Shown: in pieces, positions 1 to 64,000 of the stretch
Layout: each line of letters begins with the position of its first letter
Position numbering within the stretch: the stretch's first letter is position 1
Assembly: GCF_947497045.1 (NCBI RefSeq)
Contig: NZ_CANMEU010000002.1
Location: 62,001-126,000, forward strand
DNA length: 64,000 nucleotides
Source of the DNA: an uncultured Tateyamaria sp.
Lineage (GTDB): Bacteria; Pseudomonadota; Alphaproteobacteria; Rhodobacterales; Rhodobacteraceae
Reading direction: 5' to 3'
The notes under the pieces: generated by a model
What the model saw: only the letters and a program-made list of their open reading frames with translations
What the model was told of the DNA's origin: nothing
Database searches by the model: none
Position numbers and translations under genes: made by a program

Positions 1-101
1 TTGTGCACGCGTGGCCCCATCTGGGTCGAGGTCTGCAAGACTTCGACCACCGCATCAATCTCTTCCTGACCGTGGACGGTCTGACCGTAATTCACTCTCA
101 T
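1..101 (-). CDS. rfbH: RfbH-like PLP aminotransferase-fold dehydratase, 5' end only
   Basis: Only the first 33 codons lie in the window; the gene runs off the left edge. The N-terminus begins MRVNYGQTVHG and continues with an acidic helix (EEIDAVVEVLQ) and TQMG, as at the start of DegT-fold lipopolysaccharide proteins such as RfbH. RfbH is the CDP-4-keto-6-deoxyglucose-3-dehydrase that removes the C3 hydroxyl in 3,6-dideoxyhexose synthesis. The ATG overlaps the stop of rfbG in an ATGA (98-101), and CAGGAG lies just upstream on the minus strand. The order rfbF-rfbG-rfbH matches known CDP-dideoxyhexose operons. The assignment rests partly on context because the PLP site is not visible. Confidence 0.7.
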   Translation of the reverse strand, partial: MRVNYGQTVHGQEEIDAVVEVLQTSTQMGPRVH

Positions 102-1321
102 TTCTGGACTCCTGACGTTTTACCTGGTTGGACACTGAGCGTGCCTGTCATAAGGGGTTCGCGGCGGCGGCTGGCTTGGGCCGCGATGATGGGAACCGGG
201 GTGGCATGGGTGCCCTGCCCGTCCATGCGGCCGCAAAATGTACTGAGTTGCGCGTCCGTAAGGGCGACCATCCCGTGGCCTTCGGCATGGTGGCGATACC
301 ACTCAATGGTCATACCAACCGCTTCGCTGAGGCTGAGCTGGGGTCGCCAGCCCAGCCGTGTGTGGGCCTTGGTGCTGTCGAGGCGCAACAGACCTGCCTC
401 GTGCATTTGGTGGCCGGGGGCCGCGTCCTGCGCATCGCCGTACAGGATCTCGGGGCCGCCCGCGCCCCATGCCTCGCAGATTTCCTGCGTCAACTGGCGC
501 ACCGGCACGGTCGAGGACACATCGGGGCCAAAGTTCCACGCCCCCTCAAAAGGGGCTCCGTGCTGAAACAGACGTGCCGCGAGCGCCATGTATCCCGACA
601 CCGGCTCAAGCACGTGCTGCCAGGGGCGCACGCTGCCCGGATTGCGGATCTTGACCGGGCGTTTGTTGGCTGCGGCGCGCACGATATCGGGCACAAGGCG
701 TTCCAGCCCCCAATCGCCACCGCCAAAGACATTGCCCGCCCGCACCGTGGCCAGCCGGGCCCCACCCTCTTTGTTGAAGAACGAGCGGCGATAGGCGTGG
801 GCCAGGATTTCGGTACACCCTTTGGAAGCGCTGTAAGGGTCCGCCCCGCCCAGGGGGTCGGCCTCGCGGTAGCCCCATTCCCATTCGTTGTTCTCGTAGC
901 ATTTGTCGCTGGTGACCACGATGATCGCCTTGAGCGACGGCATCCGCTGCGCCAGTTCCAGCACGTGCGCTGTGCCCATCACATTGGTCGCAAATGTCTC
1001 GACCGGATAGGAATAGGAGCGGCGCACAAGCGGTTGGGCGGCCATGTGGATCAGGATTTCCGCATCCACCGTACCCATCACCTTGCTGAGCCGTACACGG
1101 TCGGTAATGTCCGCCATCCGGCTGTCCACCGACCGCGCAACCCCGCAGGCTTCAAAGAAGCTGGGCCCGGTTTCGGGCGGCAATGCAATGCCGGTGACCT
1201 CGGCCCCGAGCCGGGCAAGCCACAGCGACATCCACCCGCCCTTGAAACCCGTGTGCCCCGTCAAAAGCACCCGTCGCCCTGCGAACACGCCGTCGAAATC
1301 TGATCCGATCTGAGCCGACAT
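98..1321 (-). CDS. rfbG: CDP-glucose 4,6-dehydratase
   Basis: This SDR-family enzyme converts CDP-glucose to CDP-4-keto-6-deoxyglucose, the second step of the CDP-3,6-dideoxyhexose pathway. An N-terminal Rossmann motif LTGHTGFKG (about residues 20-28), the VTSDKCYEN segment and the catalytic YSASK are all typical of RfbG rather than of dTDP- or GDP-sugar dehydratases. At 407 aa it is roughly 45 residues longer than usual family members; the extra residues form a polar C-terminal tail after the conserved IEWYR end. It sits 11 nt downstream of rfbF and overlaps rfbH, so the three are almost certainly one operon. Confidence 0.92.
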   Translation of the reverse strand: MSAQIGSDFDGVFAGRRVLLTGHTGFKGGWMSLWLARLGAEVTGIALPPETGPSFFEACGVARSVDSRMADITDRVRLSKVMGTVDAEILIHMAAQPLVRRSYSYPVETFATNVMGTAHVLELAQRMPSLKAIIVVTSDKCYENNEWEWGYREADPLGGADPYSASKGCTEILAHAYRRSFFNKEGGARLATVRAGNVFGGGDWGLERLVPDIVRAAANKRPVKIRNPGSVRPWQHVLEPVSGYMALAARLFQHGAPFEGAWNFGPDVSSTVPVRQLTQEICEAWGAGGPEILYGDAQDAAPGHQMHEAGLLRLDSTKAHTRLGWRPQLSLSEAVGMTIEWYRHHAEGHGMVALTDAQLSTFCGRMDGQGTHATPVPIIAAQASRRREPLMTGTLSVQPGKTSGVQK

Positions 1322-1332
1322 CGTTCTGACCC

Positions 1333-2139
1333 TTAAATCGCCACGGCCGGGATACGCTCCGGCTGATAGGCGTCAAAGTCCATCCAGGGCGGCGTGTCGT
1401 CTTCGCACAGCGCGTTCAGCGTGTTGCGGTCGCGCACCGTGTCCATGGGATGCCAGAATCCGTTGTGGCGGTAGGCCATCAACTGCCCGTCCTTGGCCAT
1501 CTGGCTGAGCGGGGTCTGTTCCAGCGGTTCGTTGTCATCGACCATGTAGTCAAGGACGCCGGGTTCAAAGACGAAGTAGCCGCCGTTGATCCAGGTGTCG
1601 CGCCCATGCACCTTTTCGGTGAAGGCGTTGACCCGGTCCCCTTGCAGATCGATGTTGCCAAAGCGCGCGGGCGGCTGCACGGCCGTGACCGTCGCCAGCT
1701 TGCCATGCGAGCGGTGAAAGTCGAGCAGCGCGTCGATGTCGATATTGCCCAGCCCATCGGAATAGGTGCACATGAACGTCTCGCCGTTCAGCCAGTCCTT
1801 GAGGCGGCGGATGCGCCCGCTGGTCATGGTGTTGGCCCCGGTGTCGACCACCGACACGTTCCACCCGCCGGGTGCCGAGGGCACCAATGTCATCTCGCCA
1901 CTGTCCAGCGCCACGGTGATGTTGTTCGAAATCAGGTGGTAGTTGGCAAAGAACTGTTTGAGCAGCAGCGCCTTGTAGCCTGCCGCAATCACGAAATCGC
2001 GGTGGCCGAAGTTGCTGTAGATATCCATGACCCGCGCGATGATCGGGCGTCCGCCGACCTCGACCATGGGTTTGGGAATGGACACCGTTTCTTCGGCAAG
2101 TCTGGATCCAAGGCCTCCGGCCAGAAGTATCGTCTTCAT
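1333..2139 (-). CDS. rfbF: Glucose-1-phosphate cytidylyltransferase
   Basis: The enzyme makes CDP-glucose from CTP and glucose 1-phosphate, entering the CDP-dideoxyhexose pathway. The N-terminus carries the nucleotidyltransferase signature LAGGLGSRL followed by KPMVEVGGRPI, and FEPGVLDY and TVRDRNTLN occur later, as in RfbF. The start at 2139 is chosen because it begins MKTILLAGG and has AAGGAA a few bases upstream; a longer in-frame reading would run into the membrane glycosyltransferase gene. The product is 268 aa, close to the usual family length of about 257. It is followed directly by rfbG. Confidence 0.93.
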   Translation of the reverse strand: MKTILLAGGLGSRLAEETVSIPKPMVEVGGRPIIARVMDIYSNFGHRDFVIAAGYKALLLKQFFANYHLISNNITVALDSGEMTLVPSAPGGWNVSVVDTGANTMTSGRIRRLKDWLNGETFMCTYSDGLGNIDIDALLDFHRSHGKLATVTAVQPPARFGNIDLQGDRVNAFTEKVHGRDTWINGGYFVFEPGVLDYMVDDNEPLEQTPLSQMAKDGQLMAYRHNGFWHPMDTVRDRNTLNALCEDDTPPWMDFDAYQPERIPAVAI

Positions 2140-2233
2140 TTGAATGGTTCCTTCTTTATGTCTTTTGAAAAAACGGGCGTGGTCACACCGTAAAAATCGG
2201 CATGGGCGCTGTGGGGAAAAATGGGCGCAGCTG

Positions 2234-3871
2234 TCATTTCGCGACCTCCCCCCGGGCAATAAACAAAACGCCGTCGCCATAGCGGTTGGACAGGCTTTGC
2301 GCGGCAGCGGGCTGATAGCCATGGGCCTGCGCATAGGCGCGCATGGGCCCTTCAAGGTCCGGCTCATAGCCCAGCAAAAGGGCCGCAGGGGGTGTAGCTT
2401 CAAACAGCGCGGCCATGCCATCCGGCCCGGACATCACGAAATGCCCGGCCAGATCAGGTGTGATGAAATCCGCCACCCGGTAGGCGAATTGCCCGGTGGC
2501 GATTTCGGGATAGACCTCCAGCCCTTCTTCCAGCGGATAAAGGGGCATCAGCGTCGCGATGGGGCCAGTCAGCCCCGCCTCACTCAGCACCGATGCGATC
2601 TCGCGCCCGCCCGCGTCGAACTGCGCCACCTCGGTCTGGGCCGGGGCGCGCAGGGCCAGCAGTCCGGGGCCAAGCCGGGGCAGCGCCAGAAACACCATCA
2701 GGATCATGCCAGCCGCCAATGCAGGCACAAGCGCACGCATGGTCTGCGGATCAAGCGCGCGCACCAAGACCGCGCCCACAAAGGGCAGGAACACAACCGG
2801 AGCCGCATAATATTGCGGAAAGGCAGGTGTGGGCACTAAGCTCATCACCATGGTGGTGCCCAGAACAGCGAGGGTCAGCAGCAGCGCACCCCACTCAATC
2901 CCTTTGGCCCGTTCTCGCGCCCCTGTCAGCACAAGCCAGCCCGAGGCCACGACGCCAAGGGTCAGCAACAGCGCGCCCCCCGACAGCCAACCGGCATAGG
3001 CCATCACCACCTTGTCACGCAGGCTCATGGCAAGCTCGGGCTCGGTGTGGCGAAAGGCCTCCCAATAGGCGATGTGGGGGCCGGTATGAAATCCGGTCAC
3101 GTGGGCCATGAACACCTCGGGCGCGCTCAGCAATTGCAGGAACAATGGCGCAGCACCCAAAAGCCCCCCGATCAGGGCGGGCAGCACAACACGGCGCAGC
3201 CGCTGCACAAAGCCGAGGGTGCGCGGCAGCAGAAAGGCTCCGATCACCAAGGGCGGAATGATCACAACGGCGCTGATCTTCATCCCCGTGGCAATCGACA
3301 GACACAGGCCCGCGCAAAACAGAGGCGCGGCACGCACGGGGCCCCGAAGCGCTTCGTTCAGGAACAGGCCCAACGCAAGCACCCCAAAGCTGAGCGGCAA
3401 CAGGTTGTTCGACGCCGCCATGCCAGCCTGCCCCAACAACGTTTCGTTGGTGATGAGCGCAACCCCGGTAAAGATCGCAAGCATCGGCGCGCGTGACACG
3501 ACGTAGACGCCCCACATGGCAGCCCCCAGCAACAGCAGCCAGCCTGCAAAGACCGCAAGACGTGCCGACATCAACAGCCCCAGATCGCCAAAGGCCAGAT
3601 AGCTGCCGCGAAACAGCCAGGCGGAATATGGCAGGTGGTTGTAGAAGAAATCGGTATAGAGATCGAAGCGGCCCAACAGATGCGCGGGTGCAACGAACAG
3701 CATCTCGTCCCGGCGAATACCGAAGTCCATGATGCGGCCAAACAGGGCGATCAGCAAGATCAGCCCACCGATCACCGCGACGATCAGTATCAGGCGCGAT
3801 TTGGGTGCGTGCTGTGTCTGTGTGGTGCGTACAGCACCGGGCAGCGACGGTGTATGTGCCACATCAGTCAT
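2234..3871 (-). CDS. GT-C fold membrane glycosyltransferase (ArnT/PMT-like)
   Basis: A 545-residue polytopic membrane protein with about a dozen hydrophobic segments and a large soluble C-terminal part. The first periplasmic loop holds RRDEMLF, an Asp-Glu pair in the position of the catalytic acidic motif of GT-C (GT39/GT83) glycosyltransferases that use polyprenyl-phosphate sugars. It probably adds a sugar to the lipid-linked glycan on the periplasmic face. The ATG at 3871 is preferred because GGAGGTC lies 7 nt upstream; it overlaps the gtrA-like gene by 8 nt. GtrA-type flippase-associated proteins commonly accompany such transferases. The acceptor and donor cannot be read from the sequence. 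Confidence 0.72.
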   Translation of the reverse strand: MTDVAHTPSLPGAVRTTQTQHAPKSRLILIVAVIGGLILLIALFGRIMDFGIRRDEMLFVAPAHLLGRFDLYTDFFYNHLPYSAWLFRGSYLAFGDLGLLMSARLAVFAGWLLLLGAAMWGVYVVSRAPMLAIFTGVALITNETLLGQAGMAASNNLLPLSFGVLALGLFLNEALRGPVRAAPLFCAGLCLSIATGMKISAVVIIPPLVIGAFLLPRTLGFVQRLRRVVLPALIGGLLGAAPLFLQLLSAPEVFMAHVTGFHTGPHIAYWEAFRHTEPELAMSLRDKVVMAYAGWLSGGALLLTLGVVASGWLVLTGARERAKGIEWGALLLTLAVLGTTMVMSLVPTPAFPQYYAAPVVFLPFVGAVLVRALDPQTMRALVPALAAGMILMVFLALPRLGPGLLALRAPAQTEVAQFDAGGREIASVLSEAGLTGPIATLMPLYPLEEGLEVYPEIATGQFAYRVADFITPDLAGHFVMSGPDGMAALFEATPPAALLLGYEPDLEGPMRAYAQAHGYQPAAAQSLSNRYGDGVLFIARGEVAK

Positions 3872-4319
3872 CGGACAGACCTCCGCGCAGTGGCACGCCA
3901 AGGGCGGCGGAGACGCCGATATAGGATGCGACGACGATCAAGGGCAGCGCGAGTGCCTGCGCCAGATAAGGGTTCAGCCCCCCGGCCAGCAGCACCGTCA
4001 ACAGCGCGGCGTTCAACGCATAAAGTGCGACATAGATCAGGATATACCGGGGCAGTCGTGCGGTACCCTGCACCCCAAAGACAAGGCGTGCATGGGTTGT
4101 GTAGTTCCACAGAACCCCCAGCCCGAATTGCGCAATCAGCGCGATCTGTGGGGCCGCCCCCATCCAGATCGTGGCGGCATAGACGCCGTAACCGAACCCG
4201 GTGTTGAGCACACCCGCACCCAGAAACCGCAGCACGCGTGCCCGGAACTGGGGCGCGGCTCTGGCGGCGTCGGTGCCCGGATCAAAGGGCAGATCAATGG
4301 GATAGCGCATCTGTTTCAT
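3864..4319 (-). CDS. GtrA-like membrane protein
   Basis: A 151-aa protein with four predicted transmembrane helices, starting around residues RVLRFLGAGVLNTGFGYGVY and ending in LPLIVVASYIG. The RFLxxGxxNTxxGY opening is the GtrA family signature. GtrA proteins are small membrane proteins linked to translocation of polyprenyl-phosphate-linked sugars for glycosylation of surface polysaccharides. The start at 4319 forms an ATGA overlap with the upstream glycosyltransferase gene. Its partner is probably the GT-C transferase encoded immediately downstream, which would use the flipped donor. Confidence 0.82.
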   Translation of the reverse strand: MKQMRYPIDLPFDPGTDAARAAPQFRARVLRFLGAGVLNTGFGYGVYAATIWMGAAPQIALIAQFGLGVLWNYTTHARLVFGVQGTARLPRYILIYVALYALNAALLTVLLAGGLNPYLAQALALPLIVVASYIGVSAALGVPLRGGLSDD

Positions 4320-5599
4320 GCCACGGACTCCACGCTTGCGCTCAGCGGGGTTGCGGGGGTGGTGGCATGAGCCACGCACGGGGCCTCAAGCCCCATATTG
4401 GTCAGCAACAGGGCGTTGACCTTGTGCACATCATAACGCTCGATCACGCGGTCATGTGCTGCCTGCCCCATTGTCCGGGCCAATGTAGGGTCTGCGATAA
4501 ACTGGGCCATGGCGGTCGCCAGGGCCGGCGCATCATCGCAAGGCACAACCCGGCCCGATATGCCGTCCTCAATGGTTTCGCCGCAACCCGGCGCGTCGGT
4601 GGTGATGACGGGCAAACCGCTTGCCATTGCCTCAAGAATGGTGCGTGGCACCCCTTCGCGCAGCATGGTGGGCAGAACGAACACCCCGGCAGAGGCCAGA
4701 TGCGGGCGCACATCGCGGGTCTCGCCCAGATAGGTCAACAGCCCCTCTGCCTGCCACTGTTCGATCTGCGCCAACGGAATCGCGTCGGGGTTCGTATCAA
4801 GCGGGCCGAGCACGCCAAGGTCAAAGTCATGGCCCCGCGCGCGCAACAGCCGTGCGGCCTCTGCCAGCACCTCCAACCCCTTGCTTTTCAAAAGCCGCCC
4901 CACAAAGAGGAAGCGGAATTGGGCCGGTGTCACGGTGCCGGGCGCAAAGCGACGGGTGTCCACACCCGATCCGGGCACATCCACCAAAGGCACGTTGTCC
5001 GGGATCAGACGCAGGCTGCGAATGTCGCGGCGTTCCTGCCGGTTATAGCAAAACGCGGCTGTCACATGGCGCAACGCCATCCGGTGCAAGGCGACGACAA
5101 TGGCGCGCACCACACGGCGCCGCCCGCGCGGGCGCGCCTTGGAAAACGCATAGCCAAGGCCTGTGAACAGTGCATAGCGGCGTGGCACGCCAGCCATATG
5201 GCCTGCCCAGCATCCATAGAGGATCGGTTTCATCGTGTAGCCGACCACCACATCCGGGTGCAGGGCCGACAACAGCTGCGAGATGGTGCGCAGCGTGCGC
5301 AGATCGGCCAACGGGTTCAGCCCGGTGCGCTGCATGGGCACGGCATGACAAGTGATCCCTTCGCTTTGCAACTGGGCACGGGTGTCGGGATCAAAGTCGG
5401 GCGCAAGTGCTGTCACTCGGTGGCCCTGCGCCATCATCCGGCGCATCAGATCCAGCCGGAAATTCACCAGTGACCAGGCCAGACTTGCGATCACAACCAC
5501 GTGCTGGGAGGTCACCGGGGTCACCTCCACGGCATCGTCAGGAGAAACCACTCCCGTTCGCCGCAAGTGCGACGCTGTATGTTTGGCAAGGTTTGACAT
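4316..5599 (-). CDS. Glycosyltransferase family 4, PglA-like
   Basis: A 427-aa cytoplasmic GT-B glycosyltransferase. After a polar N-terminus of about 30 residues the GT4 fold begins with VVVIASLAWSLVNFRLDLM. The segment GYTMKPILYG resembles the PglA/WbpH-type subfamily, which adds the second sugar to an undecaprenyl-diphosphate-linked amino sugar. The C-terminal nucleotide-sugar site is visible as PTMLREGVPRTILEAMASGLP with the EGVP...E pattern of GT4 enzymes. It lies 2 nt downstream of the PglF-like dehydratase gene and overlaps the gtrA-like gene, so it is co-transcribed with the polysaccharide genes. Confidence 0.85.
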   Translation of the reverse strand: MSNLAKHTASHLRRTGVVSPDDAVEVTPVTSQHVVVIASLAWSLVNFRLDLMRRMMAQGHRVTALAPDFDPDTRAQLQSEGITCHAVPMQRTGLNPLADLRTLRTISQLLSALHPDVVVGYTMKPILYGCWAGHMAGVPRRYALFTGLGYAFSKARPRGRRRVVRAIVVALHRMALRHVTAAFCYNRQERRDIRSLRLIPDNVPLVDVPGSGVDTRRFAPGTVTPAQFRFLFVGRLLKSKGLEVLAEAARLLRARGHDFDLGVLGPLDTNPDAIPLAQIEQWQAEGLLTYLGETRDVRPHLASAGVFVLPTMLREGVPRTILEAMASGLPVITTDAPGCGETIEDGISGRVVPCDDAPALATAMAQFIADPTLARTMGQAAHDRVIERYDVHKVNALLLTNMGLEAPCVAHATTPATPLSASVESVA

Positions 5600-5601
5600 G
5601 T

Positions 5602-7767
5602 CTAAGTATTTGTTTCGTAATGAAATCGATTTGGGTAACCGCCCGTCGGAAGGGCCACAGTCACGGGCGGTAAAGCAATGGGGTCATGCCTGCGCGGCGC
5701 GGGCGCGCGCAGCGTGTCGTCGGTGATTTCGATCGGCCGCAGCCCGTTGACCCCATAGCCGGGGACAAGATTTTTCAGGCGGCGTTTTACGTCACGCGCT
5801 GATCCACCCCGCGCCGCACCTTCAAGGTGATGGATCGCGGCGCGCAGCCGGGAGATGGCAATCCCCTCGGGCACCGCCGCCTGCACACCGGGGATCCCGC
5901 AATCACGGGGCGTTTCGGTCTGGTCAAACAGCTCTTCGAACAGCTTTTCGCCGGGACGAATGCCGATCACTTCGATCTTGATATCATCGTCAGGGCGCAA
6001 CCCGGCCAGACGGATCATCCGGTGGGCAATGTCCACAATCTTGACCGGCTCACCCATGTCCAGAACAAAGATCTGGCCCAGCCCGGTCTTTTGCGCCAAT
6101 CCCTTGGCGGCTGCCACCAGGGTCAGTTCGACCGCCTCGCGAATGGTCATAAAATAGCGGGTCATGCGGTCGTCGGTGATCGTGAGTGGTCCGCCTTGGG
6201 CGATCTGTTTCTGGAACAACGGGATCAGCGAGCCGGACGATCCCAGAACATTACCAAACCGGACCGAAAAAAAGCGGGTACTTTCGCCGGTTTCAGATGT
6301 GATGCGGTCCTGCGCCTGAACATAGAATTCGGCCACGCGTTTGGTCGCGCCCATCACATTGGTGGTATTCACGGCCTTGTCGGTCGAAACCTGCACCATC
6401 GCAATGGCCCCGACGTCGCGGGCTGCATCAGCGATGTTGCGGGTGCCGATCACGTTGGTCAGCACACCCTCGCAAGGGTTGGCCTCGACCATGGGCACGT
6501 GTTTCAGGGCGGCGGCATTGAACACCAGTTCGGGGCGGTGCTTGGCAAAGATCGCGTTCACCCGCTTGGCATCGCGAATATCTGCGACATGCACATGGTG
6601 CTGGACGTCCGGGAAATACTGTTTCAGGTCCTGATCGATGGTGTAGGCGTTCAGTTCGCACTGTTCGAGCAATACCAGCTGGCTTGGACCAAAGGAGGCG
6701 ATCTGACGCGACAGCTCGCTGCCAATGGATCCGCCCGCCCCGGTGATCAGGACACGGCGACCGTTGAACAAGGCGCGCAGCAGCGACCGCTCTACCGCCT
6801 TTTGCGGACGGTTAAGAATGTCTGTGGGATCGACGGCGCGCGGCTCAACCCCGCCAAGTTCAGAGCCCGAGGGTGCTTCGCCCAGATTGGGCAGGCGCGA
6901 CACAGGCACGCTGTGCGCATTGGCCCAGGCGATCAACTTGCTGATCCCGGCGGAATCAAGCTGCGTGACCGGCTCGGTCAGGAACAGGCGTTGGGGCAAG
7001 GCCTCCATCATCTCAAGGGTCGCGCACAGCCGGTCCGGCGACAAAAGCGAGCCGAGGATGTCGATATCATGGAACACGAGACCGCCGGTGTCGCGTGCAT
7101 CATCAATGATGCCGATGGGGCGATAGCGGGCGTCAGGCGTGCGTGAGGCGCGCACAAACAGATCACAGTTTGTCCCCGTCCCGACCACGAGCACGGGAAT
7201 GCGCGTGTCCGCAACCGCCATCTCAGCGGGTGCGCGGTCAGCGTGATTGACCTTGCGCAGCAGTTCGCGGTGGCGAGCACACAGGCGCAAGCCGACCAGC
7301 GCGGGCACTGCGACAAGGAATTGAATGGCGAAAGAAGCCAGGGGCACAGAGGCCGTGCCCGGCAGCAGCGACATGCACAACCATTGCAGACCAAGCGCCA
7401 ACATCGCACCGCGCACCACGACAACCGCGTCCCGCAAGGATGTGGCGCGGGCGTGGCGTTTATAAAAGGCGCTAAGCGGATACATGATCAGGGCGGCCAG
7501 AACAGCCGATGACACGAACGCGGCAAGGCTTTGACTGAGAACATGCGCGCCGATCAGATTGGCCGTCAGCAGCAGGGCAGCCAGTGCGGCCAGCGCCGTG
7601 GCAACGGTATCGGCGATCGCAAGTCGGCGGTTGGCGCGCAATGCCGCCAACAGCCGACCCGTCGATGCAAATCGCCCCCCGATCCGCGCCGAAATTGCGC
7701 GTCCGGCCCGTCTTGCTGGCGTCCAGACCAATTGGTCGCCTATCGTCATGCCGTCTAAATTGCTCAT
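5602..7767 (-). CDS. Nucleotide-sugar 4,6-dehydratase, membrane-anchored PglF/WbpM/CapD type
   Basis: A 721-aa protein with an N-terminal membrane domain (several helices within about residues 50-170), a CoA-binding-like Rossmann domain (VLVVGTGTNCDLF) and a C-terminal SDR domain. The second domain has VLITGAGGSIGSEL and the altered catalytic motif VMGATKR, in which Met replaces the usual Tyr as in PglF and WbpM. These enzymes make UDP-4-keto-6-deoxy-HexNAc for bacillosamine or QuiNAc-type sugars. The start at 7767 has GAGGTG upstream; an in-frame extension to 7836 has no such site. It leads the minus-strand glycan operon beside the long AT-rich gap. Confidence 0.9.
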   Translation of the reverse strand: MSNLDGMTIGDQLVWTPARRAGRAISARIGGRFASTGRLLAALRANRRLAIADTVATALAALAALLLTANLIGAHVLSQSLAAFVSSAVLAALIMYPLSAFYKRHARATSLRDAVVVVRGAMLALGLQWLCMSLLPGTASVPLASFAIQFLVAVPALVGLRLCARHRELLRKVNHADRAPAEMAVADTRIPVLVVGTGTNCDLFVRASRTPDARYRPIGIIDDARDTGGLVFHDIDILGSLLSPDRLCATLEMMEALPQRLFLTEPVTQLDSAGISKLIAWANAHSVPVSRLPNLGEAPSGSELGGVEPRAVDPTDILNRPQKAVERSLLRALFNGRRVLITGAGGSIGSELSRQIASFGPSQLVLLEQCELNAYTIDQDLKQYFPDVQHHVHVADIRDAKRVNAIFAKHRPELVFNAAALKHVPMVEANPCEGVLTNVIGTRNIADAARDVGAIAMVQVSTDKAVNTTNVMGATKRVAEFYVQAQDRITSETGESTRFFSVRFGNVLGSSGSLIPLFQKQIAQGGPLTITDDRMTRYFMTIREAVELTLVAAAKGLAQKTGLGQIFVLDMGEPVKIVDIAHRMIRLAGLRPDDDIKIEVIGIRPGEKLFEELFDQTETPRDCGIPGVQAAVPEGIAISRLRAAIHHLEGAARGGSARDVKRRLKNLVPGYGVNGLRPIEITDDTLRAPAPRRHDPIALPPVTVALPTGGYPNRFHYETNT

Positions 7768-8653
7768 TTCCAAACACCTCGTTAAACAAATACCAGCACC
7801 TCCTAATCGGGCAACTGGTTGCAATAGAAATGACACACGTTTCCAGGTACCGGCAAATAGGGGTTTGCCAGTCTCAAATCAGAAAATGCTCAGCCGTGTG
7901 TGGCCTTTTTTATGTCGCGCATAATGTGACTAGGAGCGCGTTATCTTATTCAAAATCGTCAGGCTTAGCGCCCTACATTATTATTTGGTTTTATGAATTT
8001 TTTTCTCCCGCGTGTCCCCGCAGGTGTATTTTCCGCTCGTCCCGTCGTCGCCTGTGCGAAGAAAATTTCGCGTCGGTCAGGCGTGTTAGGCGATAAAATG
8101 CCTGCCTCATGTATACTTCAAACGCGCCGAAAAGTAAGCAATTTGTTAACAGTTTTCTGCAATCCATGTGGATATATTTTATAATATTTAATGTTTTCAA
8201 CTATTTAAAATTACGGCCGTTTTTGCGGGTGTTTGCTGCATGACGGAACAACTTAAGCGGTATTCTCTTCATGGTTGCAATTTTCCGGGATGATTTCCCT
8301 TATCGAGAGTGGGCGACCCTGCGTGAGCAAATTTCCGCGCCCATTGCGATTCGCTGACGGAGTCTTTTACATTTTTGGGAATATCGCGATTTTGGAAAAA
8401 TACTTTCCTTCAATTGCCGGAACAGTTGAATCAGAACACTTCCATTCGCCCATTATATTCAATGCGCCCGCGGCGTCTGGTCCATTCTCGTGCAATATGG
8501 TTCTCATGTGCCGTCATTTGCAATGGCCAACAAAGCGGACATCATATATACAGCCGGATATATTGATTAAAGAAACCGCCTCGCAGCGGTGTTGACCCTA
8601 ACAGAGTGGTGCCGCAGGGGCAGATTTTGCCCGCACCCGATCGAGTATTGAAC
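7768..8653. promoter_or_regulatory. AT-rich divergent intergenic region
   Basis: About 0.9 kb without a convincing gene lies between the minus-strand PglF-like operon and the plus-strand sugar-transferase operon. Base composition is clearly more AT-rich than the flanking genes, most strongly at 8140-8215 and 8380-8460, with long A/T runs. Short open frames here have neither ribosome binding sites nor recognisable domains. It presumably carries both operon promoters and binding sites for exopolysaccharide regulators. No single promoter could be assigned with confidence. A short inverted ATATAT pair occurs around 8543-8563. Confidence 0.55.
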
Positions 8654-9253
8654 ATGAACCGTGCGGTTGAAGTTTTGATCACGGGGCTGGCTGGGATGCT
8701 GGCATTGCCGTTTTTCCTGATTGCCTGTGTGATCCTGCGTCTGTCGCTTGGGGCACCAAGTGTCTTTCGACAGACCCGCAGCGGCTTGCATGATGTGCCG
8801 TTCAAAGTCGTCAAATTGCGCACCATGTCAGATGCGCGTGCACCCGACGGGACCTTGCTGCCCGATGCGCAGCGCCAGACCCCGATCTCGACCCTTGTGC
8901 GCCGATTGCGGCTGGATGAGCTGCCGCAGCTGCTGACGATCCTACGCGGTGAGATGGCGCTGGTCGGCCCCCGCCCCTTGTTGCGCGAAACCATCGCCGA
9001 GTTTGGTCAGGATGGCCTGCGCCGCGCTACCGTTCGTCCCGGTCTGACCGGATGGGCGCAGGTCAGCGGCAACACCATGTTGTCGGACACCGAAAAGCTG
9101 CAACTGGACGTCTGGTATATCGACAACCGCAGCACGTGGCTTGATCTGCGCATCCTGGCCGAGACGATTGGCGTTGCCCTTTATGGTGAACAGCGCCGTG
9201 TCGACCGAATTGCGCTGGTGTCAAAGTCGCTTGCCGGGTCTGCAACGCCATGA
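8654..9253 (+). CDS. Bacterial sugar transferase (PglC-like phosphoglycosyl transferase)
   Basis: A 199-aa monotopic phosphoglycosyl transferase that would move a sugar phosphate onto undecaprenyl phosphate and so start the glycan. One hydrophobic re-entrant helix (about residues 5-27) is followed by the family motifs FRQTRSG, KLRTM, LRRLRLDELPQL, GEMALVGPRPL and RPGLTGWAQVSG. The Asp-Glu dyad of the catalytic site falls in LDELPQ. The short form without an N-terminal multi-helix domain is the PglC type. The ATG at 8654 gives the standard N-terminus, but its ribosome binding site is weak and a GTG at 8606 is possible. It overlaps the formyltransferase gene by 4 nt. Confidence 0.88.
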   Translation: MNRAVEVLITGLAGMLALPFFLIACVILRLSLGAPSVFRQTRSGLHDVPFKVVKLRTMSDARAPDGTLLPDAQRQTPISTLVRRLRLDELPQLLTILRGEMALVGPRPLLRETIAEFGQDGLRRATVRPGLTGWAQVSGNTMLSDTEKLQLDVWYIDNRSTWLDLRILAETIGVALYGEQRRVDRIALVSKSLAGSATP

Positions 9254-10161
9254 GAACGGTGTTCGTCGGAGCGGTAGAAGGCTCGCGTGCCGCGCTTGCC
9301 GCGATTTGCAAGGCCGGCCATGCGCCCAATCTGGTGGTGACACTGCCCACAGACCTGGCACGGCGTCATTCGGACTTTGCCGATCTTGGGCCAATCGCCG
9401 CACAATATGACATCCCCGTTCACCGGACCGAGAAAAGCGACGCCCCCGACACCCATGCCGCTATTGCGGCAATCGACCCCGACATTATCATGGTCATTGG
9501 CTGGTCCCAGATTTGCGGACCTGCGTTCCGGGCGCTGGCCAGGCATGGTGCCATAGGGTTTCACCCTTCGGCCCTGCCGCAGTTGCGCGGGCGCGGTGTC
9601 ATTCCATGGACCATCTTGATGGGCGGTGCGCAGGCGGGGGCCAGCCTGTTCTGGCTTGATGATGGGGTGGACACGGGCGACATCGCCGCGCAGCGCCGCT
9701 TTGCCATCGACCCCGAGGCCGAAACCGCCCGCAGTCTCTATGATAAGGTGATTGACGCCTTGCAAGACATGCTGCCCGCCCTTTTGTCTGACCTCAAGGC
9801 AGGTCAGCGTCCCGCAATGGCGCAGGATGAGACGCAGGCCTCTGTCTGTGCCCGGCGCCGGCCCAGTGACGGGCTGATCGACTGGGCCAGACCAGCGCGC
9901 GACATTCACCGACTGATCCGTGCGGCAGGTCCCCCCTATCCCGGTGCCTTCACGACCAACGCCGCTGGAGAGACGCTGGTGATCACCGCTGCGCAGATAT
10001 GCCCGCGGGATGGATATTACATCGGTCTGCCCGGTCAGGTGCAGGCGGTCACATCCGACCACTTCACGATCTATTGCGGCGATGGCGCGTGCCTTGATGT
10101 GACGGCCTGGTCTGGTGCCGCGCCCGCCCGACACACCCACCTTGGAAGGAGCCAGCCATGA
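9250..10161 (+). CDS. Sugar N-formyltransferase (methionyl-tRNA formyltransferase-like)
   Basis: A 303-aa protein with the formyltransferase fold: a Rossmann-like N-terminal half, GFHPSALPQLRGRG (residues 103-116) and DDGVDTGDI (137-145), followed by an Fmt-type C-terminal domain. His105 and Asp141 match the catalytic His and Asp of Fmt/ArnA, but the usual Asn two residues before the His is Gly103. Related proteins in O-antigen loci transfer a formyl group from N10-formyl-THF to an amino sugar. It is coupled by ATGA overlaps to the sugar transferase upstream and the PIG-L deacetylase downstream, which would create or expose a free amine. Housekeeping Fmt is unlikely in this setting. Confidence 0.8.
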   Translation: MRTVFVGAVEGSRAALAAICKAGHAPNLVVTLPTDLARRHSDFADLGPIAAQYDIPVHRTEKSDAPDTHAAIAAIDPDIIMVIGWSQICGPAFRALARHGAIGFHPSALPQLRGRGVIPWTILMGGAQAGASLFWLDDGVDTGDIAAQRRFAIDPEAETARSLYDKVIDALQDMLPALLSDLKAGQRPAMAQDETQASVCARRRPSDGLIDWARPARDIHRLIRAAGPPYPGAFTTNAAGETLVITAAQICPRDGYYIGLPGQVQAVTSDHFTIYCGDGACLDVTAWSGAAPARHTHLGRSQP

Positions 10162-10865
10162 GCGCCCTGCCCGGCCTGTTTGGCCAACCCGATCCCGATG
10201 GCCGCCCGGTTCTGGTGGTCGCACCGCATCCCGATGACGAGGTTTTGGGCGTGGGCGGCACCATGGCACGGCTCGCGCGCGCCGGGCACAATGTGCATGT
10301 TGCGGTCGTGACCAGCGGCCAGCCGCCCCGCTTTGACGCGGCGCAAATTGCGACAGTACGGGCCGAGGCTGGTGCCGCCCACGCCCATCTCAACATCGCG
10401 CAGACCCATTTGCTGGACTTTCCGGCCGCCGAACTGGCCGAACACCCCCATGGCGCACTGAATGAGGGGTTGGGCGATTTGATCCGCACCCTTGACCCGC
10501 ACACCGTCTTTGCCCCCCACCCCGGCGATATCCACATGGATCACCAACTGACGTTCCTGTCGACGCTGGTGGCCAGCCGCCCGCATCAGGCGCGCTTTCC
10601 CACCACCATCCTGGCTTATGAAACCCTGTCCGAAACGAACTGGAATGCGCCCTATCTGACGCCCGCATTTCTGCCCAACGTGTTTGTGGACATCACCGAC
10701 ACGCTCGAGGACAAACTGGCCGCATTTGCCTGCTTTGTCAGTCAGGTGCGTGCCGCCCCGCACGAACGCTCGATCCAGAGCCTGCACGCGCTTGCCACCC
10801 TGCGCGGTGCCACCGTGCACCGCACCGCCGCCGAGGGCTTTGTCCTCGTCCGTGCCGTCCTTTGA
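10158..10865 (+). CDS. PIG-L/LmbE family N-acetyl-sugar deacetylase
   Basis: A 235-aa zinc hydrolase of the LmbE/PIG-L family, which removes N-acetyl groups from sugars such as GlcNAc linked to lipids or nucleotides. The zinc motif APHPDDE is at residues 22-28, and the second zinc-ligand motif HMDHQ lies near residue 120. It overlaps the formyltransferase gene in an ATGA and is followed 21 nt later by an aminotransferase. The pairing of deacetylase with formyltransferase suggests replacement of acetyl by formyl on one amino sugar. The exact substrate is unknown. Confidence 0.86.
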   Translation: MSALPGLFGQPDPDGRPVLVVAPHPDDEVLGVGGTMARLARAGHNVHVAVVTSGQPPRFDAAQIATVRAEAGAAHAHLNIAQTHLLDFPAAELAEHPHGALNEGLGDLIRTLDPHTVFAPHPGDIHMDHQLTFLSTLVASRPHQARFPTTILAYETLSETNWNAPYLTPAFLPNVFVDITDTLEDKLAAFACFVSQVRAAPHERSIQSLHALATLRGATVHRTAAEGFVLVRAVL

Positions 10866-10886
10866 TCCCAGAACCGGAGAATGCCC

Positions 10887-12074
10887 ATGTCCCGCTGGCC
10901 CATATATGATGATGAACAGATCGCTGCCGTCACGGCGGTGCTGAAATCCGGCAAGGTCAACGCCTGGACGGGGTTTGACGTGACCGCGTTCGAGGATGCC
11001 TATTGCGCCTATACGGGTGCGTCCTTTGCGATTGCGATGGCCAACGGATCGGTAACGCTGGATGCGGCCCTGCGCGCGCTTGACCTTGAGCCGGGGGACG
11101 AGGTGATCGTGACCCCGCGCAGCTTTGTCGCCTCGGCGGCGTGCGTGATGCTTGCGGGCGGCGTGCCCGTCTTTGCCGATATAGACCCTGACACGCAGAA
11201 CATTACCCCCGAAACCATCGCCCCGCTGATCACGCCGCGCACGCGCGGGATCATCCCCGTTCACCTTGCGGGCTGGCCCTGTGACATGGCAGAGATCATG
11301 GCGTTGGCCGCGGCCCACGGGCTGTGGGTGATTGAGGATTGTGCGCAAGCGCATGGTGCAATGATTGGCGCGCGCCATGTGGGTACCTTTGGCACCTTCG
11401 CCTCGTTTTCCTTCTGTCAGGACAAGATTATGACGACGGGCGGCGAAGGTGGCATGCTGCTGACCGAGGACCCGCAGCTGTGGGACCGTGCGTGGAGCTT
11501 CAAGGATCATGGCAAAAGCTATGCGGTGGTCCACGCCGATGATCATCCCGCCGGCTTTCGTTGGCTGCACCGGGGTGAGCCCGGCACCAACCTGCGCATG
11601 ACGGGCATGTCGGCGGCCATCGGGCGCGTCCAGCTTGCGCGGTTGAACGAGTGGCGCGCGATCCGCACCGCTCACGCCGACATTCTGAGCGAAACGCTGT
11701 CGGGATGCAGCGCGTTTCGCGTCGTGTCCCCGCCCGCGGGCATCACTCATGCGTGGTACCGCTATTATGCCTTCGTTGAACCGTCGGCCTTGGCGGCAGG
11801 GTGGTCACGGGACCGTATCCTGGCCGAGATCGCAGAGGCCGGGTTTCCCGCCTTTTCGGGCAGTTGCTCTGAAATCTACCGCGAAGAGATGTTTCGCGCC
11901 CGTGGCATAGGCCCGTCCGCGCCCCTGCCTGTTGCAAAATCGCTTGGCGAAACCAGCCTTGCCTTTCTGATCGACCCAAGCTGGTCACAGGACGAGATCG
12001 CCGATCTTGCTCGGACCGTCGCGCGGATCGGGCGGATGGCCGAGCGGCGCAGCCCTGTGGCGTCACCTGCTTGA
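10887..12074 (+). CDS. DegT/DnrJ/EryC1 family sugar aminotransferase
   Basis: A 395-aa PLP enzyme that would aminate a keto-sugar nucleotide. The fold-type I features are GKVNAWTG near the N-terminus, the ANGSVTLDAAL segment, WVIEDCAQAHGA with the PLP-binding Asp, and SFCQDKIMTTGEGG-like sequence in which the Lys forms the Schiff base (read here as DKIMTTGGEGG). The second ATG at 10887 is chosen because GGAGA lies 6 nt before it, whereas it touches the ATG at 10881. It probably acts on the 4-keto product of the PglF-like dehydratase, like PglE. It converges with the epimerase gene and no strong terminator was seen between them. Confidence 0.85.
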   Translation: MSRWPIYDDEQIAAVTAVLKSGKVNAWTGFDVTAFEDAYCAYTGASFAIAMANGSVTLDAALRALDLEPGDEVIVTPRSFVASAACVMLAGGVPVFADIDPDTQNITPETIAPLITPRTRGIIPVHLAGWPCDMAEIMALAAAHGLWVIEDCAQAHGAMIGARHVGTFGTFASFSFCQDKIMTTGGEGGMLLTEDPQLWDRAWSFKDHGKSYAVVHADDHPAGFRWLHRGEPGTNLRMTGMSAAIGRVQLARLNEWRAIRTAHADILSETLSGCSAFRVVSPPAGITHAWYRYYAFVEPSALAAGWSRDRILAEIAEAGFPAFSGSCSEIYREEMFRARGIGPSAPLPVAKSLGETSLAFLIDPSWSQDEIADLARTVARIGRMAERRSPVASPA

Positions 12075-12108
12075 TGTATCACTTTAAAATTGCGGCGCAG
12101 GCATCTGT

Positions 12109-13110
12109 TTAAGAATAATAATCTCTGTACCAGTCAACGAAAGCGGCCACGCCATCGGGCACCGACGTTTGCGGCGTGTACCCGGTCAGCTCGGATAACA
12201 GCGTCTCATCCGCCCATGTGGCGGGCACGTCGCCGGGTTGCATATCCATCATGTTTCGCGTGGCCTTGCGGCCCAAAGAGGTCTCGATCGCTTCGATAAA
12301 GTCGAGCAATCGCACAGGTGCCCCATTGCCGATGTTCACGATACGATAAGGGGCCACCGGGGACAGACTGTCGCTTTGGCCCACGGGTGCGTCACGTTCT
12401 GGCGGGACATCCATCAACAGCCGGATCGCGTTCACAAGGTCGGTGACATAGGTAAAGTCCCGCTCCATATTGCCGTGATTGTAGACGTCGATGGGGTCCC
12501 CTTGCAGGATCGCGCGGGTGAACTTGAACAGCGCCATGTCCGGGCGCCCCCATGGCCCATACACGGTAAAGAACCGGAACATCGTGACCGGCATGTGATA
12601 AAGATGCGCATAGGAATGGGCCATCGCCTCATTCGCCTTTTTCGTGGCCGCATAGAACGACATCTGCGTGTCGGCCTTGTGCGTCTCGGCATAAGGCATG
12701 TCGGCATTGGCCCCGTAAATCGACGACGTTGACGCCATCAGCAGATGCGCGCAGGGCGTGGCGCGCACCGCCTCAAGCAGGTTGTAGGTGCCGATGATAT
12801 TGGCATCCACATAGGATCGCGGGTTGTCGATGGAATAACGCACGCCTGCCTGCGCGGCGAGGTGGACAATCACGTCCGGTTTCTCGGCAATCACCAGATC
12901 GTGCAGCGCGCCATCGGTTTCCAGCCGTTCATTCACCACGCGAAACTGTGGTGATTGCTGCAGCATCTGCTGGCGCCGCTCTTTGAGCGTCACATCATAG
13001 TAATCAGTCAGCGCATCAAAACCGACGACCTCGCAGCCGTCCTCCAGCAACCGCTTGCACAGATGATAGCCGATGAACCCCGCCGAGCCTGTTACCAGAA
13101 CCTTGGTCAT
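12109..13110 (-). CDS. UDP-glucuronate 4-epimerase (NAD-dependent epimerase)
   Basis: A 333-aa SDR epimerase that interconverts UDP-glucuronate and UDP-galacturonate. The N-terminus has VLVTGSAGFIGYHL, the catalytic segment reads STSSIYG and FYAATKKANE (YxxxK), and FFTVYGPWGRPDMAL is the characteristic stretch of the LpsL/GalE6 group. It overlaps UDP-glucose dehydrogenase by 4 nt (ATGA) and would use that enzyme's product directly. The pair supplies galacturonic acid for the surface polysaccharide. The upstream gene provides its promoter. Confidence 0.92.
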   Translation of the reverse strand: MTKVLVTGSAGFIGYHLCKRLLEDGCEVVGFDALTDYYDVTLKERRQQMLQQSPQFRVVNERLETDGALHDLVIAEKPDVIVHLAAQAGVRYSIDNPRSYVDANIIGTYNLLEAVRATPCAHLLMASTSSIYGANADMPYAETHKADTQMSFYAATKKANEAMAHSYAHLYHMPVTMFRFFTVYGPWGRPDMALFKFTRAILQGDPIDVYNHGNMERDFTYVTDLVNAIRLLMDVPPERDAPVGQSDSLSPVAPYRIVNIGNGAPVRLLDFIEAIETSLGRKATRNMMDMQPGDVPATWADETLLSELTGYTPQTSVPDGVAAFVDWYRDYYS

Positions 13111-14441
13111 TGCGCGGTCTCCTCTTTCTGCCAGGCGACACGCCCGATACTGTCATAGGCTGCAAAGCCCGCCTTTTCAGCATCTTGTGCGGCGTAGATA
13201 TTGCGCAAATCGGCCATATGCGGCGTGGCCATGCTGCGCGCGAGGCGTTTGAGGTCCAGAGCGCGAAATTCGTTCCATTCGGTGAGCGTGACGACGAGAT
13301 CGGCGTTCTCGCACGCTTCATAGGCATCCTCGACCCAATCAACACCGGGCAACAAGCCTTCGCCCTCGTGACGTCCCTGCGGGTCGGTGACGCGGACCTT
13401 GGCCCCTGCCCCGATCAGTGCAGGCACGATGGTCAGCGACGGTGCGTCGCGCATGTCGTCGGTGTTGGGTTTGAAGGTGACCCCCAGAACCGCCACGGTC
13501 TTGCCCGCCAGCCGATCCCCGCACAGCGCAAAGATCTTGTCGATCATCCGACGCTTGATCTCCTCGTTGACCTTGATGACCGTCTCGGTGATCTGCATCG
13601 GCACGGCGTGTTCCTGACCGATGCGGGCCAGCGCGCGGGTGTCCTTGGGAAAGCAGGACCCACCATAGCCCGGCCCGGCATGCAGGAACTTGTTGCCGAT
13701 CCGCCCATCCAGCCCCATCCCTTGCGAGACCTGCTTGATGTCGGCACCCGTGCGTTCGCACAGCATCGCGATCTCGTTGATGAAGGTGATCTTGGTCGCC
13801 AGAAACGCGTTGGCGGCATATTTGATCATCTCCGCACTTTCCAGATCCGTGGTGACGATGGGGAAGTCGCGCAAATAGAGGGGGCGATAGATCTCGGCCA
13901 TGACATCGGCGGCGCGGTCGGTCTGCACCCCGACCACAACGCGGTCCGGCTTCATAAAGTCATCTATGGCTGCCCCTTCGCGCAGAAATTCAGGGTTGCT
14001 GGCCACGTCAAAATCGAGGGACGGATTGGCGGCGCGCACGACCTCCTCGACCTGCCGGTTGGTGCCCACGGGCACGGTCGATTTGGTCACGATCACCACA
14101 TAGGTCCGGGCGAGCCTTGCGATCTCCTCGGCGGCGGCCATCACATAGGTCAAATCCGCATGCCCATCGCCGCGCCGCGTGGGCGTGCCCACAGCGATAA
14201 ACACAGCCCCGGCCCCGTCAATCGCGCTGGCAAGGTCGGTGGTGAAACTCAGCCGCCCGGCCTCGACATTGCGTACCATCAGTGCCTCAAGACCGGGTTC
14301 ATAGATCGGAACCTCGCCGCGCAGCAACATGTCGATTTTGGTCGCATCTTTGTCGACACAAGTCACCGTGTGTCCAAAATCGGAGAAACAGACACCCGAC
14401 ACAAGGCCAACATAGCCCGTGCCGATTACCGCAATTTTCAT
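13107..14441 (-). CDS. ugd: UDP-glucose 6-dehydrogenase
   Basis: A 444-aa enzyme that oxidises UDP-glucose to UDP-glucuronate with two NAD+. The N-terminal NAD fold begins KIAVIGTGYVGLVSG, the SNPEFLREG and AEMIKYAANAFLATKITFINE helices follow, and the catalytic cysteine lies in PGYGGSCFPKDT. Length is normal for the family. It is the first gene of a two-gene operon with the epimerase, and its upstream 170 bp separates it from phoB and carries an inverted repeat (14503-14516). Confidence 0.96.
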   Translation of the reverse strand: MKIAVIGTGYVGLVSGVCFSDFGHTVTCVDKDATKIDMLLRGEVPIYEPGLEALMVRNVEAGRLSFTTDLASAIDGAGAVFIAVGTPTRRGDGHADLTYVMAAAEEIARLARTYVVIVTKSTVPVGTNRQVEEVVRAANPSLDFDVASNPEFLREGAAIDDFMKPDRVVVGVQTDRAADVMAEIYRPLYLRDFPIVTTDLESAEMIKYAANAFLATKITFINEIAMLCERTGADIKQVSQGMGLDGRIGNKFLHAGPGYGGSCFPKDTRALARIGQEHAVPMQITETVIKVNEEIKRRMIDKIFALCGDRLAGKTVAVLGVTFKPNTDDMRDAPSLTIVPALIGAGAKVRVTDPQGRHEGEGLLPGVDWVEDAYEACENADLVVTLTEWNEFRALDLKRLARSMATPHMADLRNIYAAQDAEKAGFAAYDSIGRVAWQKEETAQ

Positions 14442-14502
14442 GGGAATGCCCTTCTGGCCAGTCGCCGTCTTTATCGTAAAATGATATTCAGTTGTAAAAA
14501 AA

Positions 14503-14516
14503 CATTAGTGCTAATG
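14503..14516. promoter_or_regulatory. Inverted repeat upstream of ugd
   Basis: The sequence CATTAG-TG-CTAATG is a 6+6 bp inverted repeat with a 2-bp centre, in an AT-rich stretch about 60 bp before the ugd start. The position suits a repressor or activator operator controlling uronic-acid sugar supply. There is no match to a named operator that I can assert. Confidence 0.35.
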
Positions 14517-14611
14517 CACATGTTTATACAGTGGTATCAGCGGTTTCGCCAGTGTTTCGCGCCGCACTTATTTCAAAAAATGCGGTTTGAGGCTGAAACG
14601 CGCGCAGGGCC

Positions 14612-15301
14612 TTAGCCCAAGGCGTAGCCCGCACCGCGCACGGTACGCACCGGATCGCCGCCCCCGTGATGGGTCAACGCCTTGCGCAGCCGCCCGATAT
14701 GGACGTCCACCGTGCGCGTATCGACATAGATGTCACGCCCCCAGACCCGATCGAGCAATTGCTCGCGGCTCCAGACCCGGCCGGGTTTTTCCATGAAGGT
14801 GCTCAACAGGCGGAATTCGGTTGGCCCCAGCTTCAACTCTTGGGGGCCGCGCGTGACTTTGTGGCTTTCGGAGTCCAGCACGATGTCGTCATATTCCAGC
14901 CGCTGCCCCACGGTCGAGGGGCGCACGCGGCGCAATTGGCTGCGCACGCGCGCCATCAGTTCGATCACGGAATAGGGTTTGACCACATAGTCATCCGCAC
15001 CCGTTTCAAGCCCGCGCACCTTGTCCACCTCTTCGGAGCGGGCCGAGAGCATGATGACCGGAATGCTGCGTGTCTCCGGCCTGATCTTGAGGCGGCGGCA
15101 CACTTCGATGCCCGACAGGTTCGGCATCATCCAGTCCAGCACGATGATGTCGGGCACGTCCTCATCCACGAGCAACAGCGCCTCTTCGCCGTTTTGGGCA
15201 CGGCTGACGGCAAAGCCTTCGGCCTCAAGGTTGTAGGCCAGCACTTCACGCTGTGCGGGCTCGTCTTCGACAACCAGAACGCGGGGCTGACCGGCAGACA
15301 T
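14612..15301 (-). CDS. phoB: Phosphate regulon response regulator PhoB
   Basis: A 229-aa OmpR/PhoB-type regulator. The receiver domain (about 1-125) has the acidic pair VVEDE, the phospho-acceptor Asp56 in IVLDWMMP, a conserved Thr/Ser position at IMLSAR and Lys in VVKPYS. A winged-helix DNA-binding domain follows (KLGPTEFRLL, SREQLLDRVWG, VDVHIGRLRKAL). GGAGAA precedes the ATG. It is the last gene of the pst-phoU-phoB operon and would bind the PHO box at 20843-20871. Its kinase PhoR is encoded at the other end of the cluster. Confidence 0.97.
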   Translation of the reverse strand: MSAGQPRVLVVEDEPAQREVLAYNLEAEGFAVSRAQNGEEALLLVDEDVPDIIVLDWMMPNLSGIEVCRRLKIRPETRSIPVIMLSARSEEVDKVRGLETGADDYVVKPYSVIELMARVRSQLRRVRPSTVGQRLEYDDIVLDSESHKVTRGPQELKLGPTEFRLLSTFMEKPGRVWSREQLLDRVWGRDIYVDTRTVDVHIGRLRKALTHHGGGDPVRTVRGAGYALG

Positions 15302-15313
15302 GTGCGTGTTCTC

Positions 15314-16015
15314 CTAGAGGGAAAGCGAGGTTTTATCGGCCTTCTGGCGCGGATCGTCGGGAGTCGTGCCGGTGACCAGATAGACCACCTGTTCGGCAAT
15401 CGAGGTCACGTGGTCGCCCATCCGCTCCACGTTCTTGGCGATGAAATGCAGGTGCATGCAGGCCGTGATGTTGCGCGGGTCCTCCATCATAAATGTGAGG
15501 AATTCACGGAACAGGGCGTTGTACATCTGGTCGACTTCGGCGTCGCGGTCGATCACATCCTGCGCCAGTTCCGCGTCGCGCGCCACGTAAGCGTCCAGCG
15601 CGTCCTTGAGCATCCGGTTGACCTCTTTGGCCATGCGGCGCAGCGCGGCGGCACTGTCGTTCACGGGTGCCATCTGCGACAGAACCCCCGTGCGCTTGGC
15701 CATGTTTTTCGCATAGTCGCCAATACGTTCGAGGTTGGCGCTCACCTTCATCACCGACAGCACAAGGCGTAGGTCGATCGCCGTGGGTGCGCGCAGGGCG
15801 ATGACGCGGGCGGCCTCTTCGTTGATTGCCTCCTCAAGCGCGTCGATGGCCTTGTCGGCCTTGCGCACGGTTTCAGCCCGTTCCTCATCGCGGCTTTCAA
15901 GGCTGATGGCGGCCTCAAGGATGGCGTTTTCAACCAGCCCGCCCATTTTCATAATCTGGGCCTGAATCGCCTCAAGATCGCGGTCAAAGGCGGATGCAAT
16001 ATGTAGATCGTTCAT
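15314..16015 (-). CDS. phoU: Phosphate signalling complex protein PhoU
   Basis: A 233-aa all-helical protein made of two PhoU repeats (about residues 10-115 and 118-220). Each contains the E/DxxxD metal-binding helices, seen as ERIGDYAKNMAKR and ERMGDHVTSIAEQ. PhoU keeps PhoR inactive when the PstSCAB transporter reports adequate phosphate. AAGGAG lies upstream of the start, and the gene is 12 nt from pstB and phoB on either side, so it is co-transcribed with both. Confidence 0.97.
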   Translation of the reverse strand: MNDLHIASAFDRDLEAIQAQIMKMGGLVENAILEAAISLESRDEERAETVRKADKAIDALEEAINEEAARVIALRAPTAIDLRLVLSVMKVSANLERIGDYAKNMAKRTGVLSQMAPVNDSAAALRRMAKEVNRMLKDALDAYVARDAELAQDVIDRDAEVDQMYNALFREFLTFMMEDPRNITACMHLHFIAKNVERMGDHVTSIAEQVVYLVTGTTPDDPRQKADKTSLSL

Positions 16016-16027
16016 AGCGTGCTCTCC

Positions 16028-16825
16028 TTAGCCGATGCGGCCAGTGATGTAGCTTTCGGTGCGCGGATCGACCGGGTTGGTAAATATCTGCCCGGTTTCA
16101 CCGTATTCCACGAGGTTGCCGAGATGGAAGAACGCGGTCTTTTGGCTGACGCGCGCGGCCTGCTGCATGGAGTGGGTGACGATCACCACGGAATAGTTGG
16201 TGCGCAGCTCATCAATCAATTCCTCGACTTGCGCCGTGGCGATGGGATCGAGCGCCGAACAGGGTTCGTCCATCAGCAGCACTTCGGGTTCGGTGGCTAC
16301 GGCGCGTGCGATGCACAGACGCTGTTGCTGTCCGCCCGACAGACCCGTGCCGGGGGCACTCAGGCGGTCTTTGACCTCGTCCCAGATGGCGGCACGGCGC
16401 AAGGATTTCTCAACGATATCATCGAGATCGCCTTTGTTCTTCGCCAATCCGTGAATACGCGGCCCGTAGGCCACATTGTCATAGATCGATTTGGGGAACG
16501 GGTTGGGTTTTTGAAACACCATGCCCACTTTGGCCCGCAGCTGGACGGGGTCCACTTTGGGGTCGTAGATGTCCTCGCCGTCAATCAGGATATCGCCTTG
16601 CACGCGGCACACTTCAATTGTGTCGTTCATCCTGTTGATACAACGCAAGAAAGTGGACTTGCCACAGCCTGATGGGCCGATGAACGCAGTCACGGTCTTG
16701 TCTTCGATATCCACGTCCACGTCCTTGATGGCGTGGTTGTCGCCATAGTGGACCTGCACGTTTCTGGCCGCGATCTTGACGTCGTTTGTGTCCACGTCTC
16801 TCTCCACAATTCTCATATCTCTCAT
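16028..16825 (-). CDS. pstB: Phosphate ABC transporter ATP-binding protein PstB
   Basis: A 265-aa ABC ATPase. Walker [10 protein letters not shown], signature LSGGQQQRL, Walker B VLLMDEP and the H-loop VTHSMQQA are all visible, and LRCINRMND after Walker A is typical of PstB. It powers high-affinity phosphate import with PstA and PstC. The start at 16825 has AGGGG about 8 nt upstream; the in-frame ATG three codons later is an alternative. It lies 11 nt after pstA. Confidence 0.97.
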
Positions 16826-16836
16826 CGGCTTGACCC

Positions 16837-18159
16837 CTACCAGCGACGTTCAAAGCGACGCCGCAGGATCACGGCGATGGTGTTCATCGTAATCAGGAAG
16901 GCCAGCAGGATGATGATGCCACCCCAGGCCTTTTCGTAAAACCCCGGATCGGCGCGGCTGGCCCAGGTGTAGATCTGGGCAGGCATGGCCGAGTTGGCGT
17001 CCGTAAACCCGGCCAGGAACCCTTCGGGATACTCCCGCGCCACAAAGCCGACCATGCCGATCAGGAGCAGCGGGGCGGTTTCCCCAAGTGCCTGCGCCAG
17101 TCCGATGATCGTGCCCGTCAGGATGCCCGGCATCGCAAGCGGCAGCACATGGTGGAACACCGACTGCATCTTGCTGGCCCCGACCCCCAGTGCGGCATCC
17201 CGGATCGATTGGGGCACCGCATTCAACGAGGCGCGCGTCGAGATGATGATCGTGGGCAGCGTCATCAGCGTCAGCACGAGGCCCCCAACGAGGGGCGCGG
17301 ATTGCGGCAGCCCGGCGAACTGGATGAACACGGCCAGACCCAGAATACCGAACACGATCGAGGGTACGGCAGCGAGGTTCGAGATGTTGACCTCGATCAG
17401 GTCGGTCCAGCGGTTCTTGGGGGCGAATTCCTCAAGATAGATGGAGGCAGCGACCCCGATGGGCAACGACAGGAACAGCACCACCAGCATCATAAAGAAC
17501 GACCCGATGACCGAGGCCCCAAGGCCTGCACCGCCCGGATTGTCCACGCCTGAATCCGTCCCGGTGATGAAATTCCAGTTGAACGCACCCTTGATGATCC
17601 CCGCCTCTTCCAGTGCGTCCACCAGATCAAGATCCGCGGCCATCAGGAACCGGCTGTCGACCAGCGTGCCGCGTGTGATCCGCCCGTTCAGGTACCCATC
17701 TACGCGCGAGGATGCAGCAAGTTCGAAGCTGACAGGCGTGCCGATCCGGTCCGGGTTTTCCTTGAAAAACTCGCGGATCGTCCCGCCGGGTTTACCCACC
17801 AGCCGCTCGATTGCCTTGGCATCGAAATCGACCGCGAGCCCCCGTGCATTCAACTGCCCCTCAAGGGCGGCAATAAAGAAATTCTCGTACGCCTTGGTCT
17901 TGAGCATCTTGCTCTCGGCCTCGTCAATGGCCGCCTGGCTGAGGGTGAATTCAACGTCCACCACGGTCTGCGTGAAGGCAGGAAGGCCCGAACGCAGGAT
18001 GGATCCGAACAGAAACAGCAGGAACAAAAGGCCAATGCTGATCGCGACGATCCCATAGGCGCGGAAGCGGCGCTCGGCAGCATTGCGTTTGCGGGTGCGG
18101 GCGTCAGTGACGGTCAGGCCCTTCCGGGGCGCGCCGCTGTCCAGGCTTGCGTCAGTCAT
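16837..18159 (-). CDS. pstA: Phosphate ABC transporter permease PstA
   Basis: A 440-aa inner-membrane permease. A first helix near residues 33-52 is followed by an unusually long periplasmic insertion of about 130 residues before the five-helix permease core, which has the EAA-type loop around [21 protein letters not shown]. Alphaproteobacterial PstA proteins often carry this insertion, which makes them longer than the roughly 300-aa enterobacterial form. The ATG overlaps the pstC stop (TGATG). Confidence 0.94.
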
Positions 18160-19622
18160 CAGTCGTACTGCTCCCGATATTTGCGCACGATATAAAGGGC
18201 GAAGACGTTGAGGCCGAGCGTCAGCACGAACAGCGTCATGCCAAGCGCGAAGGCCACCAGCGCCTCGGGTGAGGCAAAGTCAGCATCCCCGGTCAGCTGG
18301 CTCACGATCTTGGCCGTGATGGTTGTCATCGCATCAAAGGGGTTCATCGACAGGCGCGCGGCGGCCCCTGCCCCCAACACCACGATCATTGTCTCGCCAA
18401 TGGCGCGGCTGGCGGCAAGCAGGATCGCCCCCACGATGCCCGGCAAGGCGGCGGGCAGGATCACCTGGCGGATGGTTTCCGACTGCGTGGCACCCAGCCC
18501 ATATGAGCCATCCCGCAATGATTGCGGCACCGCGTTGATGATATCGTCTGACAGCGAGGACACAAACGGGATCAGCATGATCCCCATCACCAACCCCGCC
18601 GTCATCACCGCCGTCCCGCCTGCCATCCAGCCCACCGTATTCTGGCCGAACATCGACACAAGGATCGGCCCGACCGTCAGCAGGGCAAACAGCCCATAGA
18701 CGATTGTCGGGATACCGGCGAGGATTTCGATCAGCGGCTTGGCGATGCTGCGCACACGCGGTGTGGCGTATTCGGACAGATAGATGGCCGAGAACAGCCC
18801 GACCGGCACCGCCACCAGCAAGGCGATGATCGAAATATAGAACGTCCCCCACAGCAGCGGCAGCACCCCAAGGTCGGATGCACCACCACGCCCGGAAAAG
18901 CTGGGGGCCCAGTTGGTGCCAAGGAAAAAGTCGGCGGCAGGATAGAGTTTGAAGAACTCGATGGTGTTGAACAGCAGCGCAAACACGATCCCCACGGTCG
19001 TCAGGATCGCGACAGAGGCGGCAAACATCAGCAGCGCCAGAATGCCCCGTTCCACCACATTGCGCGCCCGGAACTGCGCGTGGGACTGGCGAAACGCATA
19101 GGCCGCACCCGCAGCCGCGATCAGCAGGGCAAGGAGGCTCATGGCCATATTGCCCGTCGCATTGAGGCTACGGTATTCTTGTGCCCCTTCAAGGACCTGA
19201 GGGCTGACCTGGGACCCAAGTGCGATCCCCATCTCGCCCAACCGCTCGCGCACGTCGGTCGTGATGGCTGCGGCTTCGGGCGCGGTCATCTCCCCGTTGC
19301 GTACCGCCAGATCAAGCCCGTCTGCGACGCGGCGAATATCGCTCATCACCAAACTGAGCGACCCGGCATCCGACGCAGCCATGTCCGGCAATGTCGCCAG
19401 CACGCGGGAGTTCACAAGATAGGGCTGGGCCAGCAACCATACGACCAAAAGGGCGGCGGCAGGCACAATCGCCCACATTGCCACATGGGCCCCGTAATAA
19501 CTGGGCAGGGAATGCAAGCCGCGGCTGTCACCACCGGCACTGGCCAACGCCCGCTGGCGCCCCAACACGTAACCCAAGCCCGCAATGGCAAGGATGATAA
19601 GAACGAGCCATGTGAAAGGCAT
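18159..19622 (-). CDS. pstC: Phosphate ABC transporter permease PstC
   Basis: A 487-aa permease with two N-terminal helices (about 1-20 and 45-68), a periplasmic stretch, and a C-terminal core of six helices with the EAA loop NAVPQSLRDGSYGLGATQSE. The extended N-terminal half is the form common in alphaproteobacteria. It pairs with PstA to form the phosphate channel. The gene starts 99 bp downstream of pstS, the only sizeable gap in the operon, which may allow higher expression of the binding protein than of the membrane subunits. Confidence 0.94.
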   Translation of the reverse strand: MPFTWLVLIILAIAGLGYVLGRQRALASAGGDSRGLHSLPSYYGAHVAMWAIVPAAALLVVWLLAQPYLVNSRVLATLPDMAASDAGSLSLVMSDIRRVADGLDLAVRNGEMTAPEAAAITTDVRERLGEMGIALGSQVSPQVLEGAQEYRSLNATGNMAMSLLALLIAAAGAAYAFRQSHAQFRARNVVERGILALLMFAASVAILTTVGIVFALLFNTIEFFKLYPAADFFLGTNWAPSFSGRGGASDLGVLPLLWGTFYISIIALLVAVPVGLFSAIYLSEYATPRVRSIAKPLIEILAGIPTIVYGLFALLTVGPILVSMFGQNTVGWMAGGTAVMTAGLVMGIMLIPFVSSLSDDIINAVPQSLRDGSYGLGATQSETIRQVILPAALPGIVGAILLAASRAIGETMIVVLGAGAAARLSMNPFDAMTTITAKIVSQLTGDADFASPEALVAFALGMTLFVLTLGLNVFALYIVRKYREQYD

Positions 19623-19721
19623 GTCGGCTCCGATCCAGACGGAAAGTGGCAGGAAACCCCGGCAGATGGGGCGTGTTCGGGGAGGGCGTATGCCGCCATC
19701 CCCCGTCTTGTAAAGAGGCGT

Positions 19722-20762
19722 TTAGCTGCCTCCGTTCATCACCGCTTCGTTGGCCACATCGTCTTGGGTCGCCGACAGTTCAGGATCGGACACCAGACCG
19801 TAAGCCGCCAATGGGCCATCGGGGCCAGCCACCTCATCCGCAACAAAGAACGAGGCGAACTCCTTGAGGCCGGGGATTACGCCGATATGCGCTTTTTTCA
19901 CGTAGAAGAACAAAGGGCGCGAGACGGGGTATTCCCCGGTCGAGATCGTCTCGGTCGAGGGGGACACGCCGCCCATGGTCGCCACTTTCAGCTTGTCGGT
20001 ATTGTTCTCGTAGAAGGACAGGCCAAAGATGCCGATGCCATCTGGGTTGGCGTCGATGCGGGCAAGCGTTTCGGTATAGTCACCGTCGATGTCGACTGAC
20101 TTGCCGTCCTGGCGGACGTCGATGCAGGCGTCTTCGGCGTCATCTTCGGACAGGCCGGCCTCGATCATGGCAGCCATGGCACCGGTGGCTTCGCAGCCCT
20201 CAAGTAGCACTTTGTCTTCGAACACTTCGCGTGTGCCGTGCTTCGTGCCGGGAATGAAGGCGACGATGTCAGCGGCAGGCAGGTCGGCGTTGAAGTCGGC
20301 CCATTGCTGGTGCGGGTTGTCCACGATTGCGCCATCGACCAGCACTTGCGACCCAAGCGCGTTGAAGATGTCGGCAGGTTGGAAGGCGGTGTAGGCCGGC
20401 CCGTTGATCTGGCTGGCAAAGACGATCCCGTCATAGCCAATGCGCACTTCGATGATGTCACTCACACCCGCCTCGGCGCAGGCCGCAGTTTCCTTTTCGC
20501 GGATCGCGCGGGAGGCATTCGCGATGTCGATGGTGTTTTCGCCCACACCTTCGCAGAACCGTTTGAGGCCCGAGGACGACCCCCCCGATTCCACAACCGG
20601 CGTCGGAAAGTCAAAGTTTTCGCCAAAGGCTTCGGCGACGATAGACGCATAGGGCAGCACGGTGGACGACCCTGCAATCTGCACCTGATCGCGTGCGACC
20701 CCGGCGGTGGCCGCAAAGGCGGTGATGGCAAGTGTCGAGGTCGTGAGTTTTACAAAGGACAT
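19722..20762 (-). CDS. pstS: Phosphate-binding periplasmic protein PstS
   Basis: A 346-aa solute-binding protein with a cleavable signal peptide (hydrophobic core TLAITAFAATAG, likely cut after GVA at about residue 23). The mature start has QIAGSSTVLPYA, the phosphate-binding Ser/Thr loop, and SGGSSSGLKRFCEG and PGTKHGTREVF form other ligand loops. It captures phosphate in the periplasm for PstCAB. GGAGAC precedes the ATG. Transcription should start just downstream of the PHO box at 20843-20871. Confidence 0.96.
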   Translation of the reverse strand: MSFVKLTTSTLAITAFAATAGVARDQVQIAGSSTVLPYASIVAEAFGENFDFPTPVVESGGSSSGLKRFCEGVGENTIDIANASRAIREKETAACAEAGVSDIIEVRIGYDGIVFASQINGPAYTAFQPADIFNALGSQVLVDGAIVDNPHQQWADFNADLPAADIVAFIPGTKHGTREVFEDKVLLEGCEATGAMAAMIEAGLSEDDAEDACIDVRQDGKSVDIDGDYTETLARIDANPDGIGIFGLSFYENNTDKLKVATMGGVSPSTETISTGEYPVSRPLFFYVKKAHIGVIPGLKEFASFFVADEVAGPDGPLAAYGLVSDPELSATQDDVANEAVMNGGS

Positions 20763-20842
20763 AAATGTCTCCTGTCTGGCATTTCGATGATCCCCCCCAT
20801 GAGGACCTTGGCGTCCGTCTAGGCAGCCCGCGCAATGCTTTT

Positions 20843-20871
20843 GTGACAGCGACGTAACAGTTTTATGACAG
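20843..20871 (-). promoter_or_regulatory. PHO box: three PhoB-binding repeats upstream of pstS
   Basis: Read on the minus strand, three heptamers CTGTCAT, CTGTTAC and CTGTCAC occur with exact 4-nt spacers (plus-strand coordinates 20865-20871, 20854-20860 and 20843-20849). This is the direct-repeat array of 11-bp periodicity bound by phosphorylated PhoB. It ends about 80 bp before the pstS start codon. The array predicts phosphate-starvation induction of the pst-phoU-phoB operon. Confidence 0.9.
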
Positions 20872-20901
20872 TGCCCGAATTACCCAGACGTCAGCTCCAT
20901 C

Positions 20902-21954
20902 TTATTCGAGCACGGGCAGGATCACGGTAAAGGTCGCGCCCTGCCCCAGATCGCTTTCGACCCGCAGCCGTCCGCGATGGCGGTTGATGATATGTTTGAC
21001 GATGGCAAGGCCCAGCCCCGTGCCCCCAAGCGCGCGGCTGCGATGATCGTCCACCCGGTAGAACCGTTCGGTCAGGCGCGGCAAATGCTGTGGGTCGATG
21101 CCAGGGCCGTAGTCGATAATCTGCACCCGCACGCCCGGTGCCCGCAGGGCCGGTTCGCGCGTGCTTTGCATCATGCGCACTGTCACGCGCCCGCCCGCCC
21201 CGCCATATTTGATCGCGTTTTCAATGAGGTTGGTGAACACCTGCTTAAGTTGATCCGCATCACCGTTCATCTGCACATCGGTGTCGCCAAAATCGGATTC
21301 AAGCGCCACCTTCGCTTCGTCCGCCAAGGTGTGCAACGTACGCAAGGTCGAGTCGAGCACGTCGTTTACCACCACCGTTTCGGTGGGCCGCACCCGTTCG
21401 TCCCCCTCTACCCGATTCAGCGACATGAGGTCGCCCACCAGCCGGTTCATCCGCGCCGCCTCGTCCTGCATGATGTCGAGAAACCGTTCGGCGGCGGCAG
21501 AGTCATTGCGCGCAGGCCCCCGCAAGGTTTCGATAAAGCCCATCAGCGCCGTCAGCGGTGTGCGCAATTCATGGCTCGCATTGGCCACGAAATCCCGCCG
21601 CATCTGGCTGGTCTGTTCCACATGGGTGATGTCCTCGAAACTCAGCAACGCGACCCCTGCCCCGCGCGCGCGCACCTCTGGTACGGCCCGCACGCTGACC
21701 CGGAACGTGGTGTCCTGCGCGCCGTCATTGCCCAAGTAACGCGTGGTGCGTGCCCGCCCGTCCTGCAAGGTCGCCTCGATCGCATCCAGCATTGCAGGCT
21801 GGCGCAGCATGGTGACGTAATTGCGCCCCCGCGCCTGTTGTCCGATCAGGGTCAGCGCCTCGGCATTGGCGGCGACAATGCGTTCGGAGGCATCGATGGC
21901 AAGGGCGGGCAACGGGAAGGCATTCAACAGCGCCTCCAACATATCATCACCCAT
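20902..21954 (-). CDS. phoR: Phosphate regulon sensor kinase PhoR, apparently soluble
   Basis: A 350-aa histidine kinase. A PAS domain (about residues 10-115) is followed by the HisKA box FVANASHELRTPLT with the phosphorylated His, the N box QVFTNLIENAIKYG, and G boxes DYGPGID and GGTGLGLAIVKH. No transmembrane helix is visible at the N-terminus, unlike enterobacterial PhoR. The ATG at 21954 begins right at the PAS domain and avoids overlap with the upstream gene. It lies upstream of the PHO box, so it is transcribed from elsewhere, probably with the Cys/Met enzyme gene. Confidence 0.9.
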   Translation of the reverse strand: MGDDMLEALLNAFPLPALAIDASERIVAANAEALTLIGQQARGRNYVTMLRQPAMLDAIEATLQDGRARTTRYLGNDGAQDTTFRVSVRAVPEVRARGAGVALLSFEDITHVEQTSQMRRDFVANASHELRTPLTALMGFIETLRGPARNDSAAAERFLDIMQDEAARMNRLVGDLMSLNRVEGDERVRPTETVVVNDVLDSTLRTLHTLADEAKVALESDFGDTDVQMNGDADQLKQVFTNLIENAIKYGGAGGRVTVRMMQSTREPALRAPGVRVQIIDYGPGIDPQHLPRLTERFYRVDDHRSRALGGTGLGLAIVKHIINRHRGRLRVESDLGQGATFTVILPVLE

Positions 21955-21968
21955 CGCCCCGGCCCCCG

Positions 21969-23156
21969 TCAGGCCGTCGCGGCCTGCACGGCGGCGGTAA
22001 ACACGGCGCACAGTGCGTCCGGGTCTTCAAGGCCGACCGAGACGCGGAAGAACCCTTCGGACATGCCCAGTTCGGCGCGTCTTTCGGGCGTAAGCGCGCG
22101 GTGGGACGAGGATGCAGGGTGCGAGAGCGTCGTGCCCACATCGCCCAGGGTTGGCGCAAAACTGAGACCCTCGGCCCCGCGCGCCAGCCCATTCGCCGCG
22201 GCGCGATCCCCGTCGATTTCAAAACTGACCATGTTGCAATACTGGCCCTTGAGCAGTGCCTCGGCCCGTGCATGATCTGGGTGATCGTGGCGCGCGGGAT
22301 AAATCACGCGCTTGACGCCGGGCAATGTGCCCAAATGGTCCGCCAGCCGCATCGCCGTCGATTGCGCCCGGTCATAGCGCAGCTCGAAACTCAGCATTCC
22401 CCGCTCGGCCAGCCAGCAGTCAAACGGGCTGGGCGTCATGCCCGCCGTCACTGTGAACACGCGCAAGCGATCATTGATCGCCTGATCGCGCGCCGCCACA
22501 TAGCCCAGCATCACATCCGAATGCCCCGCCAGCAGCTTGGTGATGGAGTGGATCACGATATCGGCTCCATGATCGAACGCCTTGAAGGCGCGCGGGGTGG
22601 TGAAGGTGTTGTCCACCACCAACAGCACACCGGTTTCGCGCGCCAGCGCCGACAGGCCCAGAATATCGGCGACGCGCAAGGTGGGGTTCGACACGACCTC
22701 GACCAGAATAATCCGGGTCTCGGGGCGGATCGCGGCGCGCACCGCGTCCACATCACCGGGGTCCACCATTGAGGTCTCGATGCCGAGGCGCGGCAAGTCT
22801 TCGGACATTATCCGCAGCGAACGCCCATAAAGCTGGTTGCCCCCGATCACGTGATCCCCGGCCTTTGTCAACCCGAGCAGCACCGCAGATACAGCGCCCA
22901 TGCCCGATGAACACAGAACGCCCATATGCGGGGCACCCTCCATCCGGTCGATGGCTTGGGCAACCACATCCGCGTTGGGGTGCCCTTCCCGGCTGTAGGT
23001 GTAGCCGTGCAGATCGCCCTCGTATTGCGCATCCAGCATATCGGGCGTGTCCGAGGCATAGACGACGGACGGTGACAGTGGTGTCACAACCGGGCGCGAT
23101 GCGCTTTCGGGCAAGGGCGCGGGGCGTACCAGCGAGCCGCGGTCGTTCTTGGTCAT
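21969..23156 (-). CDS. Cys/Met metabolism PLP-dependent enzyme (cystathionine gamma-synthase/lyase type)
   Basis: A 395-aa fold-type I PLP enzyme of the trans-sulfuration family. The PLP lysine lies in SITKLLAGHSDVMLG, the phosphate loop in SSGMGAVSAV, and YTYSREGHPN with the essential Tyr/Arg near residue 55. The end SVGLEDPDAL is also typical. Candidates are cystathionine gamma-synthase, beta-lyase, or a methionine gamma-lyase-like enzyme; sequence alone does not separate them here. It overlaps the tautomerase gene (ATGA at 23153-23156) and leaves 14 nt before phoR. Confidence 0.85.
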   Translation of the reverse strand: MTKNDRGSLVRPAPLPESASRPVVTPLSPSVVYASDTPDMLDAQYEGDLHGYTYSREGHPNADVVAQAIDRMEGAPHMGVLCSSGMGAVSAVLLGLTKAGDHVIGGNQLYGRSLRIMSEDLPRLGIETSMVDPGDVDAVRAAIRPETRIILVEVVSNPTLRVADILGLSALARETGVLLVVDNTFTTPRAFKAFDHGADIVIHSITKLLAGHSDVMLGYVAARDQAINDRLRVFTVTAGMTPSPFDCWLAERGMLSFELRYDRAQSTAMRLADHLGTLPGVKRVIYPARHDHPDHARAEALLKGQYCNMVSFEIDGDRAAANGLARGAEGLSFAPTLGDVGTTLSHPASSSHRALTPERRAELGMSEGFFRVSVGLEDPDALCAVFTAAVQAATA

Positions 23157-23476
23157 TCCAGAAACTCCGTGTGATAGCCGGTGCCGGAAAACCCGATATC
23201 GATGCTCATCCAGCACGGGCGCGGCAGGTGTTTGGCGATGGCCGCAACCACATCGCGTTGCAGGGCGGCCACGAACTGCGCATCCCGGTGGGGTTTGGGC
23301 AGCAGCGACAGGCTGGCCTTGAAGTTGGTGTGGCGGAAATACGGAGCGGGATAGGCGCGCCCCTTGGTCTGGCCCGATCCGGCGTCATGGGCCAGAATGA
23401 TCGCCTCAACCTCGGCCAAGATCACATCAACGTCGATGTCCAAGTCATTGGAATAATGCAGCTCGCAATGGGGCAT
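23153..23476 (-). CDS. 5-carboxymethyl-2-hydroxymuconate isomerase family (tautomerase)
   Basis: A 107-aa member of the CHMI/HpaF tautomerase group. Met is followed by Pro, and [12 protein letters not shown] is the standard N-terminus, in which Pro1 of the mature protein is the general base. In the homoprotocatechuate pathway such enzymes isomerise 5-carboxymethyl-2-hydroxymuconate, but no other gene of that pathway is nearby, so the actual substrate is uncertain. It is translationally coupled to genes on both sides. Confidence 0.78.
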   Translation of the reverse strand: MPHCELHYSNDLDIDVDVILAEVEAIILAHDAGSGQTKGRAYPAPYFRHTNFKASLSLLPKPHRDAQFVAALQRDVVAAIAKHLPRPCWMSIDIGFSGTGYHTEFLE

Positions 23477-24003
23477 CAGCTGTCCACCTCGGTCATCTCA
23501 TCGCGAAAGCGACGCATGTTGTCCTGATAATGCAGGGCCGAGGCGCGCAAGGATTGAATGGTCTGCTCGTCCAGTTGACGCACCACTTTACCCGGCACGC
23601 CCATCACAAGCGACCCATCGGGGATCTTCTTGCCTTCAGTGATCAGCGCGCCCGCCCCGATCAGGCAGTTATTGCCGATCCTGGCGCCGTTCAGCACCGT
23701 GGCCCCCATCCCGATCAGGGAATTGTCGCCGATGGTGCAGCCGTGCAGCATGACCTTGTGCCCGATGGTGCAGCCCGCACCGATGGTCAGGGGAAAGCCG
23801 AGATCAATGTGCATCACGCAGTTTTCCTGCACGTTGCTGCCCGCCCCAATGCGGATTTCCTCGTGATCGGCGCGGATTGTGCAGCCGAACCAGACGCTTG
23901 CGGCCTCTTCCAGCACGACCTGACCGATCAGGTTGGCATCAGGGGCGACCCAGGTGTCAGCTGCAATCTGAGGGCGGTGATCACCCAAGGCATAAAGGGT
24001 CAT
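23476..24003 (-). CDS. Gamma-carbonic-anhydrase-like hexapeptide-repeat protein
   Basis: A 175-aa left-handed beta-helix protein (repeated GxGxxI-type hexapeptides from about residue 20 to 135). The gamma-CA metal ligands can be seen as the His residues in [16 protein letters not shown] and GHKVMLHG. Related proteins include PaaY thioesterase and CaiE, so carbonic anhydrase activity is not assured. It overlaps gmk by ATGA and the tautomerase gene by TGATG, forming a tight gmk-gammaCA-tautomerase-PLP enzyme run. Confidence 0.85.
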
Positions 24004-24647
24004 GTCAACTCCTCGAATTGAGTTTGCAAGGCGCGCACGTGTTCGTTGAGTTGCGGTTGCTGTTCACGGCGCAGGCGAGTGGCGCTGATGATGGTCTTGA
24101 GCTGGGCCTCTGTCTCATCAAGATCATCATTTACAAGCACATAATCATAGCTGTCCCATCGGCTAATCTCGTCCCAGCTTTTGCGCATCCGCTTGTCGAT
24201 CACCTCGGGGCTGTCCTGGGCGCGGTTGACCAGACGGCGGTGTAGTTCGGTGATGGAGGGCGGCAGGATAAAGATCGATAGGGTGTGCTGGCCCAGATCC
24301 GAATTGCGGATTTGCTGGGCCCCCTGCCAGTCGATGTCAAACAGCACGTCGCAGCCGCTTTCGATGGCTTGCGACACCGGCCCCTTGGGCGAGCCGTAGA
24401 AATTGCCAAACACATGCGCATGTTCCAGCATTTCGCCATCCGCGACCTGGGCCTTGAACGTGGCCTCCGGGATAAAGCGGTAGTGTTCGCCGTCCACCTC
24501 GCCCGGGCGTGGCGCGCGGGTGGTTGCCGACACGGAAAAAGCCAGATCATTGTCCCATTGGCGCAAGCGGCCCGCCAGAGTGCTTTTGCCAGCGCCTGAA
24601 GGCGAAGACAGGATGATCAAAAGGCCACGACGATGTGAGGCGCTCAT
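24000..24647 (-). CDS. gmk: Guanylate kinase
   Basis: A 215-aa enzyme that phosphorylates GMP to GDP. The P-loop [10 protein letters not shown] is at residues 13-22, followed by the GMP-binding region [19 protein letters not shown] and [11 protein letters not shown]. Length is standard. It begins 4 nt after the yicC stop, a common gmk neighbour in alphaproteobacteria. Confidence 0.97.
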
Positions 24648-24651
24648 TTTG

Positions 24652-25566
24652 TTATTCCACGTTCTGAACTTGTTCGCGCATCTGGTCGATCAGCGCCTTG
24701 AGGGCGAGGCCGACGCGGGTCAACTCGGCATTTTGCGCCTTGGAACACAATGTGTTGGCCTCGCGGTTGAACTCCTGCATCAGGAAGTCGAGCTTGCGGC
24801 CCACGGCCCCGCCCTGCCCGATCAACTCGTGCGCGGCATGCACATGGGCGTGCAGGCGGTCGATCTCTTCGGTCACATCGGCCTTGACGGCCAGCAGAGC
24901 GAGTTCCTGCGCGACCCGGTCCGGGTCTGCGGCATCTGCGTTCGTCAACACACGCGCGAGGTTGCGGTTGAGCGTGTCCGCGACCTCGGGCTTGCGCGCC
25001 TCGGCCAGTGCGGCGGCTTCGTCTGTCAGGGTCGCGATCTGGGCCAGTTGGGCGATAAGCACCTCGGTCAGGGCTGCCCCTTCGGCGGTGCGCATGGTGT
25101 CAAACGCCTCAAGTAGCGCGGGCAGATCAGCAAGCAGCGCGGCGCGCAAGGGGGCGGGATCATCCTGAGCGGCTTTTTGTTCGATGACGCCGCGCATGGC
25201 TGCGATGTCACTGGCCCGCGACGGGGCCAGGGACAGGCCCTGTTCCATCGCCTCGGCCTCGATCTCAAGCAGGGCCTGCACCATCGCCTTCATCTGGGCA
25301 GTGTTCAACGCCACGACGGCCACCGCATCGTCACGGGTCACTCGCAACGACAGGGTCACATTGCCCCGGTGCGCTTGGGCGGCAACCATCGGGCGGGCCG
25401 CGGCCTCAAGCCCGTCGATCCAGTCAGGCACGCGCAGGCGCACATCCAGCCCCTTGCCGTTCACACATCGGATGTCCCAGGACCAGCGGAACGGATCCAT
25501 CGCACCCGTGCCAGCCGCAAAGCCGGTCATCGAACGCAACGGGGTCGGAGTGGTTTTGTCGCTCAT
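24652..25566 (-). CDS. YicC family endoribonuclease-like protein
   Basis: A 304-aa YicC-family protein. It has the two family domains: an N-terminal part starting SMTGFAAG and [16 protein letters not shown], and the C-terminal DUF1732 ending [40 protein letters not shown] (quoted here only to locate the domain by its EFNREANTL and REQVQNVE parts). E. coli YicC has been reported to act on RNA. The start at 25566 is preferred because an upstream in-frame extension is low-complexity and shares the divergent promoter region; an ATG two codons earlier is possible. Confidence 0.9.
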
Positions 25567-25761
25567 GCCCATGCGTTTAGGCCCAACGCCGCACCCAAGC
25601 AAGCCAAAGCCTGCACGGCTGCCCGCCCTGCCATGGCCCCCGAAGGTTAACCAATTGTTAGGATATTGGGCGAAATCCGCTGCAAAATTGATACATCTGT
25701 CACCAAGTTGACGATCCAGACGGCCCTGATCGGGTTGAATAACGAGTGAGAGACGCAAGCG

Positions 25762-26463
25762 ATGGACAAATCAGACCTGAACCCGCACACTATCGTGGCT
25801 ATGACAGAGTTTCGCGCAGAAGTTGGATATTCCGCTCTTTCCCAGGTCGAGGCCTATTGGGAAGGTTTGCGCGGTGCCCGCCTCATGCCAAGGCGATCCG
25901 AGATCGATCCGCGTGGCATCGAAACGGCGCTGGAATATACGTTCATTCTGGAACGGATCGCGCCAGGCATGGCCCGTATCCGCATCGCAGGCAGCCACCT
26001 GAGCGACTTGATGGGCATGGAGGTGCGCGGCATGCCGTTGACCTCGTTGATCACGCCCCCCTGCCGCCGTCAGATCAATGATGTACTCGAAGATGTGTGC
26101 CAGCGGCCCGCCGTGTGCGAGTTGCGCATGAACGCTGAAACCAGCGCAACCAAGCCCCATCTGGATGCGCGCATGCTGCTGTTGCCCCTCAAAAGTGACC
26201 TTGGCGATGTCAGCCGCGTATTGGGCTGCATGATTGCGCAGGGAGAGGTTGGTCACACGCCGCGCCGTTTTAATGTGGTGGGTGCGAAAATCCGACCCAT
26301 TTCGGCCCCATCGACGGTGCCCGCCCCGCCCAAGTCCGCCCCGCAGACCGTACAGCAACGGGCCGGATATGTGGATGGGTTGGCAGAATCGGCAGCAACC
26401 TTCAAATCGCATACACCGCGCCCGGATGTGCCCTATTTGCGCGTTGTGAAGAGCGACGACTAA
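25762..26463 (+). CDS. PAS_5 domain protein of unknown function
   Basis: A 233-aa protein whose first 160 residues match the PAS_5-type fold found in alphaproteobacterial stand-alone sensors: YWEGLRGARLMPRRSEIDPRGIE is the conserved opening (signature parts YWEGLR and RSEIDP) and AGSHLSDLMGMEVRG the ligand-pocket region. The C-terminal 70 residues are Pro- and Ala-rich and probably unstructured. No output domain is present. It is divergent from yicC and converges on aroG; a terminator hairpin separates it from aroG. Confidence 0.78.
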   Translation: MDKSDLNPHTIVAMTEFRAEVGYSALSQVEAYWEGLRGARLMPRRSEIDPRGIETALEYTFILERIAPGMARIRIAGSHLSDLMGMEVRGMPLTSLITPPCRRQINDVLEDVCQRPAVCELRMNAETSATKPHLDARMLLLPLKSDLGDVSRVLGCMIAQGEVGHTPRRFNVVGAKIRPISAPSTVPAPPKSAPQTVQQRAGYVDGLAESAATFKSHTPRPDVPYLRVVKSDD

Positions 26464-26483
26464 GCGCCAGATATCGAACGAAA

Positions 26484-26517
26484 AAGGGCCGCCCGACAAA
26501 CCCGTCGGGCGGCCCTT
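26484..26517 (-). terminator. Rho-independent terminator for class II DAHP synthase gene
   Basis: A perfect 14-bp GC-rich stem (26484-26497 with 26504-26517) closes a 6-nt loop. On the minus strand it runs into TTTTT (26481-26485), so it terminates the DAHP synthase transcript. It sits between two convergent genes and the hairpin may also slow plus-strand transcription, although no T run follows in that direction. Confidence 0.9.
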
Positions 26518-26538
26518 GTGTCATGTCTACACGCCAAC

Positions 26539-27912
26539 TTAGCTGGCCGCGCGGGCCTTGCCACGTGTGCTGCGCAGGTTGGACAACTCCTCGGCCACAA
26601 GGAATGCCAGTTCCAGCGATTGCGATGCGTTCAGACGGGGATCGCAGGCCGTGTGGTAACGGTCGCTCAGGTCCTCATCCGTCACTGCGCGTACGCCACC
26701 AGTGCATTCGGTTACGTCCTGACCCGTCATCTCGAAATGCACGCCACCGGGGATGGTGCCCTCGGCTGCATGCACCCCGAAGAACTCGCGCACTTCGCGC
26801 AGAACGCTGTCGAAGGGCCGTGTCTTGTAGCCGGTGGACGACTTGATCGTGTTGCCGTGCATCGCGTCGCACACCCAGACCACGTTTGCGCCTTCTTCGC
26901 GGACGGTGTTGATGAGGCGGGGCAGATGTTCTCCCACGGACCCTGCCCCGAAACGTGCAATCAGGGTCAAACGGCCCGCCTCGTTTTCAGGGTTCAGTTT
27001 GGCCATCAGCGCCTTGAGGTCATCCGACGTCATGGTCGGCCCACACTTCAGGCCGATCGGGTTCTGCACGCCGCTGGCAAACTCCACATGGGCACCGTCA
27101 GGCTGACGGGTCCGGTCGCCGATCCAGATCATGTGACCCGAGCCTGCAAGCCACTTGCCCGTGGTCGAATCGATACGGGTCAGCGCCTCTTCGTATTCGA
27201 GCAGAAGGGATTCGTGGCTGGTATAGAACTCGACGGTTGAAAATTCGTGCGTCGTGTCCGCATCAATGCCCGCTGCGGCCATGAAATCGATAGTGTCCTG
27301 AATGCGCGCGGCGATTTCGCTGTAACGGTTGGTCTCAGCACCATCGGCAAAGCCGAGGGTCCAGGAATGGACCATGTTCATGTCTGCAAAACCACCTGTC
27401 GAAAAGGCGCGCAGCAGGTTCAGCGTGGCGGCCGCTTGGGTGTAGGCCTGTAACATCTTGGCCGGGTCCGGGATACGGGCCTCGGGCGTGAAGGCGAGTT
27501 CGTTGATGATGTCGCCGCGATAGCTGGGCAATTCCACACCGTTGATCGTTTCGGTCGGGGCCGAGCGGGGTTTGGCGAACTGACCGGCCATGCGGCCCAG
27601 CTTGATCACGGGCACCTTGGCACCATAGGTCAGCACCATCGCCATTTGCAGCATCACCTTGAATGTGTCCCGGATACTGTCGGCGCTGAACTGGTCAAAC
27701 GCCTCGGCGCAATCACCGCCCTGCAACAAGAACGCATCACCTCGCGAGGCATCCGCGAGATGCTTTTTCAGCCGCCGCGCTTCACCCGCAAAAACCAGCG
27801 GTGGATACTTGGAGAGCTGCGCCTCGACCGCGTTCAGGGCCGCAGCATCGGTATAATCGGGCATCTGGATCCGGGGCTTGGCGCGCCAGTCAGATTTTGT
27901 CCAATTGCTCAT
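26539..27912 (-). CDS. Class II (plant-type) 3-deoxy-7-phosphoheptulonate synthase
   Basis: A 457-aa enzyme condensing phosphoenolpyruvate and erythrose 4-phosphate at the start of the shikimate pathway. Diagnostic class II segments are [42 protein letters not shown] and [15 protein letters not shown]. The ATG at 27912 has GGAGAGAG upstream and gives the normal N-terminus ([10 protein letters not shown]). It stands alone between a terminator and a divergent regulator. Confidence 0.95.
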
Positions 27913-28100
27913 CGTCTCTCTCCGCAAAATGTTAGCGATCTCATCATCGCGGCCTCTCTATACAAAAGGCGTGGACCCGTGACCATATCACAAATACGCC
28001 CTCTTGACGTAGGGTTTGGCGCGTGGTCATGCTCCGCGTCAGGCTGAAAACAGAAGGTCATCGTGACAGGTGGCCCGTTAACATCAGGAACATTGCCGCG

Positions 28101-29105
28101 ATGTCGAACCCGCGCCCGGCCACACAGATCCCCCAAGAGATCGATAAGCCAAAGCATTTTGTCTTTGTCCTGCTTGAGAATTTCACATTGCTGAGTTTCG
28201 CCGCAGCCCTTGAAAGCCTGCGCATCGCCAACCGTATGGCCGAGCGCGAGCTTTACACCTGGCGCACCATTGGTGAGGGGGGGGATGTCGCCTATTCCTC
28301 TTCCGGGACCGGGTTCACGCTGGATGGTGATCTGGACGAGATCGGACGCGATGATGTGATCATGATATGCTCGGGCATCCACGTCCAAGAGGCCACCACC
28401 AAGCGCGTGCTTGGCTGGTTGCGTCGTGAAGCGCGCAAAGGCGTGCCTGTCGCGGGTCTGTGCACTGCTGCCTACACGTTGGCCAAGGCCGGTTTGCTGG
28501 ACGGCAAACGCGCCACCATTCATTGGGAAAACCAGGACAGCTTTGCCGAAGAGTTCCAAGAGGTCGAGTTGACCAAATCGGTCTTTGTGGTGGACGAAAA
28601 GCGGATGACCACCGCCGGAGGCACCTCGTCCATCGATCTGATGCTCAAGTTGATTGCGGATGACCACGACGAACATCTGGCCAATGCGGTGGCCGATCAG
28701 CTGATCTATTCCTCGATCCGCACCGATCAGGACACGCAGCGTCTGTCAGTGCCCACCCGCATCGGTGTGCGCCATCCCAAACTCAGCCAGGTCATTCAGA
28801 TCATGGAACAAAACATCGAAGAGCCGATCAGCCCTTCGATTCTGGCCAAGGATGTGGGCATGTCCACCCGCCAGCTTGAACGCCTGTTCCGACGCTATCT
28901 GAACCGCTCACCCAAGCGGTATTACATGGAGTTGCGCCTGCAAAAGGCGCGCAACCTGCTGATGCAGACGGATATGAGCGTGATCAATGTGGCACTGGCC
29001 TGCGGTTTTGCCAGCCCGTCGCATTTTTCCAAATGCTACCGCGCGCATTACAACACAACGCCCTACCGCGAGCGTGGCACCCATGCCGCGCGCCTGTCGA
29101 TCTGA
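28101..29105 (+). CDS. GlxA-type AraC family transcriptional regulator
   Basis: A 334-aa regulator with an N-terminal DJ-1/PfpI (glutamine-amidotransferase-like) domain (about residues 20-190, with AGLCTAAYTLAKAGLLDG) and a C-terminal pair of AraC helix-turn-helix motifs (SILAKDVGMSTRQLERLFRRYL and INVALACGFASPSHFSKCYR regions). The family includes regulators of betaine, carnitine and arginine catabolism, but the ligand here is unknown. The ATG at 28101 gives the usual start; AGGAA lies about 10 nt upstream. It is divergent from the DAHP synthase gene. Confidence 0.88.
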   Translation: MSNPRPATQIPQEIDKPKHFVFVLLENFTLLSFAAALESLRIANRMAERELYTWRTIGEGGDVAYSSSGTGFTLDGDLDEIGRDDVIMICSGIHVQEATTKRVLGWLRREARKGVPVAGLCTAAYTLAKAGLLDGKRATIHWENQDSFAEEFQEVELTKSVFVVDEKRMTTAGGTSSIDLMLKLIADDHDEHLANAVADQLIYSSIRTDQDTQRLSVPTRIGVRHPKLSQVIQIMEQNIEEPISPSILAKDVGMSTRQLERLFRRYLNRSPKRYYMELRLQKARNLLMQTDMSVINVALACGFASPSHFSKCYRAHYNTTPYRERGTHAARLSI

Positions 29106-29172
29106 GGACTGCCCCAAGATCGCCATGCCCTGACCCAATATTGGTCTGAAACGCACGCTACAGATTGTGCCC

Positions 29173-29337
29173 ATGACCCATAACATGTCCAACCCGCCCC
29201 GCCATATGCGCCTGTTCGAGTTGATGCGTCAAACCGCATTGGGCCATCAGGCTGCGACGTCTTCCGATCAGCGCCAAAACGCAGCAGAAGACTGGAAGAC
29301 CCTCAAGATTCAGGCGCTCCGCTCTTTGGAGCCGTGA
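29173..29337 (+). CDS. Possible small protein, 54 aa
   Basis: An open frame after the GlxA-type gene encodes 54 residues, starting MTHNMSNPPRHMRLFE and ending IQALRSLEP, amphipathic and without a known motif. There is no strong ribosome binding site, so it may not be expressed. The remaining sequence to 29595 holds only weak open frames on either strand with no recognisable domain; the whole stretch 29106-29595 may be untranslated. I cannot assign a function. Confidence 0.3.
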   Translation: MTHNMSNPPRHMRLFELMRQTALGHQAATSSDQRQNAAEDWKTLKIQALRSLEP

Positions 29338-29595
29338 CAGTTTCGCTAAAATTGGCGCTTGAATAGTATGTCTGTCGAGGCCGCGCTTAGCCTGACATTC
29401 AGCATCATGCCGTTTGATGTCGCCATGACCACATACCGCACGCATCCCGCTGGCCGCGCCCGTATCTTTGCCCTGTTGCATGATGACAGTGCGGCCCGAA
29501 ATACGACACGGCAGGTTGGCCCCGCAACGGATCATCAGGCAAGTCCGCGCGTCGCCCACACCCTGCAATAGCGCGCCATTGCGTCACTGATGCAC

Positions 29596-30327
29596 TCAGG
29601 TGCCTGCCTCGGCACCGCGAAACCCCGTCGCAACCACAAATTTCTCTGAACTGTCGGACCGCGATGCAGGTGGTTTGACGTTCGCCACCTTGGCAAACCG
29701 CTGTTTCAGCAGCTTTTGCAAGCTGCCCTCGGCCCCGCCCGCCAACACCTTGGCGACAAATGTGCCGCCATCTTCGAGCACGTCAAACGCGAAATAGGCC
29801 GCCGCCTCGCACAGCGAAATGATCCGCAAGTGGTCGGTCTGTTTGTGCCCCGAGGACGCGGCCGCCATGTCCGACATCACCACATCGGCCTTGCCGCCAA
29901 GCCATTCCTTGACCTTGAGGTCCGCGTCATCTTCCATGAAGTCAAGCTGGTGCAACTCGCACCCCGCAATCGGTTCCATTTCCTGCAAATCCACGCCCAG
30001 AATCGTGCCAACGGCCTTGCCCGAGCGTTCGCTCAGCGCATTGACCCGTTTGACAGCCACCTGACACCACCCCCCCGGAGCAGCCCCAAGGTCGACAACC
30101 CGCGCACCGGGCACGAGGAACCGAAACTTGTCGTCCAGTTCGAGGATCTTGTAAGCGGCACGGCCGCGATAGCCTTCGGCCTGGGCCCGTTTCACATAGG
30201 GGTCGTTCAACTGGCGTTGCAGCCAGCGGGTAGAGGACAGTTTGCGCCCGCGCGCACTCTTGACCTTGACCTTCAACTCGCGCTGGCCACGCCCGGATGT
30301 GTTCTTGCCTGTCGGGGTCTTGCCCAC
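29596..30327 (-). CDS. rlmE: 23S rRNA 2'-O-ribose U2552 methyltransferase
   Basis: A 243-aa FtsJ/RrmJ-type SAM methyltransferase that modifies the A-loop of 23S rRNA. The opening [20 protein letters not shown] region, [10 protein letters not shown], and the SAM motif [15 protein letters not shown] are diagnostic; the K-D-K-E tetrad is compatible (Asp in DVVMSDMA, Lys in FVAKVLAGG). A basic 25-residue N-terminal extension is common in alphaproteobacteria. It is 60 nt downstream of the ppx/gppA-like gene, a frequent pair. Confidence 0.95.
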
Positions 30328-30387
30328 GATGTGCCGCCTTTCGCATATCAGGCACCCGCCCTACACCGGGGCGCGCACCGCTTCAAG

Positions 30388-31512
30388 TCAGACCGATTGT
30401 TCCTCAAGCACGCCGTCCGCGCTCATCTGCGCATAAAGCAGCCCCTCGCGCAGGCCCCGGTCCGCCACCGAAAGCCGGTCGGTCGGCCAGCAACGCATGA
30501 GCGCCTGCAAGATCGCGGCCCCCGACATGATTAGCGCATGCCGATCCGAGCCGATGCGTGGGTCGGCCCGCCGCCCGCCCGGCCCCATGCTCAGGTAGGA
30601 GCGGATCACCGCATCAATCTGCTCGGACGTCATACGCAGCCCATCGACCTTGGTGCGGTCATAGCGTTTGAGGCCCAGATGCGAGGCCGCGACGGTTGTC
30701 ACCGTTCCGGACGTGCCCACGATCTGAAATCGCTCGGTCAGTTCGGTGTCATGATAGGGGGCGAAATCGGCGAGGTTTTCTTCGAAATACCAGCTCATCA
30801 GCGCGAACCGGGCGGCATCGTCCTCAACATCGTTGAACTGTTCGCGCAAGGTTGCAACCCCAAGGGGCACGCTGATCCAGTCGACCACGCGCGCCTCGGG
30901 AATATTCGTCACCGCCTGCACGAAGCCGGAATGCAGGCGCATGATCGCTTGGGGGCGGTCCGGTCCGGGCACACGGGACAGGTCAATCCAGACCAGTTCG
31001 GTCGATCCGCCCCCGATATCAACCACCAGCAGGTTCTCTGTCTTGGGGCTGACCAGCGGCGCACAGGAGATCACGGCCAGCCGCGCCTCTTCCTCGGTTT
31101 CGATGATATCAAGGCGCAGGCCGGTTTCGCGGTGCACCCGGTTGATGAAGTCCCTGGCATTGGCGGCGCGCCGACAGGCCTCGGTCGCCACCAGCCGCAT
31201 GCGCTGGACGTTGTGGCGTTTCAGCTTTTGCTGACAGATCCGCAGCGCCTGCACCGTGCGCGTCATGGATCCCCGCGACAACAGCCCCGAGCGTTCAAGC
31301 CCCAGCCCCAACTGCACCGATTTCGAGAAACTGTCGACAACGTGAAACCCCGCGCCTCGCGGCTCGGCGATCAGCATACGACAACTGTTCGTGCCCAGAT
31401 CCAGCGCGGCATAAAGCTCGGGCGATCCTGGGGCACGCGGCACGGGCTGGGACAGATGCGGCCTGTCCCGCTTTTGTTGCGCGCCCGCACCATGGGGACG
31501 CTTTGGCGCCAT
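30388..31512 (-). CDS. Ppx/GppA family exopolyphosphatase
   Basis: A 374-aa ASKHA-fold phosphatase. The phosphate-binding motifs LDLGTNSCRMLI (near residue 35) and VDIGGGSTELVW are both present, as is ETEEEARLAV. It hydrolyses polyphosphate and/or pppGpp; the single two-domain form without the C-terminal HD domain is typical of alphaproteobacteria. The ATG at 31512 follows AAAGGCG; a basic, Pro-rich N-terminal segment of about 30 residues precedes the catalytic domain. It is co-oriented with rlmE and probably co-transcribed. Confidence 0.9.
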   Translation of the reverse strand: MAPKRPHGAGAQQKRDRPHLSQPVPRAPGSPELYAALDLGTNSCRMLIAEPRGAGFHVVDSFSKSVQLGLGLERSGLLSRGSMTRTVQALRICQQKLKRHNVQRMRLVATEACRRAANARDFINRVHRETGLRLDIIETEEEARLAVISCAPLVSPKTENLLVVDIGGGSTELVWIDLSRVPGPDRPQAIMRLHSGFVQAVTNIPEARVVDWISVPLGVATLREQFNDVEDDAARFALMSWYFEENLADFAPYHDTELTERFQIVGTSGTVTTVAASHLGLKRYDRTKVDGLRMTSEQIDAVIRSYLSMGPGGRRADPRIGSDRHALIMSGAAILQALMRCWPTDRLSVADRGLREGLLYAQMSADGVLEEQSV

Positions 31513-31785
31513 CTTGATGCGCCTTTCATATCGAGTTGTCTTGACGATATGGGCTACGCGCAATCCGCGCAAGTGGCTTCATCTATTGTGACATAGACTG
31601 CCCGCCGGGCTGATATTCTTTATGAACCCTTTGACGTTGATCAGGCAGCGCAATCGGCGTTACCCATGCCCGGTCGGTCCCCCTGCCCACTCCCGCGTCG
31701 CAACCGTCTTCGCATTTGTCGAAAACAGCCCGCGACGAGCGGGATCTGGCTTGTATGGAGGACCAACCGACCGAGGAGGAATCAG

Positions 31786-32082
31786 ATGCCTGACGTCACC
31801 ATCGTCTACTGGCGCGACATCCCGGCCCAAGTGATTGTGGGCAAGGGCCGCCGTGGCTCAAAGCGGCAACTGCCCGAACGGTTTGAACAGGCCATTGACC
31901 GCGCCGCAATGAAGGTGAACGCCAAGGATGCGGATGCCTATCTGGCTGAGTGGCGCAAGGCGGACCCCTATCCGATGGAGGGCGAGCCTGATGCCGTCGC
32001 TGACGCCGAAGCCACCCGTCTGGACACCGAATATGACACCGCGCGCATCAAGGCGCTGATCGACAACGAAGGCTGGGCCTGA
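31786..32082 (+). CDS. Virulence-factor-domain small protein
   Basis: A 98-aa protein, MPDVTIVYWRDIPAQV at the start with GRRGSKRQLPERFEQAID following, which matches the short family annotated as virulence factor (PF13769) in alphaproteobacteria. Its biochemical role is unknown. A strong GAGGAGGA lies before the ATG. It is the first gene of a three-gene run with the methylenetetrahydrofolate reductase-like and methyltetrahydrofolate methyltransferase genes, so a role linked to folate one-carbon chemistry is a fair inference. Confidence 0.75.
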   Translation: MPDVTIVYWRDIPAQVIVGKGRRGSKRQLPERFEQAIDRAAMKVNAKDADAYLAEWRKADPYPMEGEPDAVADAEATRLDTEYDTARIKALIDNEGWA

Positions 32083-32111
32083 CCCACCCGCTCACTGCGA
32101 AAGGTGCCGCC

Positions 32112-33038
32112 ATGGCATTGTTGAACTTCAAGAAAGACGACGGCCCCCTGCCCGGCACCCTGTCCCCCGAGGTCGAGGCATTTCTGGACGGCTATTCCAT
32201 CGAGGTGATGCCGCGCACGGCCGAAAAGGTTGCTGATTTCCGCGCGCTTCTGCCTGTGGGCACCCGCGTCTACATCGCCCATATCGAAGGCACCCCGATC
32301 GAGGATATGGTGGCCACTGCCAAGCGCCTCAATGCCGAAGGCTTCCCGGTGATGCCCCACTTCCCGGCCCGCATCATCAAGGACACCGCCACCCTGAAAG
32401 ACTGGATTGCTCGCTATCAGGGTGAGGCGAATGTGGATCAGGCCCTTTTGCTGGCGGGTGGCGTCGATCAGCCTCACGGTGATTTTCACAGCTCCATGCA
32501 GTTGATGGAAACCGGGGCCTTTGATGCTGCCGGGTTCAAGCACCTGCATGTTGCAGGCCACCCCGAAGGCAACAAGGATATCGACCCCACCGGCGGCACC
32601 GCCATGGTTGACGAGGCGCTGCGCTGGAAACAGGATTTTGCCAATCGCACCGACGCCAAGATGGCGATTGCCACGCAGTTCGCGTTTGAGGCGGCGCCGA
32701 TTATCGCCTGGGCCGACAGCCTCAAGGCTGCGGGCATCGACCTGCCCATCCATATCGGCATCGCAGGTCCCGCCAAGTTGCAGACCATGATCAAGTTCGC
32801 CATCGCCTGCGGTGTCGGTCCGTCCCTCAAAGTGCTGCAAAAGCGGGCCAAGGATGTGACCAAGCTGTTGTTGCCGTTCTCCCCCGCCGAGGTGATCTCG
32901 GATCTGGCGGCGCACAAGGCGGCCAACCCCGGTTTCAACATCGCCCAGGTCCATTTCTTCCCCCTTGGCGGCATCAAGACCAACGCCCATTGGGCCATCG
33001 AAAACGGGGGCCGCGCCGCGGTCCCGGCCAACGCCTAA
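32112..33038 (+). CDS. Methylenetetrahydrofolate reductase family protein
   Basis: A 308-aa TIM-barrel protein of the MetF family: SIEVMPRTAEKV at the front, LLLAGGVDQPHGDF in the middle, HPEGNKD, and the FAN-D-like MAIATQFAFEA and PIHIGIAGPAKL segments, matching the FAD/substrate regions of methylenetetrahydrofolate reductases. It would interconvert 5,10-methylene-THF and 5-methyl-THF. It lies between the virulence-factor-domain gene and a methyltetrahydrofolate:corrinoid methyltransferase gene, 15 nt from the latter. It diverges from enterobacterial MetF, so it may serve catabolic methyl-group oxidation rather than methionine synthesis. Confidence 0.85.
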   Translation: MALLNFKKDDGPLPGTLSPEVEAFLDGYSIEVMPRTAEKVADFRALLPVGTRVYIAHIEGTPIEDMVATAKRLNAEGFPVMPHFPARIIKDTATLKDWIARYQGEANVDQALLLAGGVDQPHGDFHSSMQLMETGAFDAAGFKHLHVAGHPEGNKDIDPTGGTAMVDEALRWKQDFANRTDAKMAIATQFAFEAAPIIAWADSLKAAGIDLPIHIGIAGPAKLQTMIKFAIACGVGPSLKVLQKRAKDVTKLLLPFSPAEVISDLAAHKAANPGFNIAQVHFFPLGGIKTNAHWAIENGGRAAVPANA

Positions 33039-33053
33039 AAGGACTGCCCATTC

Positions 33054-34133
33054 ATGGTACGCACCATCGTCGAATCCAAATCCAAGACGGCCGTGATCGG
33101 CTTTGACCAGCCTTTTGCCGTGATTGGAGAGCGGATCAACCCCACCGGGCGCAAGGTCCTGAACGAAGAGCTGGAGCGCGGCGATTTCTCTCGCGTTGAG
33201 GCCGATGCGATTGCGCAGGTGGCCGCAGGGGCCACGATCCTCGACATCAACTCAGGGGCCGTGTTCTCAAACAAAATGGCCGAAGACCCGCGCTATGCCG
33301 ACAACAACTTTGTCGAACCCACCTTGATGAAAGAGCTGGTGGAACGCGTGCAGGCCGTCACCGATTGCCCGCTTTGCATCGACAGCTCGGTCCCCGGTGC
33401 GCTTGAAAATGGTCTGGCTGCCGCCGAGGGGCGCCCCCTGCTCAACTCCGTCACCGGTGAAGAAGAGCGCCTTGATCTGGTCCTGCCCCTCGTCAAGAAA
33501 TACAACGTCCCCGTTGTCGCAATTTCCAACGACGACACCGGCATTTCCGAGGACCCCGACGTGCGCTTTGCCGTCGCCAAGAAGATCGTGGAACGCGCTG
33601 CCGATTTCGGCATTCCGGCCCATGATATCGTCGTTGATCCGCTTGTGATGCCGATTGGAGCCATGGGCACGGCGGGTTTGCAGGTGTTCACCCTTGTGCG
33701 CCGTCTGCGTGAAGAATTGGGGGTCAATACGACCTGTGGTGCCTCCAACATCTCCTTTGGCCTGCCCAACCGCCATGGCATCAACAACGCCTTTCTTCCG
33801 ATGGCGATGGGCGCGGGCATGACCTCTGCCATTATGAACCCTGTTGCCCTGCCCGTTGGCCCCACCAAGATCGCAGAAAAGCGCGCAGAGATCGAGGCCG
33901 CGGGGATTATCCTGCCCGAGGGCATGGACGATGAGGCACTGGTGCAGATGTTCGGTCTTGGCTCCACCAAACCCCGTGCAGGCAAGGAAATGGAAGCGAT
34001 CCGCGCCGCCAATTTCCTGACCAACAATGACGAGGGTGGCGGCGAGTGGATCAAGTTCAACCGGATGCCCCCCAAGGCCGGTCAGGAAGGACGCGGCCGG
34101 GCGGGTCGCAGTGGCGGTCGTCGACGCGGCTAG
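33054..34133 (+). CDS. Methyltetrahydrofolate:corrinoid methyltransferase (pterin-binding, MtrH-like)
   Basis: A 359-aa pterin-binding TIM barrel. VIGERINPTGRK opens the domain, then GATILDINSGA, LCIDSSVPGALE, LLNSVTGEE and the TTCGASNISFGLPNRH segment typical of AcsE/MtrH-like methyltransferases. These move methyl groups between a corrinoid protein and tetrahydrofolate. The C-terminus is a short basic Gly/Arg-rich tail. A terminator hairpin begins 23 bp after its stop, closing the three-gene operon. Confidence 0.9.
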   Translation: MVRTIVESKSKTAVIGFDQPFAVIGERINPTGRKVLNEELERGDFSRVEADAIAQVAAGATILDINSGAVFSNKMAEDPRYADNNFVEPTLMKELVERVQAVTDCPLCIDSSVPGALENGLAAAEGRPLLNSVTGEEERLDLVLPLVKKYNVPVVAISNDDTGISEDPDVRFAVAKKIVERAADFGIPAHDIVVDPLVMPIGAMGTAGLQVFTLVRRLREELGVNTTCGASNISFGLPNRHGINNAFLPMAMGAGMTSAIMNPVALPVGPTKIAEKRAEIEAAGIILPEGMDDEALVQMFGLGSTKPRAGKEMEAIRAANFLTNNDEGGGEWIKFNRMPPKAGQEGRGRAGRSGGRRRG

Positions 34134-34156
34134 GTCATCGTTAGTTAAAATTATTG

Positions 34157-34189
34157 AAACCCGCGCTTGGATCGAGCGCGGGTTTTTTT
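34157..34189 (+). terminator. Rho-independent terminator after the one-carbon operon
   Basis: A perfect 11-bp stem AAACCCGCGCT/AGCGCGGGTTT (34157-34167 with 34175-34185) and a 7-nt loop are followed by a run of T to 34189. It ends the transcript of the three-gene folate operon and insulates the chemotaxis operon that starts about 110 bp further on. Confidence 0.95.
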
Positions 34190-34297
34190 GTGCGCTTTAC
34201 GCCACCTTAACACAGCGTCCGCTACACCGATGACGACTTGGTTTTTGGCGAAAGGTCGGTCTGTTGAAACCGTATTTTGTGTGGGTGCGTGTGCCCT

Positions 34298-34576
34298 ATG
34301 TCTGACGTGGTGGTGCTGCCTGCCCGGCTGGATGTGACAGGTGTGGGGGATGTGCATGCGCATCTGCGCGCTGTTGCTGCGGGCGGTGTGGTTCGCGTGG
34401 ATGCGTCAAATGTGACCCATATGGGGGCACTGGGCGCGCAATTGCTGCTCAGCGCGGGTAAGACGGCGCGCGATGCTGGTGGGGGTCTCGACCTCGTCCA
34501 TGTGTCGGCGCGCGCTCTGGACCAACTGGCCGACATGGGGCTGACCCCGGAGAATTTGATGGAGGGTGCGACATGA
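34298..34576 (+). CDS. STAS domain protein, CheS-like
   Basis: A 92-aa protein with a STAS-like fold: VVVLPARLDVTGVGDVHAHL, then GGVVRVDASNVTHMGALGAQLLLSA with the conserved Asp-Ala-Ser strand end. It is the first gene of the che operon, followed directly (ATGA overlap) by cheY1. The rhizobial che operon opens with a similarly sized gene before cheY1 whose product, CheS, binds CheA and helps dephosphorylate CheY1. A CheS role is inferred from size and position. The ribosome binding site is weak. Confidence 0.7.
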   Translation: MSDVVVLPARLDVTGVGDVHAHLRAVAAGGVVRVDASNVTHMGALGAQLLLSAGKTARDAGGGLDLVHVSARALDQLADMGLTPENLMEGAT

Positions 34577-34938
34577 ATCTTGAAGTTCTGGCTGTGGATG
34601 ACAGCCGCACAATGCGCGACATGATCCGACTGGCGCTCGAACCTGCCGGATTTCGGGTTCATACCGCAGATGATGGCGTGCACGGGACCGAAGTGTTGGC
34701 CGGCATCACACCCGACGTGATCATCACAGATATCAATATGCCCCGGATGGATGGGTTCGGATTTATTGACGCGGTGCGCGACCAAATCGGGCATCGAACA
34801 ACCCCCATTCTGGTTCTGACGACCGAAGCGGCCCCTGAACTGAAAATGCGCGCCCGCGCAGCGGGTGCAACGGGCTGGATTGTAAAACCATTTGATCCGT
34901 CGAAACTGGTCAAAGCGCTACAAATGGTTGCCGGATAG
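34573..34938 (+). CDS. cheY: Chemotaxis response regulator CheY (CheY1-like)
   Basis: A single-domain receiver, 121 aa. The acidic pair lies in VLAVDDSRTMRDM, the phospho-acceptor Asp in VIITDINMP, Thr in LVLTTEA and Lys in WIVKPFDP. The start VDDSRTMRDMIRLAL is very close to the rhizobial CheY1 type, which serves as a phosphate sink. It overlaps the STAS gene by 4 nt and lies 9 nt before cheA. Confidence 0.93.
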   Translation: MNLEVLAVDDSRTMRDMIRLALEPAGFRVHTADDGVHGTEVLAGITPDVIITDINMPRMDGFGFIDAVRDQIGHRTTPILVLTTEAAPELKMRARAAGATGWIVKPFDPSKLVKALQMVAG

Positions 34939-34947
34939 GATCATCAG

Positions 34948-37047
34948 ATGACCATGCCCGATCCCATGGCAGAAATCAGGGCCTCTTTCTTTGTCGAATG
35001 CGATGAATTGCTTGAGGCGATGCAGGATGGTCTGCAAGCCATGGAAGACGGCACAGATGATGCCGAAACGATCCATGTGGTCTTTCGCGCAGTTCACTCG
35101 ATCAAAGGCGGGGCTGGCGCGTTTGGCCTTGAGGCGTTGGTGCGCTTTTCGCACCGCTACGAAACGGTCCTCGACAGGGTGCGCAGCGGTGATCTTGGTG
35201 TTGAGGCCGGGCTGTTGAAGCATTTCTTCCGCGCAGCAGACCACCTGTCAGACCTTGTGCGTGCAAGCCGGGACGAAATCAAGGTCCCGTCCGGCGCAGG
35301 TGAGGCCATATTGGCAGAACTGAACGCGCATATCGGGGCGGATGTGACCCCGGACGAGGTCGAGCCCGAGATCGAGTTTCAGCCCACGGGCCTGACCCTC
35401 GATCTTGATGTCGACCTGCCACCTTTGAACGACCCGCCGCGGGCACCGCAGTTCAAGATCTGCTTTACCCCCGATGCCGAGATGTTTGACACGGGCAATG
35501 ATGTCTTTCCGATCCTGCGGTCTGTGGCGGCTTTGGGCGCATGCGATATCCGATGTGATACGGCGCGGGTGCCCGCACTGTCCGACATTGTGCCGGAAAC
35601 GTCATACCTGTCATGGACGATTCTGCTGACAAGCGATGTGGACGAGGCCGAAGTCGCCTCCGTCTTTGAATTCGTCGAAGGGCTTTGCAAGCTGCGCATT
35701 GAACGGGTCGCAGGTTCAGACACCGCAGACGCCCCCCCTCCGCCGCCCCTTGCGGACGAGGATGTTAGCCGCCTCCCTGAGCCTGAAGCTGACAGGCCCA
35801 AAATCGAACAGCCCCCACAGCGCACCGCACCTGCAGCCACAAAGTCAGTGGTGCGCGTAGATCTGGATCGTATCGAACGCCTAGTCAATCTGGTCGGCGA
35901 GCTGGTGATCAATCAGGCGATGCTGGCCCAAAGCCTGCAAAGCGCCGGATTGTCTCCGCACTCGAATGCAATGAACGGACTGGAGGAATTTCAGCGTCTC
36001 ACGCGCGATATTCAGGACAGCGTGATGATGATCCGGGCTCAGCCCGTCAAACCGCTGTTTCAACGGATGTCCCGCATCGTGCGCGAGGCGTCCACAGCCG
36101 TGAACAAGGATGTGCGACTGATCACGGACGGCGAAACCACCGAGGTCGACAAAACAGTGATCGAACGGCTTGCCGATCCGCTGACCCATATGATCCGAAA
36201 TGCCGTTGATCACGGGCTGGAGCCGACACATGAACGCCTGGCAAATGGCAAAGCCGCCCAGGGGCATGTGACACTCAGCGCCGCGCATCGCTCGGGTCGC
36301 GTGATCATCGAGGTCAGCGACGATGGTGGCGGCATAAATCGGCCCCGTGTCCTGCAAGTCGCGATGGACAAGGGGTTGATACCCCCGGATGCGGTCTTGT
36401 CAGAAAGTGAGATCGACAACCTCCTGTTTTTACCCGGATTCTCGACGGCTGACACGGTGTCTGACTTATCGGGGCGCGGTGTCGGGATGGACGTGGTGCG
36501 CACAGCGATCCAATCCCTTGGGGGGCGTATTTCGATCACCTCGACCCCCGATCTTGGCACGACATTTTCGATTTCGCTGCCTCTCACACTGGCCGTACTG
36601 GATGGCATGGTCATAGAAGTCGCAGGCGAAACGCTGGTCCTGCCGCTGAACGTGGTTGCGGAGACTGTGACGCTGTCAGCAAGCACCCTTGACGCAGTCC
36701 AGCCGGGGCTGGATGTGGTGCGGGTCCGGGGTGGGCTGGTGCCCTTGTTCGACCTTGGCTACCTCCTTGGCTACCGCGCGCGCAAAGACAGCTATATCGA
36801 CGGCGTTGCGTTGCTGATTACCCATGATGATGGCTCCCAGGGCGCGCTTGTCGTGGACGAGATCCAAGATCAACGCCAGGTCGTGATCAAGGGACTGGAC
36901 GACACATTTTACCGCGCACCCGGCATTGCCGCCGCAACCATCCTTGGCGATGGGCAGATAGCCCTGATCCTGGACCCGTCAGACATTATTGCCCAGGCGG
37001 GCGATCCCCCGCACAACAGATCCCAAAAGACGCGAATGGAGGCATAA
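34948..37047 (+). CDS. cheA: Chemotaxis histidine kinase CheA
   Basis: A 699-aa kinase. The HPt domain has the phosphorylated His50 in RAVHSIKGGAGAFG. A Pro-rich linker near residues 255-300 precedes the dimerisation helices (LVNLVGELVINQAML), the HATPase domain (N box IRNAVDHGLE, G2 box GRGVGMDVVR) and a CheW-like C-terminal domain. It autophosphorylates under control of chemoreceptors and passes phosphate to the CheY proteins and CheB. No receptor gene is in the window. Confidence 0.97.
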   Translation: MTMPDPMAEIRASFFVECDELLEAMQDGLQAMEDGTDDAETIHVVFRAVHSIKGGAGAFGLEALVRFSHRYETVLDRVRSGDLGVEAGLLKHFFRAADHLSDLVRASRDEIKVPSGAGEAILAELNAHIGADVTPDEVEPEIEFQPTGLTLDLDVDLPPLNDPPRAPQFKICFTPDAEMFDTGNDVFPILRSVAALGACDIRCDTARVPALSDIVPETSYLSWTILLTSDVDEAEVASVFEFVEGLCKLRIERVAGSDTADAPPPPPLADEDVSRLPEPEADRPKIEQPPQRTAPAATKSVVRVDLDRIERLVNLVGELVINQAMLAQSLQSAGLSPHSNAMNGLEEFQRLTRDIQDSVMMIRAQPVKPLFQRMSRIVREASTAVNKDVRLITDGETTEVDKTVIERLADPLTHMIRNAVDHGLEPTHERLANGKAAQGHVTLSAAHRSGRVIIEVSDDGGGINRPRVLQVAMDKGLIPPDAVLSESEIDNLLFLPGFSTADTVSDLSGRGVGMDVVRTAIQSLGGRISITSTPDLGTTFSISLPLTLAVLDGMVIEVAGETLVLPLNVVAETVTLSASTLDAVQPGLDVVRVRGGLVPLFDLGYLLGYRARKDSYIDGVALLITHDDGSQGALVVDEIQDQRQVVIKGLDDTFYRAPGIAAATILGDGQIALILDPSDIIAQAGDPPHNRSQKTRMEA

Positions 37048-37048
37048 G

Positions 37049-37507
37049 ATGGAAGAGCCGCAAACATCCCAGTCCGTGGAGCTCCTCACGTTCGAGTTGG
37101 GAGAGCACGAATACGCCCTTGATATAATGTGCGTGCGCGAAATTCGGGGCTGGGCCAAGGCCACTCCCCTGCCCCATGCGCCCAGCTTTATGCGCGGCGT
37201 GATAAACTTGCGCGGGGCGGTTTTGCCGGTGATGGATTTGGGGGAACGATTGGGCCTGCCGACCCGCCCGCATTGCGATCGCAATGTAATCATCGTCGTC
37301 AGTTTCAAAGAGACAATGACGGGTCTTTTGGTCGATGCGGTGTCTGACATCATTGCCTTGTCGCCGGACGCCTTGCAGCCCCCCCCGGATGCCGCCAACT
37401 ATGGTGCCCAAACGGTCGTGAAGGCGCTGACCCTTATCGAAGATCGCATGATCCGGGTGCTCGACCTGAACAATATCGTCGTCCTTTCCCAGGGCGAGGC
37501 CGCCTGA
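37049..37507 (+). CDS. cheW: Chemotaxis adaptor CheW
   Basis: A 152-aa single CheW domain (LTFELGEHEYALDIMCVREIRGW is the family start, here cited by ELGEHEYALDI; MRGVINLRGAVLPVMDL follows). It couples CheA to chemoreceptors. The ATG at 37049 has GGAGG upstream and lies 1 nt after the cheA stop; the gene overlaps cheR by TGATG. Confidence 0.96.
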   Translation: MEEPQTSQSVELLTFELGEHEYALDIMCVREIRGWAKATPLPHAPSFMRGVINLRGAVLPVMDLGERLGLPTRPHCDRNVIIVVSFKETMTGLLVDAVSDIIALSPDALQPPPDAANYGAQTVVKALTLIEDRMIRVLDLNNIVVLSQGEAA

Positions 37508-38358
37508 TGAGCACTGATCTCGGATATGCGCGGCTGAGCGAGGCGACCTTTGATGCGATTGCCGCTCTGACCTACCGCGAAAGCGGGCTAAAGCTCGTGC
37601 CCGAAAAAATTCTTTTGGTGCAGTCAAGGTTACGCCATCGGCTTCGCGCGTTGGATATCAGCAACTTTGATCACTATTGCGACCTCGTGAAATCAAGGCA
37701 GGGCTGGGATGAGCGACGCTACATGATCTCTGCCTTGACCACAAATGTGTCCCATTTCTTTCGGGAATCTCATCACTTTGACCTCTTGTCAAAGCAACTT
37801 GTGCCGAAATTGACGGATCATCTTGAAGCCGGTCAACGCATCCGCATTTGGTCCGCCGGGTGTTCGAATGGTCAGGAACCCTATTCGATAGCCATGCATC
37901 TGCTAGGCGTTGAACCGCGCCTGGCCGATGCGGATTTCAAGATACTGGCAACGGATATCGATCCCAACGTCATCGGGTTTGCCCGGCGTGGACAATATGA
38001 TGCCCGTCAATCCGCAGAAATCCCGGATGAGACTCGAGTGCGTTTTCTGGAGCCGCGCGGGACGGGTTTGACCCCGATCAGGATACCGGATGAGGTGAAG
38101 ACCCACGTCGTATTTCACGAACTCAATCTGTTGACCGACTGGCCGATGAAACATGCTTTTGATGCGATTTTTTGCCGGAATGTCGTCATCTACTTTGACC
38201 TTGAAACGCAGCGCCGCCTGTGGCCCCGGTTTGAGCGTGCCCTGAAGCCGGATGGTCAGTTCTTTTTGGGTCATTCCGAACGCATTACCGATGCTGCCGC
38301 ATATGGGTTCAAATCAATCGGCCCCACCGCATATGCCAAAACCGGAACCCGCGTATGA
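37507..38358 (+). CDS. cheR: Chemoreceptor glutamate methyltransferase CheR
   Basis: A 283-aa SAM-dependent methyltransferase. The N-terminal helical domain ends near residue 85 (SALTTNVSHFFRES), and the SAM site reads IWSAGCSNGQEPYS, followed by ILATDIDPN and FCRNVVIYFD. It methylates receptors for adaptation, opposing CheB. It overlaps cheW by one base. Confidence 0.97.
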   Translation: MSTDLGYARLSEATFDAIAALTYRESGLKLVPEKILLVQSRLRHRLRALDISNFDHYCDLVKSRQGWDERRYMISALTTNVSHFFRESHHFDLLSKQLVPKLTDHLEAGQRIRIWSAGCSNGQEPYSIAMHLLGVEPRLADADFKILATDIDPNVIGFARRGQYDARQSAEIPDETRVRFLEPRGTGLTPIRIPDEVKTHVVFHELNLLTDWPMKHAFDAIFCRNVVIYFDLETQRRLWPRFERALKPDGQFFLGHSERITDAAAYGFKSIGPTAYAKTGTRV

Positions 38359-38380
38359 ATTTCAGATTGGAAGAATAATC

Positions 38381-38767
38381 ATGGCCCTTCGAGATCAAAT
38401 TCGCATCATGGTGGTGGATGACATGTCCACCAGCCGCGGCATTATCACTCAAAGCCTTGATGGCATGGGAATCCGCCACGTCTCCACCGCGGAGGATGGG
38501 GCGGATGCATTGCGCACCTTCGCAGCCCACCCGGTGCACTTGATCATTTCCGACTACAACATGCCAAATATGGACGGGTTGAAGTTGCTGCATCATCTGC
38601 GCAGTGGGCCCCGGACCAAGGGAGTGGGATTCATTTTGATCACCGGGCGGGCCGAACAGCAGATCATTGATCATGGTCAGAAACTGGGCATGAACAATTA
38701 TTTGAAAAAGCCATTTCAACCCGCCGATCTGCGCAAGTGTATCGAGACGGTTGTGGGCCCGCTTTGA
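38381..38767 (+). CDS. cheY: Chemotaxis response regulator CheY (CheY2-like)
   Basis: A 128-aa receiver domain with RIMVVDDMSTSRGI at the start, the phospho-acceptor Asp in LIISDYNMPNMDG, Thr in LITGRA and Lys in YLKKPFQ. The VDD-STSR opening resembles the rhizobial CheY2 that acts on the flagellar motor. GGAAG precedes the ATG at 38381. It overlaps the following small gene by one base (TGATG), suggesting the two products work together. Confidence 0.93.
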   Translation: MALRDQIRIMVVDDMSTSRGIITQSLDGMGIRHVSTAEDGADALRTFAAHPVHLIISDYNMPNMDGLKLLHHLRSGPRTKGVGFILITGRAEQQIIDHGQKLGMNNYLKKPFQPADLRKCIETVVGPL

Positions 38768-39108
38768 TGTCTGTGAGGTCAGCAGATCATTCACGCGACA
38801 GCATGACCCTGTTGAACATGGCCGCACATCTGAATGTGTTGGCGGCGAATGTCACTGAGATCGAGAATGTGCTCGTGGTCGCTGTGCAAAACACCTCGGT
38901 CGAAACACCAGACATAGTGCATCTGCAAAAATTTGATGCGATTGGTCAATCGCTCAGGGATTTGTCGCGGCTCGCTACCGCATTGGCCGCAACGGGACAT
39001 GGGCGCGAGGCGGCGCTGAACGCGTTGGTTCTGGAAAGTACACGCTTGCTGATTGACGCACCTGTCTCAACCTTGCGGCCCAGTTCGGGTGTGGTCGATT
39101 TGTTTTGA
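38767..39108 (+). CDS. Small CheZ/CheT-like candidate CheY phosphatase
   Basis: A 113-aa mostly helical protein, last of the plus-strand che operon and coupled to cheY2. Residues 54-61 read QKFDAIGQ, matching the DxxxQ dephosphorylation motif of CheZ (QDLTGQ-type, Asp and Gln four residues apart; here Asp57 and Gln61). The C-terminus ends VVDLF, loosely like the CheY-binding tail of CheZ. Rhizobial che operons carry a comparable small gene, CheT, described as a CheZ-like phosphatase. The assignment is by motif and position only; overall similarity cannot be judged without a search. Confidence 0.55.
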   Translation: MSVRSADHSRDSMTLLNMAAHLNVLAANVTEIENVLVVAVQNTSVETPDIVHLQKFDAIGQSLRDLSRLATALAATGHGREAALNALVLESTRLLIDAPVSTLRPSSGVVDLF

Positions 39109-39159
39109 GGTTTGATGCGGCCGCGCGCCCACCTTTAGGGCCAAACGCAGTTGGTGAGC

Positions 39160-39675
39160 CTAAAACAGCTCCAGCCCATGGGTCGGCGGATGTGGCGGCT
39201 TCACCTCAACGTCATTCACACGGGTATTGGTCAGCTTTTGCATCACCCGACCGCTCGCGGGCCAAAATCGCAAATTGCGCGCCTGTGTGCCACCCAAGGA
39301 CTGCGTCACAAGCGGGATCCGTTCCTGCGACAGATAGGATACGGCAAATTCGGCATTTTCCGCCCCGATATCGGACAATCCCGATATCATCCGGGCACCG
39401 CCAAAGACCTTGGCTTTCAGCCGATCACGCTGCGCGCCCAGCTTGATCAGATCGTTGATCAAAATTTCCATTGCGTTGATCCCAGACAGGGTAGGCGCTG
39501 TGCTGCCATCGGTGCCATTTGCCAGCAATATATGGTTCATGCCCCCGACACCGACCTTGGAATCCCACAAGCAGCAGGACACGCATGACCCCAGCAATGT
39601 AACAATGACAAGGTGATCGGTGCTCCCGACCGCATGTTCACCTTGCGTGATATAGATGCGTTGTTGCGACGTCAT
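39160..39675 (-). CDS. cheD: Chemoreceptor glutamine deamidase CheD
   Basis: A 171-aa CheD. The catalytic Cys lies in VTLLGSCVSCCLWD, the His in GGMNHILL and the Ser/Thr in the following strand; KVFGGARMI is the usual C-terminal helix start. It deamidates receptor glutamines. It overlaps cheB by ATGA and faces the main che operon tail to tail with a 51-bp gap. Confidence 0.95.
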   Translation of the reverse strand: MTSQQRIYITQGEHAVGSTDHLVIVTLLGSCVSCCLWDSKVGVGGMNHILLANGTDGSTAPTLSGINAMEILINDLIKLGAQRDRLKAKVFGGARMISGLSDIGAENAEFAVSYLSQERIPLVTQSLGGTQARNLRFWPASGRVMQKLTNTRVNDVEVKPPHPPTHGLELF

Positions 39676-40712
39676 ATGGTTACCTGCCGCAAGCTCCCGC
39701 CCTGCATCCGTGACAGGATTTCTGCACCGATGGTGTCAATATCGGCTTCGGCCTCCGATGCGTTCAGCGCGAGCGCCGCTCCCGGCATGCCGTAGATGAC
39801 ACAGCTGTGTCGGGATTGACCCATCGTGCGTCCGCCGCTTCGACGCAACGCCAACATGCCTTTGGCCCCGTCACTGCCCAACCCGGTCAACAGAAGGGCC
39901 CCGACCTGACGCCCCCACGCCGTGGAGGATGCAAACAGGACATCAATCGATGGGCAAAAGCTGTGCGCGTCGCTGCGCGCAATTTCCTGAATGTGCCAGG
40001 CGTTGCTATACCAGGTGACACAGGTCTGGACGCCAGCAGACGGGGCGATGCGGATATCGCCCGGTGCCAACCGCATGCGATTGCGTGTGAAATCAACACG
40101 GTGCGGCCCAATCCGGTCAAGGCGTCGCACAAAGCTCTCAAGAAAGCTTTGAGGCATGTGCTGCGCGATCACGATGGGGGGAATATCATCGGGCAGACGT
40201 GCAAGCAGCCTCTCAATCGCGGGAACCCCGCCCGTCGATGCGCCGACCAAAAGGATCTTGTCGTGATAAACGCTCTGATCTGCGCCCTGCGCCTGCTGAG
40301 AATGACCATGAGCCGCGGCAAAGACGCTGTCGCACAGGGCCGCCATAGACTCCGGTGTCGGCAGAGTCGGTTTTGGCACGCAGGCCAAGGCCCCTATTGC
40401 CAGTGCGCGTCTGACCAATGCGCTGTCGGGGCTTACGGATGAGGCCAGCATGACGACCGGCATCGGCCGCAACCGCATCAGGTGGGCCAGAAATTCTATA
40501 CCGTTCATTCCCGGCATTTCAATATCCAGGGTCAGCACATCCGGGTTCGTCGCCTTGATGAGCGCGCGCGCTTCGCTCGCAGAGCCTGCAACGCCGACAA
40601 CCTCCAACCTCGGGTCCTTGGACAAGACGCTGCGCAACCAGCGTTGCATCGTAGTTGAATCGTCCACAACGACGACGCGCATAGGCGTCTTATCTGATCC
40701 CGGCGGGGCCAT
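39672..40712 (-). CDS. cheB: Chemotaxis methylesterase CheB
   Basis: A 346-aa two-domain protein. The receiver domain has VVVVDDSTTMQRW and the phospho-acceptor in LTLDIEMPGMNG; the methylesterase domain has the catalytic Ser in VGASTGG, His in IAQHMP and Asp in LTGLGSDGAKG. It removes receptor methyl groups after phosphorylation by CheA. Start choice is uncertain: the ATG at 40712 is used, while 40682 gives the standard MRVVVVDDS start, and neither has a strong ribosome binding site. Confidence 0.94.
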   Translation of the reverse strand: MAPPGSDKTPMRVVVVDDSTTMQRWLRSVLSKDPRLEVVGVAGSASEARALIKATNPDVLTLDIEMPGMNGIEFLAHLMRLRPMPVVMLASSVSPDSALVRRALAIGALACVPKPTLPTPESMAALCDSVFAAAHGHSQQAQGADQSVYHDKILLVGASTGGVPAIERLLARLPDDIPPIVIAQHMPQSFLESFVRRLDRIGPHRVDFTRNRMRLAPGDIRIAPSAGVQTCVTWYSNAWHIQEIARSDAHSFCPSIDVLFASSTAWGRQVGALLLTGLGSDGAKGMLALRRSGGRTMGQSRHSCVIYGMPGAALALNASEAEADIDTIGAEILSRMQGGSLRQVTI

Positions 40713-40862
40713 CAGATCAAACGCAAGCGCATGACATATGCCATGCACAACTGCTTATATTTGCCTGTACGATTACGTGGCCACACCATCAACTTTGCCT
40801 GCGAAAGCCCTGTTTCCCCAAGGCACTCTATAGCCGCAAGTGTGAAGGTCGCCTTAATTGCA

Positions 40863-40892
40863 AGGGTCAACCACACGGCGGCGGTTGACCCT
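40863..40892 (-). terminator. Stem-loop after comE
   Basis: A perfect 10-bp stem (AGGGTCAACC at 40863-40872 with GGTTGACCCT at 40883-40892) and a 10-nt loop lie 5 bp past the comE stop. No T run follows on the minus strand, so it is either a weak terminator or an mRNA-stabilising hairpin at the end of the sulfonate operon. Confidence 0.6.
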
Positions 40893-40897
40893 GATCG

Positions 40898-41452
40898 TCA
40901 GGCTTGCACGGCCTTCATAAACCGATCCTTGATCACCACCGGATCCATCGTGATGACCGGCAGCTTGATGTTGCCGCTGTCGCATTTCACCACGATCACG
41001 GTCATCTTCTTACTGTGGAGTGCAGCTTGCAAGGTCGCCCCGGTGTCCACGTCCTTGCAGGTCACCACGTTCTCGCAGCCACAGGCCGCCGCAACCGCTT
41101 CAAGCTTGGTCTTCTTGCCCGCATAGGTCGGTTGATCGCCGGTTGAACCATAAGAGCCGTTGTCGATGATCATCAGGATGTAATTGTCGGCCACATTGTT
41201 GGCGATGGTCGGTAAGGTCCCCAGATTGGTCAGCACCGACCCGTCCCCATCGATAGAGATAACGGTCTTGTCCTGGGCCAGGGCAAGCCCCAGACCGATG
41301 GAAGAGGACAACCCCATCGTCCCGAGCATGTAGAAATTCGTGGGCTGGTCATCGATCATGTGCAGCTCCTGGCTGGGCAGACCGATGTTACACACGACCA
41401 GATGGTCGCGAAGGATGGGCGCGATCTCGCGCAGGATTTCAGAACGGATCAT
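40898..41452 (-). CDS. comE: Sulfopyruvate decarboxylase beta subunit
   Basis: A 184-aa ThDP-binding subunit. The ThDP/Mg motif GDGSVLTNLGTLPTIAN is present, preceded by GTMGLSSSIGLGLAL, and NGSYGSTGDQPTY follows. With ComD it decarboxylates 3-sulfopyruvate to sulfoacetaldehyde in the cytoplasm. The ATG at 41452 overlaps the comD stop by ATGA; an in-frame extension upstream lies inside comD. In sulfonate-degrading bacteria the product goes to Xsc, not seen in this window. Confidence 0.9.
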   Translation of the reverse strand: MIRSEILREIAPILRDHLVVCNIGLPSQELHMIDDQPTNFYMLGTMGLSSSIGLGLALAQDKTVISIDGDGSVLTNLGTLPTIANNVADNYILMIIDNGSYGSTGDQPTYAGKKTKLEAVAAACGCENVVTCKDVDTGATLQAALHSKKMTVIVVKCDSGNIKLPVITMDPVVIKDRFMKAVQA

Positions 41453-41955
41453 TGGTCGCCATAGCCTCCCCAGAAATTGGCGTCCGTCAGGATCGCCACG
41501 GGTTTGTTGCACATGAATGTGTATTTCAGGATCATATCCAGCTCGTCCACGTCGGACTGTTTGTGGAAGTGATAGGTGGGGATGTTCATCTGTGCCAGCA
41601 GCGCCTTGGTGTGCACGGCCATCTCGACCTGGCAGGCGACAGGTTCGCGCAGTTCTCCGCGATAGGAGATCAGCATGGGCAGCGGCATCCGGTAATACTG
41701 GATCAGCGTGGCCAGCGTGTTGATCGTGACCCCGATGGCAGTGTTCTGCATGATGATGGCGGGGCGCTTGCCGCCCATCCAGGCCCCTGCGCACAGGCCC
41801 ATGCCCTCGTCTTCCTTGTTGGAGGGGATGTGGAAAATCTCGTCGCGCGCCTCGATCTCGTCAATGACCCCGGCCAGTTGCTTGCACGGCACGGTGGTCA
41901 CGAACGAGACGCCATTGGCGACCAGATCGTCCGTGATCTTCTTGTCTATACTCAT
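41449..41955 (-). CDS. comD: Sulfopyruvate decarboxylase alpha subunit
   Basis: A 168-aa PP-domain subunit with SFVTTVPCKQLAGVID, the catalytic-glutamate segment HIPSNKEDEGMGL and QNTAIGVTINTL. Paired with comE it makes sulfopyruvate decarboxylase. Splitting into two small subunits is normal for ComDE. GGAGAC lies about 10 nt before the ATG. It follows the alcohol dehydrogenase gene by 46 bp in the same direction. Confidence 0.9.
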   Translation of the reverse strand: MSIDKKITDDLVANGVSFVTTVPCKQLAGVIDEIEARDEIFHIPSNKEDEGMGLCAGAWMGGKRPAIIMQNTAIGVTINTLATLIQYYRMPLPMLISYRGELREPVACQVEMAVHTKALLAQMNIPTYHFHKQSDVDELDMILKYTFMCNKPVAILTDANFWGGYGDQ

Positions 41956-42001
41956 CTTTTGGGCGTCTCCGGTTTGATTGAAAAAGATATGACCACGGTT
42001 G

Positions 42002-42982
42002 TCAGGGCCACGGATGCAGGACGATTTTGGGGGCCGCAACCCGGCCTGCGCGCAAGTCGGCAAAGGCCTTGGCCCCTTGGGACAGATCGCGCTTTTCTGT
42101 CCAATCCAGCGCGCCGAGCCGTCCGTCAAAGATGGCCGCTGCCGTGTCGCGAAAATCCTGTGCAGTGTAGGTATAGGTGCCGATAAAGGTGATTTCCTGC
42201 AAGGTCATGCGCCGGATATCCAGCCCGCCAAGGTCCTCACCAAGCCCGATATGCAGGATCACCCCCCCCGGTTCACATAACGCCGATGCTGTGGAGCGCG
42301 TCGCGGCATAACCAACCGCGTCAATCACAAGGCCATAGGCCCCCTCGCCCGCGGGCACCGCATTTTCCCCGCAGCAATTTGTCAGAAAGTCACGCCGCGC
42401 CGCGTTGGGTTCGGCGATTGTGACATCCACAAGCCCCTGCGCCTTGAGCGCAAGCGATGCCGCCAGCCCAATCGCCCCACCCCCAAGCACCAGCGCGCGG
42501 CCGGTGGCACCGGGATGCAGTGTCTCAAGCCCCAATCGCGCCGCATGCCAGCTGACAGCCAGCGGTTCGGCCAAAGCCGCCTTGTCCAGATCGATGCCGT
42601 CCGGCACCGTCACCAGATTGTCCGGGCGCATCGCAACGAATTGCGCAAACGCACCTTCGCGCGGCGGCATCGAGATGATCATACGCTCAGGGCACAGGTT
42701 CTCGCGACCCGAGCGACAGGCCGGACATGTCCCGCAATTGACCAGCGGATTGATCGTGACCCGTTCGCCATTGCGCGCGCCACCTTCGATCACGCCTGCG
42801 GCCTCATGCCCGAGGATCAGTGGCGCAGGTCGGCGCGCATCATGGCCAAGATAGGCGTGCATGTCCGAGCCGCAGATGCCCGACGCCATGACCCGCACAA
42901 GCTCTTGCCCCGGAGCAGCAACCGCATCGGCAACATCCACATAGCCAAGCGTTTCCACGCCCTGATAAACCAGCGCCTTCAT
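42002..42982 (-). CDS. Zinc-dependent medium-chain alcohol dehydrogenase, probable sulfonate pathway dehydrogenase
   Basis: A 326-aa MDR enzyme. Catalytic zinc ligands are seen in GICGSDMHAYLGHD and GHEAAGVI; the structural zinc cysteines in NCGTCPACRSGRENLC; the NAD site in LVLGGGAIGLAA. It lies between hpsN and comD, so it probably oxidises a sulfonated alcohol: candidates are the HpsO/HpsP-type 2-dehydrogenase step that interconverts DHPS enantiomers, or oxidation of sulfolactate to sulfopyruvate. The sequence does not decide between them. Confidence 0.8.
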   Translation of the reverse strand: MKALVYQGVETLGYVDVADAVAAPGQELVRVMASGICGSDMHAYLGHDARRPAPLILGHEAAGVIEGGARNGERVTINPLVNCGTCPACRSGRENLCPERMIISMPPREGAFAQFVAMRPDNLVTVPDGIDLDKAALAEPLAVSWHAARLGLETLHPGATGRALVLGGGAIGLAASLALKAQGLVDVTIAEPNAARRDFLTNCCGENAVPAGEGAYGLVIDAVGYAATRSTASALCEPGGVILHIGLGEDLGGLDIRRMTLQEITFIGTYTYTAQDFRDTAAAIFDGRLGALDWTEKRDLSQGAKAFADLRAGRVAAPKIVLHPWP

Positions 42983-43012
42983 CGCTTGACCGCTCCACCG
43001 GGTTCAGCACGC

Positions 43013-44320
43013 TTACTCATCGGCGGACAAATCAAAGTTTTCGCCGGGAAAGTATTTCGCCAGCCGCACATCTGCCGCACGGGCGTGCCCTTCCATCCCT
43101 TCAAGGCGCGAGATGCGCGCGGTGGCTTCCGCCACAGGTTTGGACCCTTCGCGCGTGGCGCGCTGCCATGTGACGATCTTCATGTATTTATGCACCGACA
43201 GACCGCCAGTATAGCCCGCAGCCCCGGAGGTGGGCAACACGTGGTTGGTGCCAGACGCCTTGTCCCCATAGGACACGGTCGTCTCTTCGCCCAGAAACAG
43301 CGAGCCATAGCAGGTCAGCCGGTCCAGCCACCAGTCCAGATCATCGGCCTGCACGGTGAGGTGTTCAGGGGCGTAGTCATCCGAACAGGCCGCCATCTCT
43401 TCGCGGTCGGCGCACACAATCACCTCGGCATAGTCGCGCCAGGCGGCAAAGGCATTCTCGCGGTTCAATTCGGGCAGATCGTCGATCAGGCCGGGCACCA
43501 TGTCCATGACGGTTTCGGCCAGGGCCTGATCATCGGTGACCAACCAGACGGGCGAGTTGTATCCATGTTCGGCCTGAGACACCAAATCCGTTGCCACGAT
43601 CAGCGGATCCGCCGTCTTGTCCGCCAGAACAAGGCTGTCCGTGGGGCCCGCGATCATATCGATGCCCACACGCCCAAACAGGATACGCTTGGCTTCGGCC
43701 ACGAACTGGTTGCCGGGTCCGACAAGGATGTTCGCCTTTGGCAGTCCGAACAGCCCGAAGGTCATCGCCGCAACACCCTGCACGCCGCCCATCGCCAAGA
43801 TCTTGTCCGCACCGCAGATATGGGCCGCATAGATTATGGCCGGGGCCACGCCGACGCCGGGGCGCGGGGGCGAGCACGCCGTGATGTGCTTGCAGCCCGC
43901 CACTTTGGCGGTGGTCACCGTCATAATGGCCGACGCGATATGGCTGTAGCGTCCACCGGGCACATAACACCCTGCCGCATCCACCGGGATCGCCTTTTGA
44001 CCTGCGATCAGACCCGGCACAACCTCGACCTCGAAATTGGCAACGGTGCTTTTCTGGGCTTGGGCAAAGGTGCGCACGTTCTCATGGGCAAACCGGATGT
44101 CGGCCTTCAACTTGTCGGACACTTGCGCGCACGCAGCTTCGATCTCGGCCGCGCTCAGCACGACGGCACCCTCATAGCGATCAAACTTTGCCGCATAGTC
44201 CAGCGCCGCCGCATCACCGCCCTTTTCGATATCCGAAAGAATGCCGGTGACAATTTCGCTTACATCGGACGCACCGGATTGGGCGGTAAGAGTTGCTTTC
44301 TTGAGGTATTGGCGTGCCAT
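43013..44320 (-). CDS. hpsN: Sulfopropanediol 3-dehydrogenase HpsN (histidinol-dehydrogenase-like)
   Basis: A 435-aa HisD-family enzyme: PGGRYSHIASA, GPGNQFVAEAKR, the SQAEHG zinc region, and the catalytic YAPEHL Glu-His. Clues that this is HpsN, which takes (R)-2,3-dihydroxypropane-1-sulfonate to sulfolactate, are its position next to comDE and an alcohol dehydrogenase, and departures from true HisD such as GYTGGLSVHKYMK near the end. No other his genes are nearby. It is the first gene of the operon; an AGGGA lies about 11 nt upstream of its ATG. Confidence 0.85.
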   Translation of the reverse strand: MARQYLKKATLTAQSGASDVSEIVTGILSDIEKGGDAAALDYAAKFDRYEGAVVLSAAEIEAACAQVSDKLKADIRFAHENVRTFAQAQKSTVANFEVEVVPGLIAGQKAIPVDAAGCYVPGGRYSHIASAIMTVTTAKVAGCKHITACSPPRPGVGVAPAIIYAAHICGADKILAMGGVQGVAAMTFGLFGLPKANILVGPGNQFVAEAKRILFGRVGIDMIAGPTDSLVLADKTADPLIVATDLVSQAEHGYNSPVWLVTDDQALAETVMDMVPGLIDDLPELNRENAFAAWRDYAEVIVCADREEMAACSDDYAPEHLTVQADDLDWWLDRLTCYGSLFLGEETTVSYGDKASGTNHVLPTSGAAGYTGGLSVHKYMKIVTWQRATREGSKPVAEATARISRLEGMEGHARAADVRLAKYFPGENFDLSADE

Positions 44321-44646
44321 AGATGATCAAATCCCTAAAGTGTACGGGGGCATAGGCCAAATCGGCCCTACGCGTGACCCTAGGTACGCGCGGAGGTGTC
44401 CCGCGCGCAAGTGACATGCAGCACGGGAAGATCGGCTTTGAAAACAGTCGATGTGATTTTCATATTTTTGAAATGTGGATGCATTATTGGCTCATTTCGT
44501 CTCAATAATACACAACTTCTTACCAGCGACAGTGCCGATCAAACGCTGTGACATCCAAAGTAAGGACGTGGCGAAGTGGTTCAGATAAGGTTCGAACGCA
44601 AGCCACCGCGCTCAAGTTTCCGGATGGCATACCGCAAGAAAGAAGA
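44321..44646. other. Intergenic region between hpsN and tRNA-Ser
   Basis: About 330 bp hold no recognisable gene. The stretch 44450-44520 is AT-rich (including CATATTTTTGAAATG) and probably carries the hpsN promoter. I see no convincing operator. A short tRNA-like look-alike at about 44569-44602 was examined and set aside. Confidence 0.5.
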
Positions 44647-44736
44647 TGGCGGACAGACAGGGATTCGAACCCTGGAGACGGTCTCCCGCCTACACACTTT
44701 CCAGGCGTGCGCCTTCGACCACTCGGCCACCTGTCC
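44647..44736 (-). tRNA. tRNA-Ser (anticodon GGA)
   Basis: On the minus strand the 5' end GGACAGG (44730-44736) pairs with TCTGTCC before the G discriminator, and CCA is encoded (44647-44649). The D region GTGGCCGAGTGGT, anticodon loop CTGGAAA with GGA at 44700-44702, a long variable arm (GGCGGGAGACCGTCTC region) and a T arm CAGGG-TTCGAAT-CCCTG are all present. The long variable arm and GGA anticodon identify serine (UCC/UCU codons). Confidence 0.97.
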
Positions 44737-44807
44737 GTTGAGGCGTCTCTATCCAATTGTCGTGGTAAAATGCAAGCCGCAAGATGAAAGAAAACCGCAC
44801 CGTGACG

Positions 44808-45527
44808 TCAGCTGTCCAGATGCAGATAGATGCGGCGGTTCATCCGGCCCTTCTTTTCGATCTTGCCGATGCGCAGTGCGCCGATCTCGCCGGTGCGGGC
44901 CACATGGGTGCCGCCGCAAGGTTGCAGGTCGATCATGTCGTCGCCGTCCCCGATCCGCACCAGACGGATGCGCCCGGCATTGCGCGGGGGTTGCACGGAC
45001 AGGGTTTTGACCATGCCGGGGTTCGCATCAAGGTCGGCCCCCGTGATCCAGTCTTCGCTGACCCGCAGATCGGCGGTGACGTGTCCGTTCAACATCTCTT
45101 CGAGGCCGTCGCGGTCCTCGGGGGCGTGTTCCATATCGAAATCGAGCCGCCCGCGGGTGGCCCCGATGGACCCGCCCGTCACCCCAAAAGGCAAAGCGAC
45201 GGATAACAGGTGCAGCGCGCTGTGCACCCGCATGTGACCAAAGCGGCGGTCCCAGTCCAGCACCTGTTCAACCTCGGCCCCGACCGGGGGCAAGGCGCGT
45301 GGTTCGGACGGCACCAATATGATGGCCTCGCCGTCGCCCTTGATGGTTGTGGCGATACCCATGTCGGCCCCGTCCCACCGCAGTGCACCGCTGTCACCGG
45401 GTTGGCCGCCACCTGTGGGGTAAAAGATACTTTGATCCAGAACGATGCCACCCTCGGTCGTGTGGGCCACAACAGTGGCAGTGGCCTCGCGCTGATAGGC
45501 ATCCTGTCGGAACAGCATGTCGGTCAT
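44808..45527 (-). CDS. alaX: Alanyl-tRNA editing protein AlaX
   Basis: A 239-aa stand-alone editing domain related to the AlaRS C-terminal part. SIFYPTGGGQPGD, the zinc motif HMRVHSALHLL (HxxxH) and the CGGTHV end are diagnostic. It hydrolyses Ser- or Gly-tRNA(Ala). The ATG at 45527 overlaps the MscS gene by ATGA; upstream in-frame sequence belongs to that gene. It is last in the cysK-mscS-alaX run. Confidence 0.94.
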   Translation of the reverse strand: MTDMLFRQDAYQREATATVVAHTTEGGIVLDQSIFYPTGGGQPGDSGALRWDGADMGIATTIKGDGEAIILVPSEPRALPPVGAEVEQVLDWDRRFGHMRVHSALHLLSVALPFGVTGGSIGATRGRLDFDMEHAPEDRDGLEEMLNGHVTADLRVSEDWITGADLDANPGMVKTLSVQPPRNAGRIRLVRIGDGDDMIDLQPCGGTHVARTGEIGALRIGKIEKKGRMNRRIYLHLDS

Positions 45528-47923
45528 CGTGCGTCTCCGTCCGGGTCCATATCGCCGTCGGCGGGCTGAATGATTTCCGGCTCTGTCACGGGCGGTGCGG
45601 GTTGAGAGGTGCGCGCATCCCGCGGTTGCAGTGTTTCGGGGTTGCGCAGCCACACATCGCGTTGGGCGAACGGGATTTCGATATCCTCTTCTATGAAGCG
45701 GGCGGCGATCTGGTGGTTGACCTCGTTCTTGACGGCCAGCGTCCAGTTCACATCGCGCAGGATCATCCGGATTTCAAAATCCAGACTGTCCGCCCCAAAG
45801 CCCATGAACAAGGCCTGCGGGGCCGGGTTGGCCAGCGCCATGGGATGGGCATCGGCGATTTCCTTGAGGATGCGTTCGACGCGACGGGTGTCAGTGCCAT
45901 AGGCGACACCGACGGGCACGATCACCCGTCCGATGGTATTGCCACGGGTATAGTTCGTGACCGTCCCCGAGATGAGATCGGCGTTGGGTACGATGACATC
46001 CGTTCGATCAAAGGTCTCGATCCGGGTCGAACGGACAGAGATCGAGCGGACATATCCCATCTGGCCACCAACCTCGATCCAGTCCCCTTCGGCAATGGGT
46101 CGTTCGATCAGCAGGATGATCCCGGACACGAAATTCGACACCACCGTTTGCAGACCAAAGCCGATGCCGACGGACAGGGCACCAGCCACAATCGCAAGGC
46201 TCGACAAATCAATGCCCGCCGCCGTGATCGAAATGAGGGCGGCCAGAAAGATACCCACATAGCCAAGACCCGAAATGATAGCCGTCTGCCCGCCGGGATC
46301 GATCTTGGTCTTGGGCAGCACCGAGGTGCGCATCGCGCCCTGCACCGCCCGTGTCAGCAGATACCCCAGCACAAACACGATGATCAGCGTGAAAAAGCTG
46401 CCCGGTGAGATCGTCATGTCCCCAATTGTCAGGCCACCGCGCACCCGCGTCCACACTTCGGTCAGATCGGTCACCCGCGCGCCCCAGATCAGCGCAAGCA
46501 GCGGCAGGGACACCAGCACCAGCACAAAGCTGGCCAGGGTGGGGATCAGGCTGTCACGCGCCCCCTCGCCCGGTCGCACCGCCGCATAAACGTCCCGCAC
46601 GACGCCCTGCAACAAGGCCACGGTTCCGATCAACGCCAAGGTCAGGATAGTCGGAAAGGTCAGGAACTGGGCCGCTGTCCCGTATCCGAACGCAGCCAGG
46701 ATCGGGGCCAGGATACCAATTGCAATGACGCTCTGGCCCAGCACTCCAAGGAAACGCGCCGAAAACTGCCGTTCGTTGGAAATCTCGTCGGCTGGCTCTC
46801 TCAGCGGGCGTCGCAGCAACCAGCCCATCCGGGCCAGCAACAGCCCGGCCACAAGGATCAGCGGGAATTTCAGAACCGCCGCAACCGCAAGATCATAGCG
46901 GTCAAAGTCCGCAAAAACATCCAAAAGGATGAACAGACCGAATACGCCCCCCAGGATACAGGTATAGACGCCCCCCTCGACCCGCCGTTCAGGTGGCAGC
47001 TGCAAAGGCGTGGGCACCGCATCGCTGCGTGGGAAAATGCGGCTGGCCAGCCAAAACGCGTAAAACAGCGTCAGCCCAATCGGTTCGAGTGTGTCGAGCA
47101 GCAATTGACCACGTTGGCCAAACAACTGGGTGGCCCCAATGGCGCGCACGATTGCAAACAAGCCCAGCATCGGCAGAATGATCTGCCCCAAGGAGACGAC
47201 AAACCCGGCAATCCCCGCGCCCGAGCGGTGATCGCCCCGCTGGATGCGCACCGCCAACAGCTCGGACCAATGGCGTGACCGCGCCAGCAAAACAAGGCCA
47301 ACAACCAGAAAGATGATCACAAGCGGCAGGTTGTCCCGCGCATTCGATCGGCGCGACGGGTTTTTCCACGCTTGTGTGACCCCACCGACGATGGCGGCTA
47401 CGCTTTCGCCCAGGTGGCGGATCGCATCATCCCAATGAACGGGGTTCACCGGCCAGGGGCCCATGTTCAAAAGTTCTTCGGTCTGGCGTTGGCGCAGGAT
47501 GTCATCGATTTCGGCGATGACCCCATTGGCCCGGCTAAAGGCTTCTTCGGCGGTGCGGCGGGGGGTGCTCAGCCGCTCAAGCTGCGCATTGAGTTCGGCG
47601 CGGCGGGCCGCGATCTGGGTGGCTTCCTCGGCCCCTTCCTCGGGTGCGGGACCAAGTGAGACGATTTGTTCGCGCAGCGTTTGCAGGCGGCTGTCATTGG
47701 CGCTGAGTTGGGTTTGAAACTGTTGGCGCCACATCGCCACTTCCGAGCGCAGTTCGCTCAACGCCGCATCCGACGCCTGCGCCGCTTCAACAGCCGCTTC
47801 AGCGCGCGGGGCAACTTCGCGCCACGCCTCGTAGTCGGGGGTGTCCGATTGCGCCAGCGCCTGGACGGCCCACAGCCCAAAAAACAACGCCGCACACAGG
47901 CGCACCATGAAATGTCGCGACAT
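45524..47923 (-). CDS. Large mechanosensitive channel protein (DUF3772 + MscS)
   Basis: A 799-aa inner-membrane protein. A signal peptide (cut after VQALA) leads to a coiled-coil-rich periplasmic DUF3772 region (about 25-200), then roughly ten transmembrane helices and a C-terminal MscS core: pore helix LSVGIGFGLQTVVSNFVSG and the beta domain IERPIAEGDWIEVGGQMGYV. It probably gates under hypo-osmotic stress. The ATG at 47923 overlaps the cysK stop (TGATG). The acidic Asp-rich tail after residue 780 is probably disordered. Confidence 0.9.
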   Translation of the reverse strand: MSRHFMVRLCAALFFGLWAVQALAQSDTPDYEAWREVAPRAEAAVEAAQASDAALSELRSEVAMWRQQFQTQLSANDSRLQTLREQIVSLGPAPEEGAEEATQIAARRAELNAQLERLSTPRRTAEEAFSRANGVIAEIDDILRQRQTEELLNMGPWPVNPVHWDDAIRHLGESVAAIVGGVTQAWKNPSRRSNARDNLPLVIIFLVVGLVLLARSRHWSELLAVRIQRGDHRSGAGIAGFVVSLGQIILPMLGLFAIVRAIGATQLFGQRGQLLLDTLEPIGLTLFYAFWLASRIFPRSDAVPTPLQLPPERRVEGGVYTCILGGVFGLFILLDVFADFDRYDLAVAAVLKFPLILVAGLLLARMGWLLRRPLREPADEISNERQFSARFLGVLGQSVIAIGILAPILAAFGYGTAAQFLTFPTILTLALIGTVALLQGVVRDVYAAVRPGEGARDSLIPTLASFVLVLVSLPLLALIWGARVTDLTEVWTRVRGGLTIGDMTISPGSFFTLIIVFVLGYLLTRAVQGAMRTSVLPKTKIDPGGQTAIISGLGYVGIFLAALISITAAGIDLSSLAIVAGALSVGIGFGLQTVVSNFVSGIILLIERPIAEGDWIEVGGQMGYVRSISVRSTRIETFDRTDVIVPNADLISGTVTNYTRGNTIGRVIVPVGVAYGTDTRRVERILKEIADAHPMALANPAPQALFMGFGADSLDFEIRMILRDVNWTLAVKNEVNHQIAARFIEEDIEIPFAQRDVWLRNPETLQPRDARTSQPAPPVTEPEIIQPADGDMDPDGDAR

Positions 47924-48957
47924 CAAACGTCCTCAAACACGCCGGGAATCGACGAGGCTCCCTGATCCAGCCATTCGGGCACAGGCAATCCCTTCTCTCG
48001 CAGGAAGTCGGGGTTGAACAGCTTGGATTGATAGCGCGTGCCGAAATCGCACAGGATCGTCACGATGGTATGTCCCGGACCCAGATCGCGCGCCAGCCGG
48101 ATCGCTCCGGCCACGTTGACCCCCGAGGACGCCCCCAGACACAGGCCTTCGTGCTGCAAAAGGTCGAACACGATGGGCAGTGCCTCGGCATCGGACACAT
48201 TGTAGTTGAAGTCAGGTGTCAGCCCTTCAATGTTCTTGGTGATGCGGACCTGTCCGATGCCTTCAGCGATCGAGCTGCCCTCGGTCGCGATCTCTCCGGT
48301 GGTGAAATAGCTGTAAAGCCCTGCCCCGTCCGGGTCCGCCAGGCCAATCTTGACGCCCTTGGGTTGCAGGACTTCGGCCACGCCTGCCAAGGTTCCACCC
48401 GATCCCACGGCACAGATGAACCCGTCAACCTTGCCGCCCGTCTGTTCCCAAATCTCGGGGCCCGTGGTTTCGATATGGGCGCGGCGGTTGGCGGTGTTGT
48501 CGAACTGGTTGGCCCAGATTGCACCGTTTGGTTCGGTTTCAGCAAGTTTTTCGGCCAAACGGCCCGAGTATTTGATGAAGTTATTGATATTTCGATAAGG
48601 TGCGGCGGGCACCTGGATCAATTCCGCCCCTGCCAGGCGCAGCATGTCCTTCTTTTCCTGGCTCTGGGTTTCGGGGATCACGATCACCGTCTTGAAACCC
48701 ATGGAGGCCCCGACGAGCGCCAGACCGATCCCTGTGTTCCCGGCGGTGCCCTCGACAATCGTACCACCCGGACGCAACGCGCCTGAGGCCACCGCGTCCT
48801 GAATAATCGACAAGGCGGCGCGGTCCTTGACCGACTGGCCGGGGTTCATAAACTCGGCCTTGCCCAGAATGGTGCAGCCCGTCTCTTCGCTGGCGCGGCG
48901 CAGCTTGATCAGGGGAGTGTTTCCAACGGCCGCAGCCAGATCCGGGGCATAGCGCAT
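47923..48957 (-). CDS. cysK: Cysteine synthase (O-acetylserine sulfhydrylase)
   Basis: A 344-aa PLP enzyme making cysteine from O-acetylserine and sulfide. The PLP Lys lies in MNPGQSVKDRAALS, the phosphate loop in EGTAGNTGIGL and the C-terminal Ser region in LCLGASSGVNVAGA. In Rhodobacter sphaeroides cysK contributes to tellurite resistance together with trgAB, and here it sits 67 bp downstream of trgB. It is followed by the MscS channel gene with a one-base overlap. Confidence 0.93.
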   Translation of the reverse strand: MRYAPDLAAAVGNTPLIKLRRASEETGCTILGKAEFMNPGQSVKDRAALSIIQDAVASGALRPGGTIVEGTAGNTGIGLALVGASMGFKTVIVIPETQSQEKKDMLRLAGAELIQVPAAPYRNINNFIKYSGRLAEKLAETEPNGAIWANQFDNTANRRAHIETTGPEIWEQTGGKVDGFICAVGSGGTLAGVAEVLQPKGVKIGLADPDGAGLYSYFTTGEIATEGSSIAEGIGQVRITKNIEGLTPDFNYNVSDAEALPIVFDLLQHEGLCLGASSGVNVAGAIRLARDLGPGHTIVTILCDFGTRYQSKLFNPDFLREKGLPVPEWLDQGASSIPGVFEDV

Positions 48958-49024
48958 GACAGCGTTCCTTTTTCAGTTGGTTCAGGTGTAGCGAGGGCGT
49001 CAGGCGACCTCAAGCAAAACGGGG

Positions 49025-50137
49025 TCAGGGGCGGCGGCGCGCGCGCAGTCGGTTTCGGTGATGCGCGAGCCAGTAGATCAGCATGGTCAGGGGCACGTTG
49101 CCGATCTGCCCCGTCTCGGCCATGCCCATCAGCGTATCGAATGAAACCAGATGCGAGCGGATGTTTTCGCCCTCCGCTTCTGCGCCGCCAATGCCCGCAA
49201 CATCATCCGGCAGATCGCAGATGCCGACAAATGTGTGAAAGAAATCCGTGGCGGACCCAGGCGAGGCATAGCCCGCGCCAACCGTTTCCATGTGGTCGAG
49301 CACCAGCCCCGCCTCCTCCGCCGCTTCACGGCGCGCGGCCTGTGGGGGCTGTTCGCCAGGATCGACCATGCCTGCGATCGGCTCAAGCTGCCAACAGGCC
49401 GGATCATGGCGCCCGATAGGCCCAAGCCGGACCTGCTCAACCAGCAGCACCCGGTCGCGTACCGGATCATAGGGCAGCACAAGGGCAGCATCAAACGCAA
49501 CAAACACCGCGCGCGTCAGAACCGGCGACATCACCCCGTCAAAGGTCTCGTGGCGCATCCTGATCTCGTCCAGCGCGAAAAAGTCGGAATAGGCGCGCGT
49601 GCGCTCGACGATCTCGACCTTGCCGCGCAAGGTGTCGGGGCTGTGGTGACCCGATTGCGCCAATACCCGGCTCCAGGCGCGCGCGCGGATGCGGGGAAAG
49701 CGGCGGGCGATCTCTTGCGCGCTGACATGGCCAAAACTGCCCATGACCTCCTCGGCGGCAGCGACGCTCATCTCGGCCCAGTCCTGTTGCCAGCCCACGA
49801 TATCCCACGGCCCGTCCGACGCCATATGGTGCAGCGGCACATAGACATCCGCCGCCGCGCCGGACTGAAGGGTCAGGCGTTGCAGATCATAGGCAAACCC
49901 GGCCTCGTAGTAATCGAGCCGGGCAATATCGTCCGCCGTCAGTCCGCGCACAAGAACGCCCGTAGCGTCGCTGTCGGGATCAACGGACAGCAACGGGTAA
50001 GGCCCGTCAACCGCCGCCATGATCCGATGGCCGGGCAACACATCCGGCTTGATATCAAGGTCGCCCGCCACCCGACCCATCACGCATTCCAGCAGCGGCA
50101 CATGGCGCAACGTGCCGTAAAAGAATATGGATTTCAT
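49025..50137 (-). CDS. trgB: TrgB: gamma-glutamylcyclotransferase-like domain fused to NUDIX hydrolase
   Basis: A 370-aa fusion. Residues about 1-110 form a YtfP/GGCT-like fold (IFFYGTLRHVPLLECVMGR). Residues about 170-350 form an ADP-ribose-pyrophosphatase-type NUDIX domain with the Nudix box GMVDPGEQPPQAARREAAEE, and VLLVEQVRLGP before it. TrgB is known from the R. sphaeroides tellurite resistance locus; its substrate is not settled. The ATG at 50137 starts exactly at the GGCT fold, 4 nt after trgA; its ribosome binding site is weak, suggesting coupling to trgA. Confidence 0.88.
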   Translation of the reverse strand: MKSIFFYGTLRHVPLLECVMGRVAGDLDIKPDVLPGHRIMAAVDGPYPLLSVDPDSDATGVLVRGLTADDIARLDYYEAGFAYDLQRLTLQSGAAADVYVPLHHMASDGPWDIVGWQQDWAEMSVAAAEEVMGSFGHVSAQEIARRFPRIRARAWSRVLAQSGHHSPDTLRGKVEIVERTRAYSDFFALDEIRMRHETFDGVMSPVLTRAVFVAFDAALVLPYDPVRDRVLLVEQVRLGPIGRHDPACWQLEPIAGMVDPGEQPPQAARREAAEEAGLVLDHMETVGAGYASPGSATDFFHTFVGICDLPDDVAGIGGAEAEGENIRSHLVSFDTLMGMAETGQIGNVPLTMLIYWLAHHRNRLRARRRP

Positions 50138-50141
50138 CAGG

Positions 50142-50582
50142 TTATCGCCAGTGCCGCGAGGCATGTTCGGCGGCGATCCCGGTCAACACGCCCCCCACCA
50201 ACAGCGTGGTCCAGATCGGGATGGTCATCATCAGCAAGGCCCACTCCGCCCCGATTTCAAAGATGGAAATCAAGGCCTCGAACGCGCCATCATAGCGGTT
50301 GCGCATCGCGATGCGGACCATCTCGTTGCAGGACTGGATGAACAGCGCCCAGAACACCAACACGACGGGGCCCGTCAGGCCCACGTTCACGGCCGAGATC
50401 ATGCCCCGTCCCGCGCGCCGCCCGATCACGATCCAACCGACAAGTATGCCGACGACCACGTTGACATAGACGAAGATGCCAAAGTTTTTGTCCTCTTCAA
50501 ACAATGGGGGGATCATACCCGACACGATGAACGCCAGGATCGCCAATCCCAAAGCGGCCACCAATTTGGCTGCGCTAGGCAT
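50142..50582 (-). CDS. trgA: TrgA family membrane protein
   Basis: A 146-aa protein with four hydrophobic helices (about residues 8-25, 38-54, 66-84 and 115-135) and RRAGRGMISAVNVGLTGP in the middle. Size, topology and its place before trgB, a GGCT-NUDIX fusion, identify the TrgA family of tellurite resistance proteins in Rhodobacteraceae. It lies 18 nt downstream of cfa and is co-transcribed with it. Confidence 0.82.
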   Translation of the reverse strand: MPSAAKLVAALGLAILAFIVSGMIPPLFEEDKNFGIFVYVNVVVGILVGWIVIGRRAGRGMISAVNVGLTGPVVLVFWALFIQSCNEMVRIAMRNRYDGAFEALISIFEIGAEWALLMMTIPIWTTLLVGGVLTGIAAEHASRHWR

Positions 50583-50600
50583 GACAGTGAACTTTCATCT

Positions 50601-51809
50601 TTATCCGGGCCGCTTGATTGTGATCTGTGTCACGTCGCAGTTGGCACTTTCAAAGGTCGCCGCGCAAGAGGTCAGGTAAAAATTCCACATCCGGCGGAAT
50701 CGATCATCAAAGCCCATTTCGGCGATCTGATCCCACTTGTCGTTGAATGTTTCGTGCCAGCGGCGTAGCGAAATGTTGTAGCTTTGGCCGAACTCGACCG
50801 AGCGTTCGACCCCAAGCCCTGCGCGCGCGATCTGTTCGCGCAGCACCGTGGGACTGGGCAGCATGCCACCGGGAAAGATGTATTTCTGGATGAAATCCAC
50901 GCCCCGCTTGTACACTTTCCAGCGCCGATCCTGCACCGTAATGATCTGAAGCGTGGCGTTCTTGCCGGGTTTCAATCGCGCCTTAACCGTCTCGAAATAG
51001 ACGGGCCAGTATTTTTCGCCCACCGCCTCGAACATCTCGATAGAGGCGATCCCGTCATAGGTGCCGGTTTCGTCGCGATAGTCCTGCAACTTGAAATCAA
51101 CCAGATCAGAAAGGCCTGCCTTTTCAATGCGCTGTTGGGCGTACTTGAACTGCTCTTCGCTGATGGTCAGCCCCGTCACCTTCAGCCCGCGCTCGCGTGC
51201 GGCATATTCCGCAAACCCGCCCCAGCCACAGCCGATCTCAAGGATATGATCGCCGGGCTGTGCGCCCATCTGATCAACCATGCTGGCATATTTGGCGATC
51301 TGAGCGGCCTCGTGGCTTTCCTGCCCCGTTTCAAACAGGGCGCTGGAATAGGTCATGGTGTCGTCCAGCCACAGCCCGTAGAAATCATTGCCCAGATCAT
51401 AGTGATAGCTGATGTTCTTACGCGCCTGATCACGATGATTGCGCTGGAGCCAGAACCGGAATTTCTCGAACTGGCGCACCAGACCCATACCCGGAAAGCC
51501 ATCGTAGATGTTCTCGTTATCCGCGTGCACAAGGTCCATGAAAGCCTGCAAATCGGGGGTCGTCCACCACTCGTCCAGATAGGCGTCACAAAACCCAAGA
51601 TCACCTTCGCGGATCAGGCGAGCAAATAAGTCATCGTTGTGGATGTGTACTTCGGCCACCGGGCCGGGTCTTGCCCCTTCGGCACGGAATTGACGGCCAT
51701 CGGGCAGCACAAAGTCGATTCGACCGGTGTTCATCCCTTGCGACATCGCAAAAACGCGCGCGAAATAGCGCGGCAGACCGCTTTGGCCATCGGTGGTTGT
51801 CAGGATCAT
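50601..51809 (-). CDS. cfa: Cyclopropane-fatty-acyl-phospholipid synthase family methyltransferase
   Basis: A 402-aa SAM-dependent enzyme. SAM site LEIGCGWGGFAEYAA, SYHYDLGNDFYGLWLD and EMFEAVGEKYWPVYF are the Cfa signatures. It methylenates unsaturated acyl chains, or a related lipid modification. In R. sphaeroides, cfa and photolyase genes belong to the RpoE-ChrR singlet-oxygen response. GGGGAG precedes the ATG at 51809; a palindrome lies 23 bp upstream of the start codon. Confidence 0.9.
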   Translation of the reverse strand: MILTTTDGQSGLPRYFARVFAMSQGMNTGRIDFVLPDGRQFRAEGARPGPVAEVHIHNDDLFARLIREGDLGFCDAYLDEWWTTPDLQAFMDLVHADNENIYDGFPGMGLVRQFEKFRFWLQRNHRDQARKNISYHYDLGNDFYGLWLDDTMTYSSALFETGQESHEAAQIAKYASMVDQMGAQPGDHILEIGCGWGGFAEYAARERGLKVTGLTISEEQFKYAQQRIEKAGLSDLVDFKLQDYRDETGTYDGIASIEMFEAVGEKYWPVYFETVKARLKPGKNATLQIITVQDRRWKVYKRGVDFIQKYIFPGGMLPSPTVLREQIARAGLGVERSVEFGQSYNISLRRWHETFNDKWDQIAEMGFDDRFRRMWNFYLTSCAATFESANCDVTQITIKRPG

Positions 51810-51831
51810 GCAACTCCCCCGTTCGCATATC

Positions 51832-51851
51832 GTGTCACGCTAGCTTGACAC
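51832..51851. promoter_or_regulatory. 20-bp palindrome upstream of cfa
   Basis: GTGTCACGCTAGCTTGACAC reads the same on both strands except for one pair (18 of 20 positions match). It lies in the 76-bp gap between the photolyase stop and the cfa start, where a repressor or activator could control cfa-trgA-trgB. I do not recognise the binding protein. Confidence 0.45.
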
Positions 51852-51885
51852 TTGACTGCGCGCAACCATGCGCACGTGTTTGTCA

Positions 51886-53304
51886 TCAGAATTTCCGGTT
51901 CTCATAGGCACTTAGCGCCCGTTTGCGCCCCTGATCCGCCGGTACGATCGGATCGGGATAGGCGTCATCGGGTGTCATCGCCCAACGCCGCGGGATGGCG
52001 TCAAAGAATTTGAGCGCATCATCGTGTTTGTTGCTGCGCCCCTCGGCGATCCAACGGCTGACATAGTCCCGGTTTTTGTCGAATTTATCCAGCTGCGTGA
52101 CGGGGTTGAACACCCGGAAATACGGTGTCGCATCGGGCCCTGATCCCGCCGACCACTGCCAGCCCATCGCGTTGCTGGCCGGATCCCAGTCGATCAGGCA
52201 GTCGTCAAACCATGCCTGCCCGATCCGCCAATGGGTCATCAGGTGTTTGGTCAGGTAACTTGCCACGATCATACGGCCCCGGTTGTGCATCCGCCCGGTC
52301 ACATACATCTCGCGCATGGCCGCATCGACAAATCGGATGCCGGTGCGCCCCTTTTTCCATGCCCAAACCTCGGCCGTGCATGCGTCGTTATTCCATGGGA
52401 ACGCGTCCCAATCCTCTTTCCAGTTCTGATCGAGGATGAGCGGGGTGTGGTGCATCAGATGATAGGCAAACTCGCGCCACACCAACTCTTTGAGGAAGGT
52501 TTCGGCACCGTCCTTGCCCTCCTCACGAGCGCGCATCCCCGCATGCCAGCACTGGTGCGGGCTGATTTCCCCAAGGGCCAGATTTTCGGACAGGTTGGAG
52601 GTCCGGTCCTGCCCCGGAATATCGCGCCCCTCCACGTAGCCCGCAACTTTGGACGCGATAAAGACCCCAAGGCGGGACTGTGCGGCCTGTTCGCCCAGTT
52701 GCACAAACGGGCGCACCACATTTGCACCACGGTTCATGGCCGTGCCGAGGGCCCAGTCGTCTATTGCTTCGCTGTCGGGCCATGTGTCAGGGGCGGGGAT
52801 ACTGCCCGGTGTCGACAGGGGCGCATCCACATCCCGCCCCTTCACTGCATTCCAAAAGGGCGTATAGACTTTGTAGAAGCCGCCCGTTTTCGTCTCGGTT
52901 GTCCAGGGTTCAAACATCAGGTGGCCGCCAAAGCTGCGTGCGTCAATGTCCTGATCCTTGAGGGTCGATTTCACATCCGTATCGCGGCTGATCGCAAAGG
53001 GGTCATATTGGCGCGTCCAGTAGACGGCCCCTGCCCCGGTCTCCTTGATCAGCGCCTGCAACACCGCAAGTGCATCGCCTGAACGACAGATCAACCGGCT
53101 GCCCTTGTCGCGCAAGGACCCGTCCAGATGTGCCGCCCCAAGGCCCCACCGCCATTTGGGTGCCGCCCCCAGATCATCCACGCTTTTGTCGCGGATCACG
53201 ACCGGAATGACGGGCCGCCCCGTTGCGCTGGCCGCACTCAGCGCCGGATGATCGCTCAGCCGGAAATCCCTGCGGAACCATAAAATAATCGGTGTGCTGC
53301 TCAA
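51886..53304 (-). CDS. Cryptochrome/photolyase family protein (CPD photolyase)
   Basis: A 472-aa FAD/antenna photolyase. LWFRRDFRLSDHPAL opens the antenna domain; the FAD domain has RTGIRFVDAAMREM, MHNRGRMIVASYLTKHL and the strongly conserved DWDPASNAMGWQW. It repairs UV pyrimidine dimers with light. The start is TTG at 53304; no upstream ATG exists in frame before the promoter, and the ECF-like promoter leaves a short leader of about 20 nt. Confidence 0.92.
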   Translation of the reverse strand: MSSTPIILWFRRDFRLSDHPALSAASATGRPVIPVVIRDKSVDDLGAAPKWRWGLGAAHLDGSLRDKGSRLICRSGDALAVLQALIKETGAGAVYWTRQYDPFAISRDTDVKSTLKDQDIDARSFGGHLMFEPWTTETKTGGFYKVYTPFWNAVKGRDVDAPLSTPGSIPAPDTWPDSEAIDDWALGTAMNRGANVVRPFVQLGEQAAQSRLGVFIASKVAGYVEGRDIPGQDRTSNLSENLALGEISPHQCWHAGMRAREEGKDGAETFLKELVWREFAYHLMHHTPLILDQNWKEDWDAFPWNNDACTAEVWAWKKGRTGIRFVDAAMREMYVTGRMHNRGRMIVASYLTKHLMTHWRIGQAWFDDCLIDWDPASNAMGWQWSAGSGPDATPYFRVFNPVTQLDKFDKNRDYVSRWIAEGRSNKHDDALKFFDAIPRRWAMTPDDAYPDPIVPADQGRKRALSAYENRKF

Positions 53305-53330
53305 CGCCCCGTTTCCCTTTTGTTATGAGA

Positions 53331-53359
53331 GGTTACGTAGCACCATCGCGTGCGGATCA
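53331..53359 (-). promoter_or_regulatory. ECF-sigma (RpoE-ChrR type) promoter candidate for photolyase
   Basis: On the minus strand TGATCC (53354-53359) is followed after exactly 18 nt by TAACC (53331-53335). R. sphaeroides RpoE promoters have approximately TGATCC-N18-TAAG, so the -35 and spacing are exact and the -10 is close. The implied start of transcription is about 20 nt before the photolyase TTG codon. Confidence 0.65.
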
Positions 53360-53382
53360 AGTCGGGCACGCTTGACCTTGGG

Positions 53383-54606
53383 TCAAAGAACAGCGTCGAG
53401 CGCTTCAAGCAGCTGCGTGATCTCGGCATCGGACGTGTAATGCGTGAAACTCAGCCGCAAGACACCGACGTCCGGATCGACCCCCATCGCATTCAGCGCG
53501 CGCACCGCATAGAAATCCCCGCCCCCCGCCATGATCCCGTGCTGCGCCAGCCTGGCGGCCACGGCCACGGGATCACGCCCTAGATCAAGCGCCAGCGTCG
53601 GTGCCCTTGTGGCCGCATCCACGGGTCCGATCACGCGCAGATCGTTGCGATCCTTGACGGCGTCGAGCACGCGGGCCAAAGCGACCTCTTCGCGCGCACG
53701 CATCAGATCATGCACCGCCACCCCACGCGCGGTTGCATCCGCATCCCCGCCCACATGATGGGCATAAAGCGCATCCACATAGTCGGCCATGCCCGCGCAG
53801 GCGGCCACTTGCGCATGGTCCGGGCCTGCGGGGGTAAACCGTTTGCAAAGGCTGTCAGCGTTGAAATAGTGCCCCTGATTGGGCAGCAACTCCCCCAGAG
53901 CGCGGCGGATCACCATCAAACCCTGATGGGGTCCGTAGGTCTTGTAGGCCGAAAACAGGTAAATGTCGGGCCCAAGCGTGCCCACGTCCGGAAATCCGTG
54001 CGGTGCATAGCTGACCCCGTCCACACAGACGAAAGCCCCGGCTGCGTGTGCCAGTGCCGTGATCTCCGTGACCGGATTGATCTCACCCACCACGTTCGAG
54101 CAATGGGGAAAGCAGACAAGGCGCACGTTGTCATCCAGCAGCGCCTCAAGCGCGTCGGTGTCCAGATGCCCGGTGCTTGGATCCACCTGCCATTCGCGCA
54201 CCTCGATCCCCCGATCGGCCAGCCGACGCCACGGCCCGGTATTGGCCTCGTGATCCTGATTGGTGACGATGATCGCCTCACCCGGCCGCATCATCTGCGC
54301 AAAGGCCTGCGCCAGCACATAGGTGTTTTGGGTGGTCGAGGGGCCAAAGCTCAACTCGTCCGCATCAACCCCGAGGATGGCGGCCATACGCCTGCGTGCC
54401 TCGTCCATCTCCTCTCCGCCAAGTCGGGAGGCGTCGTAATCGCTGTAGGGCTGCACCTTGCGCTGCGTGTAAAACCGGGTGAGCCGGTCGATGACCTGTC
54501 CGCAGGCATAACTGCCCCCTGCATTCTCAAAGAACGCCTGCCCTTGCAGCGACGGTTCGGAAAACGCGGGAAATTGCGCGCGGACGAAATCAAGATCGAG
54601 GGTCAT
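53383..54606 (-). CDS. Class V aminotransferase / cysteine-desulfurase-like protein
   Basis: A 407-aa fold-type I PLP enzyme. FFENAGGSYACGQVID opens it, GPSTTQNTYVLAQ and HCSNVVGEINPV follow, VCVDGVSYAPHG holds the PLP Asp and SAYKTYGPHQG the Schiff-base Lys. It resembles SufS-like proteins annotated as cysteine desulfurase-like, but I cannot see the mobile-loop catalytic Cys with confidence, so desulfurase activity is open. The ATG at 54606 gives the normal N-terminus. Confidence 0.82.
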   Translation of the reverse strand: MTLDLDFVRAQFPAFSEPSLQGQAFFENAGGSYACGQVIDRLTRFYTQRKVQPYSDYDASRLGGEEMDEARRRMAAILGVDADELSFGPSTTQNTYVLAQAFAQMMRPGEAIIVTNQDHEANTGPWRRLADRGIEVREWQVDPSTGHLDTDALEALLDDNVRLVCFPHCSNVVGEINPVTEITALAHAAGAFVCVDGVSYAPHGFPDVGTLGPDIYLFSAYKTYGPHQGLMVIRRALGELLPNQGHYFNADSLCKRFTPAGPDHAQVAACAGMADYVDALYAHHVGGDADATARGVAVHDLMRAREEVALARVLDAVKDRNDLRVIGPVDAATRAPTLALDLGRDPVAVAARLAQHGIMAGGGDFYAVRALNAMGVDPDVGVLRLSFTHYTSDAEITQLLEALDAVL

Positions 54607-54696
54607 ATGCCAGGGCCTGTGCGTTTGGATGCGCACAGGATCGCGACATATGACCGAAGGATCAAGGGTTTGGTGCCTTTGCTGGTCGCGCCGCCC

Positions 54697-54921
54697 TCAG
54701 CAGCCGCGCTGCTGCGCCAGCGTTTGCACATTCGCCTTGAGGTCGGGATCGGCATTGGGGTTCGCAATCAGCCGGTTGGCATAGCCACACCACGCCCCCG
54801 GATTGTCCGGCTCGAACAAGGGAACAGGCTCGGGTTCAGGCGCGGGCCCGGCCGGTAACTCGACCCCCGCAACACAGGCCGTCAGACCAAGACACAAGAA
54901 CGCCAGACAAAAGAACCGCAT
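54697..54921 (-). CDS. Small lipoprotein
   Basis: A 74-aa precursor MRFFCLAFLCLGLTAC with a clear lipobox (LTAC, Cys16) gives a lipidated protein of about 59 residues. A Pro/Glu-rich spacer (PAPEPEPVPLFEP) is followed by CGYANRLIANPNADPDLKA. It is probably anchored in the outer membrane or periplasm. Function unknown. GGGGGATGAT precedes the ATG. Confidence 0.7.
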   Translation of the reverse strand: MRFFCLAFLCLGLTACVAGVELPAGPAPEPEPVPLFEPDNPGAWCGYANRLIANPNADPDLKANVQTLAQQRGC

Positions 54922-55178
54922 ATCATCCCCCGAAAAGTAGGCGTGGACATGTTCGCAAGGCCACGGGGAAATGCAAGGGAAAGTTGGGGAGTTCGGAGGT
55001 GGATTGCGTGATGGGCACCGGGGCAATGGCCTGAAACATGCGGAATGTGATGACGGTCGGCTCTGAGCCCAGAGTGAGCGATGCGACGATGCAAAAGGCG
55101 ATGTCAGATGACACCACTGACATATTCTGGCGAAGGTATGTGTTATCCTCGAACAGGGCTGGCGCGGGAGAGCAACGA

Positions 55179-55655
55179 ATGAGTGGCATCGAAAACTACG
55201 AATCTCAATTCGGAAGACTAATTCCCGTATTTCGTATGGAGATAAATATACGACCGGATGATGCCGAGCGGTTGTTGGACGCCATTTTCAAAGTTCACCC
55301 GCTTGCCGTCGGCGCTTACGAGCGAAATGCTACCGTGACTGCTCAAGGAGCAGAGACGGGAAGACCCGGGGAACAAACGGTCACCAGGATTCACAACAAA
55401 GACTTTGAAGCTGACGGCACCGAGGTTTACCCCTCGGTCGAGCTGAAAGTGTCTTTCGAGCGCGATGTGCAACTTCTCCAAAAGATCATGGAGGCGGCTT
55501 TGCACGCTCATCAGTACGAAGAGCCGATCATTCACATCCGCGAGGAATGGGCAAGCCGAGCAAACTACACGCCAAGAAACGACAATTCGAACCGTTGGTG
55601 GAACGATGGGCGCGGCACCCCTGAGATGGTTTCATTCGACCAGAGTTCCAAATAA
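55179..55655 (+). CDS. Orphan protein with CutA/YqfO-like (HxYEEP) domain
   Basis: A 158-aa protein. The region FRMEINIRPDDAERLLDAIFKV (cited by INIRPDDAERLLDAIF) and the later AHQYEEPIIHI recall the PII/CutA-like insertion of NIF3/YqfO proteins, whose hallmark is H-x-YEEP. The rest of NIF3 is missing. GGGAGAG lies upstream of the ATG at 55179. Codon use is less GC-rich than in neighbours, a possible sign of recent transfer. It stands alone between a minus-strand lipoprotein gene and a terminator. Confidence 0.6.
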   Translation: MSGIENYESQFGRLIPVFRMEINIRPDDAERLLDAIFKVHPLAVGAYERNATVTAQGAETGRPGEQTVTRIHNKDFEADGTEVYPSVELKVSFERDVQLLQKIMEAALHAHQYEEPIIHIREEWASRANYTPRNDNSNRWWNDGRGTPEMVSFDQSSK

Positions 55656-55696
55656 CCGGTCATTGCCAACGGCGACAGTGCCCTGCCTGCCCCACC

Positions 55697-55739
55697 AAAA
55701 AAGGCCCCCGCATATCCATGCGAGGGCCTCATTCTTTTT
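55697..55739. terminator. Bidirectional terminator
   Basis: A 12-bp stem with one mismatch (55702-55713 with 55718-55729) and a 4-nt loop is flanked by AAAAAA on the left and ATTCTTTTT on the right. It can stop both the CutA-like transcript (plus) and the BCCT transporter transcript (minus). Confidence 0.88.
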
Positions 55740-55750
55740 CTTGGACCGAC

Positions 55751-57445
55751 CTACTCGGCAGGTGACAATCCGTTTCCGGTTGCCCCCTCGATCTCGGAAT
55801 GGACCGAAGGCACGCCTGCCGCTTCACGCCGACTGTCATTGTAGATCGCCTTGATCAGCGCGATACACATCAACACCATCACCACCGAGAACGGCAGCGC
55901 ACCGATCACCATGGCGGTCTGGATTGCCGAGGTGCCCCCCGACAGCAGCAGACCACCCACAACAAGGCCAAGCGCCACACCCCAGAACAGGATATGTGGG
56001 CGCGCCTTGGGGCCTTCATCACCGGCTGCATTGATGGTGTTCACGATCAAAACGGCCGAGTCCGCAGATGTCACAAGGAACGTCATCAACAACACGACAA
56101 TCAGAAACGCCATGCCCCAGGCCAGGGCCTGCGCGATAGGGGCGAGCATGAACTCGGTCATGGCAAAGATCTTGTCGCCATTGGCCGCATCAAAGATGAC
56201 GCCATTGGCCCCACCGTTCAGTTCCAGATCGATGGCCGTCCCGCCTGCCCAGGCGAACCAGACAAAGCACATCAGCGCAGGCACGATCATGGCACCCAGC
56301 ACGAACTCACGGATGCTGCGACCACGCGAAATACGCGCAAGGAACAGACCCACAAACGGCGCAAAGGCGATCCACCAGGCCCAGTAGAACACAGGCCACC
56401 AGCCCTGCCACTGCGTGAGCAGGAAGGACTCGGACCCGTCAACCCCATCCGATGTGAAGACGTTGAAGCTCATCGCGGGCAGTGCAACCAGATAGTCCCA
56501 GATGCCCACGACCATCGCAGTGGCCCCAAACCATGTGGCCCCGAAGATGATGAAGAACCCAAGCAAGAAGATCGACAACACCATGTTGATGTTGGAGAGC
56601 CACTTGATGCCCTTGCCCACGCCCGACAAGGCGGACAGGGTCGACGCCCCCATGATCACAAGCAACGCAACAACGATGCCCACGAAGGTGGCACCGCCAT
56701 CTTCATTCATCAAACCGCCGATCCCGATCCGGGTCAGGCCCGCCACGAATTGCTCAACCCCGAAACCAAGGGTTTGGGCAACGCCAAGGATGGTCGCAAC
56801 CACAGCCACGATGTCAATCAAATGACCCAGCTTGCCCGAAAGCGACGACCCAAACAGCGGGGTCAGCGCCGAACGGATAGTCAGTGGCAAGCCACGACGA
56901 TAGCTGAAGAACGCCAGCGACAGGCCTGCAACCGCGTAACAGGCCCACGCGCCAAGGCCCCAATGCAGGAAAGACCACTTATAGGCCATACGCACATTGT
57001 CTGCCGTGCCACCAGTGGTGATCCCCTGAATGGTTTCCGGGTTTGACCCGAAATGCGCGACAGGTTCGGCCACAGCCCAGGTCAGCATGCCGACACCGAT
57101 CCCGGCCCCGAACATCATCGAAAACCACGAGAAGTTGCTGAATTCCGGTTTTTCGCCCGGTTGCCCAAGGTTCAACCTGCCCGCCGCCGGCCACAACGCC
57201 AGCCCCAGACACACAATGATAAAAAACGCGACAACCCAGATATACCAGGCCGCAAAGTTCGACAGAATGATGCTGTTGAAATCGCTCAATACGCGGCCCG
57301 ACTGCGTGGGCCAAAAGATGCACCACACGACAAGGACCGAGATGATCATCTTACTGACCACCGTCACGTCAACGCTGAACCCCCGATAAAAACCGTTATC
57401 TGCGGTCTTGATCGGCAGTTCCGTCAATGGAGGTTGAATAGACAT
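55751..57445 (-). CDS. BCCT family (betaine/carnitine/choline/DMSP) transporter
   Basis: A 564-aa sodium- or proton-coupled transporter with about 12 membrane helices. The substrate segment has MFGAGIGVGMLTWAVAEP, and YKWSFLHWGLGAWACYA is the BCCT hallmark. Substrates in this family are quaternary ammonium or sulfonium compounds such as glycine betaine or DMSP. Its place next to HIT, acuI and dmdA makes DMSP uptake a reasonable inference. AGGAAGG precedes the ATG at 57445; an inverted repeat lies upstream. Confidence 0.88.
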   Translation of the reverse strand: MSIQPPLTELPIKTADNGFYRGFSVDVTVVSKMIISVLVVWCIFWPTQSGRVLSDFNSIILSNFAAWYIWVVAFFIIVCLGLALWPAAGRLNLGQPGEKPEFSNFSWFSMMFGAGIGVGMLTWAVAEPVAHFGSNPETIQGITTGGTADNVRMAYKWSFLHWGLGAWACYAVAGLSLAFFSYRRGLPLTIRSALTPLFGSSLSGKLGHLIDIVAVVATILGVAQTLGFGVEQFVAGLTRIGIGGLMNEDGGATFVGIVVALLVIMGASTLSALSGVGKGIKWLSNINMVLSIFLLGFFIIFGATWFGATAMVVGIWDYLVALPAMSFNVFTSDGVDGSESFLLTQWQGWWPVFYWAWWIAFAPFVGLFLARISRGRSIREFVLGAMIVPALMCFVWFAWAGGTAIDLELNGGANGVIFDAANGDKIFAMTEFMLAPIAQALAWGMAFLIVVLLMTFLVTSADSAVLIVNTINAAGDEGPKARPHILFWGVALGLVVGGLLLSGGTSAIQTAMVIGALPFSVVMVLMCIALIKAIYNDSRREAAGVPSVHSEIEGATGNGLSPAE

Positions 57446-57529
57446 GGCTTCCTTCCTGTTTTTCACTTTTTTGTGACGCACAGGAAACCACGCCGCGCCT
57501 GATACGCGAAACGTTAATTGCCGATTTTG

Positions 57530-57605
57530 TCGCCGAAACCTTCATTCAAACGGTCGTCTTGCGCATATTGGTGAAAATCACCGTCAATTCTTCACCTTTC
57601 GGCGA
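57530..57605. promoter_or_regulatory. Nested inverted repeats upstream of the BCCT transporter gene
   Basis: TCGCCGAAA (57530-57538) and TTTCGGCGA (57597-57605) form a 9-bp inverted pair about 58 bp apart. Inside is GGTGA-AAA-TCACC (57570-57582), a 5+5 bp palindrome. They lie 85-160 bp upstream of the transporter start, in the 261-bp gap before the HIT gene, and could be operator sites for looping or cooperative binding. Confidence 0.35.
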
Positions 57606-57706
57606 TTTTGCGCGCATCTGGCACCTCGGGTGGTGCCGCGCTGCAAACCGCGCAGACCCATGAGCACTTGCCGCCCGGTGCTCCGCCGCAGACCGGGGAA
57701 ACAAAG

Positions 57707-58123
57707 CTAGAGCGCGTTCGCGATCGCTTCGGCGTGGCCTTTGATAGCGTCCATATCCCCCATCTGCCCGGGTGCGCGCATTGCAACACCGTCATGGCGC
57801 GGGTGGATGTGAAAATGCAGGTGGAACACCTCCTGCCCTCCGGCTGTCTCGTTGAACTGTTGCAAGGTGATCCCGTCCGCTGCAAAGGCGGTCCTGGCCG
57901 CGTTGGCAACCTTCCTGACCGTCGCCATGACAGTGGCCAGTTGGGCGTCCGAGGCATCCAGCACGTTGCGGCAGGGCGTCTTGGGGATCACCAGACAATG
58001 CCCGTCCGTGCGCGGCATGATATCCATGAAACACAAGGTCTCATCGTCCTCATAGACCTTGAAGGCGGGGATTTCGCCGCGCAGGATCTTGGCGAATATG
58101 TTCTGGTCATCATAGGCAGTCAT
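57707..58123 (-). CDS. HIT family hydrolase
   Basis: A 138-aa HINT-type nucleotide hydrolase. IFAKILRGEIPAFKVYEDD opens it and the histidine triad reads HLHFHIHP. Such proteins hydrolyse AMP-conjugates. The ATG at 58123 has GGAAGGGG upstream. It is 89 bp downstream of acuI on the same strand and could be in the same transcript, but a link to DMSP metabolism is not evident. Confidence 0.92.
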   Translation of the reverse strand: MTAYDDQNIFAKILRGEIPAFKVYEDDETLCFMDIMPRTDGHCLVIPKTPCRNVLDASDAQLATVMATVRKVANAARTAFAADGITLQQFNETAGGQEVFHLHFHIHPRHDGVAMRAPGQMGDMDAIKGHAEAIANAL

Positions 58124-58212
58124 GGCGTGCCCCTTCCTCTTGCTCAACACTCTGACGGACGGGTTCGATGCGCGGACAAAGCGCAAAGCCCACCCGCGCC
58201 GTCAGGTCACTC

Positions 58213-59199
58213 TCAGCCATTGAGGTCCACGACCACACGGCCTTTGACCTGCCCGGCCAGAATATCCGCACCAAGCTGGGGCAGGTCTGAAAGTGTCGCG
58301 GGCTGGACCATATCCTCAAGCTTGTCCATCGGCAGGTCCTTGGCGATCCGGCCCCATGCACGCACCCGGTTGTCATAGGGCTGCATCACAGAGTCGATGC
58401 CAAGCAGGTTCACACCACGCAGCAGGAACGGAATGACGGTCGCAGGCAGTCCCGCCCCCCCGGCCAGACCCACGGCAGCCACGCTGGCACCATATTCCAT
58501 CTGGCCCAACACACGGGCCAGCATCGCGCCACCCACCGCATCAACGCAACCGCCCCATGTTTCGCCCTCAAGCGGGCGTTTCACGGTCTCGTTGATCTCT
58601 TCACGGGCCACGATCTGGCTGGCCCCAAGCGAGGTCAGATAATCGGCCGTTTCGGGCCGACCCGTAACACCCGCCACCTTGTGACCCAGATTGGCCAAGA
58701 TCGCAGTAGCAACAGACCCGACACCGCCCGCCGCACCCGTGACCAGAACAGGACCAGCCTTCAGCCCATGATCTTCCAGCGCCATCACAGCCAACATCGC
58801 AGTGAAACCAGCGGTGCCCACAGCCATGGCCTGACGGGTATCCAGGCCCTCGGGCAGCGGGACAAGCCAATCCGCCTTCACGCGGGCCTTTTGGGAATAT
58901 CCGCCCCAATGGGCCTCACCCACGCGCCAGCCGGTCAGCACAACCTTGTCGCCGGGCGCATAGCGGTCATCGTCCGACGCCTCGACCGTGCCAGCAAAAT
59001 CGATACCGGGAATGTGGGGATATTTCCGCACCAACCCACCACCGGAGCCGATGCACAACCCGTCCTTGTAGTTGACGGTCGAATACTCGACCGCAACCGT
59101 CACCTCTCCGGCAGGCAGATCATCGAGCGATATCTGGCGCACCGCAGCCGACGTCTTGCCGCTGCCTTCATCCTTGTCCACCACCAACGCATCAAACAT
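58213..59199 (-). CDS. acuI: Acrylyl-CoA reductase AcuI (MDR family)
   Basis: A 328-aa zinc-free medium-chain reductase of the YhdH/AcuI group: EYSTVNYKDGLCI, HIPGIDFAGTV, GWRVGEAHWGGYSQKARV and the NADP site VTGAAGGVGSVA. AcuI reduces acryloyl-CoA to propionyl-CoA and protects from toxic acrylate from DMSP cleavage. In Ruegeria pomeroyi acuI lies directly after dmdA, as here, which supports the name. An 84-bp gap with a repeat-like hairpin separates it from dmdA. Confidence 0.93.
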   Translation of the reverse strand: MFDALVVDKDEGSGKTSAAVRQISLDDLPAGEVTVAVEYSTVNYKDGLCIGSGGGLVRKYPHIPGIDFAGTVEASDDDRYAPGDKVVLTGWRVGEAHWGGYSQKARVKADWLVPLPEGLDTRQAMAVGTAGFTAMLAVMALEDHGLKAGPVLVTGAAGGVGSVATAILANLGHKVAGVTGRPETADYLTSLGASQIVAREEINETVKRPLEGETWGGCVDAVGGAMLARVLGQMEYGASVAAVGLAGGAGLPATVIPFLLRGVNLLGIDSVMQPYDNRVRAWGRIAKDLPMDKLEDMVQPATLSDLPQLGADILAGQVKGRVVVDLNG

Positions 59200-59229
59200 A
59201 TCGATCTCCTATCCGGGGGCTGATCCCCT

Positions 59230-59278
59230 GCTTCATCTTGCCAAACAAACTCCGGGGTCTGGGGCAGCGCCCCAGTCC
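59230..59278. repeat. REP-like intergenic hairpin between dmdA and acuI
   Basis: The stem CTGGGGC/GCCCCAG (59259-59265 with 59269-59275) extends by GG/CC after a T-T mismatch (59256-59278), and is preceded by CTTCATCTTGCCAAA. Short elements of this kind, a GC-rich hairpin joined to an AAGATGAAG-type tail, are to my recollection common between genes in Rhodobacteraceae. It may act as a transcript-stability element between dmdA and acuI. No second copy was noticed in the window. Confidence 0.5.
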
Positions 59279-59283
59279 GAGGC

Positions 59284-60390
59284 TCAAATCCAGAACACGT
59301 CCTGCACCGTTGCACGGGCCATACCATCTGGCGTTTCGACTTCCAACGGCGTGCCCGGATCCCAATGGGTCATGCGCACCATCCCGATGGCCACGTTGGT
59401 CTGAAAATCAGGCGACCAGGCCGCCGAGGTCACCTGCCCCACACGCTTGCCACCACCATAAAGCGGCCACACCCGATCACAGCCGGGCACCGGATCACCA
59501 TGGATCGCAATGGGGCGTATTTGCTGGACGGGCCCTTCCTTGGACACACGCAACAAGGCGTCCCGCCCAATACAACCAATGGCCGTCTGCGTGTCGCAAA
59601 ACCGGCCCAAGCCGCATTCATGGGGGGTGTTGTCGTCGGTCATATCATTGCCATAGGACATCAAACCGCCCTCGATCCGCTCAATCGCATTGGGACAGCC
59701 CGCACGCACGTTCAAATCCGCGCCCGCCTCAAACAGGGTATTCCACAGTGGCATCCCAATCTCGGTGCCATCGACGTAGATCTCGAACCCGCCCTGCTTG
59801 GAATACCCCGAGCGTGCAATGGCCAGATCGCGCCCTTCGAACTGGAACATGTCAAAGCGGAAAAAGCGGATGTCACGAATACGATCCCCGAACACACGGG
59901 CCATCAGATCGTCCGCCTTGGGACCCTGCACGGCCAAGGGCGAGATGTCAGGTTCATCCACCAGCACGTCCAGACGATAGCCGTTGGCAATCCCCTTGAC
60001 CCACAACAGCAGGTCGGAATCCGCGATGGAGATCCACCACCGATCCTCGGACAGTTTGACCGCCACGGGGTCATTCAACATGCCGCCCGTCTCGTCCACG
60101 ATGGGCACGTAATAACACTGGCCCGGCAACATCCGACGCAAATCGCGCGGGGTGAGCATCTGCATCAGGCGCCCCGCATCCGGTCCGCGCAGTTCCACCT
60201 GTCGCTCGACCGCCACATCCCAGACCTGCACATGGTCCTTGAGGTGGCGGTAGTCCGCCTCGACGCTGTCAAAAACGGTTGGCAGCAACATGCGGTTGTA
60301 AACGGTGTAGGCCTTGACGCCTGCCGCCTCAACGCCAGCGGAAAACGGAGTACGGCGCAGCCGACGCGAAGGGGATATGACTGCCATCAT
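59284..60390 (-). CDS. dmdA: Dimethylsulfoniopropionate demethylase DmdA
   Basis: A 368-aa GcvT-fold, tetrahydrofolate-dependent enzyme that demethylates DMSP to methylmercaptopropionate and makes 5-methyl-THF. It begins SPSRRLRRTPFS with GVEAAGVKAYTVYN, as in Roseobacter DmdA rather than glycine-cleavage T protein or sarcosine dehydrogenase; QCYYVPIVDETGGMLNDP, FQFEGRDLAIARSGYSKQGGFEIYV (SGYSKQGG part) and LMSYGNDMT follow. The first ATG overlaps the DinB stop by 4 nt and a second ATG follows at once with better spacing from GAGGA. It is the last gene of a coupled four-gene run. Confidence 0.95.
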   Translation of the reverse strand: MMAVISPSRRLRRTPFSAGVEAAGVKAYTVYNRMLLPTVFDSVEADYRHLKDHVQVWDVAVERQVELRGPDAGRLMQMLTPRDLRRMLPGQCYYVPIVDETGGMLNDPVAVKLSEDRWWISIADSDLLLWVKGIANGYRLDVLVDEPDISPLAVQGPKADDLMARVFGDRIRDIRFFRFDMFQFEGRDLAIARSGYSKQGGFEIYVDGTEIGMPLWNTLFEAGADLNVRAGCPNAIERIEGGLMSYGNDMTDDNTPHECGLGRFCDTQTAIGCIGRDALLRVSKEGPVQQIRPIAIHGDPVPGCDRVWPLYGGGKRVGQVTSAAWSPDFQTNVAIGMVRMTHWDPGTPLEVETPDGMARATVQDVFWI

Positions 60391-60896
60391 TCATCCTCGG
60401 GCATAAAGACCATGTCACTGACCGGAGCCTCGCGCCCGGCGGCGGTCATCATCGCGTGCACCTGGCCGCGATGATGGATCTGGTGGTTGAAAAAATGGAC
60501 AACGCAATTGGCCAGAGGTTGTTGAAAGTCGCGCTTTAACGTCCCGGAATACCACGCCAATTCCCCTTTGAGATCGAGCGTGCGCAGCGTGTCCGCCCAC
60601 ATGCGAATCGCCCCGTCCAGACGGAACCGCTCAGCACTCCACACCGCGAAGGTCGGGGTGAACTCGGCATGTTTGGCGGGCGGCACGTCCGGGGGCGCGA
60701 TGCGCGGCTCAAACCGGTTCATCCACAGGGTATCGCCCCACAGGATATGGTTCAGTGTCGCCATGATCGAGCCAAAGAAGGCGCCACGATCCTTGCGCAA
60801 GTCGGCATCTGGCATGTCGCTCAGCAGCGTGGTCAACTGGCGGTTTTGCCACGCGTTGTACCGGGCCATCGAACGGACATACCCTGCCTCGATCAC
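60387..60896 (-). CDS. DinB family metal-dependent protein
   Basis: A 169-aa four-helix DinB-like protein. The three metal-binding His are in TLNHILWGD and NHQIHHRGQVH (HxxxHRGQ). The fold includes thiol-dependent S-transferases and hydrolases. It is translationally coupled to dmdA downstream and DUF1326 upstream (ATGA overlaps both sides), so it probably shares the pathway. A thiol- or metal-linked role in methylated-sulfur metabolism is inference only. Confidence 0.88.
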   Translation of the reverse strand: MIEAGYVRSMARYNAWQNRQLTTLLSDMPDADLRKDRGAFFGSIMATLNHILWGDTLWMNRFEPRIAPPDVPPAKHAEFTPTFAVWSAERFRLDGAIRMWADTLRTLDLKGELAWYSGTLKRDFQQPLANCVVHFFNHQIHHRGQVHAMMTAAGREAPVSDMVFMPEDE

Positions 60897-61600
60897 GGCT
60901 TGGGGCCTTTCCAGTCAATCGGGCAGATCTCAGCCGATTTGCCGCCAAAGTCCCAGATGCGCCCGTAATCGCGCACTTTCGATTTGGTGCCGCGTGCGGC
61001 GATGATGTCAGGCCCCATCCAGTATTTGGAGTTGGAGATGACAACCGGATGGTCCGCATCCTTGCCGTCGATCATCTCGATCTCGCCCTGGATCTTGCGC
61101 CCGATATAAAGGCCGCGCTTTTTGCCCTCGCGCACGATCTCGACCTTCTCACGCTCGGCTCCCACAATGTCGCTGACCAGCATCGTGAACAGCCCCGTGG
61201 TGCCGCCCGCCGCGCCCGAAAATATCTGCAAAAGCCCGTTATACGCCTTGCCGCTTGCGCGTTCATCCACATAAGCCGCCACGCGCCAGCCGCCCTCAGC
61301 CATGCGTCCGGGGATGTCGACCATCAGCCCCACGTTCAGCCCCGACAGGTCCTCGCCCTCGTAATGACCTTCGTCGATGGCGATGGCCATCCATGCGTGG
61401 CAGTGCCCTTCGGTGGGCGGATGCGCGCCAAGCGAGACGACGCAGGGACAGAACAACTCGCACGAGCAGTTTAGAAACAGCTCGCCCTTGATCGCCCATT
61501 CGGTTGGGGTCATCTGACGGCGGCCCGGATTGGGCATCCGGCTGTCGATACGTTGGCTGACCGGCAGCTTGTCCGCGTCAGCGCGTCGTTTTACGGCCAT
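60893..61600 (-). CDS. DUF1326 cysteine-rich protein
   Basis: A 235-aa protein of the DUF1326 family. The hallmark is a four-cysteine motif in LNCSCELFCPCVVS (Cys45, Cys47, Cys51, Cys53) followed by HCHAW, which could bind a soft metal such as copper. Function is unknown. GGAGG lies before the ATG at 61600. It follows DUF2182 by 1 nt and overlaps DinB by ATGA. Confidence 0.9.
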   Translation of the reverse strand: MAVKRRADADKLPVSQRIDSRMPNPGRRQMTPTEWAIKGELFLNCSCELFCPCVVSLGAHPPTEGHCHAWMAIAIDEGHYEGEDLSGLNVGLMVDIPGRMAEGGWRVAAYVDERASGKAYNGLLQIFSGAAGGTTGLFTMLVSDIVGAEREKVEIVREGKKRGLYIGRKIQGEIEMIDGKDADHPVVISNSKYWMGPDIIAARGTKSKVRDYGRIWDFGGKSAEICPIDWKGPKP

Positions 61601-61601
61601 C

Positions 61602-62402
61602 TCATAGTCCTCCGATATTTGGGGCGATAAAGGGTTGGGCCAGCACCGCCAGCCCGGCGGCAATCAGGATCGCCCCCATGGGTTTGGTGACAACATGCCC
61701 GATCTGCGGCAGTTTTTCGAGCACCATGAACAGCGTCGCAAGGCCCATCCAGGCCAGACTCATCACGCCGCCCACGAACCCGAGCGCCATAAAGCCCCAG
61801 CAACAGCCCACGCAGAACGCACCAAGGCCAAGGCCCATACGCGCGCCTCCCACCACTCCGGTGCGCCAATGGCCCAGAAAATACATCATCGGGGAATGGC
61901 AGACGCCGTGGCACACCTCTTTGGCACGACTGAATTGAAACGCGCCGACGACCAGCAGCAGAAATCCCGCAAAAGTGGAGGTTTTCGAGATGCCGAGCAT
62001 GTCGATCACCCCGCCATAAAGCAGCGCCAGTTGCACCCCCGCGATCAGCGCGGCAAAGGCGACCCAGACGACCAGATATCCAAGCACCACACCCAGCCAC
62101 CCCGCACGCGTCCCCGTGGCCGATACCATCAGATCCTCATAGGCGCGCAAGGTCGGCACAAGCGTAGGCAGCATCATCGCCGCCATCATAATCGCCCACA
62201 TCGCAAACAGCGGGCCAAAATTCGCCATCGGCATATACATCGGCATGTGCGGGTCCATCGCGGCCATGCGCGCACCCATCTCGCCGGGCCGCCCAAGCAG
62301 GTCCAGATCCATGTCCATCGACATGGCGTACATCATCCACCACGCCGCCAGAATGGCCCCGAAAAACCCCAGCCACAGGGTCGAGCGAACAAGATGCGGC
62401 AT
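61602..62402 (-). CDS. DUF2182 metal-binding-type membrane protein
   Basis: A 266-aa polytopic protein (about seven helices) of the DUF2182 family. Met-rich stretches around residues 23-30, 46-59 and 72-77 (MPMYMPMANFG, IMMAAMMLP), plus CHGVCHS at 164-170 and CVGCCWG at 197-203, look like Cu(I)-type ligands. GGGAGGA precedes the ATG at 62402. It is the first gene of the run ending in dmdA, and its partner DUF1326 is next. Transport or insertion of copper is inference. Confidence 0.9.
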   Translation of the reverse strand: MPHLVRSTLWLGFFGAILAAWWMMYAMSMDMDLDLLGRPGEMGARMAAMDPHMPMYMPMANFGPLFAMWAIMMAAMMLPTLVPTLRAYEDLMVSATGTRAGWLGVVLGYLVVWVAFAALIAGVQLALLYGGVIDMLGISKTSTFAGFLLLVVGAFQFSRAKEVCHGVCHSPMMYFLGHWRTGVVGGARMGLGLGAFCVGCCWGFMALGFVGGVMSLAWMGLATLFMVLEKLPQIGHVVTKPMGAILIAAGLAVLAQPFIAPNIGGL

Positions 62403-62433
62403 ATGTCCTCCCAAGGATGCTGCGACTCAATGC

Positions 62434-62472
62434 TTGCCAGATTAAATGTCAGACATTAAAATGCCAGACAAT
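62434..62472. promoter_or_regulatory. gntR promoter with FadR-type operator, shared with the divergent DUF2182 operon
   Basis: TTGCCA (62434-62439), a 17-nt spacer and TAAAAT (62457-62462) form a near-consensus sigma-70 promoter for gntR. In the spacer lies AATGTC-A-GACATT (62445-62457), a perfect palindrome with the GTCnGAC core of FadR-subfamily operators; a degenerate copy AATGCCAGACAATT follows at 62460-62473. This placement predicts autorepression and control of the divergent operon. Confidence 0.75.
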
Positions 62473-62486
62473 TAAAAAGTGACCAG

Positions 62487-63260
62487 ATGAAAATTGATCC
62501 TGACAGCAGCGCCGACTTTTCCGCCCAGATTGCCAAGGCGATCCGGGATGCGATTGTGGCAGGTGATCTGATCGTGGATCAACGTCTGCCGAGCGAGGCG
62601 GAACTGGCCGATCAATTCGACGTCTCGCGCCCCACCGTGCGCGAGGCCCTCAAGCGGCTGGCCGCGCAATCCCTGATCCGCACGCAGCGTGGGGCCACGG
62701 GCGGAGCCTTCGTGAACCGGCTTCGGTTTGAGGATGCCTATGCCCAGGCGGTCACCACCTCGACGCTGTTGTTGTCCATGAACGCGGTCAGTTTCGATGT
62801 GGCCTGTGAGGCGCGCTATGCGCTTGAACGGGCCTGTGCGCCTTTGTCAGCCACCCGGCGCACGCCTGATCATCTGGCGACTATGCGCGCCGAAATCACC
62901 CGCCAATCCGAACCCGGGCTGAGTGACGAGGCGTTTTGCGCATCTGATGTCACGTTTCACCGCGCGCTGGTGGATGCGGCCGGCAATCCGATGCTGAGCT
63001 ATCAACTGGCCGGAGCGGTCGAGGCGATGCAGCCTCTGATGAACATGATCACCTTCACCGCCCGCTCGCGCGAGCGCATCGTGATGCTGCATCAGAACAT
63101 GGTCAGCACGCTTGAAGCGCGCGATGCCTTGGGCACCGAAGCGGCCCTTGCCGCGCTTGAAAGTTATACCCGTGATCTCGGTCACACGGTGGTGGCCGAA
63201 CGCCAGCAGCGTGACCGCCCCACCAAAGGTGCAAAGACCAAGGAGCAGAGTTCAGCCTGA
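62487..63260 (+). CDS. GntR family regulator, FadR subfamily
   Basis: A 257-aa regulator. The winged helix is near residues 10-75 (RLPSEAELADQFDVSRPTVREALKRL, recognised by LPSEAELA and VSRPTVREAL), followed by the all-helical FCD effector domain (DVTFHRALVDAAGN with metal-type His/Asp). It lies between the divergent DUF2182-DUF1326-DinB-dmdA run and the methanethiol oxidase gene, and the operator in its promoter suggests it controls both. The ligand could be a DMSP-derived compound such as acrylate or methylmercaptopropionate, not shown by sequence. Confidence 0.92.
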   Translation: MKIDPDSSADFSAQIAKAIRDAIVAGDLIVDQRLPSEAELADQFDVSRPTVREALKRLAAQSLIRTQRGATGGAFVNRLRFEDAYAQAVTTSTLLLSMNAVSFDVACEARYALERACAPLSATRRTPDHLATMRAEITRQSEPGLSDEAFCASDVTFHRALVDAAGNPMLSYQLAGAVEAMQPLMNMITFTARSRERIVMLHQNMVSTLEARDALGTEAALAALESYTRDLGHTVVAERQQRDRPTKGAKTKEQSSA

Positions 63261-63312
63261 CCTCGGCATGAATAAGCAGGGGCAGGCAAATCTAGACGTC
63301 AGGGAGGACGCT

Positions 63313-64000
63313 ATGAATTTGAGACCAGACCCCACATTTCACCCAAGCCCCAAAATGGCCATGGAGGCCCCGGTCGAGACCTTGGCATTTACGCTGATGC
63401 TCAGCCCCGATGGCACCAAACCCGATGGGCTGGCCGTTGTCGATGTTGACCCGAAATCAGACAGTTACGGGCAGATCGTGCACGAACTCTATGTGCCCAA
63501 CCTCGGCGACGAATTTCACCACTTCGGCTGGAACGCCTGTTCTTCGTCGCTTTCGCCGCTGACGGGCCATGCCTTTCTCGAACGGCGTTACCTGATCATT
63601 CCGGGCATCCGGTCCTCGCGCATCTACATCATCGACGTGAAGGACCCGCGCGATGCCAAGATCCACAAGATCATCGAACCCGAAGAGTTGATGGCCAAGA
63701 CGGGTTATTCCCGCCCCCACACGATCCATTGCGGCCCCGAAGGCATCTATGTCTCGACCCTTGGCGGTGGTGGCGCGGATGGCACTGACGGCCCGCCCGG
63801 CATCTTCATCATGGATTGTCAGACATTTGAAATCCAGGGCCGCTACGAGATGGATCGCGGCATTCAGGACAAGCATTATGATTTCTGGTGGAACCTGCCG
63901 CGCGATTACATGGTGAGTTCCGAATGGGGTCTGCCGCCGCAATTCGAAAACGGTGTGGTGGCCGAGGATTTGCTCTCCAACAAGTACGGGCACACGATCC
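63313..64000 (+). CDS. Selenium-binding protein / methanethiol oxidase, 3' end outside the window
   Basis: The first 229 codons of a SBP56-family beta-propeller enzyme. FHHFGWNACSSSLS corresponds to the selenium-binding Cys region of SELENBP1 (Cys at about residue 70), and RPHTIHCGPEGIYVSTLG and KHYDFWWN follow. Bacterial members (MtoX) oxidise methanethiol to formaldehyde, sulfide and hydrogen peroxide and need copper. AGGGAGGA precedes the ATG, 52 bp after gntR, so both are probably one transcript. It lies opposite the dmdA operon, whose pathway yields methanethiol. Confidence 0.85.
   Translation, partial: MNLRPDPTFHPSPKMAMEAPVETLAFTLMLSPDGTKPDGLAVVDVDPKSDSYGQIVHELYVPNLGDEFHHFGWNACSSSLSPLTGHAFLERRYLIIPGIRSSRIYIIDVKDPRDAKIHKIIEPEELMAKTGYSRPHTIHCGPEGIYVSTLGGGGADGTDGPPGIFIMDCQTFEIQGRYEMDRGIQDKHYDFWWNLPRDYMVSSEWGLPPQFENGVVAEDLLSNKYGHTI

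Follow-up and report, generated by a model that had tools for sequence, protein, structure and literature searches.

The locus considered here raises the question of why the gene for a DMSP demethylase is coupled to genes for DUF2182, DUF1326 and DinB-family proteins, opposite a GntR regulator and an SBP56-family gene. DMSP is an algal compound, and methanethiol is a foul-smelling by-product of its breakdown, which the type of oxidase facing the operon in Tateyamaria is predicted to destroy. The window, that is, the whole stretch of DNA analysed, comprises 64,000 nucleotides of a contig of an uncultured Tateyamaria sp., and its relevant features are the following:

61602..62402, minus strand: DUF2182 / PpoB2-family membrane protein; an alternative TTG start at 62414 is possible
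60893..61600, minus strand: DUF1326 protein, presumably cytosolic, with a five-cysteine cluster (C45, C47, C51, C53, C67)
60387..60896, minus strand: DinB-family protein with a GTG start (PF05163, 82.4 bits)
59284..60390, minus strand: dmdA, DMSP demethylase (NF009133 and 3tfh match)
58213..59199, minus strand: acuI, acryloyl-CoA reductase (5gxe/5gxf and TIGR02823)
62487..63260, plus strand: divergent GntR/FCD regulator (PF00392 and PF07729 above cut-off)
62446..62456, strandless: operator-like palindrome ATGTCAGACAT, with a second copy, one mismatch, at 62461-62471
63313..64000, plus strand: SBP56-family candidate methanethiol oxidase, RlMTO type (PF05694, 575 bits)
57707..58126, minus strand: HIT-family protein, a downstream neighbour of variable association (PF01230)
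55751..57445, minus strand: BCCT-family transporter of variable association, a candidate for import of DMSP or betaine (PF02028, 497 bits)

All genes named in an earlier, sequence-only reading of this DNA are present, and dmdA is coupled to its neighbours as that reading described: ORF coordinates and sequence place a 1-nt gap between DUF2182 and DUF1326 and 4-nt overlaps at DUF1326/DinB and DinB/DmdA. The operon as titled there listed these genes but left out AcuI, whose gene lies 84 nt downstream of DmdA and is part of the conserved block, and the position taken as the start of the locus, 57707, is the end of the HIT-family gene. The SBP56 gene extends beyond the window end on the same contig, to what would be position 64713, and is followed after 12 nt by a gene for a 217-aa membrane protein. 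The BCCT transporter scored below the cut-offs that NCBIfam sets for its named BCCT models, and a promoter/terminator scan was uninformative (5 and 10 sites versus 3.6 and 9.7 in shuffles).

The identity of DmdA is genuine, as had been claimed. It scores 699.3 bits against the NCBIfam equivalog NF009133 (cut-off 410), and its closest solved structure is not GcvT but 3tfh, which we take to be Pelagibacter DmdA (382 bits, E 3e-113; next match 124 bits). The closest solved structures to AcuI are AcuI 5gxe/5gxf over the full length (627 bits, E about 7e-188; next 358); the protein exceeds the cut-off of TIGR02823, the wider acrylyl-CoA reductase family (439.9 bits, cut-off 297.25), and narrowly misses that of the AcuI equivalog NF051456 (408.4 bits, cut-off 440). 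A ligase adjoining dmdA in Marinovum was considered as DmdB and rejected: at 298.6 bits versus a cut-off of 822, it can be called no more than an acyl-CoA synthetase (subfamily NF006020). The dmdA-acuI core is already published. In the roseobacter operon of Todd et al. 2012 (PMC3338564), dmdA is followed by acuI as it is here, the two are adjacent in 24 of the 26 dmdA-bearing roseobacters of that study, and in Ruegeria pomeroyi both acrylate and DMSP induce them. The main text of that paper, as available, mentions neither GntR nor the words hypothetical or unknown function, and no paper describing the DUF1326/DUF2182 pair in this operon was found.

We tentatively favour, at somewhat under an even chance, the reading that this is a GntR-linked DMSP-demethylation and acrylate-detoxification operon which, in 37 of 49 dmdA-bearing Rhodobacteraceae genomes surveyed, includes a module of two proteins that probably handle Cu(I). 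The gene set itself is real and conserved: as read from the sequence, DUF2182 and DUF1326 come first, often with DinB next, and DmdA and AcuI follow, with a conserved palindrome between them and the divergent GntR gene. Among 120 Rhodobacteraceae genomes, 49 of which bear 54 dmdA copies, DUF1326 and DUF2182 genes both lay within 5 kb on the same strand at 37 of the 54 copies, one in each of 37 genomes, and because of this count their presence beside dmdA is more than chance. Order and strand were kept in these 37 genomes from 37 genera, although genera are not independent and all tests ignore phylogeny; a conserved neighbourhood of GntR and DUF2182-DUF1326-(DinB)-DmdA-AcuI is supported. Co-occurrence of dmdA and DUF1326 across the 120 genomes (39/10/18/53; Fisher p 4e-9, kinship ignored) favours the copper reading, as does the linkage; the pair is missing beside dmdA in 12 of the 49 genomes, which counts against it. 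In the same family, 65 of 66 DUF1326 genes have DUF2182 within 1.5 kb. At the named loci, centred on DUF1326 and dominated by close relatives because they are the best 80 of 355, the genes within 5 kb of DUF1326 were DUF2182 (80), AcuI (77), GntR (76), DmdA (75), DinB (66), the BCCT gene (48) and the HIT gene (30).

An exact TGTCnGACA palindrome precedes the operon in 73 of the 84 distinct regions between GntR and the operon (0.1 on average after base shuffling), a further point for the copper reading, and a relaxed form does so in 82 (mean 0.4); the controls are plain base shuffles, and close relatives dominate these regions as well. Genome-wide, seven palindromes were found (control 2), one of which precedes a DUF2282/MNIO operon, presumably bufferin-like. 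A GntR regulon containing copper genes was considered on this basis and rejected: WTGTCnGACAW occurred at none of 30 other MNIO loci, from 30 of 85 MNIO-bearing genomes, with the bare TGTCnGACA core at one, and this palindrome is therefore treated as chance.

The three proteins encoded between GntR and dmdA had been called poorly understood, which is too bleak for DUF2182. This protein matches PF09948 at 195.7 bits (Pfam gathering score 28.7), a family now named PpoB2, copper chaperone. Its residues M72, M76, M80, M81, C168 and C172 are conserved in 100% of 102 type-1 sequences and C201, C204, C205 and M209 in 98-99% of them, and all ten in 100% of 17 type-2 sequences, the query being counted in both sets. 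These ten invariant or nearly invariant Met/Cys positions, together with the five invariant cysteines of DUF1326, favour the copper reading; the conservation sets include the query and some duplicate loci, with 125 of 135 DUF1326 and 133 of 134 DUF2182 sequences distinct among all matches. His50, His138 and His142 of DinB are present in 99-100% of 92 sequences.

From the family assignment and these residues, we infer that the DUF2182/DUF1326 pair may handle copper. DUF2182, a Met/Cys-rich membrane protein, would take up or relay Cu(I), and DUF1326 would buffer it or hand it on. The purpose of the pair would be to keep copper enzymes working as the pathway turns its substrates into methanethiol, a thiol that binds copper, and acryloyl-CoA, which poisons thiols. 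On its divergent side, the Tateyamaria locus would add an RlMTO-type methanethiol oxidase. A precedent is the PpoB1-PpoB2 tyrosinase operon of Marinomonas mediterranea, where PpoB2, described as the first of its group, was reported to transfer copper to its client enzyme (PMC2855505). As in that operon, the Tateyamaria PpoB2-family protein is encoded near a putative copper enzyme; unlike there, it is paired with DUF1326 and its client is only putative.

The SBP56 gene had been labelled MtoX-type. A divergent methanethiol oxidase-type protein is indeed encoded, but membership of the MtoX family was rejected (119 bits to the NCBIfam equivalog NF052453, cut-off 650). A hydropathy scan found no hydrophobic segment for the signal peptide expected of MtoX, and SBP56 lacks the twin-arginine-like N-terminus of three MtoX examples (L190-L192; internal Met start in two). 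Instead, the protein fits the second Rhodobacterales type, MTO cluster 1, defined by three conserved cysteines in GWNACS, HTV/IHC and GGDCS/T. Its Cys76, Cys140 and Cys456, in GWNACS, HTIHC and GGDCS, are identical in number and motif to those of the assayed RlMTO (PMC10936201), which favours the copper reading, and the cluster-1 trait, degradation of methanethiol to sulfane sulfur, is predicted for it. The main text of PMC10936201 mentions no operon, GntR, DUF or gene cluster; in contrast to that account, the Tateyamaria gene lies opposite dmdA and has the gene of a conserved membrane protein as its partner. In the work of Eyice et al. (PMC5739008), MtoX itself is found together with SCO1/SenC and MauG, and an SCO1 copper chaperone gene adjoining mtoX is a known pattern. 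The Tateyamaria locus likewise has a gene of a copper-chaperone family nearby, a similarity in favour of the copper reading, while the ten genes scanned include neither SCO1 nor MauG. SBP56 shares the superfamily, and its His69, His70, His136 and His447 align with MtoX 88, 89, 141 and 424, putative copper ligands of RpMTO; because these four histidines are kept, which again favours a copper role, SBP56 could plausibly be a client that the pair serves at this locus. Two points weigh against it. The idea that both proposed TTQ tryptophans are kept was rejected, with Trp406 aligning with 386 and proline 208 standing in the Trp223 column, and no copper in cluster-1 MTOs is reported in the available literature sections on them.

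Entry and exit of the pathway in one divergent locus, as the sequence-only reading had it, is not the general rule: an SBP56 gene lies opposite the operon in 2 of the 49 dmdA-bearing genomes and at 15 of the 80 named loci (best 80 of 355), all Tateyamaria. Within that genus, gntR, SBP56 and the membrane protein form the divergent direction. The membrane partner is constant and undescribed; its predicted structure (pLDDT 74.8) gave no PDB match at E ≤0.001.

Among the other explanations, it is rather doubtful that the pair serves the acrylate branch and not methanethiol, with AcuI as the true partner and DUF1326, as an acetoacetate-decarboxylase-fold enzyme or a thiol-rich protein, acting on metabolites derived from acryloyl-CoA or giving protection against them. 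At fold level, the best match of DUF1326 appears to be that enzyme superfamily and not a chaperone, which counts against the copper reading, and at 11 of the 15 type-1 pairs that have no intact dmdA next to them acuI lies within about 2 kb, which counts against a pure methanethiol story. The cupin DMSP lyase (PF16867) was considered as the partner where dmdA is absent; this idea is unsupported, since a lyase over cut-off is present in 4 of the 13 genomes that have a type-1 pair but lack a dmdA over cut-off, versus 49 of 120 overall. The acetoacetate decarboxylase superfamily uses a catalytic Schiff-base lysine, but the residues of DUF1326 invariant across 53 sequences are the five cysteines and structural residues, and because no lysine falls in the invariant or near-invariant columns, such a mechanism is probably not family-wide, but K169 is conserved at ≥95% in type 1. 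Some of the more distant DUF1326-DUF2182 pairs lie away from acuI, a further argument against the acrylate branch. The neighbours of distant pairs are mixed, with no client enzyme seen (10 proteins, 6 loci), DUF1326 is also found in 19 of the 235 listed genomes from other families, and the linked pair is no predictor of SBP56 in dmdA-bearing genomes (SBP56 in 24 of the 37 that have the pair and in 7 of the 12 that lack it, p 0.74, counting fragments and all SBP56 types), the last result also telling against the copper reading. These observations would suit general copper or metal homeostasis genes sitting in the operon with no role in DMSP metabolism, but such mere passengers are unlikely, because so tight a hold on order, strand and palindrome is unexpected of them.

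That SBP56 is not a methanethiol oxidase in vivo, its position being incidental to the genus, appears highly improbable. Its score under the MtoX equivalog cut-off, the unaligned tryptophan, its presence no more than 10 kb from dmdA in only 3 of the 49 dmdA-bearing genomes, and the palindrome in only 4 of 29 400-bp regions (relaxed; 2 exact) upstream of RlMTO-type SBP56 genes elsewhere are consistent with that idea. Against it stand the three cysteines needed for RlMTO activity, and the retention of SBP56 in 15 of 16 Tateyamaria loci.

Returning to the copper reading, its widest form is possible, albeit doubtful: most roseobacter DMSP-demethylation operons would carry a dedicated cytosolic copper line, PpoB2-type protein plus DUF1326, that supplies or protects copper during methanethiol and acryloyl-CoA formation, helps decide the fate of DMSP sulfur and, in Tateyamaria, feeds an RlMTO-type oxidase. 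DMSP ranks among the major sulfur compounds of the sea, and PMC3338564 describes demethylation as the route of most of its global catabolic flux. The DMSP operon of many marine roseobacters encodes the linked DUF1326/DUF2182 pair, whose members resemble copper handlers. DUF1326 and the 217-aa MTO partner, two uncharacterised families, gain a concrete biological setting, and if the operon normally carries copper-handling genes, copper availability would become a control, amenable to testing, over whether the sulfur of DMSP is retained, oxidised or released.

The divergent locus comprises the following genes.

62402-61602, minus strand, DUF2182 gene, first in transcription order
61600-60893, minus strand, DUF1326 gene, second
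60896-60387, minus strand, DinB gene, third
60390-59284, minus strand, DmdA gene, fourth
59199-58213, minus strand, AcuI gene, fifth
58126-57707, minus strand, HIT gene, sixth
57445-55751, minus strand, BCCT transporter gene, seventh
62487-63260, plus strand, GntR/FCD gene, before SBP56
63313 to the equivalent of 64713, plus strand, SBP56 gene, running past the window end
12 nt after SBP56, plus strand, gene for a 217-aa membrane protein, just past the window end (10727-11380 of the fetched locus L002)

DUF2182 and DUF1326 are spaced by 1 nt, and 4-nt overlaps join DUF1326 to DinB and DinB to DmdA. The sequence-only reading had observed this operon correctly, and its conservation is stronger than could be known from the one sequence. 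In a survey of 120 Rhodobacteraceae genomes from 120 genera, the window's own genome counted, dmdA exceeded its cut-off in 49 genomes (54 copies), DUF1326 was present in 57, DUF2182 (PpoB2 family) in 59, and SBP56 of any kind, fragments counted, in 42. DUF1326 and DUF2182 occur on the same strand within 5 kb of 37 of the 54 dmdA copies, and DUF2182 lies within 1.5 kb of 65 of the 66 DUF1326 genes. Of 355 named loci with DUF1326, the 80 best have, within 5 kb, DUF2182 (80), AcuI (77), GntR (76), DmdA (75, including L117 with a remnant only and two loci cut by a contig end), DinB (66), and SBP56 (15).

The 15 SBP56-bearing loci all belong to Tateyamaria, representing 15 of the 16 loci of that genus. 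Tateyamaria also supplies all twelve of the named loci whose DUF1326 is closest to the window's (93-96% identity); they have the window's gene order, with SBP56 in 11, so the window's DNA probably comes from this genus. Across the survey, 3 of the 49 dmdA genomes have SBP56 no more than 10 kb from dmdA, two of them in the window's arrangement. The pairing of dmdA with a facing methanethiol oxidase is thus not a general locus; the type of the oxidase holds up, but its place here is a local trait of the genus Tateyamaria. GcvT-family genes that resemble dmdA and score under the DmdA cut-off were also seen within 10 kb of SBP56 on six survey contigs (G006:C48, G113:C17, G062:C10, G036:C40, G032:C71, and G079:C60).

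The window DmdA scores well above its equivalog cut-off and lies much nearer to the DmdA structure than to GcvT. AcuI scores slightly below the NCBIfam equivalog cut-off (408 against 440), and its nearest solved structure is AcuI. The DinB protein retains His50, His138, and His142, the set expected for a metal site in this fold, and may therefore be a thiol-dependent enzyme in the DMSP pathway.

The earlier assignment of SBP56 as MtoX-type was not supported as a family label. The protein falls outside the MtoX family (NF052453; 119 bits against a cut-off of 650), which is rare in Rhodobacteraceae (3 of 120 genomes over cut-off), but it carries the hallmarks of another methanethiol oxidase type. 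PMC10936201 places Rhodobacterales methanethiol oxidases in two clusters, most cluster 1 members having three cysteines in the motifs GWNACS, HTV/IHC, and GGDCS/T; mutants of C76, C140, or C456 in the assayed cluster 1 member RlMTO lost most activity. All three motifs recur in the window SBP56, their cysteines falling at exactly 76, 140, and 456, and the protein is taken as a putative RlMTO-type methanethiol oxidase. In the alignment its His69, His70, His136, and His447 stand opposite MtoX residues 88, 89, 141, and 424, the putative copper ligands of RpMTO; His136 is kept in 10 of 11 compared sequences and the other three in all 11. The proposed TTQ tryptophan 386 pairs with Trp406 (10 of 11), and the column of the other, Trp223, holds proline 208, so the cofactor may differ. 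No hydrophobic segment was seen at the N-terminus. The 217-aa membrane protein has a homologue downstream of SBP56 for 46 of 46 distinct genes from fetched loci (64 of 64 with duplicates) that score at least 500 bits against the window protein and have at least 800 bp of downstream sequence, and in the fetched stretches of 0 of 15 distinct other-type genes (0 of 21 with duplicates). This protein matches no family in Pfam or NCBIfam; His20, His55, His123, and His166 are invariant among 26 sequences, as are Met residues.

Gaps of 52 nt between GntR and SBP56 and 12 nt between SBP56 and the membrane protein suggest a single gntR-SBP56-membrane protein transcript. The palindrome TGTCnGACA occurs in 73 of 84 distinct GntR/operon intergenic regions (base-shuffle mean 0.1) and the relaxed TGYCnGRCA in 82 (mean 0.4), L036 and L167 being the two regions without it. 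In the window it reads ATGTCAGACAT at 62446-62456, with a one-mismatch copy at 62461-62471, and fits a candidate GntR operator for both directions. A further perfect palindrome, TTGTCAGACAT, lies within the SBP56 coding region at 63816-63826. Elsewhere SBP56 as a rule has none upstream (relaxed match in 4 of 29 regions). A full GntR-type palindrome also precedes a DUF2282/MNIO operon of the window's genome (G000:C4:80010), and was found at 0 of 30 other MNIO loci checked.

Published work already reports dmdA-acuI adjacency with acrylate co-induction (PMC3338564) and the occurrence of MtoX together with SCO1/MauG, as well as induction of MtoX by methanethiol (PMC5739008); Ruegeria is also noted to have two more members of the SBP family (PMC7157515). 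In a search with most subscription journals outside its coverage, no paper linked DUF2182 or DUF1326 to dmdA, none matched these names, and the COG/Pfam numbers matched only PMC2855505. Plasmid pMaD9 of Marinovum algicola carries GntR, DUF2182, DUF1326, acyl-CoA synthetase, dmdA, acuI, SBP56, and membrane protein genes in one run, the two DUF genes being annotated 'Transmembrane protein involved in DMSP breakdown' and 'protein involved in DMSP breakdown'; someone had therefore noticed the link, and no published basis for this annotation was found. An acyl-CoA synthetase directly precedes dmdA in several genomes (L003, L023, L027, L038, L039). That of L003 and the relative in the window's genome score as NF006020 and not as the DmdB equivalog, and this type is a possible alternative ligase. 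A second DMSP-related island of the window's genome (G000:C10:28931-32904) has a cupin DMSP lyase (121 bits); about 2 kb away lies an acyl-CoA synthetase that shares 53% identity with Marinovum's dmdA-adjacent one.

Handling of Cu(I) is the best current explanation for the DUF2182-DUF1326 pair, with a chance just short of even. Several results speak against it. In genomes with dmdA, the pair is no predictor of SBP56, which is present in 24 of 37 with the pair versus 7 of 12 without (p 0.74). In 12 of the 49 dmdA genomes the pair is absent next to dmdA, and some of these, such as G038 and G086, have just GntR-dmdA-acuI. Fifteen survey loci with a type-1 pair (ordered DUF2182-DUF1326, with DUF1326 at least 46% identical to the window's) have no intact dmdA alongside; 13 are in genomes without dmdA over cut-off, and in G001 and G090 dmdA is located elsewhere. 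A cupin DMSP lyase does not explain the former, being over cut-off in 4 of the 13 genomes. G014 has a broken dmdA at its type-1 locus. At 11 of the 15 loci acuI lies within about 2 kb of the pair, the rest comprising two that stop at a contig edge and two without acuI (G090, G092). The pair thus persists where dmdA is gone and follows acuI no less closely than dmdA, an argument for a role connected with acrylate.
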